Virus record (IMG/VR): IMGVR_UViG_3300032309_000433
Coordinates: 1-36,802 of that record
Reading direction: 5' to 3' (one strand)
Source of the DNA: a virus
DNA length: 36,802 bases
Part shown: in pieces, positions 1-36,802 of the stretch
Layout: each line of letters opens with the position of its first letter
How positions within the stretch are numbered: position 1 is the first letter of the stretch
Notes under the pieces: generated by a model
The model's input: the letters and a program-made list of their open reading frames with translations, nothing else
What the model was told of the DNA's origin: nothing
Database searches by the model: none
Program-made: the position numbers and the translations under genes

Positions 1-615
1 GGTGGGCCAGGTTCTGGTAAATCATTTGTTACTAGAAATGTATTTACAGGTTCAGGTTTAAAAATTGTAAATTCAGATATTATATTTGAAAGCAGTTTAA
101 AAAAAGCAGGATTATCTTTATCTATGCCAGACGAAGAACAATATTTTAGAGATATATTAAGAACAAGAGCCAAAGCAACAACAGAAAATCAATTAGATTT
201 GTATATCAAAGGCCGATTAGGTTTAGTAATAGATGCCACTGGTAGAGATTTTAATATAATACAAAGTCAGGCAGGCCTATTAAAACAAATAGGTTATGAT
301 TGTTATATGGTATTTGTTAATACTAGTTTAGAGGTGGCCTTAGAAAGAAATTTTAAAAGAGAAAGAGTTGTACCTGAATATATTACAAAACAATCCTGGC
401 AAGGTGTGCAAAATAATATAGGTAAATTTCAAAATTATTTTGGTATGGAAAATTTTATAGTGGTGGATAATAATAGATCAGAACAAGAATTGGTTACAGT
501 AACTATGAATAAAGTAAATTCTGTAGTTAGAAGATTTTTAAATACACCTATTAAAAGTTATATTGCAAAAAGATGGATGGCTAAAGAAAGAATAGCGAGA
601 AGAAAAGATGTTTAA
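1..615 (+). CDS. P-loop kinase, zeta-toxin-like (5' truncated by window edge)
   Basis: Only the last 204 codons are inside the window; the true start lies upstream. The first visible residues, GGPGSGKSFVTRN, are a Walker A ATP-binding loop. NSD at visible residues ~30-32 and a buried strand ending LVIDATGRD (~75-83) follow, the pattern of small phosphotransferases of the zeta-toxin/adenylate-kinase-like group. A basic stretch, LERNFKRERVVPEY (~114-127), could be the lid that closes on ATP. The protein probably phosphorylates a small metabolite or nucleotide, but nothing here identifies the substrate. The stop overlaps the next start by 8 nt (ATGTTTAA), so translation is probably coupled. The next gene carries a nucleotidylyltransferase domain, which suggests a kinase/adenylyltransferase pair. 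The P-loop is certain; the family name is moderately sure. Confidence 0.75.
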   Translation, partial: GGPGSGKSFVTRNVFTGSGLKIVNSDIIFESSLKKAGLSLSMPDEEQYFRDILRTRAKATTENQLDLYIKGRLGLVIDATGRDFNIIQSQAGLLKQIGYDCYMVFVNTSLEVALERNFKRERVVPEYITKQSWQGVQNNIGKFQNYFGMENFIVVDNNRSEQELVTVTMNKVNSVVRRFLNTPIKSYIAKRWMAKERIARRKDV

Positions 616-3115
616 TTTATTCAAAGAAGCAGTTATAGATATACCTAGACGCACATACGCTAAAGATGTATTTGATAATGCAGATACAGAAAATCCAAAA
701 CTAAAACAATCTATATTGGACATTATTAATGCACAATTAAAAGAATTTGAAAAACTTTATCCTATTAAAAGATACAGTTTAGTTGGTTCTATTATTACAA
801 AAAATTATAGAGATGATGCAGACTTAGATATAAATGTTTTGTTTGATGTTGCACCTGCTGATAGAGAGGCCGTTAGAATCAAATTAGCACATGAGTTAAG
901 AGGCATAAACGGCAAATTAATTCCAGGAACTAAACACCCAATTAACTATTATATCATTACAGATCCAAATGTAAAAGAAACAAATGATAAAATGGCTGAT
1001 GGAGTATTTGATATTAAAAATAATACATGGGCAAGAAAACCAAAAGAATTTAAATTTGATGCTGAAAGATATGCTGCAGATTTCGAAAAGAAAGTAAAAG
1101 AAATAGACGTTGTAGAAGGAGAATTAAAAAGAGATATTATAGATTATAAAGAATTAACAGAATTAAATCCTGGTGATGTATTACATTTACAAGAAATTAT
1201 TAATGATAAAATGGATCAAATAGAAAATGATATTAAACAATTAGTTTCTATTGGTAATACGGTATTAAAAGATAGACAAGATGCTTTTGCTACTGATATG
1301 ACACCAGAAGAAATTAAAACTTTTGGTAAAAAGAATTTATTACCTAAAAATGTTATCTATAAAATGTTAGAAAAATATCACTATCTAAGATTATATCATC
1401 AACTAAAAGATATATTAGATGATGGTAAAATAACAGACGCAGAAATACGTTCTATTAAAACAGAAGGAGTTAATAAATCCATTGCATTTACTTTTGGTAG
1501 ATTTAATCCACCAACAATAGGTCATGAAAAACTTTTGCAAAAAGTTGCAAGTTTAGGATCAGAATATAAAATATTTTTAAGTAGATCACAAGATGCAGTA
1601 AAAAATCCATTATCACCATCAGACAAATTAAAGTGGATGCAAACAATATTTAAACCTTATGCTAGTCATATATTAGTAATGCCTACGAATATGGTATTAG
1701 AACTAGCGACAAAAATTTATAACTTAGGTTATACAAATGTAACTATGGTTGTGGGTAGCGATAGAGTAAGAGAATTTGATACTATACTAAACAAATATAA
1801 TGGTGAAAGAAACAGACATGGTTTTTATAACTTTGAAAAAATAAATGTGGTATCTGCTGGGGAAAGAGATCCTGATGAAGAAGGTGTAACAGGAATGAGT
1901 GCAAGTAAATTAAGAAACTATGCTTCAAAAGGAGATTTAAAAAATTTCAAAAGAGGAATACCAGGCAACTTAACAGAGAAACAAAAGAACGAATTATTTT
2001 TTGATGTTAGAAAAGGTATGGGGTTATCAGTTAGTTTGGCTGCAGAATTTGAAACAACCGAAAAAGTTAAAACTTTAAAAGAATTTGAAACACAACAAGT
2101 AAGAGATTTATATATTAGAGAAATGATATTCAACATTGGCGAACAAGCACACAACGTCAATTTAGATGTAAAAGGAAAAGTAGTAAGACGAGGAACCAAT
2201 TATATTGTATTAGAAGATACAAATAACAATCTACACAAATCATGGATTTGGGATTGTATTCCTATTGCCGCTGATAAAGAAGTAATGGTAAGAGAATATA
2301 ATTTAGATGTAGATTATGGATTTAAAGCTGTTTCTAGTATGAATGAAAAAGCAGGACATACAGATAGTTTACCGCAAGATAAAGATGTGAGTAAAAAACC
2401 AGGAACTCAACCTAAAAAATATTATAAAGATTTATCTAAATCCGATAAAGAAAAAAGAGCAGCACATTTTAGAAAACAAGATACAACAAAACCAGGATAT
2501 GAACCTGCTCCTGGCGACGAAAAAGTAAAAACAAAACCTAGCGTTCACACACAAAAATTTAAAAAAATGTTTGGTGAATTAAAAATAAATTTACAATCGA
2601 GATTTAATATGACAACTGAAAAAAAAGAAGCCTATGATATAGGACACGACTATGCTCAACATACATCTAAGACAACACCGGGAGAACCTGGTTACGACCC
2701 CAATTATAAAGGAACAACATATACACCTAGTAACAAAGAAGATAATAACGAGTTGGTAACACAAAGTAGATCATATCCTGATGGTGAAAAAATACCAAAT
2801 GTGTTGCCATCAAAATATATGCCAGCAAATTCAAAAGAAGTACCGGAAGAACAAAACTGTTATAATTGTGAATATGGCAGTAAATATGAAGGTAATTATT
2901 GTAGTTTATTTCACGCTAAAGTAAGACCAACATACTGGTGTGCTAAGTGGGAGCCAAACGATAAGAAAGTATCCATGCAAGATATAGAAGAATGGGCTGG
3001 TTCAAATGAGACAATAGATAAATATAGAGAAAGATATGGTGATAATTATAAGTCTAAGATTGACGAAGTTAAACAAAAAATGATGTCTTTCAAAGATTAC
3101 ACCAAAAAGGTATAA
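608..3115 (+). CDS. Multidomain nucleotidyltransferase / NMN-adenylyltransferase-like protein with Cys cluster
   Basis: This 835-residue protein has three recognisable parts. Near residues 54-82, SLVGSIITKNYRDDADLDIN has the GS plus DxD pattern of polymerase-beta-type nucleotidyltransferases. Residues ~290-450 form a cytidylyltransferase-like Rossmann domain: TFGRFNPPTIGHEKL (~296-310) is a GRFxPxxxGH nucleotide-binding motif and TGMSASKLR (~427-435) corresponds to the ISSTxxR motif of NMN/pantetheine adenylyltransferases. A hydrophilic Lys/Pro-rich stretch (~580-740) then leads to a four-cysteine cluster, C-x2-C-x11-C-x12-C (~750-780), followed by an acidic helical tail ending MMSFKDYTKKV. 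The last part resembles Cys clusters of phage structural proteins and superficially the HiPIP iron-sulfur fold. It lies between a kinase and virion-type genes, so it may be packaged in the head. The biochemical activity is inferred, not known. Confidence 0.75.
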   Translation: MFNLFKEAVIDIPRRTYAKDVFDNADTENPKLKQSILDIINAQLKEFEKLYPIKRYSLVGSIITKNYRDDADLDINVLFDVAPADREAVRIKLAHELRGINGKLIPGTKHPINYYIITDPNVKETNDKMADGVFDIKNNTWARKPKEFKFDAERYAADFEKKVKEIDVVEGELKRDIIDYKELTELNPGDVLHLQEIINDKMDQIENDIKQLVSIGNTVLKDRQDAFATDMTPEEIKTFGKKNLLPKNVIYKMLEKYHYLRLYHQLKDILDDGKITDAEIRSIKTEGVNKSIAFTFGRFNPPTIGHEKLLQKVASLGSEYKIFLSRSQDAVKNPLSPSDKLKWMQTIFKPYASHILVMPTNMVLELATKIYNLGYTNVTMVVGSDRVREFDTILNKYNGERNRHGFYNFEKINVVSAGERDPDEEGVTGMSASKLRNYASKGDLKNFKRGIPGNLTEKQKNELFFDVRKGMGLSVSLAAEFETTEKVKTLKEFETQQVRDLYIREMIFNIGEQAHNVNLDVKGKVVRRGTNYIVLEDTNNNLHKSWIWDCIPIAADKEVMVREYNLDVDYGFKAVSSMNEKAGHTDSLPQDKDVSKKPGTQPKKYYKDLSKSDKEKRAAHFRKQDTTKPGYEPAPGDEKVKTKPSVHTQKFKKMFGELKINLQSRFNMTTEKKEAYDIGHDYAQHTSKTTPGEPGYDPNYKGTTYTPSNKEDNNELVTQSRSYPDGEKIPNVLPSKYMPANSKEVPEEQNCYNCEYGSKYEGNYCSLFHAKVRPTYWCAKWEPNDKKVSMQDIEEWAGSNETIDKYRERYGDNYKSKIDEVKQKMMSFKDYTKKV

Positions 3116-3116
3116 T

Positions 3117-4511
3117 ATGAGTTTTATTAAAGAATCAAAAGACGCTTATAAAAAAGTAAGAGAAGCATTAGAAAAAGAAACTTCAGATCACGAAATATCA
3201 ATGGCTCGTGGTGAGTTGGAAACAATTGCTGATAGAGCATTGGCTACGTCTGCTATGTTAGAAGGAACACCTGAAGATGGTAACCCGTTACCAGCTTGGG
3301 TACAATCTAAAATTACCAATGCTTGTGATTATATTACAACAGTACACGATTATTTAAAATATAATCCTAGATTAAATGAATCATTAGAATTAACTGAAAC
3401 AACTTTTGAAAAAATTTATCAAATGCAACAAGATGGTAAGTCAGTAGAAGATATAGCAAAAGAATTAAATTTAAAAACAGACCTAGTAAAAAAAGTATTA
3501 GGTGAACAAGTTGAATTAAAAGAATTTAACGATGCTCAAATTGCTCTATTAAAAAAAGAATTTGATCCTCTTAAAAATAAACAAATAAGTACAGCAAGAG
3601 CAAATCAATTATCAAACATATTAGACAAGTTAGATGATGGTTCATTACAAAAATTAAGAGATGCTTTAATACCTTTTGTATCGGCCGTTTCTGCTGCTAA
3701 ATTAACAACTAGAAAATTTAAAGGTGTTAAAATAACAAATGTAAAAGTTCCAGGTTTAGAAGATATGGCCGAGGAAAACCAATATGTAGCTGTACACACT
3801 AAAAAAGGAAAAACAAGTGTAACAGCAAATTCATCATACGAAGCAGCTAAAAAGGCTTCAGAAAAATTTGGATTAAAAAACACGATAGGTATAACTGTTA
3901 TGTTAGCTAAAAAAGATGGTGAAGATGTTATACATAAAGCAACAGAAGAAGTAGAATTAAAACCAGTTCCTAGTTTAGAAGATAGTGCTAAGAAACATAA
4001 TGTAGATATTGAAACACTAAAGAAACAACTAGAAAAAGGTATTGAGATTGAAAAAGAACATACTAATGATGAAAAGACAGCAGAAAAAATAGCACTGGCT
4101 CATATAGATGAAAGGCCAGATTACTATATTCAAATAGATAAACTAGAAAAAAAACCAGTTGAAAAAGTAGAAGAAGCCTGTTGGACAGGATACAAACAAG
4201 TAGGCCTTAAAAAGAAAGGCAAAAAAATGGTACCTAATTGTGTACCAGAAGAAACTATTAGAGAACAAAAAAGATTATATGTTGAATCTATTTTGGCAGT
4301 AAAAAATAAAGCAGAAAAATCAGGCATGCCTTATTCTATATTAAAACAAGTATATGATAGAGGAATGGCAGCATGGAAAGGTGGCCATAGACCAGGAGCT
4401 ACACAAGTACAATGGGCATTGGCAAGAGTTAACAGTTTCGTAACTAAATCATCAGGCACGTGGGGTGGAGCTGATAGTGATTTAGCAAAAAAAGTAAAAG
4501 GAAAAGAATAA
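3117..4511 (+). CDS. Virion-associated multidomain protein with C-terminal DUF5824-like domain
   Basis: 464 residues. The start MSFIKESKD resembles the capsid-targeting leader of T4 internal head proteins, with a possible gp21-type cleavage after IKE. Residues ~20-85 form a helical module ending DYLKYNP. Residues ~98-131 (YQMQQDGKSVEDIAKELNLK) look like a helix-turn-helix. The middle (~180-280) is a mixed fold containing AVHTKKGKTSVTANS. A short two-cysteine motif, CWTGYKQVG...VPNCVPEE (~353-378), precedes a C-terminal domain (~385-464; YDRGMAAWKGGHRPGATQVQ) that I recognise as the DUF5824-type domain of T4-like phages. AAGG lies upstream at a suitable distance. The stop overlaps the next ATG by one base. 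Family assignment rests on remembered motifs; a structural or head-packaged role is inferred from context. Confidence 0.7.
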   Translation: MSFIKESKDAYKKVREALEKETSDHEISMARGELETIADRALATSAMLEGTPEDGNPLPAWVQSKITNACDYITTVHDYLKYNPRLNESLELTETTFEKIYQMQQDGKSVEDIAKELNLKTDLVKKVLGEQVELKEFNDAQIALLKKEFDPLKNKQISTARANQLSNILDKLDDGSLQKLRDALIPFVSAVSAAKLTTRKFKGVKITNVKVPGLEDMAEENQYVAVHTKKGKTSVTANSSYEAAKKASEKFGLKNTIGITVMLAKKDGEDVIHKATEEVELKPVPSLEDSAKKHNVDIETLKKQLEKGIEIEKEHTNDEKTAEKIALAHIDERPDYYIQIDKLEKKPVEKVEEACWTGYKQVGLKKKGKKMVPNCVPEETIREQKRLYVESILAVKNKAEKSGMPYSILKQVYDRGMAAWKGGHRPGATQVQWALARVNSFVTKSSGTWGGADSDLAKKVKGKE

Positions 4512-5557
4512 TGACAAGATATTTAGAAATTAAACCAGGAAGTTTATCAGAAGTAGCAATCAGATTAAGAGATGACTATCAAGCATTCTTTAAAAAAGAA
4601 TTAGAAAAAACAGGAAAATCTATCGCATCAATGACTGATGCTGAAAAAAAATCATTTTTTAATAGAGTTGATAAAGGTTATAATGCTAAAAATGAACAAG
4701 ATGATGTTCAAAAAGCACCAGGCAGACATTCACAATCAAAAGGAAAACTTTTATTAGAACCTAAAAAAGATGATATGAAACATCAACCTGATGTTAAAAA
4801 GGAAGCAACTTCACAAGACATTTCTCCTAGTATGTCAAACAAACCAGTTGTTACAAGTAAAACTACATTAGTGGCTGCACCAGGTGGAAAAGAAAAAGTA
4901 TTAAGAATACCTGTAGAAAAATTGGCAGACTATAAAGCAAAAGGTTATGTTGAAGCAGAAGAATTTGTGCCAGAAGAAACAGTAGTAGAAGAACCTAAAA
5001 ACGCTTATGCTATTGGTATGGCCGCTGCTATGAAAGCAACTGGTGATAAACCACCTTTAAAAAAATCTACAATAGTTAAAGCACATGATATAGCTAAGAA
5101 GATTGAAAAGCAAGAAGATGTTGATGCTGATGAAATGAATAAAAAGCAAAAAGAAAAAACTGGACAAATGGAACCAGTTAAGTTTGCTAAGTATCAAGAA
5201 GCTAATGAAGAAACTATTAATGAAGCTGGTATGAAAGAAATAGATACAACAAATCAAGAAATTAAAAGGCTTAGAGTTAGATTGACACAATTAAGAGATG
5301 CTGAAAATGCAGCTGCTGGTGGTGATACAACTAATATTGAAAAACAAATACATCAAACACGCAGATCATTATTAGATTTACAAAAGAAAGCTTTAGATAC
5401 AAAACAAAATACAAAATTAAAAGAAGGCAAAATGAATTATAAGTCATATAAAAAATCTTTAAAAAATGAAGAAACTCCTAAAAATTTAAAGAAAACTATG
5501 ACAGGACAACCTGTAACAAAAGTAGATACAGAACCTAAAATGAACGGCCATAATTAA
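4511..5557 (+). CDS. Lys/Glu-rich virion-associated protein with TMTGQP tail motif
   Basis: 348 residues, strongly hydrophilic and probably largely disordered or helical. An N-terminal module (~25-65; SMTDAEKKSFFNRVDKGYNA) resembles a short helical domain seen in marine T4-like structural proteins. Residues ~165-205 (NAYAIGMAAAMKATGDKPP) form another compact module, and ~240-300 is a predicted coiled coil (EIKRLRVRLTQLRDAENAA). Near the C-terminus, MNYKSYKKSLKNEE resembles a displaced head-targeting sequence and is followed by TMTGQPVTKVDTEPKM at residues 329-344. A near-identical motif occurs in the protein encoded at 9383-9949. It is translated as one block with the two preceding genes. A scaffold or head-associated role is likely but inferred. 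Confidence 0.65.
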   Translation: MTRYLEIKPGSLSEVAIRLRDDYQAFFKKELEKTGKSIASMTDAEKKSFFNRVDKGYNAKNEQDDVQKAPGRHSQSKGKLLLEPKKDDMKHQPDVKKEATSQDISPSMSNKPVVTSKTTLVAAPGGKEKVLRIPVEKLADYKAKGYVEAEEFVPEETVVEEPKNAYAIGMAAAMKATGDKPPLKKSTIVKAHDIAKKIEKQEDVDADEMNKKQKEKTGQMEPVKFAKYQEANEETINEAGMKEIDTTNQEIKRLRVRLTQLRDAENAAAGGDTTNIEKQIHQTRRSLLDLQKKALDTKQNTKLKEGKMNYKSYKKSLKNEETPKNLKKTMTGQPVTKVDTEPKMNGHN

Positions 5558-5558
5558 A

Positions 5559-5963
5559 ATGAAAAAAATTATATTATCTTTATTTTTGGCATTTTCTTTA
5601 TCTGGTTGTATAGCATTAGCTGGTCTATCAACATTATTACCAAGTGCTTGGGACGTAAATCAATCTGCTGCTATAACTGATATTCAACAAAAATCAAAAA
5701 GAATAAATTGTAAAAGTGAAGTAACTTTATTAAAGAAACATTTAGATTCTTTAGATGAAAGAGTTGAATGGTTAATTATATACAGTGAAAGTAAAAAAAC
5801 AGATGACATTTTTAACATGGCAAATGTTTACAATCAAACTTTAAAAGATATGATTAAAAGAGTTGAAACTAAATCGATAAGCAATAGTTATTGCGAAAAT
5901 AAAAAAACAATATTAGTGGAACAATCATACATAATATCAAAAGCATTACAAGGTAGAGACTAA
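5559..5963 (+). CDS. Predicted lipoprotein
   Basis: 134 residues. MKKIILSLFLAFSLSGC is a textbook lipoprotein signal: basic start, hydrophobic core, lipobox LSGC with the lipidated cysteine at residue 17. The mature part is mostly helical and contains two more cysteines (~51 and ~113), which could form a disulfide in the periplasm. No family was recognised. It might be an outer-membrane spanin-like lysis protein or a superinfection-exclusion factor, but it is longer than most o-spanins and no i-spanin partner is evident beside it. The stop overlaps the next start (TAATG). Export and lipidation are well supported; the function is unknown. Confidence 0.7.
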   Translation: MKKIILSLFLAFSLSGCIALAGLSTLLPSAWDVNQSAAITDIQQKSKRINCKSEVTLLKKHLDSLDERVEWLIIYSESKKTDDIFNMANVYNQTLKDMIKRVETKSISNSYCENKKTILVEQSYIISKALQGRD

Positions 5964-6190
5964 TGGAACAATTAAAGGAACTATTAACATCAAGTGATTG
6001 GGCTGCTAAAAGAGCTCAGATAGCAATTAAATTAACAGAAGATTTAAATTCTGGTGAATTAAGTGCTGATGAATATAAAGAATTAATTAACGATTTAAAA
6101 AATACAGATCAACTTAATTTACAAGCAGAAGAATTAGAAATCAAAGTAAAACTAGAATCAGCTATTAATAATTTATTAAAGTTGATTTAA
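5963..6190 (+). CDS. Small acidic helical protein
   Basis: 75 residues, acidic and almost entirely helix-forming (LTEDLNSGELSADEYKELIN), with no cysteine, membrane segment or signal peptide. It begins on the stop codon of the lipoprotein gene, so the two are probably translationally coupled. The composition suits a small adaptor or head-core type peptide, but no family was recognised. Confidence 0.6.
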   Translation: MEQLKELLTSSDWAAKRAQIAIKLTEDLNSGELSADEYKELINDLKNTDQLNLQAEELEIKVKLESAINNLLKLI

Positions 6191-6196
6191 GTATCA

Positions 6197-6697
6197 ATGA
6201 AAAAGTTACCAAGAATATACTGTGATATGGACGGTGTGCTGTGCGATTTTAAATCGGCAGCTATTAAAACCACTGGCATGTCTATTGATAAGTGGATGGA
6301 AAATCAAGATAGTAATGATAAATGGAAACCAATTATAGCTAAAAAAGATTTTTGGTATACTTTACCATGGCAACCAGGCGGACAACAGTTATGGTCATAC
6401 ATAAACAATTATGAACCACATATATTATCTGCTTATGTAGAACACGCTTCTGATCCAAATTGTATTCCTGGAAAAAGATCATGGGCTCAATCACATTTAG
6501 GTTTAACAACAAATAGAATTAATTTAGTCAAAAGACGAGAGAAACAAAACTTTGCTAAAGTCAATGGTGAACCCGCTTTATTAATAGATGATTATATAAA
6601 AAACATCAATCAATTTAAGGCTCGTGGTGGTTATGGTATATTACATACTAGTGCGGCCAATACAATATCCGAATTAAAAAAACTAGGTTTCAAATAG
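6197..6697 (+). CDS. HAD-family phosphatase, 5'(3')-deoxyribonucleotidase-like
   Basis: 166 residues. IYCDMDGVLCDF (residues 7-18) is haloacid dehalogenase motif I: the first Asp is the phosphorylated nucleophile and the second the acid/base. LSAYVEH (~78-84) fits motif II, KRREKQNFAK (~112-121) supplies the motif III lysine, and PALLIDDYIKN (~126-136) is the motif IV acidic pair. Size and motif order match the 5'(3')-deoxyribonucleotidase/NT5C branch common in T4-like phages, so the likely reaction is dephosphorylation of nucleoside monophosphates in the cytoplasm. A gap with a TATAAATA box follows, so this gene probably ends a transcription unit. Confidence 0.8.
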   Translation: MKKLPRIYCDMDGVLCDFKSAAIKTTGMSIDKWMENQDSNDKWKPIIAKKDFWYTLPWQPGGQQLWSYINNYEPHILSAYVEHASDPNCIPGKRSWAQSHLGLTTNRINLVKRREKQNFAKVNGEPALLIDDYIKNINQFKARGGYGILHTSAANTISELKKLGFK

Positions 6698-6705
6698 TCG
6701 TTTCT

Positions 6706-6713
6706 TATAAATA
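6706..6713 (+). promoter_or_regulatory. T4-type late promoter box TATAAATA
   Basis: An exact match to the T4 late -10 consensus lies in the 69-base gap before the gene at 6767. Transcription would start near 6719 and leave a leader of about 48 bases carrying a strong ribosome-binding site. The octamer alone is not rare in such AT-rich DNA, but its intergenic position supports it. Confidence 0.6.
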
Positions 6714-6766
6714 TTACCATACATCAACAAATTGAGTACTTAACAATAATTTAAGGAGAGAATAAA

Positions 6767-7057
6767 ATGGCAAGTTGGGGAAAAGCAGATGCTTATACGT
6801 CAGCACCTTTATGGGCTGCAGCTAGAGTAAAATTAGCACCTACAAGCACAAACATACAATCATTGTTTGAAAACGCAACAGCAGATAACTTTATAACTAA
6901 TTTAACAGTTGGGTTATTTAACTACAGCGCTTCTGAAACACAGTCTAGCAAAGTAGCACATTCTGGTTGGGTTTTAAAAACAACTGGTAAAAGTGGTTCT
7001 GGTAGAAGTGGTAGAGTTCAGTATGAAACTCTAGTTACTTTAACAAGTAATTCATAA
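6767..7057 (+). CDS. Small conserved virion structural-type protein
   Basis: 96 residues, beginning MASWGKADAYTSAPLWAAA and ending in a Gly/Ser-rich beta-type region (LKTTGKSGSGRSGRVQYETL). I recall this pattern from marine T4-like phages, where such proteins are annotated as hypothetical or structural. There is no signal peptide or membrane segment. It has its own late promoter box, a strong Shine-Dalgarno (AAGGAGAG about 9 bases before ATG) and a GC-rich terminator immediately after it. That arrangement suggests an independently transcribed, abundantly made virion component. The exact role is unknown. Confidence 0.7.
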   Translation: MASWGKADAYTSAPLWAAARVKLAPTSTNIQSLFENATADNFITNLTVGLFNYSASETQSSKVAHSGWVLKTTGKSGSGRSGRVQYETLVTLTSNS

Positions 7058-7070
7058 TTAATACATATAG

Positions 7071-7090
7071 GGGCGGTTAAGGCCGCCCTT
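7071..7090 (+). terminator. Intrinsic terminator, GGGCGG/CCGCCC hairpin
   Basis: A six-pair all-GC stem, GGGCGG (7071-7076) with CCGCCC (7083-7088) around a six-base loop, stands out in otherwise AT-rich DNA and is followed by TTATAAAT. The U-run is short, but position and stem strength fit a terminator for the gene at 6767. The following bases form a late promoter box, so termination and re-initiation are adjacent. Confidence 0.75.
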
Positions 7091-7097
7091 ATAAATA
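7090..7097 (+). promoter_or_regulatory. T4-type late promoter box TATAAATA
   Basis: An exact TATAAATA starts one base after the terminator stem and lies 67 bases before the gene at 7165. Transcription would begin near 7103, producing a leader that contains the hairpins described for 7112-7146. Confidence 0.6.
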
Positions 7098-7111
7098 TAT
7101 AAACAAAGTGA

Positions 7112-7159
7112 TCTAGGTATTACCTAGAGTAGCATTCCCGAAAGGGTTAATATAAGGAG
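7112..7159 (+). promoter_or_regulatory. Structured 5' leader with two hairpins before a strong RBS
   Basis: TCTAGGT (7112-7118) pairs perfectly with ACCTAGA (7122-7128) around a three-base loop. CCC-GAAA-GGG (7137-7146) forms a short GNRA-tetraloop hairpin. The ribosome-binding site AAGGAG (7154-7159) follows. The stretch GTAGCATTCCCGAA faintly resembles the 3' half of glutamine-riboswitch-type (glnA/downstream-peptide) RNAs, but their conserved 5' GUUCA strand is absent. It may stabilise the mRNA or control translation of the gene at 7165. Confidence 0.4.
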
Positions 7160-7164
7160 TTAAA

Positions 7165-7614
7165 ATGGCAGATAAGAAAATAACAGCGCTTACCGATTTA
7201 GGTACAGCAATAGCAAGTGCTGACTTGTTTCATGTAGTACAAGATCCAACAGGCACACCAATTAACAAAAAAGTATCAACAGCAAACGTATTTAATAACA
7301 TTCCATCTTGGATTGGATTAAGACAAACAGCACAATCATTAAGTGCCAATGGAGCTGCAAACGTTACAACAGCAATTACGTTGGTTGATGCAACTTCAGG
7401 AACAGTAGCAGTTACACTTGCCGATGGTTCTGATGGTCAAATTAAAACAATTATAGATACAGCTACATCTGGTACAAACGCAATAACTATAACACCTACT
7501 AATTTAAGAGGTTACACTAGTATTGTATTAAACGCACCAGGCGAAACGGTTACATTAATGTTCAAAAGTTCTAAATGGAACATCATTAGTGGACACGGTT
7601 ATTCAGCTAGTTAA
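7165..7614 (+). CDS. Beta-rich virion structural-type protein
   Basis: 149 residues. The N-terminus, MADKKITALTDLG...SADLFHVVQDPTGTP, matches a short module often found at the start of phage appendage proteins. The rest is a repetitive beta pattern (VAVTLADGSDGQIKTIIDT, NAITITPTNLRGYTSIVLN, ETVTLMFKSSKWNIISG) of the kind seen in trimeric fibre or head-decoration domains. No cysteines or signal peptide. It is driven by its own late promoter box and structured leader with a strong AAGGAG site, suggesting high late expression. It is probably a virion surface or fibre component; the specific position is unknown. Confidence 0.7.
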   Translation: MADKKITALTDLGTAIASADLFHVVQDPTGTPINKKVSTANVFNNIPSWIGLRQTAQSLSANGAANVTTAITLVDATSGTVAVTLADGSDGQIKTIIDTATSGTNAITITPTNLRGYTSIVLNAPGETVTLMFKSSKWNIISGHGYSAS

Positions 7615-7618
7615 TTAA

Positions 7619-8167
7619 ATGAAAAGATTTAAGTCATATTTAATTGAAGAAGATTTAAATCAACTTGAAGAAGATTGTATATTAAATGAAACTAAAAAGG
7701 AAAAAGAAATGAAAAGTTTTAAACAACATATAAAAGAAGCTCACTATGAAGGTGATGCACAAGGTGTTGGTACTACAGATAACGGTAATTCTGTAGAAGA
7801 TAGCCGCATTGGTGCTCATAACATAGAAAACTCGGAAGTGTTAAAACAAGTTAACGCATTTGTAGGTTCTATAGCTGATCGTGAATACTTAGCTCCACTT
7901 CATGCAGTAAGTGAATTAAGAGAAAAACTAGGAAGATTAGGTTTATCTTTTGATAACAACGTAGTATTACCTGAAAGCGGTAATGGTTCAGTTGTTGTTA
8001 CACTTAAACAATTTGGTGGTAGATACGGTAAAGACACTGATTCTAAACCTGATGAAGTGATTAATGATGATGGTATCAGCCACAGAAAAGAAGGTGGATT
8101 GAAGCTTGAGTTTAACTTTGAAAAATTAAATAATAATAGTTCAAAGGTTTACGCTAAGCTAATCTAA
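7619..8167 (+). CDS. Head-core-type protein with tandem capsid-targeting-like leaders
   Basis: 182 residues from the first ATG. MKRFKSYLIEEDLNQL and, 30 codons later, MKSFKQHIKEAHYEG both look like the capsid-targeting leader of T4 internal proteins (MKTYQEFIAEA), with cleavage expected after L/I-x-E. The second ATG, at 7709, has the better ribosome-binding context (AAAAAGGAAAAAG before it), so the true start may be 7709, giving 152 residues. The body (~80-182) is a small alpha/beta domain containing VLPESGNGSVVVTLKQFG and ends LEFNFEKLNNNSSKVYAKLI, typical of a conserved marine-phage head-associated protein. A role inside the prohead is inferred from the leader and the neighbours. Confidence 0.65.
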   Translation: MKRFKSYLIEEDLNQLEEDCILNETKKEKEMKSFKQHIKEAHYEGDAQGVGTTDNGNSVEDSRIGAHNIENSEVLKQVNAFVGSIADREYLAPLHAVSELREKLGRLGLSFDNNVVLPESGNGSVVVTLKQFGGRYGKDTDSKPDEVINDDGISHRKEGGLKLEFNFEKLNNNSSKVYAKLI

Positions 8168-8174
8168 GATTAGC

Positions 8175-8537
8175 ATGTTTAAACAGATTACCAAAGAAAA
8201 TTGGTTATTGTTTGCACAACATCATTATGATAATCCAACTCTTGAAAAAGAGAAGGAGTTTTACGAAGATTTAAAAAGATTTAAATATCTTAAAAGATTG
8301 TTTCGTAAATATGTATTTACTGGTGATTTAAATATAAGATTAGTAGTAAATCATATTATAGTGTTGCAAAATGTCTTTGGTGTAGAAGCAGCCGTTGTAT
8401 TATTATTGTACAAATTAGATGTACGATTTTGGCCTGCTTTAAAATCTGTTTTAGATTATTTAAATTATTTGTATCCACACGAATTACAACAAGTGGAAGA
8501 AGATATAAAAGTTTATGAGATATTAAAAGGACTATAA
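8175..8537 (+). CDS. Conserved T4-like marine phage protein (head/neck region)
   Basis: 120 residues, helical, starting MFKQITKENWLLFAQHHYDNP and containing KRFKYLKRLFRKYVFTGDL and NHIIVLQNVFGVEAAVVLLL. I recognise this pattern from T4-like cyanophages and pelagiphages, where it is a conserved hypothetical beside structural genes. The hydrophobic stretch at ~72-82 is short and amphipathic and is probably a buried helix rather than a membrane span. Its stop overlaps the next start by one base. No activity can be assigned. Confidence 0.65.
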   Translation: MFKQITKENWLLFAQHHYDNPTLEKEKEFYEDLKRFKYLKRLFRKYVFTGDLNIRLVVNHIIVLQNVFGVEAAVVLLLYKLDVRFWPALKSVLDYLNYLYPHELQQVEEDIKVYEILKGL

Positions 8538-9007
8538 TGGCGAATAGATTAGTAGATTTATTAATTACTTATAGAATAGTAAAACTATTATCCACACCGT
8601 GGGAGCAGCAAGAGGCCTATAAAATGGGTATCATTGATAAAAATGGTAAAATTTTAAAGAAAGCCAATACTTTAAATACTGAAGCTGAAAAAGATGCCTA
8701 TACTGTGTTACATAGATTTGCTTTTAATGTAAAACGTTTATTAAGTAAAGCAGGGTTAGGAAGTTCTTTATCTTCTTTTGCGGTAGCATTAGCAACTATA
8801 ATGAAAGAAAGTGCAGAGTTAAGAAAACATAAATCCTTAATAGAAAGCACCTTAATATCTTATTTTAAACAAATAGATGTATATGATAAGTTATTAAATG
8901 AAGTAAGAGTTATAAAAGAAAGCAATGAAGAACCTTTTATGACTTGTTTTGGAATAGATATATATGAAAGAAACGGAGAATTAATATCAGAATATGAAAA
9001 AATTTAA
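8537..9007 (+). CDS. Conserved T4-like marine phage protein
   Basis: 156 residues, helical. It begins MANRLVDLLITYRIVKLL, continues with YKMGIIDKNGKIL and AYTVLHRFAFNVKRLLSKAG, and ends in an acidic tail. The LLITYRIVKLL/GIIDxNG arrangement recurs in T4-like marine phages next to the preceding gene, so the pair is probably functionally linked, perhaps in head or neck assembly. No catalytic motif is visible. Its last 14 bases overlap the next gene. Confidence 0.65.
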   Translation: MANRLVDLLITYRIVKLLSTPWEQQEAYKMGIIDKNGKILKKANTLNTEAEKDAYTVLHRFAFNVKRLLSKAGLGSSLSSFAVALATIMKESAELRKHKSLIESTLISYFKQIDVYDKLLNEVRVIKESNEEPFMTCFGIDIYERNGELISEYEKI

Positions 9008-9383
9008 AGAGTGGAAACAAAAGATTAAAGAAGATGGTGCTGCCGGTATGTCGGCTTCTGCTCCAACAAATAATGCTGGTGGTGGAAATATTGCAGGTAT
9101 AGGTGTAGGGCCTGCTGGTGAGCCTGGTGTCCAACCTAAAGACAACATAACGGGACAAGGCTTTGGTCTTAGAAAAAAGAAAAAAAATCCAGTTATGGGT
9201 ATGTTGAAAAGAAAAGTTCAAGAAAATACAGATAACAATAACATCATACTAAAACAAGTATTAGATAGTTTAGATAAAACAGATTTATTCATAGATAATA
9301 TGAACTCACCTAAACAAACAGAAATTAAAATTGTTAAAGAAGAAAAGAAAAAATCTTTCAAAGAAAAATACAAATTAAAATAA
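8994..9383 (+). CDS. Small virion-associated protein with capsid-targeting-like leader
   Basis: 129 residues. MKKFKEWKQKIKEDGAAG is a T4-like head-targeting leader with predicted prohead-protease cleavage after IKE at residue 13. The next ~40 residues are Gly/Ala-rich and low complexity (GGGNIAGIGVGPAGEPG); a basic segment (LRKKKKNPVMGMLKRKVQ) and a lysine-rich C-terminal tail follow. The composition suits a head-packaged, DNA-associated or scaffold protein. It overlaps the preceding gene by 14 bases and abuts the next by one. The AGIG motif is shared with the following protein (FAGIGGFSIGS). Confidence 0.65.
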   Translation: MKKFKEWKQKIKEDGAAGMSASAPTNNAGGGNIAGIGVGPAGEPGVQPKDNITGQGFGLRKKKKNPVMGMLKRKVQENTDNNNIILKQVLDSLDKTDLFIDNMNSPKQTEIKIVKEEKKKSFKEKYKLK

Positions 9384-9949
9384 TGACTGATAAAAAAACA
9401 TTTAAATCTTTTAAAGAATTTGCAAAGGATTATTTAAAAGAATATGATGACGCTAACTTTGCAGGTATAGGTGGATTTTCTATAGGTAGTATGGATGCTA
9501 TGAAACCTATTGCAGATTTAGGAGATACAGCACCAAGAAATCAAGGTACGGGTGATAGTAGAGGTACTATGGCTGTTATGCCTTCCAAAAACATTCAACA
9601 AAAATTAAATAGAAAAACACATAAGAAAAAAGACGATACCGGCAAAACAATGACAGGTCAGCCTTTAACAAAAGTTGATACTACTCCTACAATGACCGAT
9701 ACACAAGACATAAAAGATACTACAGAACAAACAATAAAGAATTTACAGTTTGTGAATGAAAATGTTGCTAAAGAAGGAGTAAAAAATATAGAATCTTCTC
9801 AACAATCTATTGTTCATAAAATTCAGGCCGCTACTAATATGGCCGAAAGAGCTAGAGTAGCATCTGAAAGAAGCAGCGATCCTATGGTTAAACAACAACT
9901 GAATGCTGCTTATAATGTCTATAAAAGTTATATAGACAAAAACAAATAA
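9383..9949 (+). CDS. Virion-associated protein with leader and TMTGQP motif
   Basis: 188 residues. TFKSFKEFAKDYLKEYDD (residues 6-23) resembles the capsid-targeting leader, with possible cleavage after LKE. FAGIGGFSIGSMDAM follows. TMTGQPLTKVDTTPTM at residues 89-104 is almost the same as the C-terminal motif of the protein encoded at 4511-5557, indicating a shared binding or processing element or a common ancestor. The C-terminal third is helical (ESSQQSIVHKIQAATNMA). It is probably an internal head or core protein; this is inferred from sequence style and neighbours. Confidence 0.65.
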   Translation: MTDKKTFKSFKEFAKDYLKEYDDANFAGIGGFSIGSMDAMKPIADLGDTAPRNQGTGDSRGTMAVMPSKNIQQKLNRKTHKKKDDTGKTMTGQPLTKVDTTPTMTDTQDIKDTTEQTIKNLQFVNENVAKEGVKNIESSQQSIVHKIQAATNMAERARVASERSSDPMVKQQLNAAYNVYKSYIDKNK

Positions 9950-9963
9950 AAAGGAGTCAAAAA

Positions 9964-10098
9964 ATGATTAAGATGTTATTATTAATCGCAATAGGTGTAA
10001 TTATTGGTTGGTACGTTCCAAGACCATCTATAGTTGACACTATAGTAAACAAAGCTAAAGATATTATAAATAATATCAAAGCAAAGTTTATTAAATAG
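9964..10098 (+). CDS. Small single-TM membrane protein
   Basis: 44 residues: a hydrophobic N-terminal span (MLLLIAIGVIIGWYVP) followed by a basic helix. A strong Shine-Dalgarno (AAAAAGGAG) lies just upstream, which supports real translation despite the size. It opens the membrane-protein cassette before the curli-type module. It could be an accessory holin-like or pinholin-like peptide; there is no family match. Confidence 0.6.
   Translation: MIKMLLLIAIGVIIGWYVPRPSIVDTIVNKAKDIINNIKAKFIK
10065..10072 (+). promoter_or_regulatory. Possible T4-type late promoter box TATAAATA
   Basis: An exact late octamer inside the 3' end of the small gene at 9964, 35 bases before the holin candidate. A start near 10078 would give a leader of about 29 bases. 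It lies in coding sequence and could be chance in AT-rich DNA. Confidence 0.35.
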
Positions 10099-10106
10099 GT
10101 AATTAT

Positions 10107-10583
10107 ATGTTAAGTTTATTGGGTACACTATTAGGTTTTGGTACTTCAATCATACCATCTATCTTTGATTTCTTTAAAGAAAAATCAAAAAGAGCCGCTG
10201 ACTTAGAAGAATTAAAACTTCGAGCAGATCTACAAGCTAGAGGTATTGAACTTAGCATCAAACAAGTTAAAGCACAGGTCGAAGTAGAAGAATCAAAAGC
10301 AAAAGCCGTTGAAGCTGCTGGTTTATATGCTCACGATGCTTCATTAAAAGGTGGTTCTTTTGTAGAAAGTATGAGAGCTTCTCTACGACCTGTGATTACA
10401 TATGTATTTTTCTTACTTTTTGTTATAATAAAAGTATGCGCTTTAATTTCATTATTAAAATCTGGTTCTCCAGTTGTTGATGCTTTACCAAAATTATGGG
10501 ACGAAGAAACTGCAGGATTGTTTTCTGCTGTAATTGCTTTCTGGTTTGGTAACAGAGCTTTCGACAAAAAATCTAAAAAATAA
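10107..10583 (+). CDS. Holin candidate, GTA-type 3-TM family
   Basis: 158 residues. An N-terminal hydrophobic segment (LLGTLLGFGTSIIPSIFDFF) is followed by a charged coiled-coil-like helix (~25-75). SMRASLRPVITYVFFLLFV (~88-106) starts the second membrane segment, and WDEETAGLFSAVIAFWFGN (~131-149) the third, with a lysine-rich tail. The SxRPxITY...FWFGxRA signature and the topology match the 3-TM holin family of gene-transfer agents and marine phages (PF11351-type, from memory). It would form inner-membrane lesions at the end of infection. It sits in a run of membrane proteins just before csgF/csgG. Confidence 0.75.
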   Translation: MLSLLGTLLGFGTSIIPSIFDFFKEKSKRAADLEELKLRADLQARGIELSIKQVKAQVEVEESKAKAVEAAGLYAHDASLKGGSFVESMRASLRPVITYVFFLLFVIIKVCALISLLKSGSPVVDALPKLWDEETAGLFSAVIAFWFGNRAFDKKSKK

Positions 10584-10617
10584 TCATTAATATTAACAAC
10601 ATTAAAGGAAACTTTAT

Positions 10618-10686
10618 ATGGAAATACTTCTCGGAGTTTTTATAATTGTGGTTGCAGGTTATATAATAGTCGAGGATTGTCAATAA
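10618..10686 (+). CDS. Tiny membrane peptide (22 aa)
   Basis: MEILLGVFIIVVAGYIIVED plus CQ: essentially one membrane-spanning segment with an acidic end. It is preceded by a clear ribosome-binding site (AAAGGAAA) at good spacing, and its stop overlaps the next start (TAATG). Translation is therefore plausible although it is very short. It may regulate or assist the neighbouring holin-type proteins. Confidence 0.5.
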   Translation: MEILLGVFIIVVAGYIIVEDCQ

Positions 10687-10814
10687 TGACTAAAAGATTT
10701 AAAATAATACTTTCAGTTATTTTTATATTGGCTTTATTATCAGGAGCTCGTTATACTTATTCAAATAATGAGATAGAAAAAAAGGTTATAAATAGTATTA
10801 CAAACAAAAAATAA
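10686..10814 (+). CDS. Small single-TM membrane protein
   Basis: 42 residues: basic start (MTKRFK), hydrophobic segment IILSVIFILALLSG, then a charged tail. It could be a membrane-anchored periplasmic peptide or a short i-spanin-like protein, but it is too short to classify. It starts on the stop of the preceding peptide gene and is followed closely by the gene at 10817. Confidence 0.5.
   Translation: MTKRFKIILSVIFILALLSGARYTYSNNEIEKKVINSITNKK
10787..10794 (+). promoter_or_regulatory. Possible T4-type late promoter box TATAAATA
   Basis: An exact late octamer 22 bases before the gene at 10817, inside the end of the preceding small gene. The spacing would give a leader of about 17 bases. Its coding position makes chance occurrence possible. 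Confidence 0.35.
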
Positions 10815-10816
10815 TT

Positions 10817-11095
10817 ATGGATTTTTTAAAATTAGCAATAGAAGTGGGATTTCCAATAGCAGCTGCTTGTGCAGGTGGTTTTTTTGTATTTTTAACTTTA
10901 AAATTTATTTTAGCTTCAGTTACTGGTGATGTAAAAAAACTTAGCGGTATAATTGAAGCATTAGACAATAGAGTTAAAACTATGAATGCTGATGTAATTA
11001 GAATTGATACTTTAGTTAGTGCGACATTAAGAATTAAACCAGACGTAGATAGAATTGGCCGTGCAAACGGTAAGGAAGACGCTAGAAAGGATTAA
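10817..11095 (+). CDS. Single-TM/coiled-coil membrane protein, UviB/BhlA-like
   Basis: 92 residues: N-terminal membrane span (GFPIAAACAGGFFVFLTLKF, residues ~11-30), then a heptad-patterned helix (IIEALDNRVKTMNADVIRID) and a charged tail. The architecture resembles small holin-like UviB/BhlA proteins. The next gene encodes a clear paralogue (both have GFPI[AV]A followed by the membrane span and a DNR/VDR helix). The tandem pair may act as a hetero-oligomeric pore or as holin plus regulator. The function is inferred from topology only. Confidence 0.6.
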   Translation: MDFLKLAIEVGFPIAAACAGGFFVFLTLKFILASVTGDVKKLSGIIEALDNRVKTMNADVIRIDTLVSATLRIKPDVDRIGRANGKEDARKD

Positions 11096-11096
11096 T

Positions 11097-11351
11097 ATGG
11101 ATTTAGTAAAAATGATTAATCAATATGGATTTCCAATTGTTGCGGCATTTGGTATGGGATATTTTATTTACTTTGTTTGGAAATGGGTTACTACAGAGAT
11201 CAAACCAGTAATGAGTGAGACAAGTAAAACACTTATAGCATTAGTAGATAGAATAAGAATGTTAGATAATGATCTTATAAGACTTAATACTAAGTTAAAT
11301 TTGATTTTAGAGTATCAAGAAGAACAAGAAAAAAATAAAAAAGACAAGTAA
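11097..11351 (+). CDS. Single-TM/coiled-coil membrane protein, paralogue of preceding gene
   Basis: 84 residues from the ATG at 11097, which has AAGG upstream and follows the previous stop by one base; an upstream in-frame ATG at 11055 lies inside the previous gene and is less likely. YGFPIVAAFGMGYFIYFVWK is the membrane span, and ALVDRIRMLDNDLIRLNTKL the coiled coil, aligning with the preceding protein. The end is lysine/glutamate-rich. It is probably a holin-like partner. This is the last gene before the promoter of the curli-type module. Confidence 0.6.
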   Translation: MDLVKMINQYGFPIVAAFGMGYFIYFVWKWVTTEIKPVMSETSKTLIALVDRIRMLDNDLIRLNTKLNLILEYQEEQEKNKKDK

Positions 11352-11364
11352 ATCAATCAGTTTA

Positions 11365-11372
11365 TATAAATA
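11365..11372 (+). promoter_or_regulatory. T4-type late promoter box TATAAATA before csgF
   Basis: An exact late octamer in the 27-base gap between the membrane cassette and csgF. The expected start (~11378) falls at the csgF ATG (11379), so mRNA from this promoter would be nearly leaderless, and no Shine-Dalgarno is visible. Read-through from upstream would supply a normal leader. Confidence 0.55.
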
Positions 11373-11378
11373 TGTAGT

Positions 11379-11846
11379 ATGAAAGCACTATTAAAACTAG
11401 TGCTAGTAGCCACTTTTAGTTATGGTTTTTTGATAACTACTGGCACCGCAGGTCCTTTACCTGATTATAATTTCAAAAGTCCCGCTTTTAATGGCAATGG
11501 ATACAGTACACACGAGTTAACTAAGTACAACTTAGAACAAACTCGAGCGAAAGAAATTCAACAAGCTATTGAATCGAAAGCAGCAGCCGTTAAAGCTGAG
11601 GCTAAGAATACACCTATTAATCAATTCATGGTTAATTTGGAGTCTAGGATTTATGCTCAGATCAGTCAGAACTTAGCGACAGCAATGTTCGCTGATGGGG
11701 CATCTACATCAGGTTCAATGAACTTTCAAGGCAACACTATATTCTGGCAAAAGAATGGAACGACAAGTATTACATTAATGGTAACTGATACACTTGGCAA
11801 TCAGACAACAATTGAAGTGCCACTAGGACAGTTTACTTTTAATTAA
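11379..11846 (+). CDS. csgF: CsgF-like curli assembly factor
   Basis: 155 residues. A signal peptide (MKALLKLVLVATFSYGFLIT, cleavage near TGTA-G) precedes GPLPDYNFKSPAFNGNGYST, which corresponds to the E. coli CsgF N-terminus (FRNPNFGGN motif) that inserts into the CsgG barrel. The middle is a helix rich in Lys/Glu/Ala. The C-terminal beta region (TTSITLMVTDTLGNQTTIEV) matches the CsgF C-terminal sheet that ends TSTIQVSGL in E. coli. In curli biogenesis CsgF caps the CsgG pore and couples secretion to nucleation at the cell surface. The gene is immediately followed by csgG, as expected. It is somewhat longer than E. coli CsgF because of the helical insert. Confidence 0.85.
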   Translation: MKALLKLVLVATFSYGFLITTGTAGPLPDYNFKSPAFNGNGYSTHELTKYNLEQTRAKEIQQAIESKAAAVKAEAKNTPINQFMVNLESRIYAQISQNLATAMFADGASTSGSMNFQGNTIFWQKNGTTSITLMVTDTLGNQTTIEVPLGQFTFN

Positions 11847-11847
11847 T

Positions 11848-12666
11848 ATGATAAAAATATTTTTAACTATAACACTATTACTATTATCAAATTGTGCAAT
11901 ATCACAAAACGCAGGTTTAGAAACTAAACCTGAAGTTACTGAAATGAAATTACAAAAAGAGTTTGATAGTATACCAGCGCCGGCACAAAAAAAGATTACA
12001 GTGGCAGTATATAGCTTTCAAGATAAAACAGGACAAAGAAGAAACACTCCTAATATAGCAAGCTTTTCCACAGCAGTAACACAAGGAGCTGAACCATTCC
12101 TTATTAAAGCATTACAAGATGTTGGTCAAGGATTATGGTTTGATGTTGTAGAAAGAGTGAACGTAGATAACTTAATTAAAGAAAGAACTATCATTAAGCA
12201 AATGAGAGATATGTATGAAGGAGTTAATTCTAAGAATCTACAACCATTACAGTTTGCAGGTATATTGGTAGAAGGTGGAATTATAGGTTATGATAGTGGT
12301 ATGGAGTCAGGTGGTGTGGCATATAAGTGGTTAGGTATAGGACCACAATCACAATATTCAAAAGATATTGTAACAGTTAGTTTAAGAGCTATATCAGTTT
12401 CTAGTGGTAAAGTATTGGCCACTATAACAGTAAGTAAAACAATATACAGTACAGGAGACAGTATTGCTATATTAAAGGCCTTTAGAGGTGGTACAGCATT
12501 TTTTGAAGCTGAAACAGGATTGACAATCAACGAACCTACTACTCTAGCAGTAAAAGCAACGGTAGAAGCCGCAGTAGTTGAATTAATAAAAGAGGGTGAA
12601 CGTAAAGGCATTTGGTCTTATAAAACAATAACAAACAACAACGAGGAAAAAAATGAAAAACAATAA
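11848..12666 (+). CDS. csgG: CsgG-like outer-membrane curli secretion channel
   Basis: 272 residues. MIKIFLTITLLLLSNC is a lipoprotein signal with the lipidated Cys at 16. KITVAVYSFQDKTGQ, ASFSTAVTQGAEPFLIKALQ, WFDVVERVNVDNLIKER, LVEGGIIGYDS, GVAYKWLGIGPQSQY and SGKVLATITVSKTI reproduce the CsgG core blocks in order, including both membrane beta-hairpin regions. The family forms a nonameric ungated outer-membrane channel that exports unfolded curlin subunits. The constriction equivalent to E. coli Y51-N55-F56 reads here RRNTPNIASFSTAV: the Phe is kept, but Tyr and Asn are not. The last 14 bases overlap the next curlin-like gene. Identification is secure; whether it secretes curlins or only perforates the envelope is unknown. 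Confidence 0.92.
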   Translation: MIKIFLTITLLLLSNCAISQNAGLETKPEVTEMKLQKEFDSIPAPAQKKITVAVYSFQDKTGQRRNTPNIASFSTAVTQGAEPFLIKALQDVGQGLWFDVVERVNVDNLIKERTIIKQMRDMYEGVNSKNLQPLQFAGILVEGGIIGYDSGMESGGVAYKWLGIGPQSQYSKDIVTVSLRAISVSSGKVLATITVSKTIYSTGDSIAILKAFRGGTAFFEAETGLTINEPTTLAVKATVEAAVVELIKEGERKGIWSYKTITNNNEEKNEKQ

Positions 12667-13612
12667 AATAATTCCTTGCTTGGTAGCGATTTTCGTTTCA
12701 ACAACAGCATTAGCAGCTGATGATTTAATTTATATAGACCAAGTAGGATCTTCATCAGATATAACAGTAACACAAACTGGTACTGGCAATACTGTAGGTG
12801 GTACTAATGGTACTGCTGCTAGTAATAACAAAGCATCTTTGACAGGATCAGATCAGACAATTAGTATAACACAAACAGGTGATGATAATACATTAAAATT
12901 AAAAACACAAGATGGTTCAACAGGAACTAGTACAACAAACTATTCTGCTATTGGAAATAGTAATACATCAGTTATAGATACGGTTAGTACAGGTGCTGGT
13001 AATACTATTAATCAAACAATATATGGTGATAGTAATACAACTAATGTAAATATTAGAGGTAACAATGGAGCTAATTCTATTACTACTAACATTGGAACAT
13101 CAAGCGTAAATAGTAATAGTAATACAGTAGGACAAACTGTTAATGGTACTCTAAACAGTCAGACAGTATCAATTACAGGCGGTAACAGTAACACTGTAAC
13201 TATACTTCAAGGTAAAGGTTCTACTTTAACTAATGATGTTAATGTGCCGACAAACTCCACTACTAATGGAACAGGAACATTATTAGGATTAAACTCTACA
13301 ACATTTGGTTTAGGAACAACTAGTGATAAAGCAACTTCTTCAGTAACTATAATTGGTGGAAGTAATGATGTGAGGATTGGACAAGTAGGCGGAGATGCTA
13401 CAGGTAATTCAGCAACATTAGGAATTACAGGCAGTTCAAATGGTGTGAGTATTGCTCAATCAGGACTAGGACATAGTACATCTAGTTTAACATTAACAGG
13501 TGGAAGTAATACTGTTAACATAGGACAATATAGTACATCAGGAAATAATAATACAGCAAACGTTGGTGTTACAGGTAGCAACAACTTACTTAACATACAA
13601 CAAACTCGTTAG
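12653..13612 (+). CDS. Curlin-repeat protein (CsgA/CsgB-like fibre subunit candidate)
   Basis: 319 residues. A Sec signal (KIIPCLVAIFVSTTALA) is followed by YIDQVGSSSDITVTQTGTGN, the start of a long series of curlin-type strands with alternating Ser/Gln/Asn, for example QTISITQTGDDNTL, NTVNIGQYSTSGNNN and a final NNLLNIQQTR. Composition is dominated by Gly, Ser, Thr, Asn and Gln, with no tryptophan and one cysteine, which lies in the signal. In E. coli such repeats fold into the beta-solenoid of the curli amyloid. This protein is about twice the length of CsgA. It has a GAGGAA ribosome-binding site within the csgG end, tying its synthesis to the secretion channel. Likely a CsgG substrate; fibre formation is inferred. 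Confidence 0.82.
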   Translation: MKNNKIIPCLVAIFVSTTALAADDLIYIDQVGSSSDITVTQTGTGNTVGGTNGTAASNNKASLTGSDQTISITQTGDDNTLKLKTQDGSTGTSTTNYSAIGNSNTSVIDTVSTGAGNTINQTIYGDSNTTNVNIRGNNGANSITTNIGTSSVNSNSNTVGQTVNGTLNSQTVSITGGNSNTVTILQGKGSTLTNDVNVPTNSTTNGTGTLLGLNSTTFGLGTTSDKATSSVTIIGGSNDVRIGQVGGDATGNSATLGITGSSNGVSIAQSGLGHSTSSLTLTGGSNTVNIGQYSTSGNNNTANVGVTGSNNLLNIQQTR

Positions 13613-13621
13613 GAATGTTTA

Positions 13622-14425
13622 ATGAAGTTTCGTTATTGGTTAACAATAGGATTTATTTTTTCCTCGTTGTCCTGTTGGGCAGCTGATAACGAATCTTACA
13701 TAGATCAGTTAGGAGAATATTCAACTATCTATGTAGAACAAGATGGTTCAGCAAATAGATTAGGCGGTGTTGATGGACCAATATGGTATTCTAATCCATC
13801 TAAAATGTATGGCGATGGAACCAACGTTGATATAAGACAAATAGGTTCTGGCAATTATTTAAAATTTTCCATAGTTACTAAATTTGATGAGAATGATAAA
13901 TCTTCAACATTTATTGATGAAGCAAAAAGTAATACTTTTATATATTATAGTACAGGTTATGGTAATCTAGGTAATGTAAATATAAATGCTGATGGCAAAA
14001 CCGAAACATCAGGTATATCTTTATATGTTATTGAAGATGGAGATTTTAACGAAAACAATATATCAATAACCGGTCTTAGAAATTCTGTATTGTTACTTAC
14101 CAAAGGTGATGTCAATACATTTAATAGTATAACTAGTGGAGAAGATAATTTAGCATTCGCTAATATAGTAGGGTACCTTAATAATATTTCTATTACACAA
14201 AGTGCTAAAATAGGTTTAGTAATATTAGATATAAATGGTAATCAAAACACTGCCAATATAACACAATCAGGTGGTGGCGCAATAGGACATTGGACAAATC
14301 TTACAGTCAGTGGTAATCTAAACAATTATAACGTAACACAATCAGGCATTTCTGCTGATAGTTTTGTTGATATTAAAACAACAGGTAGTAATAACAATTT
14401 TACTATTAGAACAAATACAAAATAA
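13622..14425 (+). CDS. Second curlin-like exported protein (nucleator-type candidate)
   Basis: 267 residues. A signal peptide (WLTIGFIFSSLSCWA, cleavage before ADNES) leads into YIDQLGEYSTIYVEQDGSAN, closely matching the start of the preceding mature protein. Curlin-type strands recur (VDIRQIGSGNYLKF, NNISITQSAKIGLV, NTANITQSGGG, NNYNVTQSGIS), but they are less regular and include more charged and aromatic residues. Divergent repeats of this sort are found in the nucleator CsgB, so a minor-subunit role is possible. It lies 9 bases after the preceding gene, and its stop overlaps the next start (ATGA arrangement). Confidence 0.75.
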   Translation: MKFRYWLTIGFIFSSLSCWAADNESYIDQLGEYSTIYVEQDGSANRLGGVDGPIWYSNPSKMYGDGTNVDIRQIGSGNYLKFSIVTKFDENDKSSTFIDEAKSNTFIYYSTGYGNLGNVNINADGKTETSGISLYVIEDGDFNENNISITGLRNSVLLLTKGDVNTFNSITSGEDNLAFANIVGYLNNISITQSAKIGLVILDINGNQNTANITQSGGGAIGHWTNLTVSGNLNNYNVTQSGISADSFVDIKTTGSNNNFTIRTNTK

Positions 14426-15543
14426 TGAAAAAGATTATATTATTAATGTTGTTATACACCACGTCTGTTTATTCAGCAGCCATAGGAACAATTACAGAAC
14501 AAACAGCAGTACCAGGTTCTATTGTTAGAAATAAGAATACTATATCAGGCACTAAAGGTACTGGTATAGAAATGTTAGATGCTGTTAATACTACTAAAGG
14601 TAAAGTAGGCATAACATTTGAAGATGCTACTAAGGTAGAAGTAAATGAAAATTCTAAATTGGTAATAGATGATTTCGTTTATGATCCTAAAAAAGGTTCA
14701 GGTAAATTGTCAATGAAATTTGCTGAAGGTACAGTAAGATACGCTTCAGGCGCTATTGCACACAAAGATCCTAATTCAGTTAATATCAATACACCATCTG
14801 CCACTATTGCTGTACGAGGTACAGACTTTACAGCCACTGTAGATGAAGTAGGTTCAAGTACAATTATATTATTACCTAGTTGTCCTAAAGGTTGGGCAGA
14901 TATAGATAGAGATTGTAAGACAGGTATTATAGATGTAATTAATAACGCAGGTACAGTTACATTAAATAAACCTTTTCAAGGCACTAGAGTTGAAAATAGA
15001 AATACTCCACCATTAAAACCAACAATATTAAATCTTAATTTAGATACTATTAATAACCTATTGATTGTTTCTCCGCCTAAAGAAATTGCTAAACAACAAC
15101 AAGAACAAAATACAGAAAAGAACTATGCCAATCTATTACAGACGGATGTTTTAAGTGTTAAAGATTTATTAAAGGATGAATTGGCAGGCCGTAATGAGTT
15201 TGGAGATAATCCTTTAATGGAAGATTTATTATCACAAAATTTCTTAGCAAACATCTTTAGTATATTAGAACAACAAATAAAAACACAAAGAGAAACGGTA
15301 TTAAAAAGTGCTTTAGTAAAAGATAAAGATAGTCTATTACCAGACTACGATCCCAATACAGGAGTGAAGGCAAGTGTTGGTGCTACTGATGTAACATTAT
15401 GTAAAAATGATGGTAGTAATAATCAATGTATTAAAACACCAAGAAGTCAGAACAGTACAATTGTACAAGGTCAAGGGCCAGTGAGTATTCAGAATAGAGT
15501 TAATAGTGGTGGCAACACTTCAATAACGGTAATACAAAAATGA
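14425..15543 (+). CDS. FecR-domain periplasmic protein
   Basis: 372 residues. A signal peptide (KKIILLMLLYTTSVYS) precedes a FecR-type domain: GTGIEMLDAVNTTKGKVGIT, FEDATKVEVNENSKLVIDDF, and the characteristic INTPSATIAVRGTDFTATVD at ~121-140. A loop with two cysteines (LPSCPKGWADIDRDC) may form a disulfide. Residues ~215-300 are helical. The last ~28 residues (STIVQGQGPVSIQNR, NTSITVIQK) revert to a curlin-like pattern, suggesting contact with the fibre subunits. FecR domains often pair with membrane signalling proteins, and FecR genes beside CHASE2-cyclase genes occur in bacteria. Here a CHASE2 cyclase lies two genes downstream. A sensor or scaffold role is inferred. Confidence 0.8.
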   Translation: MKKIILLMLLYTTSVYSAAIGTITEQTAVPGSIVRNKNTISGTKGTGIEMLDAVNTTKGKVGITFEDATKVEVNENSKLVIDDFVYDPKKGSGKLSMKFAEGTVRYASGAIAHKDPNSVNINTPSATIAVRGTDFTATVDEVGSSTIILLPSCPKGWADIDRDCKTGIIDVINNAGTVTLNKPFQGTRVENRNTPPLKPTILNLNLDTINNLLIVSPPKEIAKQQQEQNTEKNYANLLQTDVLSVKDLLKDELAGRNEFGDNPLMEDLLSQNFLANIFSILEQQIKTQRETVLKSALVKDKDSLLPDYDPNTGVKASVGATDVTLCKNDGSNNQCIKTPRSQNSTIVQGQGPVSIQNRVNSGGNTSITVIQK

Positions 15544-16922
15544 GAAACATATTAATAAGTTTTATATTGATGTTGTTTTTTGCCAATTCAAAAGCAGAGG
15601 CCATCACCTATTCTCCTAATGGCACATCAGGATTAAATCTTGTTTATAATGGTATTGATGATGATAATTTTTATACTGTTAATCTTCCTTGGACTATAAG
15701 TTTTTTAGGAAGTAATTACGGTGCCGTGTATGTTGGTACTAATGGTTATATTACATTTTCATCAGGCAATAATACGTATTACGGTTTTTCTCCTTCCACT
15801 CCTTCAGGTCCACACATAAGCATATTTCCAGGAGACCGTTATTTAAAAAAATTATATTATGCTCAAATTAATGCTGGAACTGCTGATGCTAAATTTGTTA
15901 TTAGAGTAGAAGGTGTTGACTATTCTAATCAATCTATTATTCATATATACGAGGTTCATTTTTATTCTGGAAAATCTTACTATGATATTTACTTTGTTGA
16001 TACTCCTTCATCAGGAAATCAAAATGGTGGAACTTCTGCTATTAGTAATGGATCTTCGTATGTATTGACATATAACACAACAGAAACAACCGGCATAAGA
16101 ATTAATTCCAATGGAACTTTATATGTTGATCCTACATCATCAGGTGGTGGAGGTAGTTATACTAGTAATATTACAAACTCACAACAAACAAACATCACTG
16201 CCAATTTAGGAAGAACTACAGCTCTATCTAATGGTAATGAAATTTATATAGAACAAATAGGTAATAGTAATACAACAACAATTACTCAATCAGGCAATTA
16301 TAACAAAATTACAGATACAACAAATCAAACAGCAACTATATCAGGCAATAGTAACAACACCACTATTAGACAGAACAGTGGGACAGGTAAAAATTTAATA
16401 GATTTAAATGTATCAGGTACAGGAAATAATACTCTTAATCTTAATCAAGGTTATGATACAGATGGAACTATATCGTCAAATCAATTAGGTAACAATTATC
16501 AAAAGATAGATGTACAAGGTAGTTATAATACAATAACAACACAACAAACAAGAACTGTAGGTACAGTAGGTAATTATATGGAACAAAGTGTTAGTGGAAA
16601 TTATAACTCAATTACAAGTACACAATCAGGTGATAGTAAATTATTATTTAATTCTATTACAGGAAATAATAATACAGTAAGCACAACACAAACAGGTACA
16701 GGTGCTCAACACTATATTGATTTGACTTTAAACGGTAATGGTAACAATGCAACTGTAAATCAATCAGGCAATACACAGAACAAAGCAACCATAGTAATTA
16801 ATAATATAGGTGGTTCTGCTGGTGTAGATTTAACACAAACAGGAGGACAGACTTATAATATAACAACCAACTGTGTTACCTTAGGTGGTTGTGGTACAAC
16901 AACCGTTAGACAAGGTCAATAA
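15540..16922 (+). CDS. Adhesin-like protein: nidogen-like N-terminal domain plus curlin repeats
   Basis: 460 residues. A signal peptide (ILISFILMLFFANSKAEA) is followed by a beta-domain at ~25-200: PWTISFLGSNYGAVYVGTNG and YITFSSGNN resemble the start of nidogen-type extracellular domains. A Gly/Ser linker (SSGGGGSYTS, ~200-209) leads into curlin-type repeats to the end (IYIEQIGNSNTTTITQSGNY, NNATVNQSGN, VDLTQTGGQ). The C-terminal region has two cysteines (NCVTLGGCG). The layout suggests an adhesive or binding head displayed on an amyloid-type stalk. The start overlaps the previous stop (ATGA). The domain names are pattern-based; the modular architecture itself is clear. Confidence 0.75.
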   Translation: MRNILISFILMLFFANSKAEAITYSPNGTSGLNLVYNGIDDDNFYTVNLPWTISFLGSNYGAVYVGTNGYITFSSGNNTYYGFSPSTPSGPHISIFPGDRYLKKLYYAQINAGTADAKFVIRVEGVDYSNQSIIHIYEVHFYSGKSYYDIYFVDTPSSGNQNGGTSAISNGSSYVLTYNTTETTGIRINSNGTLYVDPTSSGGGGSYTSNITNSQQTNITANLGRTTALSNGNEIYIEQIGNSNTTTITQSGNYNKITDTTNQTATISGNSNNTTIRQNSGTGKNLIDLNVSGTGNNTLNLNQGYDTDGTISSNQLGNNYQKIDVQGSYNTITTQQTRTVGTVGNYMEQSVSGNYNSITSTQSGDSKLLFNSITGNNNTVSTTQTGTGAQHYIDLTLNGNGNNATVNQSGNTQNKATIVINNIGGSAGVDLTQTGGQTYNITTNCVTLGGCGTTTVRQGQ

Positions 16923-16930
16923 ATAGCTAT

Positions 16931-18751
16931 ATGAAATGGTTTAATCCTTGGACAGCAATTATTACTTTAGTATTAATACTTACAATAAGAGTATATGATC
17001 CTAAATTTGTAGAGAGTGTACGATTAAGATACTTTGATACTCTAATTACAAATAAAACTTCCACACAAAATAACATATACACTGTTAACATAGATGAAAA
17101 GAGTTTAGAACAGTATGGTCAATGGCCATTTCCAAGAGACGTATATGGTAATATCATTAAAGACTTATACAATCATAAAGCAGGTCTAGTAGTATTCAAC
17201 GTATTAATGCCTGAACCAGATCGTAATGGTAAAGATGCTGTGTTGGCAGAAGTAATGAAAAACTATCCTGTTGTATTAAGTAATGTGCCAGCACAACAAA
17301 CAAAGAATGAACCTAGAGTACCAGGTTCGGCAGTATTAGGGCCAGAACATCTTAATACTATTGTAAGATATCCTGGTATGATTGCTAATATACCTTTATT
17401 AGAAAATTCAGCAGTAGGTATAGGTACGACTAATACATTCCCAGAAATAGACGGCGTTAACAGAAGATTACCATTAATAGTTTCTGTAGATGGTAAACTA
17501 TATCCAAATCTAGTTATGGAAACATTAAGAGTTGCAACAAACAATTCAACTTTTCAAGTTAAGTTAAATGCTAATGGCGTGGAGAAGATGAGATTGCCTG
17601 GTGATATAGGCATCATAGATACAGATTCATTAGGTAGAATATGGATAGACTGGAGTCAGAAAAATAAATCAGTATCATTAAGTAATTTACCAGAAGATTT
17701 TAAAGGTTCAATAGTTATTGTAGGAACATCAGCAGCAGGTATAGGCAATCCTGTAGCAACAGCAATAGGGCCAGTTTGGCCACAAGATTTACAGGCCGCT
17801 GTAATAGGTACAATGATTAATAAAGTTAATATTAAAAGACCAGATTGGTCAGAGGGTGCAGAAGTAATAAGTTTAATATTATTATCTTTATTGTTATTAA
17901 TATTAAGTAGATGGGTGTATGTAGGCATAGTAACAGGAGTTGTTATGATAGTTGCTATAGTACCTTTATGTAATTATTTGTATATTCACAATCTTTGGTT
18001 ATTAGATGCAACATTAATTATTGCAGGATTAATTTTAGTAATGTTACACGCTTATGGTATAAAATTCATTAGTGAATATTTACAGAAACAACAAATTAAA
18101 AAACAATTTGAACATTACTTAGAACCTAAAATGGTTAAAAAACTACAAGAGAATCCTGAACTATTAAAATTGGGTGGCGAAACAAAAGAATTAACATTTT
18201 TATTTTCTGATATAAGAGGATTTACTCCAATATCCGAAAAGTTTCAAACCGATCCACAAGGTTTAACAAAACTAATTAACAAGTTTTTAACACCAATGAC
18301 AGAGATCATAATGAAAAATGGTGGAACAATAGACAAATATATGGGCGATTGTATCATGGCATTTTGGAACGCACCATTAGATTGTCCAGATCATAGAGAG
18401 ATGGCAATTAAATCAGCATTAGAAATGGAAGAAAAACTTAAAGAGTTAAATGACTCTGGTGAATTTGGAGATAAACTAAATATAGGTATAGGTATTAACT
18501 CAGGAAAGGCCGTAGTGGGCAATATGGGTAGTAATCAACGATTTGATTATTCGGTACTTGGAGACTCCGTAAATCTAGCAAGTAGATTGGAAGGAGTTAG
18601 TAAGAACTACAACACAACGATTGTAGTTGGAGAAGATACATACAATCATGTATCAGATAAATTCAATTTTTCAAAATTAGATGAGGTACAAGTTAAAGGT
18701 AAATCTAATAAAGTATCAATCTATTCAGTAACAAAAAAGGAGGGTCAATAA
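16931..18751 (+). CDS. CHASE2-domain transmembrane class III adenylate/guanylate cyclase
   Basis: 606 residues. One N-terminal membrane span (~8-22) is followed by a CHASE2 extracytoplasmic sensor (~25-300; RLRYFDTLI, IDEKSLEQYGQWPFPRDVYG, VVIVGTSAAG-type strand). Three membrane spans (~312-385) and a cytoplasmic class III cyclase domain (~410-600) complete it. Metal-binding Asp427 (FSDIRGF) and Asp473 (DKYMGDCIMAFW), Lys469, and transition-state Asn548/Arg552 (VLGDSVNLASR) are all present, so it should be active. Lys469 favours ATP, giving cAMP. The full sensor-membrane-enzyme layout is that of a bacterial receptor, which is unusual in a phage. It ends the curli-type transcription unit and probably reads periplasmic or envelope state, perhaps with the FecR protein. 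Confidence 0.9.
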   Translation: MKWFNPWTAIITLVLILTIRVYDPKFVESVRLRYFDTLITNKTSTQNNIYTVNIDEKSLEQYGQWPFPRDVYGNIIKDLYNHKAGLVVFNVLMPEPDRNGKDAVLAEVMKNYPVVLSNVPAQQTKNEPRVPGSAVLGPEHLNTIVRYPGMIANIPLLENSAVGIGTTNTFPEIDGVNRRLPLIVSVDGKLYPNLVMETLRVATNNSTFQVKLNANGVEKMRLPGDIGIIDTDSLGRIWIDWSQKNKSVSLSNLPEDFKGSIVIVGTSAAGIGNPVATAIGPVWPQDLQAAVIGTMINKVNIKRPDWSEGAEVISLILLSLLLLILSRWVYVGIVTGVVMIVAIVPLCNYLYIHNLWLLDATLIIAGLILVMLHAYGIKFISEYLQKQQIKKQFEHYLEPKMVKKLQENPELLKLGGETKELTFLFSDIRGFTPISEKFQTDPQGLTKLINKFLTPMTEIIMKNGGTIDKYMGDCIMAFWNAPLDCPDHREMAIKSALEMEEKLKELNDSGEFGDKLNIGIGINSGKAVVGNMGSNQRFDYSVLGDSVNLASRLEGVSKNYNTTIVVGEDTYNHVSDKFNFSKLDEVQVKGKSNKVSIYSVTKKEGQ

Positions 18752-18796
18752 TCAACTAATATTTTATATCATATAAACTAAAAACGGGAGGTAACA

Positions 18797-19003
18797 ATGA
18801 ACAGATTACATCAACGTAAACTAGTAAAGGTATTAAAAAGAATAATTAGAGAAGATAATAGAACAAGATATTATCTATTAAATGAAAAATGGTTATTGAT
18901 CAGAAAACAAAAAGACAGAAGAAGAAGAAAGACACTTAAAAGGTTGTGGAAAATTAAAAGATTATCATTAATGAAATCAGGAATATTACCATTGAGTGCA
19001 TAA
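18797..19003 (+). CDS. Small very basic protein
   Basis: 68 residues, about 40% Lys/Arg, e.g. LIRKQKDRRRRKTLKRLWKI, with no acidic clusters. A strong ribosome-binding site (GGGAGGT) precedes the ATG. The charge suggests nucleic-acid or membrane-phosphate binding, but no family was recognised. It lies in the short interval between the cyclase gene and the replication block. Confidence 0.55.
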   Translation: MNRLHQRKLVKVLKRIIREDNRTRYYLLNEKWLLIRKQKDRRRRKTLKRLWKIKRLSLMKSGILPLSA

Positions 19004-19017
19004 CTTACCTAAATATT

Positions 19018-19080
19018 AATACAGTACAATATAAATAATGTGTTGTAATAACAACCAAGTAATATATTTTAGTGCTGTAT
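19018..19080 (+). promoter_or_regulatory. Structured intergenic segment with TATAAATA box
   Basis: ATACAGTAC (19019-19027) pairs with GTGCTGTAT (19072-19080) with one G-U. Inside lie an exact TATAAATA (19030-19037) and a small hairpin GTTGT-AATA-ACAAC (19042-19055). The box could be a late promoter for the gene at 19110. The outer pairing may be a DNA-level or RNA-level control structure; its role is unknown. Confidence 0.4.
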
Positions 19081-19109
19081 AAACGTCTCCTAGAGAGATA
19101 GAAAAAAAT

Positions 19110-19535
19110 ATGGATAACGACAACTTAGATATAAGAGTAGAGTTAGAAGGTATTAAAAAAGACCTTGAAAACGTAAGTAGTATAAATCAACGCTTAGATA
19201 CAGCGATTGATAAACTAGCCGACGTGTCATCTTCTATTAAATCTATGTTGGCCGTACACGAAGAAAAAATTTCTCAACAAGAAAAAACTGATGAAGTTAT
19301 ATTTGAAAAAATTAAAGATAGAGCAGATGAAATAGATAGTGTATATCGAGAGTTGCAAAGAGAAATTAACCAAGTAGAAAGACGTTTACTTATAGAAATA
19401 AAAGCATTAAGAAACGATATTGGCAGTAGAGTAAGTATGCTTGAAAAATTAAGATGGATTTTATTAGGCGCAGGTATCGTTGTTGTTTTTATGATAACAA
19501 AAAATTTCAATAGTTTATTAGAATTATTTAAATAG
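19110..19535 (+). CDS. Coiled-coil protein with C-terminal membrane anchor
   Basis: 141 residues. Heptad-patterned helix from ~5 to ~112 (LEGIKKDLENVSSINQRLD, YRELQREINQVERRLL), then one membrane span near the C-terminus (ILLGAGIVVVFMITKNF, ~117-133) and a very short tail. This tail-anchored coiled coil recurs as a hypothetical protein in T4-like marine phages. It could act as a tether at the inner membrane or as an inhibitor of a host envelope process. No catalytic residues. It lies directly before the promoter of the primase gene. Confidence 0.65.
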   Translation: MDNDNLDIRVELEGIKKDLENVSSINQRLDTAIDKLADVSSSIKSMLAVHEEKISQQEKTDEVIFEKIKDRADEIDSVYRELQREINQVERRLLIEIKALRNDIGSRVSMLEKLRWILLGAGIVVVFMITKNFNSLLELFK

Positions 19536-19536
19536 G

Positions 19537-19565
19537 TTGACAAATAAGACAAAATGTAGTATATT
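19537..19565 (+). promoter_or_regulatory. Consensus sigma-70 promoter before the primase gene
   Basis: TTGACA (19537-19542), exactly 17 bases, then TATATT (19560-19565): a near-perfect housekeeping promoter. Transcription would start near 19572, only about 6 bases before the primase ATG, and no Shine-Dalgarno is visible, so the first mRNA would be nearly leaderless. The spacer contains TAAGACAAAA, also found upstream of the gene at 31703. Confidence 0.7.
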
Positions 19566-19577
19566 GAATACTGTGTT

Positions 19578-20582
19578 ATGTCATCTTATATTGATTTAAA
19601 ATTTATTAATATTTTATCGTCCAAGTTGAGTAAGTTCAAAAGAAAGAACGACAATCTATTTAATTTCAGATGTCCACACTGTGGAGATTCTCAAAAAAAT
19701 AAAAGTAAAGCTAGAGCATATTTTTATAGAGTTAAAAATGATATGTTTTTTAAATGTCATAACTGTGGTATGGGCCAAAACTTGGCCAACTTTATTAAGT
19801 TTATAGACCCCAGATTACATGACGAATTTATATTAGAAAGATATAAAGGATCAGCACCATCAACACCCAAACCAAACTTTGATTTTAAACCACCAGTATT
19901 TAAAGAAGTAAATATTATAGAAGAATTAGATACAATATCAGAATTATCTGATGAACATCCTGCTAAGAAGTATATTATTAAAAGAAAAATACCAGATAAG
20001 TTTTTTGATATGCTTTATTATACAAATGAATTTATGGCTTTGGTTAATAAAATTAAACCAAATACTTTTAAAAATTTTAAAGGTGAACATCCAAGATTAA
20101 TAATACCTTTCTATGATACAACTGGTAATTTATTTGCAATCCAAGGTAGAGCGTTTGGTAAAGAACAACCAAAATATTTAACAATTAAGCTTGACGAAAC
20201 TAAACAAAAAGTGTATGGTTTAGAAAGAATAAATTTTCAAAAACATATTTACATTACCGAAGGCCCAATAGATAGTTTGTTTATAGATAATTGTTTAGCA
20301 GCTGCAGGTGCAGATTTAATATTAAAAGTTAATTCGGAAAATATAACATATATTTTTGATAATGAACCTAGAAATAAAGAGATAGTTACACGTATGTATA
20401 AAATGATTGATAAGAATTATAATATTTTTATATGGCCAGACAACATTCAATCAAAAGATATTAACGATTTAGTTATATCTGGTAACACAATTCCAGAGAT
20501 TCAAACTATTATAAGTAACAATACACACAATAAGTTATCCGCATTGAGTAGATTAAACTCTTGGAAGAAATGTAATATATGA
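19578..20582 (+). CDS. DNA primase, T4 gp61-like
   Basis: 334 residues. A zinc-binding domain uses CPHC (Cys32/35) and CHNC (Cys60/63), with FRCPHCGDSQKNKSKARAYF typical of T4-type primases. A TOPRIM-like catalytic region follows: IYITEGPIDSLFIDN supplies the conserved Glu, and ITYIFDNEPRN the DxD-type acidic residues. It synthesises RNA primers for lagging-strand replication together with the phage helicase (gp41 equivalent, not in this window). The stop overlaps the start of nrdA by 4 bases. A consensus promoter sits immediately before it, making it the first gene of the replication/nucleotide block. Confidence 0.88.
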   Translation: MSSYIDLKFINILSSKLSKFKRKNDNLFNFRCPHCGDSQKNKSKARAYFYRVKNDMFFKCHNCGMGQNLANFIKFIDPRLHDEFILERYKGSAPSTPKPNFDFKPPVFKEVNIIEELDTISELSDEHPAKKYIIKRKIPDKFFDMLYYTNEFMALVNKIKPNTFKNFKGEHPRLIIPFYDTTGNLFAIQGRAFGKEQPKYLTIKLDETKQKVYGLERINFQKHIYITEGPIDSLFIDNCLAAAGADLILKVNSENITYIFDNEPRNKEIVTRMYKMIDKNYNIFIWPDNIQSKDINDLVISGNTIPEIQTIISNNTHNKLSALSRLNSWKKCNI

Positions 20583-22885
20583 CAGTTGAAAAAATATTAG
20601 TTGTTAAAAGAAACTCCAGAGAAAAAGAAACACTTAATATAGAAAAAATCCACCAAATGGTTGAATTTGCCTGTGAAGATATAACAGGCGTTTCAGCATC
20701 ACAAGTTGAAATGAAAAGTGGTTTACAATTTTATGACGGAATAACTACAGATGAGATACAACAGATTCTTATTAAGTCGGCTTCAGATTTAATTTCATTA
20801 GAAACTCCTAATTATCAATACGTTGCCGCTAGATTATTATTATTCAGTTTAAGAAAAAGTATTTTTAGAAAACTTTGGGATCATCCACACTTATATGAAC
20901 ACACTAAAAAATGTGTAGATAAAAAAGTTTACGATTCAGAAATATTAAAACAATACGACAAATCAGAATTTGATCGTATGAATATGTGGATAGACCATAC
21001 AAGAGATTACAATTTTACATATGCTGGTTTAAGACAAGTAATAGACAAATACCTAGTACAAGATAGAAGTTCAGGGGAAGTTTACGAAACTCCACAGTTT
21101 ATGTATATGATGATATCAGCAACGATATTTTCAAAATACCCAAAAGAAAAAAGGATGACTTATGTTAAAAAGTATTATGATGCTATTTCGAGGTTTAAAA
21201 TTAATATTCCGACTCCTGTTATGGCTGGCGTTAGGACTCCTGTTAAGCAGTATGCTAGTTGTGTGCTCGTTGATATTGATGATACTCTTCCTAGCATTTT
21301 TAGTGGTGATATGGCTATTGGTCGTTATATTGCACAACGTGCCGGCATCGGTATTAACGCTGGGCGTATAAGAGGAATCAATTCACGAATTAGAGGTGGA
21401 GAAGTTCAACACACTGGTGTTATTCCATTTCTTAAAAAGTTTGAGGCAACAGTTAAATGTTGTACACAAAACGGTGTAAGAGGTGGCAGTGCAACAGTTC
21501 ACTTTCCAATATGGCACCAAGAGATACAGGATATACTAGTTCTCAAAAATAATAAAGGTACAGAAGATAATAGGGTTAGAAAATTAGATTATTCAATTCA
21601 ATTATCTAAAATATTTTATCAGAGATTTATTGATGATGAACAAATAACTTTATTTTCACCACATGATGTTCCTGATTTATATGAAACATGGGGTACTCCT
21701 AAATTTGATAAGTTGTATGAAGAATATGAAAAGAAAACATCTATCAAAAAGAAAAAAATATCAGCTCAAGAATTAATACAAAGTCTATTAAAAGAAAGAG
21801 CGGAAACAGGCCGTATATATCTTATGAATATAGACCATTGTAATACACACTCATCATTTAAAGACACAGTTACAATGTCAAACCTTTGCCAAGAAATTAC
21901 GCTACCAACAAATCCTATTCAACATATAGACGGCGATGGAGAGATTGCATTATGTATATTATCAGCAATCAACTTAGGTATATTAAAAGACTTAGACGAA
22001 TTAGAATCTTTATGTGATCTATCAGTTAGATCATTAGACGAAATCATTGATCACCAAGAATATCCAGTTAAGGCCGCAGAGATATCAACAAAGGCCAGAA
22101 GAAGTTTAGGTATTGGTTATATTGGTTTAGCACACTATCTAGCAAGACATAAATTGATGTATCACGAAAAAGGTGCGTGGAAATTAATAGATGAATTAAC
22201 AGAAGCGTTTCAATATTATCTTTTAAAATCAAGTAATACACTTGCAAAAGAAAAAGGTAAATGTGAATACTTTAATAGAACAAAATATTCCGATGGTATC
22301 TTACCAATTGATACTTATAAAAAAGAGGTAGATGAAATAGTAACCAGAAAACTATCATTTAATTGGGAGAAATTGAGGAAGGATATAGTTGAAGCCGGCC
22401 TCCGACATAGCACACTCTCGGCTCAAATGCCATCGGAATCATCAAGCGTGGTATCTAATGAAACAAATGGTATAGAACCACCTAGAGATTACTTGTCAGT
22501 TAAGAAGTCTAAGAAAGGGCCATTAAAACAAGTAGTGCCTAATTATAATCAATTAAAAAATTTTTATACCTTACTTTGGGATATGAAATCAAATGAAGGA
22601 TATATAAATGTAGTGGCGGTAATGCAGAAGTATTTTGATCAGGCAATTAGTGGTAACTGGTCATATAATCCTGAGAATTACGACACAGGACAGGTGCCTT
22701 TATCAGTTATGATAAACGACCTATTAACAACGTATAAGTATGGTTGGAAGACTTCCTATTATCAAAATACTTATGATGGTAAGAAAGATGAAGATGAACC
22801 AGTACATCCAATAGGATTTAAGGATAACGTTCCTGAATCAACACCACCTATAGATGATGATGACTGTGAATCTTGTAAAATATAA
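20579..22885 (+). CDS. nrdA: Ribonucleotide reductase class Ia large subunit
   Basis: 768 residues, about full length. An N-terminal ATP-cone (~1-95; VVKRNSREKETLNIEKIHQM) precedes the catalytic barrel. Active-site residues are present: Cys~227 (YASCVLVDIDD), Asn435-Cys437-Glu439 (SNLCQEI), Cys459 (IALCILS) and a radical-transfer Tyr pair (TSYYQNT). The phosphate-binding loop is QMPSESSSVV, and the C-terminal redox pair is CESC (763-766). It converts ribonucleoside diphosphates to deoxy forms with NrdB, encoded next. Two short segments (~21153-21369 and ~22394-22452) use codons unlike the rest of the gene, suggesting recombination around active-site motifs that often host introns or inteins. 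Confidence 0.95.
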   Translation: MTVEKILVVKRNSREKETLNIEKIHQMVEFACEDITGVSASQVEMKSGLQFYDGITTDEIQQILIKSASDLISLETPNYQYVAARLLLFSLRKSIFRKLWDHPHLYEHTKKCVDKKVYDSEILKQYDKSEFDRMNMWIDHTRDYNFTYAGLRQVIDKYLVQDRSSGEVYETPQFMYMMISATIFSKYPKEKRMTYVKKYYDAISRFKINIPTPVMAGVRTPVKQYASCVLVDIDDTLPSIFSGDMAIGRYIAQRAGIGINAGRIRGINSRIRGGEVQHTGVIPFLKKFEATVKCCTQNGVRGGSATVHFPIWHQEIQDILVLKNNKGTEDNRVRKLDYSIQLSKIFYQRFIDDEQITLFSPHDVPDLYETWGTPKFDKLYEEYEKKTSIKKKKISAQELIQSLLKERAETGRIYLMNIDHCNTHSSFKDTVTMSNLCQEITLPTNPIQHIDGDGEIALCILSAINLGILKDLDELESLCDLSVRSLDEIIDHQEYPVKAAEISTKARRSLGIGYIGLAHYLARHKLMYHEKGAWKLIDELTEAFQYYLLKSSNTLAKEKGKCEYFNRTKYSDGILPIDTYKKEVDEIVTRKLSFNWEKLRKDIVEAGLRHSTLSAQMPSESSSVVSNETNGIEPPRDYLSVKKSKKGPLKQVVPNYNQLKNFYTLLWDMKSNEGYINVVAVMQKYFDQAISGNWSYNPENYDTGQVPLSVMINDLLTTYKYGWKTSYYQNTYDGKKDEDEPVHPIGFKDNVPESTPPIDDDDCESCKI

Positions 22886-22894
22886 TGGAGAAAA

Positions 22895-23998
22895 ATGAGT
22901 AGATCAGTATTTAATAAATCAAAAGGTTTAGATTTTACTAAAGCAAGTATGTTTTTTGGTGATGATCTGGCCGTTCAAAGATATGATACATTTAAGTATC
23001 CTATTTTTGATAAGTTAACACAGCAACAATTAGGTTTCTTTTGGAGACCAGAAGAAGTATCATTACAAAAAGATCGTAATGATTACCTTGAACTAAGACC
23101 AGAACAAAAAAATATATTTACATCTAATTTAAAATACCAAACAATGTTAGATAGTGTACAAGGACGTGGGCCTTGTTTGGCATTTTTACCGTTCTGTTCT
23201 TTACCTGAATTAGAAGGTTGTATTGTAACATGGGATTTTATGGAAACAATACATAGCAGATCATATACTTATATTGTAAAAAATTTATATGCAAATCCTG
23301 GTGAAATTTTTGATACAATTATTGAAGATAAGAAGATCGAAGAACGTGCAGAGTCGGTAACTAAATGTTATGATGATTTAATTGAAATGGGTTACAAGTA
23401 TCAATTAACGCCAGATAAAGTTGATATGTACGAATTGAAGAAAAGATTATGGAAAGCTTTAATAACGGTAAATATTTTAGAAGGTTTAAGATTCTATGTA
23501 TCATTTGCATGTAGTTTTGCTTTTGGTGAATTAAAATTATTAGAAGGTTCAGCAAAGATAATATCTTTAATTGCAAGAGATGAAAGTCAACATCTAGCAG
23601 TATCACAAAGAATTATTAACAACTATAAAGAAGTTGAAAATGATAAAGTAATGTTAAAGGTTATAAAAGATACAGAATCTGAAGTTTATAAAATGTATGA
23701 CGATGCCGTTAAATCAGAAAAACAATGGGCAACTTATTTGTTCTCACAAGGTTCAATGATAGGGTTATCAGAAAAATTATTACATCAGTTTGTAGAATAT
23801 ATGGCAAATAGACGTATGAAAGCTATAGGTTTAGATCCTGTATATGATACTAAGATTAATCCTTTACCATGGGTAGATCATTGGTTGAATAGTAGATCAA
23901 TGCAAAATGCTCCACAAGAAACTGAAATAGAAAGTTATGTTATTGGTGGGATTAAACAAGACGTTAAAAAAGATCAATTTAAAAAATTTAAATTATAA
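22895..23998 (+). CDS. nrdB: Ribonucleotide reductase class Ia small subunit
   Basis: 367 residues. It retains the di-iron and radical residues of class Ia NrdB: Asp86 (MLDSVQGRG), Glu117 and His120 (METIHSRSYT), the radical tyrosine Tyr124, a later Glu in FAFGE, and the ARDESQHL motif. It generates the tyrosyl radical used by NrdA. A GGAG site lies just upstream, 9 bases after the nrdA stop. The C-terminal tail (QFKKFKL) is the usual NrdA-docking end. The gene is intact and typical of T4-like phages. Confidence 0.95.
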   Translation: MSRSVFNKSKGLDFTKASMFFGDDLAVQRYDTFKYPIFDKLTQQQLGFFWRPEEVSLQKDRNDYLELRPEQKNIFTSNLKYQTMLDSVQGRGPCLAFLPFCSLPELEGCIVTWDFMETIHSRSYTYIVKNLYANPGEIFDTIIEDKKIEERAESVTKCYDDLIEMGYKYQLTPDKVDMYELKKRLWKALITVNILEGLRFYVSFACSFAFGELKLLEGSAKIISLIARDESQHLAVSQRIINNYKEVENDKVMLKVIKDTESEVYKMYDDAVKSEKQWATYLFSQGSMIGLSEKLLHQFVEYMANRRMKAIGLDPVYDTKINPLPWVDHWLNSRSMQNAPQETEIESYVIGGIKQDVKKDQFKKFKL

Positions 23999-24008
23999 AA
24001 AAGGAAAT

Positions 24009-24782
24009 ATGGCTAAAAAAATATTAGTAATGGGATTACCTGGTTCAGGAAAAAGTTATCTAGCAGATAAATTAGTATCTAAAATTGATGCTGTTTGGTT
24101 AAATGCGGATAGAGTTAGAGAAGAAGCTAATGATTGGGATTTTTCAGTAGAAGGAAGACAAAGACAGGCTAAACGTATGAACGATTTAGCACAAAAAGCA
24201 TTAAATGAAAATAAAAATGTTGTTGCTGATTTTGTTTGTCCAACAGAAAAAACCAGAAAAGATTTTGGAGCAGACTATACAGTATGGGTAGATACAATAA
24301 AAGAAGGTCGTTTTGAAGATACCAATAAAGTTTTTGAAAAGCCTAATGAATATGATTTTAGAGTTCCTACTCAAAATGCTGAATTGTGGTCTATACGAAT
24401 AGCTGATGAGATAGTTCCTTATGTATGGGATAATCGTAAACCAACAGCACAAATGTTAGGCAGATGGCAACCATGGCACGAAGGGCATCAATCATTGTTT
24501 GAAGAAATAATTAAAAAAACAGGACAAGTAAATATACAAGTTAGAGATGTTCAAGGTGTTGGTGATAATCCTTTTGATTTTGAAACAGTAAAAAATAATA
24601 TAGAACATGCTTTAGTTCCTTACAAAAATAGAATTAAGATTACATTGGTACCTAATATAACAAATATATGTTATGGTAGAGGAGTAGGATACAAAATAGA
24701 AGAAATAATTTTACCAGAAAATATACAAAAAATATCTGCTACCGAAATAAGAAAAAAAATGAGAGAAGAAGGAAAATTATAG
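24009..24782 (+). CDS. Bifunctional P-loop kinase (APS-kinase-like) / NMN-adenylyltransferase-like protein
   Basis: 257 residues from the ATG at 24009, chosen because AAGGAAAT lies just before it and it follows nrdB by 10 bases; an in-frame ATG further upstream lies inside nrdB. The N-terminal half is a kinase: GLPGSGKSYLADKL Walker A, LNADRVR, VADFVCPT and DTIKEGRFEDTN resemble adenylylsulfate kinase. The C-terminal half starts GRWQPWHEGHQSLFEEI, a GRFQPxHxGH motif, and ends ISATEIRKKMREEG, the ISSTxxR motif of NMN adenylyltransferases. The fused order is kinase then transferase. It probably acts in nucleotide, NAD or sulfur-nucleotide metabolism; the substrate is uncertain. Confidence 0.8.
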   Translation: MAKKILVMGLPGSGKSYLADKLVSKIDAVWLNADRVREEANDWDFSVEGRQRQAKRMNDLAQKALNENKNVVADFVCPTEKTRKDFGADYTVWVDTIKEGRFEDTNKVFEKPNEYDFRVPTQNAELWSIRIADEIVPYVWDNRKPTAQMLGRWQPWHEGHQSLFEEIIKKTGQVNIQVRDVQGVGDNPFDFETVKNNIEHALVPYKNRIKITLVPNITNICYGRGVGYKIEEIILPENIQKISATEIRKKMREEGKL

Positions 24783-24940
24783 TGATTACCAAACAAACAA
24801 AAACTTGTCCTCACTGTGAGACTAAATATGTAATAGCGTGGGATTATGAAAAGTATGAAATGAATCCAATTACATGTCCATTTTGTAGCCACGAGATAGA
24901 TGAGGAAACAAGTGAAACAGATAACGATAGTTGGGATTGA
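24782..24940 (+). CDS. Small zinc-ribbon protein (GTG start)
   Basis: 52 residues with two CxxC pairs: KTCPHCETKY (Cys9/12) and ITCPFCSHEI (Cys32/35), spaced as in a zinc ribbon, and an acidic tail. It starts at GTG, which shares bases with the preceding stop, with AAGGA about 8 bases upstream. Its 3' end overlaps the RuvC-like gene by about 40 bases in another frame. The size and CxxC spacing are typical of small phage zinc ribbons that bind nucleic acid or RNA polymerase. The start codon and overlap explain why it is easily missed. Confidence 0.6.
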   Translation: MITKQTKTCPHCETKYVIAWDYEKYEMNPITCPFCSHEIDEETSETDNDSWD

Positions 24941-25463
24941 TTTCAGTTTAAACTCACCAGCAATTTGCGTAAGTAACGGTAGTTTTAAACTTGAAGATTG
25001 TAAATTTTTTTACCTAACAAGTAAAAAAAAACATATAGGCAATATGATGAAGAATATATTAGGTACAGAACACACCGAATACACAAATCCTATAGAAAGA
25101 TTTAGTAATTTGTCAACTTGGGCATTATCTATTATAAACAAATTAACAGATCCAAAAATTTTTATAGAAGGATATTCTTTTGGTAGTAAAGGTCAGGCCG
25201 TATTTCAAATAGCAGAAAATGGTGGCATATTAAAATATAGATTAAAGGAATATGATTATAAGATACTAGTACCAAGTGTTATTAAAAAATTTGCCACAGG
25301 TAAAGGTAATGCAGATAAACAAAAAATGTATGACCAATTTACAACTGATACTGGCACAAACATGATGAAAGCATTTGACATACCTACACTAAACAATCCT
25401 GTAACAGATATAATAGATGCTTATTATATTGCAAAGGCAGGATATGAAAGTATTAAAAAATGA
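24900..25463 (+). CDS. RuvC-like Holliday junction endonuclease
   Basis: 187 residues. An RNase H-fold nuclease of the RuvC type: IVGIDFSLNSPAICV carries the first catalytic Asp on strand 1, KIFIEGYSFGSKG the Glu on strand 4, and NPVTDIIDAYYIAKAG the C-terminal DxxD pair. VPSVIKKFATGKGNADKQKM matches the P-S-x-IKK-x-xTGxGxAxK block of RuvC proteins. It would cut branched recombination intermediates before packaging. The start may instead be GTG at 24912, which has GAGG six bases upstream and gives a protein beginning just before strand 1. It overlaps the zinc-ribbon gene upstream and the next gene by 4 bases. Confidence 0.85.
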   Translation: MRKQVKQITIVGIDFSLNSPAICVSNGSFKLEDCKFFYLTSKKKHIGNMMKNILGTEHTEYTNPIERFSNLSTWALSIINKLTDPKIFIEGYSFGSKGQAVFQIAENGGILKYRLKEYDYKILVPSVIKKFATGKGNADKQKMYDQFTTDTGTNMMKAFDIPTLNNPVTDIIDAYYIAKAGYESIKK

Positions 25464-26149
25464 AAAATATAAAAGGATGGTATTTACCAAATTGGGATAC
25501 ACACTTTGAAAATCTTTTACAACAAAAAAATAATAGATGGGAATATCAACAACCACAAAGAGATTATGCTTTATCTTTTGTAAAAGAATTTAAAACTAAT
25601 GCTATAGACGCAGGAAGTAATGTGGGTTTTTGGTCAAAAGAAATGTGCGAAAAATTTAATCAAGTATATGCTTTTGAACCTCATCCTGATAATTTAGAAT
25701 GTTATAAAGAAAATTTGAAAGAATTTAAAAATTATACTTTGTACAGCAATGCTATTTCTAATGTTACAGACAAAGAATTAACTTTATATGTATCTCCTGA
25801 TGAATGTGGTAACGCAAGTTTAAATAATTTAGGAGTACAAGAAGGAAATACTAATAGAAAAATTGATTTCAAAGAATTAAAAACTATTAAAGTTTTAGTT
25901 AAAAAAATTGATGATTACAATTTTAACAATATAGGATTTATAAAAGTTGATTGTCAAAATCACGAAAAAGAAGTTGTAGAAGGAGCTATACAAACCATAC
26001 AAAGATGTAAACCTGTATTATGCTTAGAGTTGCCAATTAGAAACGATAAAGAAAAGGAATATCGTAATAATTTAACAGAGTATTTAAAAAAATATAACTA
26101 TGTATGCAAAGGCAATTTTAAAAAAGAGACAATATTCGTATATGAATAA
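25460..26149 (+). CDS. FkbM-family SAM-dependent methyltransferase
   Basis: 229 residues. AIDAGSNVGFWSKEMCEKF (~49-67) is the SAM-binding glycine loop. VYAFEPHPDNLECYKENLK is the acidic-loop motif of FkbM proteins, and FIKVDCQNHEKEVVEGA (~156-172) matches their IKIDVEGxE-type block. FkbM enzymes O-methylate sugars or polyketides. It overlaps the RuvC gene by 4 bases (ATGA) and begins a six-gene run of sugar-related enzymes, so the likely target is a glycan. The final 8 bases overlap the next start. Confidence 0.85.
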   Translation: MKNIKGWYLPNWDTHFENLLQQKNNRWEYQQPQRDYALSFVKEFKTNAIDAGSNVGFWSKEMCEKFNQVYAFEPHPDNLECYKENLKEFKNYTLYSNAISNVTDKELTLYVSPDECGNASLNNLGVQEGNTNRKIDFKELKTIKVLVKKIDDYNFNNIGFIKVDCQNHEKEVVEGAIQTIQRCKPVLCLELPIRNDKEKEYRNNLTEYLKKYNYVCKGNFKKETIFVYE

Positions 26150-26843
26150 TAAAGTTTTGGTAATAACTTCATTTAATAAAAAATTATATGATGAATATGC
26201 TCATAGATTTATTCAAAGTTATAATTGGCCTTTTGATTTAGAAATATATTCTGAGGAATTTTTTACCATTAATAACAATTACAAAATAAAATTGTTAAAT
26301 AATGATTGTAAAGTTTTTGTTGAAAGAAATAAAAATAGAAAATTTAAAAATTACATAACTGATGGAGTTAGGTTTTGTTATAAAGTTTATTCAGTAATTC
26401 AGGCAGGTATTAATAGCAATTATGATATATTAATATGGGTAGATTCTGATAGTGTTTTTTATAAACCTCTAACATTAGACTTTATTAATACTAATTTATA
26501 TAAAAAAGATAGAATGATGACCTATCTAGGAAGAGGAGAACATTACAGCGAATGTGGTTTTTTATTATGGAATTTAAAACATAAAGATACGTTAGATTAT
26601 TTTAAAGAAATAAAAAAAATGTATGATGAAGATTTGATATATAAGGAGAAAGAACAACATGATAGTTATATATGGGATTTGGTAAGAAAAAAATTTGAAA
26701 AAGAAAGAAATACTGTTAATATAGATATAGGAGATAAAAAAGTAGGGCATGTACAAGCAAGATCAATATTAGGATCTTTATATGATCACACTAAAGGTCC
26801 GACAAGAAAACAAATGGGAAGAAGTCCTGAGGCTAGAGTATGA
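26142..26843 (+). CDS. GT-A-type glycosyltransferase-like protein
   Basis: 233 residues from ATG 26142, preferred over an upstream in-frame ATG (26100) because it gives the 8-base overlap usual in this cluster. YDILIWVDSDSVFYKPL (~95-111) contains the DxD metal-binding motif of GT-A glycosyltransferases, preceded by a Rossmann-like half (VLVITSFNKKLYDEYAHRF) and followed by SECGFLLWNL, a typical acceptor-side pattern. It probably transfers a sugar from a nucleotide-sugar donor. The acceptor is unknown. The stop overlaps the next ATG by 4 bases. Confidence 0.75.
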   Translation: MNNKVLVITSFNKKLYDEYAHRFIQSYNWPFDLEIYSEEFFTINNNYKIKLLNNDCKVFVERNKNRKFKNYITDGVRFCYKVYSVIQAGINSNYDILIWVDSDSVFYKPLTLDFINTNLYKKDRMMTYLGRGEHYSECGFLLWNLKHKDTLDYFKEIKKMYDEDLIYKEKEQHDSYIWDLVRKKFEKERNTVNIDIGDKKVGHVQARSILGSLYDHTKGPTRKQMGRSPEARV

Positions 26844-27511
26844 TAAACATTTTTATAGGTTATGATAGTAAAGAAAAGATAGCATATCATGTGTTATCTG
26901 AAAGTATATTAAGAAATAGTACAAAACCTGTTTCTATAACACCAATATATTTACCAAACATTAAAGATGATTTTTTAAGAGAAAGAAACAATCTGTCATC
27001 TACAGAATTTTCTTTTAGTAGATTTATTATACCTCACCTTATGAACTATCAAGGTTGGGCATTATTCATGGATTGCGATATGTTAATGAAAGCTGATGTT
27101 GAAGAACTTTGGAGATTAAGAGATGACAAATATGCCGTTCAAGTTTGTAAACATGATTATGTGCCTAGAACTGAAACAAAATTTTTAGGTCATATACAAA
27201 CCGCCTATCCTAAAAAAAATTGGTCAAGTTTTATGTTAATGAATTGTAAAAAATGTACAAGATTAACACCTGATTATGTTAATAAGGCCAGTGGATTAGA
27301 ATTGCATCAGTTTAAATGGTTAGAAAATGAAGAATTAATAGGTTCATTACCTTTAGAATGGAATTGGTTAGCAGGAGAATATACTTATAAAGAAGATGTA
27401 AAAAATATTCATTATACTGAAGGCGGCCCATATTTTGAACAATATGCAGATTGTGATTATTCAAGTGAATGGTATAGTGTTTACAATAATATGGTTAAAA
27501 TACAATTATGA
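26840..27511 (+). CDS. GT8-like glycosyltransferase
   Basis: 223 residues. MINIFIGYDSKEKIAYHVL is the donor-binding start seen in GT8-type proteins. FSRFIIPHLMNYQGWALFMD, followed at once by CDMLMKADVEELW, gives the DCD metal motif. WSSFMLMNCKK and NIHYTEGGPYF match the later conserved blocks of this family, which is often called a glycosyltransferase in marine phages. Cytosolic; it would transfer hexoses to a lipid, protein or glycan acceptor. It overlaps both neighbours by 4 bases. Confidence 0.8.
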   Translation: MINIFIGYDSKEKIAYHVLSESILRNSTKPVSITPIYLPNIKDDFLRERNNLSSTEFSFSRFIIPHLMNYQGWALFMDCDMLMKADVEELWRLRDDKYAVQVCKHDYVPRTETKFLGHIQTAYPKKNWSSFMLMNCKKCTRLTPDYVNKASGLELHQFKWLENEELIGSLPLEWNWLAGEYTYKEDVKNIHYTEGGPYFEQYADCDYSSEWYSVYNNMVKIQL

Positions 27512-28383
27512 TTTATGGTTTTGGAACTAGAATAGCAACTAATGATATTGTAGAAAATTTTACAAAAAGTTTTGAAGGAATTTATTATAATAATAGAAGA
27601 ACTGTAGATAAATTTGAAACAACATTTTGGCCAAATTTCAATATAAAAAAATGGATTGAAGAAAAAAATCCTATAATTGTATTAGGTATTTTAAGAGGAA
27701 CAGAAAAATTATTATGGCTAGCAAAAGAACATAAAATAAATTATTATTATATAGATCACGCATATTTTTTTAGAGCAGAAAAACATAATCCTAATGAAAT
27801 AACTAATGAACAATCTTACAGAATATGTGTAAATTCTGAAAATTTAAATTTTAATGTAAATAAATTAATGAATGAAGATGATATATTAAGAATACAAAAT
27901 AATAAAAGTATTATTATTAAAAATATTTCACAATTTAAAGCAACAGGTAATAAAATTTTAATTTGCCCACCATCAGAAGCCTTAATTAGATATTACAAAA
28001 TAGAAGAAGGAGTACAAGGTTGGTTAGATAGAACAATTAATATAATAAAACAACAAACAGATAAACAAATAGTAATTAGGTATAAAGATACAAATACACC
28101 AATTTTAAAAGATTTTGAAGATGCCTATTGCATTGTTACTTTTCAATCTACAATAGCAATTGAAGCTATATTAAATGGTATACCTTCTTTTTGCGATATA
28201 TCCTCATCATGCGCTCCAGTATCAAATACAGATTTAAATATTTCAAAACCTTTTATACCAACTAGAGATCAAATAATTTTATGGATAGATAGTTTATTAG
28301 CAAATCAATTTACTATGAAGGAAATAATAAGTGGAGTTGCTAGAAAATCTATTGGCAGACTACAGAAAGAAAAATATATATGA
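27508..28383 (+). CDS. Capsule/GT-B-like sugar protein, paralogue A
   Basis: 291 residues. No textbook motif, but the layout suggests a GT-B or capsular-polysaccharide-type enzyme: an N-terminal part ending YYIDHAYFFR, then LICPPSEALIRYYKI (~151-165), QIVIRYKDTNTP, and AYCIVTFQSTIAIEAILNGI (~210-229), the segment that in such proteins binds the sugar nucleotide. The next gene encodes a clear relative with the same blocks in the same order. Both end in FT[MI][KE]EI-x-x-G-x-A. Tandem duplication with divergence is likely. Glycan modification is inferred. Confidence 0.65.
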   Translation: MIYGFGTRIATNDIVENFTKSFEGIYYNNRRTVDKFETTFWPNFNIKKWIEEKNPIIVLGILRGTEKLLWLAKEHKINYYYIDHAYFFRAEKHNPNEITNEQSYRICVNSENLNFNVNKLMNEDDILRIQNNKSIIIKNISQFKATGNKILICPPSEALIRYYKIEEGVQGWLDRTINIIKQQTDKQIVIRYKDTNTPILKDFEDAYCIVTFQSTIAIEAILNGIPSFCDISSSCAPVSNTDLNISKPFIPTRDQIILWIDSLLANQFTMKEIISGVARKSIGRLQKEKYI

Positions 28384-29192
28384 TAACTTGTCATTTTATG
28401 AATTGGGATAAATGTTTATCTCATCAAATTTGGCCTGCTATATCAAAAGGCTGGCCTAAAACAGATAAACCAGTTAATTTTTTTTGGGGATTAGGTGGTA
28501 AAAATATACCTAGAATTAAAGAGTGTATAGATAAAGGTGAAGAATGGTGGCATGTAGATGTTGGTTATTTAACTCAACAAATTGTAAGATATCCTGAACC
28601 AAGAATAATAGATAAAAATAAAACTTATTTTAGAATAGTAAAAGGTAAATTACATACAACAAGAGGAAGCGTAGGTAGTGGTCAAAGACTTAACGAATTA
28701 AAACACAAAGGTATAGATGCCGAATTTAAAGGTTGGTATACAGGAGATTGTAAACACATATTATTATGTCCTTCTTCGGAAACAGTAACTTATCATATTA
28801 ATGGCATTTCACAAGAACAATGGATAAATGAAGTTACTACTGAAATAAGAAAATATACACAAAGAGAAATAATAGTAAGAAACAAACCAAGACCAGATAA
28901 TAAATGGTGGGGAACAGATATAAAAGACGATTTAAAAGATTGCCATTGCCTAGTAACTAACATGAGTTTATCAGCTGTTGATGCAGTATTAAATCAAGTG
29001 CCAGTTATATGCCATACTGATAATATAGTATCACCTATTGCTTCACACAATTTAAAATTTATAGAAAAACCATTAAAACCAGGAAGAAAAACAGTAGAAG
29101 AATGGTTAAAGTTTGTGGTAGAAAATCAATTTACTATTGAAGAAATAGGAAATGGCACAGCTTATAAAACATTAAAGGAACAAGATGTATGA
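28380..29192 (+). CDS. Capsule/GT-B-like sugar protein, paralogue B
   Basis: 270 residues, paralogous to the preceding protein. LLCPSSETVTYHINGIS aligns with its LICPPSEAL block, EIIVRNKPRPDNK with QIVIRYKD, and CHCLVTNMSLSAVDAVLNQV with its AYCIVTFQST block; the end FTIEEIGNGTAYKTL aligns as well. The N-terminal half differs (PVNFFWGLGGKNIPRIKE, WWHVDVGYL), which may reflect a different donor or acceptor. Overlap of 4 bases on each side. Enzyme class is uncertain. Confidence 0.65.
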   Translation: MITCHFMNWDKCLSHQIWPAISKGWPKTDKPVNFFWGLGGKNIPRIKECIDKGEEWWHVDVGYLTQQIVRYPEPRIIDKNKTYFRIVKGKLHTTRGSVGSGQRLNELKHKGIDAEFKGWYTGDCKHILLCPSSETVTYHINGISQEQWINEVTTEIRKYTQREIIVRNKPRPDNKWWGTDIKDDLKDCHCLVTNMSLSAVDAVLNQVPVICHTDNIVSPIASHNLKFIEKPLKPGRKTVEEWLKFVVENQFTIEEIGNGTAYKTLKEQDV

Positions 29193-29863
29193 TAAATGTA
29201 TGTTGTGTTTACTATGGTAACAAATATAAACCAGAATATGTACAAATATTGTACAATATGGTTAATAGACATTTAACCGTACCTTTTGAATTTTATTGTT
29301 TTACAGATCATGTTAATTTGTTTGATCAAGTTCATCGTAAAATACATTTTAAATCATTTCCAAGATTTGATATGCAAGGTTGGTGGAACAAACTTCAATT
29401 ATTTCATCCACAAACAGGTTTACAAGGTGTAAATCTTTATTTTGATTTAGATGTTGTTATATTAAAAAATATAGATTGTTTTGCTACTTGGGGAGACGAA
29501 AATACTTTTGCAATTATAAATGATTTTAGTGGAAAAGAAGTATTAAACTCCAGTATAATGAAATGGAATAATATAAATGCTTCATCTTTAATATGGGAAA
29601 CTTATTTTGAAGATAGACCTAAATGGAGAAAAGTACAAGGCGATCAAAACGTTATTACAGATTTAATTAATAAACAATCAATTTTAAAAGTTTTTCCTGA
29701 TGAATGGACTTTTTCTTACAAATGGTATAGTAGAGTTAATCCAAGATTTCATAAGAGCGAATGGACGTTTGAACAAGACTTGAATGCTAAAGTGGCCGTT
29801 TTTCATGGTAAACCAGACCCTCATGAATCAGAACAAAAATGGGTAAAGGATAACTGGAAATAA
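29189..29863 (+). CDS. GT-A-type glycosyltransferase-like protein
   Basis: 224 residues. MINVCCVYYGNKYKPEYVQI begins a nucleotide-sugar fold. FEFYCFTDH and GWWNKLQLFHP precede LYFDLDVVILKNID (~83-96), with a DxD metal-binding motif. VFHGKPDPHE near the C-terminus is a conserved closing block of this phage glycosyltransferase group. It ends the six-gene sugar operon. A gap of 157 bases with early promoter signals follows, marking the end of the transcription unit. Confidence 0.8.
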   Translation: MINVCCVYYGNKYKPEYVQILYNMVNRHLTVPFEFYCFTDHVNLFDQVHRKIHFKSFPRFDMQGWWNKLQLFHPQTGLQGVNLYFDLDVVILKNIDCFATWGDENTFAIINDFSGKEVLNSSIMKWNNINASSLIWETYFEDRPKWRKVQGDQNVITDLINKQSILKVFPDEWTFSYKWYSRVNPRFHKSEWTFEQDLNAKVAVFHGKPDPHESEQKWVKDNWK

Positions 29864-29903
29864 TTTACACTTCACCTTCATTAGAACAAAACGTGAACAA
29901 TTA

Positions 29904-29940
29904 TATAAATAAGTAATTGAATATAAACACTTATTTCTTT
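29904..29940 (+). promoter_or_regulatory. Late-type box overlapping an AT-rich inverted repeat
   Basis: An exact TATAAATA (29904-29911) overlaps the left arm of an inverted repeat, AAATAAGT (29908-29915) with ACTTATTT (29930-29937), followed by a short pyrimidine run (CTTTT). The repeat could be a weak terminator for the sugar operon. The sequence ACTTATTTCTTT recurs at 31623, also ahead of an early-type promoter. Confidence 0.4.
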
Positions 29941-29960
29941 TAAAAAAGACAAAATAACGC

Positions 29961-29989
29961 TTGTATTGTATATTCCGGTATGTTATATT
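29961..29989 (+). promoter_or_regulatory. Sigma-70 promoter for the short-gene region
   Basis: TTGTAT (29961-29966), 17 bases, TATATT (29984-29989). The start would be near 29996, giving a leader of about 25 bases that ends with an AAAGGA ribosome-binding site before ATG 30021. AAGACAAAA, shared with two other promoters in the window, lies just upstream. Confidence 0.65.
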
Positions 29990-30020
29990 ATGTGTATAAA
30001 TTGAAATAAAGGACTATAAT

Positions 30021-30212
30021 ATGAAAACAAAAGATTATGCAGTAGAAGTTGCAGAAAAACAAGCTGACGTTGTTAAAGACTTGTTACTTAATAATGAAAT
30101 TACACAATCTCAAGCAGCAGACATGTTAAGTAAAATTCAAAATATTGAATTAATTACAAATATGGATTATGATGATATTGCCTACGAGTGGGTAATGGAA
30201 AGTAGAGGTTAA
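30021..30212 (+). CDS. Small early-type protein
   Basis: 63 residues, acidic, probably helical (EVAEKQADVVKDLLLNNEIT then SQAADMLSKIQNIELI). The ITQSQAADML segment resembles a single helix-turn-helix but is too short to call. It is the first gene behind a sigma-70 promoter with a good ribosome-binding site (AAAGGA). Probably a host-takeover or regulatory peptide; no family recognised. Confidence 0.6.
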   Translation: MKTKDYAVEVAEKQADVVKDLLLNNEITQSQAADMLSKIQNIELITNMDYDDIAYEWVMESRG

Positions 30213-30214
30213 TT

Positions 30215-30523
30215 ATGATATACTTAAATAAAAACGATATTGGAAAAAACGTTTACAGAGTTGTACAAGATTACGTTGTACAAGTTGCTTACTATGTAAA
30301 AGCTAAAAATGCTGACGAAGCCAGAGATATTTCTTTAGAATATGGTGGTATTAATAGTGATTATATTAAAGATGCTATCAAAGTAGATTCAGAACAATTA
30401 GAATTGGATTATTACGACACAGGTTATGATAATCAAACTGAAGAAATGTTAGGCAAAGTTATAATAGACACAAACGATCAAGACGAAGTAGAGCTTGACA
30501 AATACGCTACAGAAAGAGTATAA
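30215..30523 (+). CDS. Small acidic early-type protein
   Basis: 102 residues, strongly acidic. VVQVAYYVKAKNADEARDIS (~22-41) has the beta-alpha pattern of a small ferredoxin-like domain, and the C-terminal half is rich in Asp/Glu (NDQDEVELDKYATERV). No catalytic residues or cysteines. It follows the preceding gene by 2 bases. No specific function can be assigned. Confidence 0.6.
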   Translation: MIYLNKNDIGKNVYRVVQDYVVQVAYYVKAKNADEARDISLEYGGINSDYIKDAIKVDSEQLELDYYDTGYDNQTEEMLGKVIIDTNDQDEVELDKYATERV

Positions 30524-30524
30524 T

Positions 30525-30674
30525 ATGATATCAACTTTTTTATTTGGTTTCTTTTTTGCAATTTTTTTAATGAGTATGATACAATGTATTTTTATATTAA
30601 ACAGTATGAAAAAAACTTGTACCAGAATGATTAAAAATATTAATGGTATGAAAAGAACATTGAAAAATTATTAA
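30525..30674 (+). CDS. Small single-TM basic protein
   Basis: 49 residues: hydrophobic N-terminus (TFLFGFFFAIFLMSMIQCIF) then a basic tail (MKKTCTRMIKNINGMKRTLK). It follows the preceding stop by one base. A membrane-inserted peptide with a cytoplasmic basic tail is likely, but translation is supported only by position. Confidence 0.45.
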   Translation: MISTFLFGFFFAIFLMSMIQCIFILNSMKKTCTRMIKNINGMKRTLKNY

Positions 30675-30690
30675 CAACAGGAGATATATA

Positions 30691-30882
30691 ATGACAAACA
30701 TTGAACTAATACAAATAGATATACTTAACCAAATTATAAATGCTATAGATACTGAAGATATAGACAAAGCCAGAAAAACATTGGTTAAATTTAGAGATAC
30801 ACTACAAGAAGATGTTGATAAAGCAGAGTCAGATATTGATGTAATGTTACAATTAGAAAACGAAAGCAAATACGGTAAATAA
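30691..30882 (+). CDS. Small coiled-coil early-type protein
   Basis: 63 residues, acidic and helical (LIQIDILNQIINAIDTEDID, LQEDVDKAESDIDVMLQLEN). AGGAGAT lies about 8 bases before ATG, a good ribosome-binding site. It probably forms an alpha-helical oligomer. No family recognised. Confidence 0.55.
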   Translation: MTNIELIQIDILNQIINAIDTEDIDKARKTLVKFRDTLQEDVDKAESDIDVMLQLENESKYGK

Positions 30883-30883
30883 T

Positions 30884-31057
30884 ATGTGTGATAGAACTTT
30901 TAAAATTAAAAAAGGATCTATATTAGATACCAATACTAACACCATAACTACAGTATTAGAAGTTAATGGTTTAAACCCCAATAGAATGAGAAAAGTATCA
31001 GTTGCTGATAATAAATCATTTGGCAGACACGCAAATAATAAAAATGTTAACAAATAA
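30884..31057 (+). CDS. Small basic protein
   Basis: 57 residues (MCDRTFKIKKGSILDTNTNT, ITTVLEVNGLNPNRMRKVSV), one cysteine, predicted small beta-type domain. It begins one base after the preceding stop and overlaps the next gene by 14 bases. It has the compact form of phage early proteins. No function can be assigned. Confidence 0.45.
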   Translation: MCDRTFKIKKGSILDTNTNTITTVLEVNGLNPNRMRKVSVADNKSFGRHANNKNVNK

Positions 31058-31343
31058 ACAAAGATTAGAATTGGCCTTAACTCAATATCGGAAATGGTTA
31101 AAGTCATTAGGTTTAAAATTAAATAATAAAGGTAAAGTAATCAATAATCATAAAGGCTTTGATATACCTGATTACAAAACAAAAGATTCTATACCGACAA
31201 GTGATAGAATAGTTGGCGATACATATAAAAGAACTTATGCTACAAAGTTGCCAGCTGGTAAAACAATTGGTATTGCCTATAATAAAGGAGCATATCAAGT
31301 TGTAGATAGTAGTGATTTTAAAACAATGGGTAGAAAGATATAA
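31044..31343 (+). CDS. Conserved small T4-like phage protein
   Basis: 99 residues from ATG 31044, chosen over 31002 because it reduces overlap with the upstream gene from 56 to 14 bases; neither has a clear ribosome-binding site. The start, NKQRLELALTQYRKWLKSLG, is an amphipathic helix. The C-terminal part (YATKLPAGKTIGIAYNKGAY) has a beta pattern that I recall from T4-like cyanophage hypothetical proteins. The stop overlaps the next start by one base. Confidence 0.6.
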   Translation: MLTNKQRLELALTQYRKWLKSLGLKLNNKGKVINNHKGFDIPDYKTKDSIPTSDRIVGDTYKRTYATKLPAGKTIGIAYNKGAYQVVDSSDFKTMGRKI

Positions 31344-31492
31344 TGACAAATAAAGACTTATTTAAAGACGTAGATAAAAAAAGAAAAGGTAAAAAAACCA
31401 TAAATGGTTATTATTCAGATAAAACAGGTTTTTATACTTTGTATAAAGATGAAGATGGAAAATCAATAATTAAAAAGAAAAGTAAAAAATGA
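31343..31492 (+). CDS. Small Lys-rich protein
   Basis: 49 residues, highly basic (KDVDKKRKGKKTINGYYSDK), ending KKKSKK. It begins on the preceding stop (TAATG) and overlaps the next gene by 4 bases (ATGA), which supports translation. It may bind nucleic acid; no family recognised. Confidence 0.45.
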   Translation: MTNKDLFKDVDKKRKGKKTINGYYSDKTGFYTLYKDEDGKSIIKKKSKK

Positions 31493-31584
31493 TTTGGTTC
31501 TTTTTAGGCTTAATTATAGGTATATGGGCTGGCTGGAAATACGAACATGTGGTAAATGACGTTATTGAGTCATATTTTAAATAG
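31489..31584 (+). CDS. Tiny single-TM peptide (31 aa)
   Basis: MIWFFLGLIIGIWAGWKYEH followed by VVNDVIESYFK: a membrane span ending in Trp/Lys and a short acidic helix. It has the same layout as the 44-residue protein encoded at 9964. The ATGA overlap with the upstream gene supports translation. A terminator-like hairpin lies just after it. Confidence 0.45.
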   Translation: MIWFFLGLIIGIWAGWKYEHVVNDVIESYFK

Positions 31585-31594
31585 CTATATAAAT

Positions 31595-31618
31595 CAATAA
31601 CTTGAAGTCATTGTTTTT
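31595..31618 (+). terminator. Intrinsic terminator candidate
   Basis: CAATAAC (31595-31601) pairs with GTCATTG (31607-31613) with one A/C mismatch, around a five-base loop, and is followed immediately by five T (31614-31618). It lies after a run of short genes and before a promoter, as expected for a unit boundary. Confidence 0.45.
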
Positions 31619-31644
31619 AAATACTTATTTCTTTGACTTTAGGC

Positions 31645-31673
31645 TTGCAATTAAGACAAAAAAGTATTACCTT
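31645..31673 (+). promoter_or_regulatory. Probable sigma-70 promoter
   Basis: TTGCAA (31645-31650), 17 bases, TACCTT (31668-31673), a weaker match than the other promoters. The spacer begins TTAAGACAAAA, like the primase promoter. ACTTATTTCTTT (31623-31634) upstream is shared with the gap at 29930. It would drive the gene at 31703 with a leader of about 24 bases. Confidence 0.45.
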
Positions 31674-31702
31674 AATAGAATAAACTAACTGAAGTATATA
31701 TT

Positions 31703-32032
31703 ATGATAACTTATGATAAAGACACTCTGTTCAAAGAGTTTAAAGACGCCAAAGCAAAAGATGTTGCTTTGTCCACAAGAAAAAAATTAGAAGATAAAGA
31801 AACGGATATTTACACAAATCGTATTCAATTCTTTAAAGACCATATAAAAAACAAATCTGTTAACCCTAGAACTTATGACAATTTAGATATTAATTTTGAA
31901 GAATTGTTAAAAGCTTATGAAAGCGAAAATCCTAGAGATTACTTTTATTTGTCAGTATTTGGTAAAACTTACGACCAAAAAATGTGGGAAGAAGAAGCTG
32001 AATTAGAAAATGAAAAGCTTGCGAATATTTAG
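31703..32032 (+). CDS. Small charged early-type protein
   Basis: 109 residues, rich in Lys, Asp and Glu (FKDAKAKDVALSTRKKLEDK), predicted helical, with an acidic C-terminus (WEEEAELENEKLANI). No cysteine or membrane segment. It follows its own promoter and overlaps the lipoprotein gene downstream by 23 bases. No family recognised. Confidence 0.55.
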   Translation: MITYDKDTLFKEFKDAKAKDVALSTRKKLEDKETDIYTNRIQFFKDHIKNKSVNPRTYDNLDINFEELLKAYESENPRDYFYLSVFGKTYDQKMWEEEAELENEKLANI

Positions 32033-32501
32033 TTTACTTGCGATATTGTTGTTAGTTAACCAGTGTGCGAACAATCGTTCTCACGCTGGTGCTTTTTTAG
32101 GCGCTACAACAACCACAGCCGCATGTTTACAATTTACAGATAATCCAATTGTAGCTGCTACATGTGCAGTAGGTGGTGCTATTGTAGGTGCTGACATTAT
32201 GTATGGTTCAGATTATGATGTTCATAATGCTGTATTTGTTGATCATTTAAATAGAGGTTCATCTTCATCATATACAAATTGGCACAATGAAGCCACTAAT
32301 AATTCAGGTAGTGTAAAAACATATTCAACCTACATGGAGGGCCCCATGAAGTGTAAAGATTACGAATCAACAATTGACATAACAAGCCAATGGCCATTAA
32401 TTGGTATAGGCGGTATTAATAGAAAAGTAATGTTCGGTACTGCTTGTCAACAACCGGATGGAAGGTGGGTAGAAAGAGATAATTATGGAAGAACAAATTA
32501 A
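32010..32501 (+). CDS. Exported glycine-zipper protein, probable lipoprotein
   Basis: 163 residues. The signal (SLRIFSLLAILLLVNQC) ends in a lipobox-like LVNQC, less canonical than usual. A glycine-zipper segment follows (NPIVAATCAVGGAIVGADIM, ~45-64), as in bacterial 17-kDa surface antigens. The C-terminal half contains paired cysteines (MKCKDY and GTACQQPDGRWV) and ends like an outer-membrane protein domain. It probably sits in the outer membrane or periplasm of the infected cell. It overlaps both neighbouring genes. A role in exclusion or envelope modification is speculative. Confidence 0.65.
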   Translation: MKSLRIFSLLAILLLVNQCANNRSHAGAFLGATTTTAACLQFTDNPIVAATCAVGGAIVGADIMYGSDYDVHNAVFVDHLNRGSSSSYTNWHNEATNNSGSVKTYSTYMEGPMKCKDYESTIDITSQWPLIGIGGINRKVMFGTACQQPDGRWVERDNYGRTN

Positions 32502-32694
32502 ATTATTAAAAGCAAGAGAAAAAGCTATAATAGAAGAATTGGAATTTAGTCCTCTTAAAAGTTTAGAAAATGAACTTTATGAAATAAGAGATACTTTAGA
32601 AAAACTTGAAAACAAAGAACCATTAATTTATAATCAATATGACTCCTTTGATAAAGATTGGTCGCAAAACATAATAAAATATGGATCAGAATAA
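32485..32694 (+). CDS. Small coiled-coil protein
   Basis: 69 residues, mostly one charged helix (LKAREKAIIEELEFSPLKSL, ELYEIRDTLEKLENKEP) with a short acidic tail. The start overlaps the preceding lipoprotein gene by 17 bases, and the stop touches the next start. No family recognised; translational coupling supports the call. Confidence 0.55.
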   Translation: MEEQIKLLKAREKAIIEELEFSPLKSLENELYEIRDTLEKLENKEPLIYNQYDSFDKDWSQNIIKYGSE

Positions 32695-32795
32695 TGGAAT
32701 TAAATCCTAGAGAAAAAAAACAATTAGAATCAGTATGTGTAGGCATATGCTTATATTTTATATTAATTTTAATGTTAATAGCAATATCTAAATGA
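32694..32795 (+). CDS. Tiny single-TM peptide (33 aa)
   Basis: MELNPREKKQLESVCVGICL then YFILILMLIAISK: a charged N-terminus and a C-terminal membrane span, so probably tail-anchored. It overlaps the preceding stop (TAATG) and the next start (ATGA), which supports real translation. Function unknown. Confidence 0.45.
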   Translation: MELNPREKKQLESVCVGICLYFILILMLIAISK

Positions 32796-33430
32796 GTAGT
32801 AACTTAAAAAAATTACCAGAATTTTTAAAACCATTCTTTATAGAACTTAAAGATACAACTATCTTTATATTTAATGATATTTTTAATGGTATTAAATTGA
32901 TATTGCCTAAAAAACAAATGATATATTCTTGGAGATTGAAAAGAGTAGTACCTAATTTACGAAAATATTTTTTAGTAATATTTTTAATCTATTTTGTTTT
33001 ACATATTGGTATTTCAAAGGTGAAAGCAAATGAAACTTTTGTTATGCCTAAAGTAGAAATGTCTGAAGAAGAAAAACAACACGATAATGCTTTATATCAA
33101 AAAGTAATTAAAGATATAGATAATTTAAATAATAAACATACATACGAATTAAGTAGAACTATAACACCAAAAGAAAGTGCTAATCAAAACTGTTATGTAT
33201 CTATAAAAATTACACAAGAAGGAGAAAGTGTTGTTAAAAAAGAAATTTTGGAGTGTGCTGACGGTAGAAAGGGTTTAATTACACCTAGCTATTGGGAATT
33301 ATTTGCACAATTCTATTATAGAGATGTATCGGCTCCTGAATATTGCCGATATTATAGTAGACCAGATCACGCCTTTAAATCGTTCGGAAAGACGTGCCTA
33401 AACAAGAACGGTGAATGGAGAGTGCAATAA
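32792..33430 (+). CDS. Membrane-anchored exported protein
   Basis: 212 residues. An amphipathic N-terminal region (LPEFLKPFFIELKDTTIFIF) is followed by a basic stretch and one membrane span (YFLVIFLIYFVLHIGI, ~59-74). The remainder is hydrophilic and contains four cysteines, at NQNCYV, ILECADGRKG, EYCRYY and KTCLNKNGEW, consistent with disulfides in the periplasm. The C-terminal CxNKNGEWR resembles the end of the lipoprotein encoded at 32010 (CQQPDGRWV), suggesting a related fold. It begins 4 bases before the upstream stop. Function unknown. Confidence 0.6.
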   Translation: MSSNLKKLPEFLKPFFIELKDTTIFIFNDIFNGIKLILPKKQMIYSWRLKRVVPNLRKYFLVIFLIYFVLHIGISKVKANETFVMPKVEMSEEEKQHDNALYQKVIKDIDNLNNKHTYELSRTITPKESANQNCYVSIKITQEGESVVKKEILECADGRKGLITPSYWELFAQFYYRDVSAPEYCRYYSRPDHAFKSFGKTCLNKNGEWRVQ

Positions 33431-33570
33431 TGTTTAAAAACATTATAATCGCTACACTCTTATACATGTTAGTATTTAATGTGTCAGTTAATGAACTTTT
33501 TAATACACTTAGAAAAGGACTTGACAAAACACAAGAAATAGTATATGATGTACAAAGGAGTGTGAAATAA
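33430..33570 (+). CDS. Small membrane protein
   Basis: 46 residues: membrane span (NIIIATLLYMLVFNVSVNEL) then a charged helix (LRKGLDKTQEIVYDVQRSVK). It starts on the preceding stop (TAATG). A strong promoter lies within its 3' part. A single-span peptide with a coiled tail; no family recognised. Confidence 0.5.
   Translation: MFKNIIIATLLYMLVFNVSVNELFNTLRKGLDKTQEIVYDVQRSVK
33521..33549 (+). promoter_or_regulatory. Strong sigma-70 promoter inside a small gene
   Basis: TTGACA (33521-33526), exactly 17 bases, TATGAT (33544-33549). Transcription would begin near 33556 and serve the lipoprotein gene at 33572, with a purine-rich AAAGGAG at 33554-33560. Location within the preceding coding region is common for phage early promoters. 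Confidence 0.6.
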
Positions 33571-33571
33571 T

Positions 33572-34195
33572 ATGATGATAAGAACAATAATGATAGTAAT
33601 ATTAGGCATGCTAATGGGAGCATGTGCTAATACTGGTTTAAATCAAACCTATGAAATTAAAGCAGAAAAAGAAAAAACGTTAGACGTTGTTCCTGCTTGG
33701 TACATGAATCAAATAAAACAAAAAGAAGTTTGTAATCTTAACTCTATAGAGTCAAAAGGCACAGACAAATTATGTTTATTTGGTGCAGGTACTGCTGTAT
33801 CGCCCGATTTAAACCTTGCAATTGAAAAAGCTAGAATGTTAGCAAAAGCGGATATCGCTGATGTTATCAAAGGTGAGATGAACAAACAATCTAAACAGTT
33901 TATAACTGAATTGGGTAAATCAGAAACAAAAACTGTAGTATCACAAGTTGAATCTACTTTAGTGAATGTAATACAAAATACACCTGTAAGAGGTTATGAA
34001 GTATTTGCTCAAGAAGTAACAGCAACAAATCAAGGTTACTATAGAGCATGGGTTGGTTTAAAACTGCCTTTAGGTGAATATAATAAGATGTATCACTACA
34101 ATATTGAAGAAGTGGCGAACTCTTATAAACTAAAAGAAAAGGCTGATCAAGCGTTTAAAGAAACAGTTAAGAACGTTGAAAACAAGGCTAACTAA
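33572..34195 (+). CDS. LPP20-like lipoprotein
   Basis: 207 residues. MIRTIMIVILGMLMGAC is a lipoprotein signal with lipidated Cys at ~18. The mature domain has VPAWYMNQ, CLFGAGTAVSPDLNLAIEKA, RMLAKADIADVIKGEM and GYYRAWVGLKLPLGEYN, the block order of LPP20-family lipoproteins (PAWY...GxGxA...A...A+..ADI...YRAWV). The family is found in Gram-negative outer envelopes, and its function is unclear. It has its own strong promoter, and its stop touches the next start. A phage copy may alter the host envelope early in infection. Confidence 0.75.
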   Translation: MMIRTIMIVILGMLMGACANTGLNQTYEIKAEKEKTLDVVPAWYMNQIKQKEVCNLNSIESKGTDKLCLFGAGTAVSPDLNLAIEKARMLAKADIADVIKGEMNKQSKQFITELGKSETKTVVSQVESTLVNVIQNTPVRGYEVFAQEVTATNQGYYRAWVGLKLPLGEYNKMYHYNIEEVANSYKLKEKADQAFKETVKNVENKAN

Positions 34196-34473
34196 TGAGT
34201 GATATATCTAGCATTTTAATATACTCCAAAAATAATTGCGGATATTGTGTTAAGGCTAAGTTGTTATTAAATAATCTTGGCCTTACATACACAGAAAAAA
34301 AGTTTGAAGATTTTACTTCGACTGAAGCATTATTTGAAGATATAGGTAAAAATGTTAGATCAATGCCACAGATTAAAATTAATGGTGAACTTATTGGTGG
34401 TTATAATCAATTAGTCGAATATTTACACGATAAGGGTTTAGTTAATTTTGAAGGTAAAATTGTTAATGAGTGA
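34195..34473 (+). CDS. Glutaredoxin
   Basis: 92 residues. CGYC (residues 15-18) is the redox active site, preceded by ILIYSKNN on strand 1. RSMPQIKINGELIGGYNQLV contains the cis-Pro and the GG glutathione-binding segment. It can reduce ribonucleotide reductase, whose CESC tail is encoded at 22880, or protein disulfides. Typical of T4-like phages. The end overlaps the next gene by 8 bases. Confidence 0.92.
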   Translation: MSDISSILIYSKNNCGYCVKAKLLLNNLGLTYTEKKFEDFTSTEALFEDIGKNVRSMPQIKINGELIGGYNQLVEYLHDKGLVNFEGKIVNE

Positions 34474-34948
34474 TAAAGATAAAGTAATTTTATTTCCAAC
34501 AGATAGAATTGTTAATAAACAAACAGCTAAACAAGACCCGAAAGCAACAGAAAAAATCAGATTAGAAAATACAAAAGAATTTGTAGAGGGTAATGTTGAT
34601 GAAATTGCCATGCTGATTTTAAGAAAATTTGTGCAAATGGCCATGTTAACAGAAAAACCAGAATTTACAAAAGATTTAGGTTTATTGGTAGATATTATGA
34701 GAGGTATGATATATAGAGACTTTGATGTTAATCATCCAGCACAAAGATTAGCTGATAAAATTACTGATGTTAAAATGACAAGATTTGGCCCACAAGTTAT
34801 TATTGATTATAATAAAGTGTTGCCTGAAGAAAAACACAAACCACACAAACCTTTTAGTAAAGATATAAAAGACGAAATTAAACGAACCAATGATGGTTGG
34901 ACAGATTTTGAACCAGATTTTGAAACACCAGATGATTGGGAAAAATAG
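34466..34948 (+). CDS. Conserved T4-like marine phage protein
   Basis: 160 residues from ATG 34466, preferred because it gives an 8-base overlap (ATGAGTGA) with the glutaredoxin stop; an in-frame ATG at 34448 is possible. VILFPTDRIVNKQ starts the protein, ILRKFVQMAMLTEKPEFTKD is a helical core, and the C-terminus is acidic (WTDFEPDFETPDDWEK). I recognise it as a conserved hypothetical of T4-like marine phages. No catalytic residues visible. Confidence 0.65.
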   Translation: MSDKDKVILFPTDRIVNKQTAKQDPKATEKIRLENTKEFVEGNVDEIAMLILRKFVQMAMLTEKPEFTKDLGLLVDIMRGMIYRDFDVNHPAQRLADKITDVKMTRFGPQVIIDYNKVLPEEKHKPHKPFSKDIKDEIKRTNDGWTDFEPDFETPDDWEK

Positions 34949-35027
34949 TTTTATAGAAATTCCTAATGGAATCGCCTTTGCAGGTTGTAAAATAGCAATT
35001 GAAATAAGGAGAAAATATAATGTTTAA
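34932..35027 (+). CDS. Possible tiny protein (31 aa)
   Basis: MIGKNSFIEIPNGIAFAGCK followed by IAIEIRRKYNV. It overlaps the ends of both neighbours, has no good ribosome-binding site and fills the gap between them. The amino-acid pattern looks protein-like, but the support is weak. Confidence 0.3.
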   Translation: MIGKNSFIEIPNGIAFAGCKIAIEIRRKYNV

Positions 35028-35310
35028 AACATTAAAAAGAGCATTTACACGTGGTAATGCTTCAAAAACACAAAAAGTACTTAACCTATTGTCGTCTGGG
35101 AAACCAGTGTCATGGAAAACTTTGAGAGACAGATTTGATCTAGTATCTCCAAGAGCTATGATTGACAAATTAAGATTAGAAGGAAATATGATTTATATCA
35201 ATAAAACTTCTAAAGGTACTTCATATAGATTAGGAACACCATCTAAAGCAATTATTGCTGCTGGTATCAAAAAACTATATGGAAAAGAGTTATACTCTTA
35301 TAACGCTTAA
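35020..35310 (+). CDS. Winged-helix-like small protein
   Basis: 96 residues. KTQKVLNLLSSGKPVSWKTL followed by RDRFDLVSPRAMIDKLRLEG has the helix spacing of a winged helix that discriminates DNA or RNA ends, followed by a strand (NMIYINKTSKGTSYRLG). The N-terminus is basic. AAGGAG precedes the start, and a strong terminator follows, so it probably ends a unit. Possibly a phage transcription factor; this type is conserved in T4-like marine phages. Confidence 0.65.
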   Translation: MFKTLKRAFTRGNASKTQKVLNLLSSGKPVSWKTLRDRFDLVSPRAMIDKLRLEGNMIYINKTSKGTSYRLGTPSKAIIAAGIKKLYGKELYSYNA

Positions 35311-35319
35311 TTAGTGTTG

Positions 35320-35357
35320 ATAGAGGCGAGAAATATATAACGCTCGCCTCTATTTAA
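35320..35357 (+). terminator. Strong intrinsic terminator
   Basis: ATAGAGGCGAG (35320-35330) pairs perfectly with CTCGCCTCTAT (35343-35353), an 11-base-pair stem with a 12-base loop, followed by TTTAAAT. It ends the unit containing the winged-helix-like gene. The stem is long enough to work on both strands. Confidence 0.8.
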
Positions 35358-35372
35358 ATAATAAGGAGATTT

Positions 35373-35651
35373 ATGGCATACGAAGTAAAAAGAAAATTTA
35401 AAGATAGTTTAATAGTAGAAAAAAAAATTAATTCATTAACAGATAGAGAATCTTACTCACAAGAAATAAATGAAGAATATGGTGAGGGTGGCGGCTTAAA
35501 TGCTGGTTATGATATAGTAGAAGCAGTAGCAAAATATTCTAATGAACAAGGTAAAAAAGGTAAAGAATACGGTAAAGATTTTATATTTAAAACTACCAGT
35601 TACAATGAAGTAATGGGAGACGAAACAGTAGTATTTGAACATAAAGCATAA
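35373..35651 (+). CDS. Small charged phage protein
   Basis: 92 residues, charged (SLIVEKKINSLTDRESYSQE, GKKGKEYGKDFIFKTTS), with a Gly-rich centre (EEYGEGGGLNAG). AAGGAG about 7 bases before ATG is a strong ribosome-binding site, and the gene follows the terminator. No family recognised. The stop touches the start of the exonuclease gene, suggesting joint expression. Confidence 0.6.
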   Translation: MAYEVKRKFKDSLIVEKKINSLTDRESYSQEINEEYGEGGGLNAGYDIVEAVAKYSNEQGKKGKEYGKDFIFKTTSYNEVMGDETVVFEHKA

Positions 35652-36496
35652 TGATTTTAATTGACCTCAACCAAGTTTTAATATCAAACCTTATGGCGCA
35701 AACCAGAGGTAAAGCTGAAAATATACCTAATAAAGAAATGATTAGGCATATGGTCATTAATTCGTTAAGAGGGTTTAATTTAAAATTTAAAAAAGAATAT
35801 GGCGATAAAATAATTTTATGTGCCGACGCTGGTGATCCTTGGCGTAGAGATATATTTCCTAATTATAAACATGCTAGAAGAAAAGGCCGTGTAGATTCTG
35901 CCACAGATTGGGATAATATATTTAATGTAATTACAGAAATTAAACATGAAATTGCAGAAAACTTTCCTTATGTTATGATGTATGTAGAAAAAGCAGAGGC
36001 TGATGACATTATAGCAATACTTGTAAAACATACAAATGAACCCATTATGATTATAAGTGGCGATAAAGATTTTATACAATTACAAAATAAATCAAATGTT
36101 AAACAATATAGTCCTATACAAAAGGTATTTGTTGGTGAAGGAGTAGATGCTAAGAAGTTTTTACATGAACAGATTATAAAAGGAGACCGATCAGATGGTA
36201 TTCCTAATATATTAAGTCCAGATGATATCTTTTTAACGGGTGAAAAACAAAGACCTATTAATAAGAAGCGACTTGAAGAATGGGCCAATGTTAGTAATAT
36301 ACCTCTTGGCAGCGAAACCAGTAAATATTATGAAAGAAATAAGAGATTAATAGACCTTTCTTGCATACCAGAAGAGCTAGAAAGAACTATTATAAATACT
36401 TATAAGAACTATAAAGTACCTAGCAGGTCCAAACTGTTACCTTATTTTATAGAACATAAACTAAAATCGTTAATGAGTAACATTGGTGATTTTTAA
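35651..36496 (+). CDS. RNase H-type 5' exonuclease, T4 RNase H-like
   Basis: 281 residues. MILIDLNQVLISNLMAQTRG carries the first catalytic Asp, CADAGDPWRRDIFPNYKHAR the second cluster, and EKAEADDIIAIL and ISGDKDFIQLQ the acidic residues of the FEN/RNase H fold. The later helix-hairpin region includes KGDRSDGIPNILSPDDIFLT. It removes RNA primers and nearby DNA from Okazaki fragments. This is the T4 RNase H type and belongs with the replication genes although it lies apart from the primase. Confidence 0.88.
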   Translation: MILIDLNQVLISNLMAQTRGKAENIPNKEMIRHMVINSLRGFNLKFKKEYGDKIILCADAGDPWRRDIFPNYKHARRKGRVDSATDWDNIFNVITEIKHEIAENFPYVMMYVEKAEADDIIAILVKHTNEPIMIISGDKDFIQLQNKSNVKQYSPIQKVFVGEGVDAKKFLHEQIIKGDRSDGIPNILSPDDIFLTGEKQRPINKKRLEEWANVSNIPLGSETSKYYERNKRLIDLSCIPEELERTIINTYKNYKVPSRSKLLPYFIEHKLKSLMSNIGDF

Positions 36497-36521
36497 TATT
36501 CGAATATTGGAGTAAATAATT

Positions 36522-36802
36522 ATGGCAGAAACACAACAAACTAGTCATCCTAGTTTAATGAGTAAAAAAGGTTTAGACGCTACGGCTCGTACGGCCACAA
36601 ATTCTAGACCAATAGCTCACGAAATATTTACGCAAGTAAATAACGCAAAAGATAAACCCAAAAAAATTGAAGTATTGAGAAAATACGACAGTCAAGGTTT
36701 AAGACAGTTATTAAAAGCTGCTTTTGATCCTAAAATTATTTGGGATTTACCAGAAGGAACACCTCCTTACATAGCTAACGAGGCACCAGCTGGAACAGAT
36801 CA
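36522..36802 (+). CDS. Conserved T4-like phage protein, DUF6433-like (3' truncated)
   Basis: Only the first 93 complete codons are in the window. NAKDKPKKIEVLRKYDSQGL and LLKAAFDPKIIWDLPEGTPP, then YIANEAPAGTD, are blocks that I recall from the DUF6433-type protein conserved in T4-like marine phages, where it lies near replication genes. No catalytic site is known to me. A GGAG ribosome-binding site lies upstream, and a 14-base palindrome, AATATTCGAATATT (36495-36508), sits in the short gap. Confidence 0.7.
   Translation, partial: MAETQQTSHPSLMSKKGLDATARTATNSRPIAHEIFTQVNNAKDKPKKIEVLRKYDSQGLRQLLKAAFDPKIIWDLPEGTPPYIANEAPAGTD

Follow-up and report, generated by a model that had tools for sequence, protein, structure and literature searches.

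The locus analysed here raises the question of why a phage would carry the curli secretion genes csgF and csgG beside exported curlin-repeat proteins, a FecR-domain protein and a CHASE2 cyclase, and which of these parts belong together. The gene set itself was already published in 2022: the available text of Wittmers et al. (2022, PMC9599517) reports CsgF, CsgG, curlin, FecR, a second curlin and adenylate cyclase from podo- and myo-pelagiphages, which represent two families, and phage-borne curli genes at all 65 of the 65 ocean-virome stations examined. The cultured-phage records HTVC008M (NC_020484) and Melnitz (MZ577097) contain the set too; in HTVC008M, FecR and the second curlin are annotated as "hypothetical" and were named here by profile. 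The original prediction, that CsgG and CsgF alone had been noted and that the combined module with its substrates, FecR and cyclase was undescribed, is thus contradicted by these sources.

Gene Content and Operon Layout

The window (the whole stretch of DNA analysed, 36,802 nt of the viral record IMGVR_UViG_3300032309_000433) contains seven contiguous plus-strand open reading frames at 11379-18751, with overlaps or gaps between neighbours of at most 9 nt. The features are as follows.

10817..11351, + strand: two paralogous small proteins (10817-11095 and 11091-11351; phrog_18771, 1.6e-31 and 4.2e-35)
11365..11372, + strand: T4-type late promoter box TATAAATA, first base 14 nt 5' of the csgF start
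11379..11846, + strand: csgF, accessory protein of the CsgG pore (Pfam CsgF, 1.3e-15)
11848..12666, + strand: csgG, outer-membrane lipoprotein secretion pore with a lipobox-like LSNC (Pfam CsgG, 3.2e-45)
12653..13612, + strand: first curlin-repeat protein (fibre subunit), with signal peptide and the C-terminal strand GSNNLLNIQQ
13622..14425, + strand: second, weaker curlin-like exported protein (Curlin_rpt 22.4 bits; shuffle p 0.02 and 0.33)
14425..15543, + strand: exported FecR-domain protein with signal peptide (Pfam FecR at aa 54-146, 3.9e-11)
15540..16922, + strand: curlin-stalk adhesin with signal peptide; head aa 21-205, stalk aa 206-460 (16155-16919)
15600..16154, + strand: adhesin head, which stays with the phage backbone while the stalk differs in loci L194 and L197
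16931..18751, + strand: CHASE2 adenylate cyclase (Pfam CHASE2, 3.6e-40; Guanylate_cyc, 2.4e-26)
16964..17899, + strand: periplasmic CHASE2 sensor (aa 12-323), followed by TM helices
18182..18727, + strand: class III cyclase domain (aa 418-599, Pfam)

The Pfam matches and the close spacing bear out the predicted seven gene calls as one contiguous unit, and the late-type box expected ahead of it was found. The absence of CsgE, CsgC and CsgD from the window was likewise confirmed: neither CsgE nor CsgC gave a match, with E. coli controls detected, and the only GerE (LuxR/CsgD-type) match, at 12.8 bits, is below cut-off; the record may be a fragment.

A profile built from 16 phage CsgG sequences matches the solved E. 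coli CsgG (1.9e-72). Pfam Curlin_rpt exceeds its 20.7-bit cut-off in three proteins of the window (26.4, 22.4, and 21.1 bits). Two curlin-type strand patterns were scored against 2000 shuffles: for the N-side pattern, the first and third curlin proteins are enriched at p 5e-4 each and the second more weakly at 0.02; for the Q-side pattern, the third alone is enriched (0.0035), the other two giving 0.08 and 0.33. By shuffles, curlin repeats are therefore well supported in two proteins and weakly supported in one.

All eight copies of TATAAATA in the window lie on the plus strand and seven are intergenic by our gene calls (intergenic sequence is 5.8% of the window; 1.04 expected), although the total does not exceed expectation (8 vs. 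13). Late-type boxes precede csgF, the two small membrane proteins and a holin-like gene, and the same box occurs in L194 (at 1222) and HTVC008M (at -13). The single promoter box ahead of csgF suggests that the operon may be co-transcribed late. As a family-wide feature the box was rejected, being found in exact form 5' of csgF in 8 of 82 loci compared with 49 of 781 other genes.

The two small upstream proteins each have a single hydrophobic stretch, the remainder being coiled-coil-like. They gave no Pfam, NCBIfam or kinase match, and their HTVC008M homologues no kinase match in Pfam. With 91 of 92 and 84 of 86 residues identical to those of L194, they are by this measure phage backbone, outside the exchanged unit described below. 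These are probably the genes named "histidine kinase" in the available text of PMC9599517, a label that may be in error.

Conservation across Loci

Co-occurrence was assessed in dereplicated loci whose sequence extends 9 kb or more beyond csgG, 38 in all. CsgF, the first curlin and FecR are each present in all 38, the second curlin (the curlin protein downstream of FecR) in 35, the CHASE2-cyclase in 33, and all five families together in 30. This excludes a chance neighbourhood; rare co-occurrence of the genes, which would have counted against the original prediction, was not what we found. Exported barrel-like proteins are inserted in some loci.

In the CsgG tree a well-supported group (100/99) comprises all 20 chosen phage rows together with L084 and with three MAG-binned contigs that are probably of phage origin (L085, L091, and L161); the remaining 22 of the chosen bacterial rows fall outside it. 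Among the best 80 of 280 CsgG relatives from bacterial collections, FecR and CHASE2-cyclase occur together in only one chromosomal-looking locus (L084).

Adhesin Heads on Curlin Stalks

Many of the second curlin proteins are adhesins, each with an exchangeable N-terminal head on a curlin stalk. A profile-based census of 48 such proteins (not dereplicated; head ends placed by hand in L029, L031, L042, and L064) found 27 with a head, 20 headless, and 1 unclear. The second curlin of Melnitz is headless. Pfam scans of 18 headed proteins gave six PA14 and one F5/8C domain above cut-off, leaving 11 without a named head. The headed curlin of HTVC008M matches 6qe7 (anti-sigma-I factor RsgI3; 6.9e-6) across its PA14 part. 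Heads can differ between loci with near-identical CsgG and FecR: L033 and L036 have 99% identical CsgG and 95% identical FecR, but their second curlins are a headed protein of 435 aa and a headless one of 191 aa, respectively.

The head in the window has no named fold. A structure model of this adhesin, built on a three-row alignment, is poor (pLDDT 47.7), and a sequence comparison with solved structures returned nothing at E ≤ 1. Compared with L194, 152 of 184 head residues are identical as against 88 of 222 stalk residues.

FecR-Domain Protein and CHASE2 Cyclase

The FecR-domain protein comprises a FecR/cell-surface-signalling fold (approximately aa 20-212), a helical linker, and a six-strand C-terminal part (aa 314-371) closed by a curlin-like strand. 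Its AlphaFold2 model (mean pLDDT 74.5) resembles the PupR signalling domain (Z 15.4, rmsd 2.5, 134 aligned residues). The tail strand recurs in 25 of a later set of 27 FecR tails, as against 23 of 473 background proteins. Fold searches, which barely probe the C-terminus, returned no curlin structure for it, and a sequence profile of the protein found among solved structures only an antifreeze-adhesin chain (E 0.78). Anti-sigma FecR proteins have a cytoplasmic anti-sigma domain and a TM segment ahead of the periplasmic domain. The cytoplasmic part is missing from the phage protein, whose helix at aa 2-15 is followed by strands from aa 21 and leaves no space for it. An ECF sigma partner was not apparent in the window, which has no Sigma70_r4_2 match above cut-off and may be a fragment. 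Among bacterial genomes of the class, 135 of 385 match the FecR-type profile at E ≤ 1e-12; among the matches listed, only that of a Hyphomonas genome covers nearly the whole model, the others covering mainly the FecR domain. The same Hyphomonas genome is the one match among 105 genomes of the family.

The closest solved relatives of the catalytic part of the cyclase are adenylate cyclases. Residues D427, D473, K469, N548, and R552 are all present, at sites that we take to hold the two metal-binding Asp, the adenine Lys, and the transition-state Asn and Arg of class III enzymes; the second adenine-side residue, presumably position 541 by class III numbering, is Ser. As judged from its sequence, the cyclase in the window carries residues of the adenylate-cyclase type.

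Exchange Pattern within the Module

Comparison with L194 and L197 shows which parts sort together. Within the module, the only DNA matches to the window (E ≤ 1e-8) are a stretch ending at 11439, 61 nt inside csgF, the head (15598-16130), and the cyclase domain (18086-18731), the match resuming from 19081; the rest of the module gave no match and is assigned by these comparisons to another lineage, that of HTVC008M. L194 groups with HTVC008M in the CsgG tree (100/99) and in the FecR tree (89/89), the latter within a six-row group (100/99), and its CHASE2 domain falls inside that same six-row group (100/99). In the cyclase-domain tree it pairs instead with the window (100/98; 84% identical), the only pairing relied on in that tree, which carries a long-branch warning.

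Strong conservation of the head and cyclase domain could in principle produce this picture through unequal evolutionary rates with no exchange, as catalytic domains are usually conserved. We regard this as extremely improbable because head and cyclase DNA is 85-86% identical between L194/L197 and the window, close to the flanks (78-90%), with no other stretch of the module matching; because the cyclase domains of other loci are just 37-57% identical to that of the window, even where CsgG is 60-71% identical; and because the placements of L194 conflict between trees, with support.

The same division is seen across 44 loci, where FecR correlates with CHASE2 (r 0.63) and hardly with the cyclase domain (r 0.15; bootstrap difference 0.47, 0.28 to 0.62). 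CHASE2 and the cyclase domain of the same gene correlate at 0.18, as against 0.93 and 0.88 for halves within each domain. In 38 loci the stalk correlates with CsgG at 0.30, FecR at 0.35, and the cyclase domain at 0.25; since it tracks the pore no better than it does the cyclase domain, its place in the matched set comes from L194 and L197 alone. The matching of CHASE2 and FecR has exceptions: in L021 and L045 the CHASE2 domain is unlike that of their CsgG/FecR kin, and L047, L055, and L060 combine a CHASE2 of the window clade with other CsgG and FecR. FecR, the CHASE2 sensor, curlin, and the pore thus sort together, with the adhesin head and cyclase domain sorting apart from them. This recombination pattern gives new support to the predicted connection between the curli genes and the FecR and cyclase genes.

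In library searches of the literature we did not find the head-on-stalk arrangement, the curlin-like FecR strand with its missing anti-sigma part, or exchange within the cyclase gene. The FecR tail and the cyclase exchange are also not found in the available text of PMC9599517, and "adhesin", "PA14", and "lectin" have no occurrences in its main text.

The exchange pattern suggests parts that must match (pore, curlin, FecR, and CHASE2 sensor) and parts that are free (adhesin head and cyclase), converting a gene list into testable interactions. The module may also serve as an entry to two questions, namely the stimulus read by CHASE2 domains and the role of exported FecR-domain proteins beyond iron regulation.

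Proposed Function

We give about even odds to a late phage operon for remodelling the infected cell's surface through curlin, a fibre-borne adhesin, and a FecR/CHASE2 sensor signalling to cAMP. CsgG and CsgF would form an outer-membrane pore exporting the two curlins and the adhesin with its phage-specific head; since CsgE is absent from the window, the efficiency of export would be uncertain. The curlins may assemble into an amyloid-like fibre bearing the head, which would bind a surface, probably sugars for the PA14/GLEYA and F5/8C types given the usual roles of these domains. Infected cells or their remains might then stick to neighbouring cells or particles, delivering progeny to new hosts, in line with "sibling capture" as proposed in the literature. 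We envisage FecR as the periplasmic partner of the CHASE2 sensor, a pairing favoured by the neighbouring FecR-domain and CHASE2 genes of the Burkholderia "BiofilmReg" operon described below; if its curlin-like C-terminal strand contacts CsgG, curlin, or the fibre base, CHASE2 would read the state of secretion or of the fibre, and the cyclase would produce cAMP. The originally predicted phage-made amyloid-type surface structure with signalling is upheld as a reading, the fibre being predicted.

More tentatively, the phage may build an organelle for adhesion that includes a receptor for fibre status: FecR would dock on CsgG or in the fibre base and signal through a matched CHASE2 to cAMP. Pore, fibre, FecR, and sensor would be one matched half, evolving as a unit. 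The heads, lectin-like and swapped as entire domains, and the cyclase outputs would plug in to suit the phage backbone or the host.

The variable surface protein within a conserved operon, and the barrel-like exported proteins inserted at some loci, would also suit a coat excluding other phages, as already proposed in the available text of PMC9599517, with head diversity serving for shielding or as decoys, not for cell capture. We consider such superinfection exclusion unlikely: late timing, if right, is ill-suited to it, and PA14 and F5/8C heads suggest binding. The proposal made for Melnitz in the available text of PMC9004378, that CsgG/CsgF is a repurposed outer-membrane pore aiding or timing lysis, would make the curlins and adhesin secondary. 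It gains from the late-type boxes ahead of csgF, the small membrane proteins, and the holin-like gene, from a window without CsgE, and from the report there that no clumping of Melnitz was seen in culture. We judge it distinctly unlikely, however, because the substrates are retained (first curlin in 38 of 38 loci, second in 35), adhesin heads diversify, and the holin-like gene and small membrane-protein genes lying upstream follow the backbone where the pore differs; moreover, the Melnitz record itself annotates two curlins despite the statement in that text that csgA/B are lacking.

In another reading, raised in the available texts of PMC7029224 and PMC9599517, the phage provides a channel through which larger solutes or iron complexes are taken up, with FecR sensing iron. 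This would agree with the FecR domain and with CsgG lacking CsgE. It appears very improbable given a FecR domain directly after the signal helix with no space for a cytoplasmic anti-sigma part and a window with no ECF sigma match above cut-off, and it leaves the curlin and adhesin proteins unexplained.

Comparison with Known Systems

The closest system is the pelagiphage type VIII secretion module (PMC9599517; Zaragoza-Solas et al. 2020, PMC7029224; HTVC008M), with which the window shares gene order, as far as the available texts go: CsgF, CsgG, and curlin adjacent, then FecR, then the second curlin and adenylate cyclase, both lacking CsgE and CsgC. Its CsgG falls within the phage clade, set apart from the bacterial rows. 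The window differs in one extra curlin-like gene ahead of FecR and in its two preceding genes, which have no kinase match in place of the histidine kinase described in PMC9599517, where the available text also interprets FecR as an iron regulator. Melnitz (MZ577097) is similarly annotated with CsgF, CsgG, curlin, FecR, curlin, and cyclase, in contrast to the lysis pore lacking csgA/B that its authors describe (PMC9004378, available text).

Bacterial curli systems have the CsgG, CsgF, and curlin families in common with the window, which lacks CsgE and CsgC but adds FecR and CHASE2-cyclase. FecR anti-sigma/iron-dicitrate regulators share the periplasmic signalling fold of the phage FecR, in which their cytoplasmic anti-sigma domain and TM segment are missing. 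The Caulobacter holdfast anchor HfaABD, with a CsgG-family pore, an amyloid-type subunit, and an adhesin and with no known FecR or cyclase, is alike in working, although the HfaB model match in the window (6.5e-6) is far under the family cut-off (25.5 of 300 bits). The Burkholderia "BiofilmReg" operon has a histidine kinase output and no cyclase, and the word "curli" is absent from the text of PMC5192318. According to the available part of that text, its FecR-domain (FecR-LysM) gene adjoins a CHASE2 histidine-kinase gene and a regulator mutant lacks biofilm, so that, like the window, it sets an exported FecR-domain protein beside a CHASE2 sensor, there within a biofilm-related operon.

Gene content and conservation of the curli module

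The module occupies seven consecutive open reading frames on the + strand, whose neighbours are spaced or overlap by no more than 9 nt. Assignments within it are from Pfam, the weakest of the seven being the second curlin-like protein (shuffle p 0.02 and 0.33).

10107-10583, upstream of the module: holin-like gene (phrog_3427, 8.1e-6)
10817-11351, upstream of the module: two paralogous small proteins (phrog_18771)
11379-18751, + strand, 5' to 3': CsgF, CsgG, two exported curlin-repeat proteins, an exported FecR-domain protein, a headed curlin-stalk protein and a CHASE2-cyclase
Downstream of the module: primase and ribonucleotide reductase genes

As originally predicted, CsgE and CsgC had no match anywhere in the window, a 36.8-kb virus contig that is possibly a fragment. 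The motif TATAAATA occurs at 6706, 7090, 10065, 10787, 11365, 19030, 29904 and 36391, all eight copies on the + strand and seven of them within short intergenic gaps; one precedes the holin-like gene and another the two small membrane proteins. These copies are likely a T4-type late promoter set.

Loci carrying CsgG (L handles) were drawn from two IMG/VR scans (in the first, the best 80 of 90), L194 and the cultured phages HTVC008M and Melnitz, giving 135 viral loci (132 from IMG/VR, the two cultured phages and the window) once the duplicates L001, L195 and L196 were removed. Dereplication at <90% CsgG identity, with four genome-collection loci excluded, left 71, of which 38 extend at least 9 kb past csgG. 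CsgF, the first curlin and FecR were each present in 38/38, the second curlin in 35/38, the CHASE2-cyclase in 33/38 and the small membrane proteins in 14/38, genes past the available flank being scored absent; CsgG itself carries no information in these counts because the loci were picked by it. All five families co-occur in 30 of the 38 loci, leading us to reject a chance neighbourhood. The predicted contiguous unit is borne out, and it is conserved.

A predicted modular adhesin

The second curlin protein is a predicted modular adhesin, with an exchangeable head and a curlin stalk. Its gene was found in 48 of the 55 loci whose sequence runs 600 nt or more beyond FecR (not dereplicated; L197-L247 left out); the product has a long N-terminal head in 27, is headless in 20 and unclear in one. 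Among 18 headed proteins scanned with Pfam, PA14 was above cut-off in six (L027, L030, L034, L044, L047 and HTVC008M gp018) and F5/8 type C in one (L029), and 11 had no named head domain. In yeast, PA14/GLEYA are sugar-binding flocculin domains. By sequence the 27 heads form three groups with no links between them, multi-domain heads chaining the largest together, and the window-type head was found in L002, L194 and L197 (of the later loci, only the L194 and L197 heads were compared). L033 and L036 are 99% identical in CsgG and 95% in FecR, yet the second curlin is headed in one (435 aa) and headless in the other (191 aa).

L030, L034, L044, L045 and L052 each carry, 3' of the second curlin or FecR gene, an inserted gene for a large exported protein resembling an outer-membrane barrel; that of L034 has an Autotransporter domain (3.6e-19), and those of L030, L044 and L045 had no Pfam match. 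A long C-terminal extension is carried by the CsgG of L014 (9962-11104), with an SH3 domain at cut-off (SH3_4, 3.1e-5), and by length only CsgG is also long in L016, L029, L030, L031, L041, L042, L044, L050 and L064.

FecR and the cyclase

The window FecR protein is modeled as a signal helix followed by a FecR/PupR cell-surface-signalling fold (6ovk, Z 15.4, rmsd 2.5 over 134); it leaves no space for a cytoplasmic domain and is therefore not an anti-sigma FecR. Residues 17-112 are also similar, at a middling score, to a cell-surface anchoring domain that is also labelled an antifreeze protein (5ix9, Z 6.9 over 73). Six strands are predicted in the C-terminus (314-371), the last part curlin-strand-like, and the first curlin protein ends similarly (NNLLNIQQTR). 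Because fold searches returned no curlin structure for this stretch, the likeness rests on a sequence pattern. Derived from the first loci, that pattern was present in 42/44 distinct tails versus 59/712 non-module proteins, and was retained in 25/27 tails of later-fetched loci versus 23/473 background proteins; since the proteins are homologous, these counts reflect conservation, not independent origins.

The window cyclase has Asp 427, Asp 473, Lys 469, Asn 548 and Arg 552, and the closest solved relatives of its catalytic part are adenylate cyclases. Of 41 cyclase domains, without dereplication and with four coming from genome-collection loci, 21 have Ser in place of the expected catalytic Asn, among them L016, L033 and L083 (Melnitz); these form a second output type, perhaps of altered activity.

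Exchange within the module

Distances were correlated across 44 dereplicated loci out of 65 complete ones. Values were 0.81 for CsgG-FecR, 0.54 for CsgG-CHASE2, 0.63 for FecR-CHASE2, 0.15 for FecR-cyclase (Mantel p 0.004) and, despite their lying in the same protein, 0.18 for CHASE2-cyclase; half-versus-half controls gave 0.93 (CHASE2), 0.88 (cyclase), 0.81 (FecR), 0.58 (CsgG) and 0.44 (CsgF). The correlation with FecR was higher for CHASE2 than for the cyclase by 0.47 (bootstrap 0.28 to 0.62), and in an earlier 32-member set that included four genome-collection loci, the CHASE2-FecR partial correlation given CsgG was 0.26 (p 0.003). Two observations count against this pattern: the curlin stalk correlated with CsgG at 0.30, hardly above its 0.25 with the cyclase (38 loci), and the CHASE2-FecR match is broken in L021, L045, L047, L055 and L060. 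On balance the correlations indicate a CHASE2 sensor half that matches FecR and, to a lesser degree, the pore, with a cyclase output domain that moves nearly independently.

The adhesin head likewise moves nearly independently in L194 and L197, which their flanks make sisters of the window (L194 small proteins 91/92 and 84/86 aa, primase 277/334). Module DNA common to the window and these loci is confined to the first 61 nt of csgF, 15598-16130 (adhesin head) and 18086-18731 (cyclase domain) (blastn, E<=1e-8), at 85-89% nucleotide identity, against 78-90% in the flanks. Between L194 and the window, protein identity is high in the head (152/184) and cyclase (184/218) and low in CsgF (46%), CsgG (45%), first curlin (36%), FecR (39%), stalk (88/222) and CHASE2 (121/325). 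Trees built on 22 chosen rows placed L194 with HTVC008M for CsgG (100/99) and FecR (89/89; six-row group 100/99), in that six-row group again for CHASE2 (100/99), and beside the window when the cyclase domain was used (100/98); its stalk is also closer to HTVC008M (119/224) than to the window (86/220). L002 matches the window unbroken at 90% over 9174-16826, up to its contig end. As L194 and L197 are probably descendants of one recombinant lineage, they are one natural experiment seen twice.

Bacterial counterparts and published systems

Among the best 80 of 280 genome-collection CsgG relatives, a window-type FecR was found in five and a CHASE2-cyclase near CsgG in four. L086, L088, L091 and L131, which have the phage-type small proteins, and L161 and L085, by tree position, look like phage contigs binned in MAGs. 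These MAGs are of Pirellulales, Rhodobacteraceae, Flavobacteriaceae and Pelagibacter, with misbinning probable; L086, L088 and L131 are one Rhodobacteraceae bin. On L084, a 705-kb Hyphomonas TMED17 contig with metabolic neighbours, the genes follow one another as CsgF, CsgG, curlin, FecR and CHASE2-cyclase. In the CsgG tree L084 falls inside the phage clade (100/99) as sister of the viral L238/L239 (99/91), a hint of transfer from phage to bacterium. Against that, neither the FecR nor the cyclase of L084 lies nearer to L238/L239 than to the window, and in the midpoint-rooted FecR tree L084 forms a long branch beyond the phages. The L084 FecR also lacks the final Gln.

Two other contigs deserve mention. 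The 104-kb viral contig L058 has, 3' of its curli genes and at 13928-17317, a porin (Porin_4, 3.8e-22) and a PQQ methanol/ethanol-family dehydrogenase (TIGR03075, 3.1e-184, above cut-off), the latter a possible phage-borne alcohol oxidation gene; most neighbours tested had PHROG matches and the dehydrogenase had none. OR851715.1, a 1.5-kb 'Salmonella phage' record with CsgG, is probably host DNA.

The original prediction was mistaken in calling the combined module undescribed: PMC9599517 describes, in podophages and again in myophages, a set of CsgF, CsgG, curlin, FecR, second curlin and adenylate cyclase, with metatranscriptome evidence. Its available passages discuss recombination among phages and within the host rather than inside module genes, and 'adhesin', 'PA14' and 'lectin' each occur 0 times in the main text. 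'Sibling capture' was put forward in PMC7029224, and a lysis pore for Melnitz in PMC9004378, where csgA/B are said to be missing; contrary to this, the Melnitz record (MZ577097) annotates two curlin-associated repeat proteins, FecR and cyclase.

The content, conservation, architecture and exchange pattern of the module are observed. In our reading the operon would make a late adhesive fibre and read its state, with secretion, the fibre itself, binding, FecR-CHASE2 contact, cAMP and a benefit to the phage all inferred. The proposed FecR-CHASE2 sensor pair finds support in a biofilm operon, described in PMC5192318, where a FecR-domain gene adjoins a CHASE2 kinase gene.
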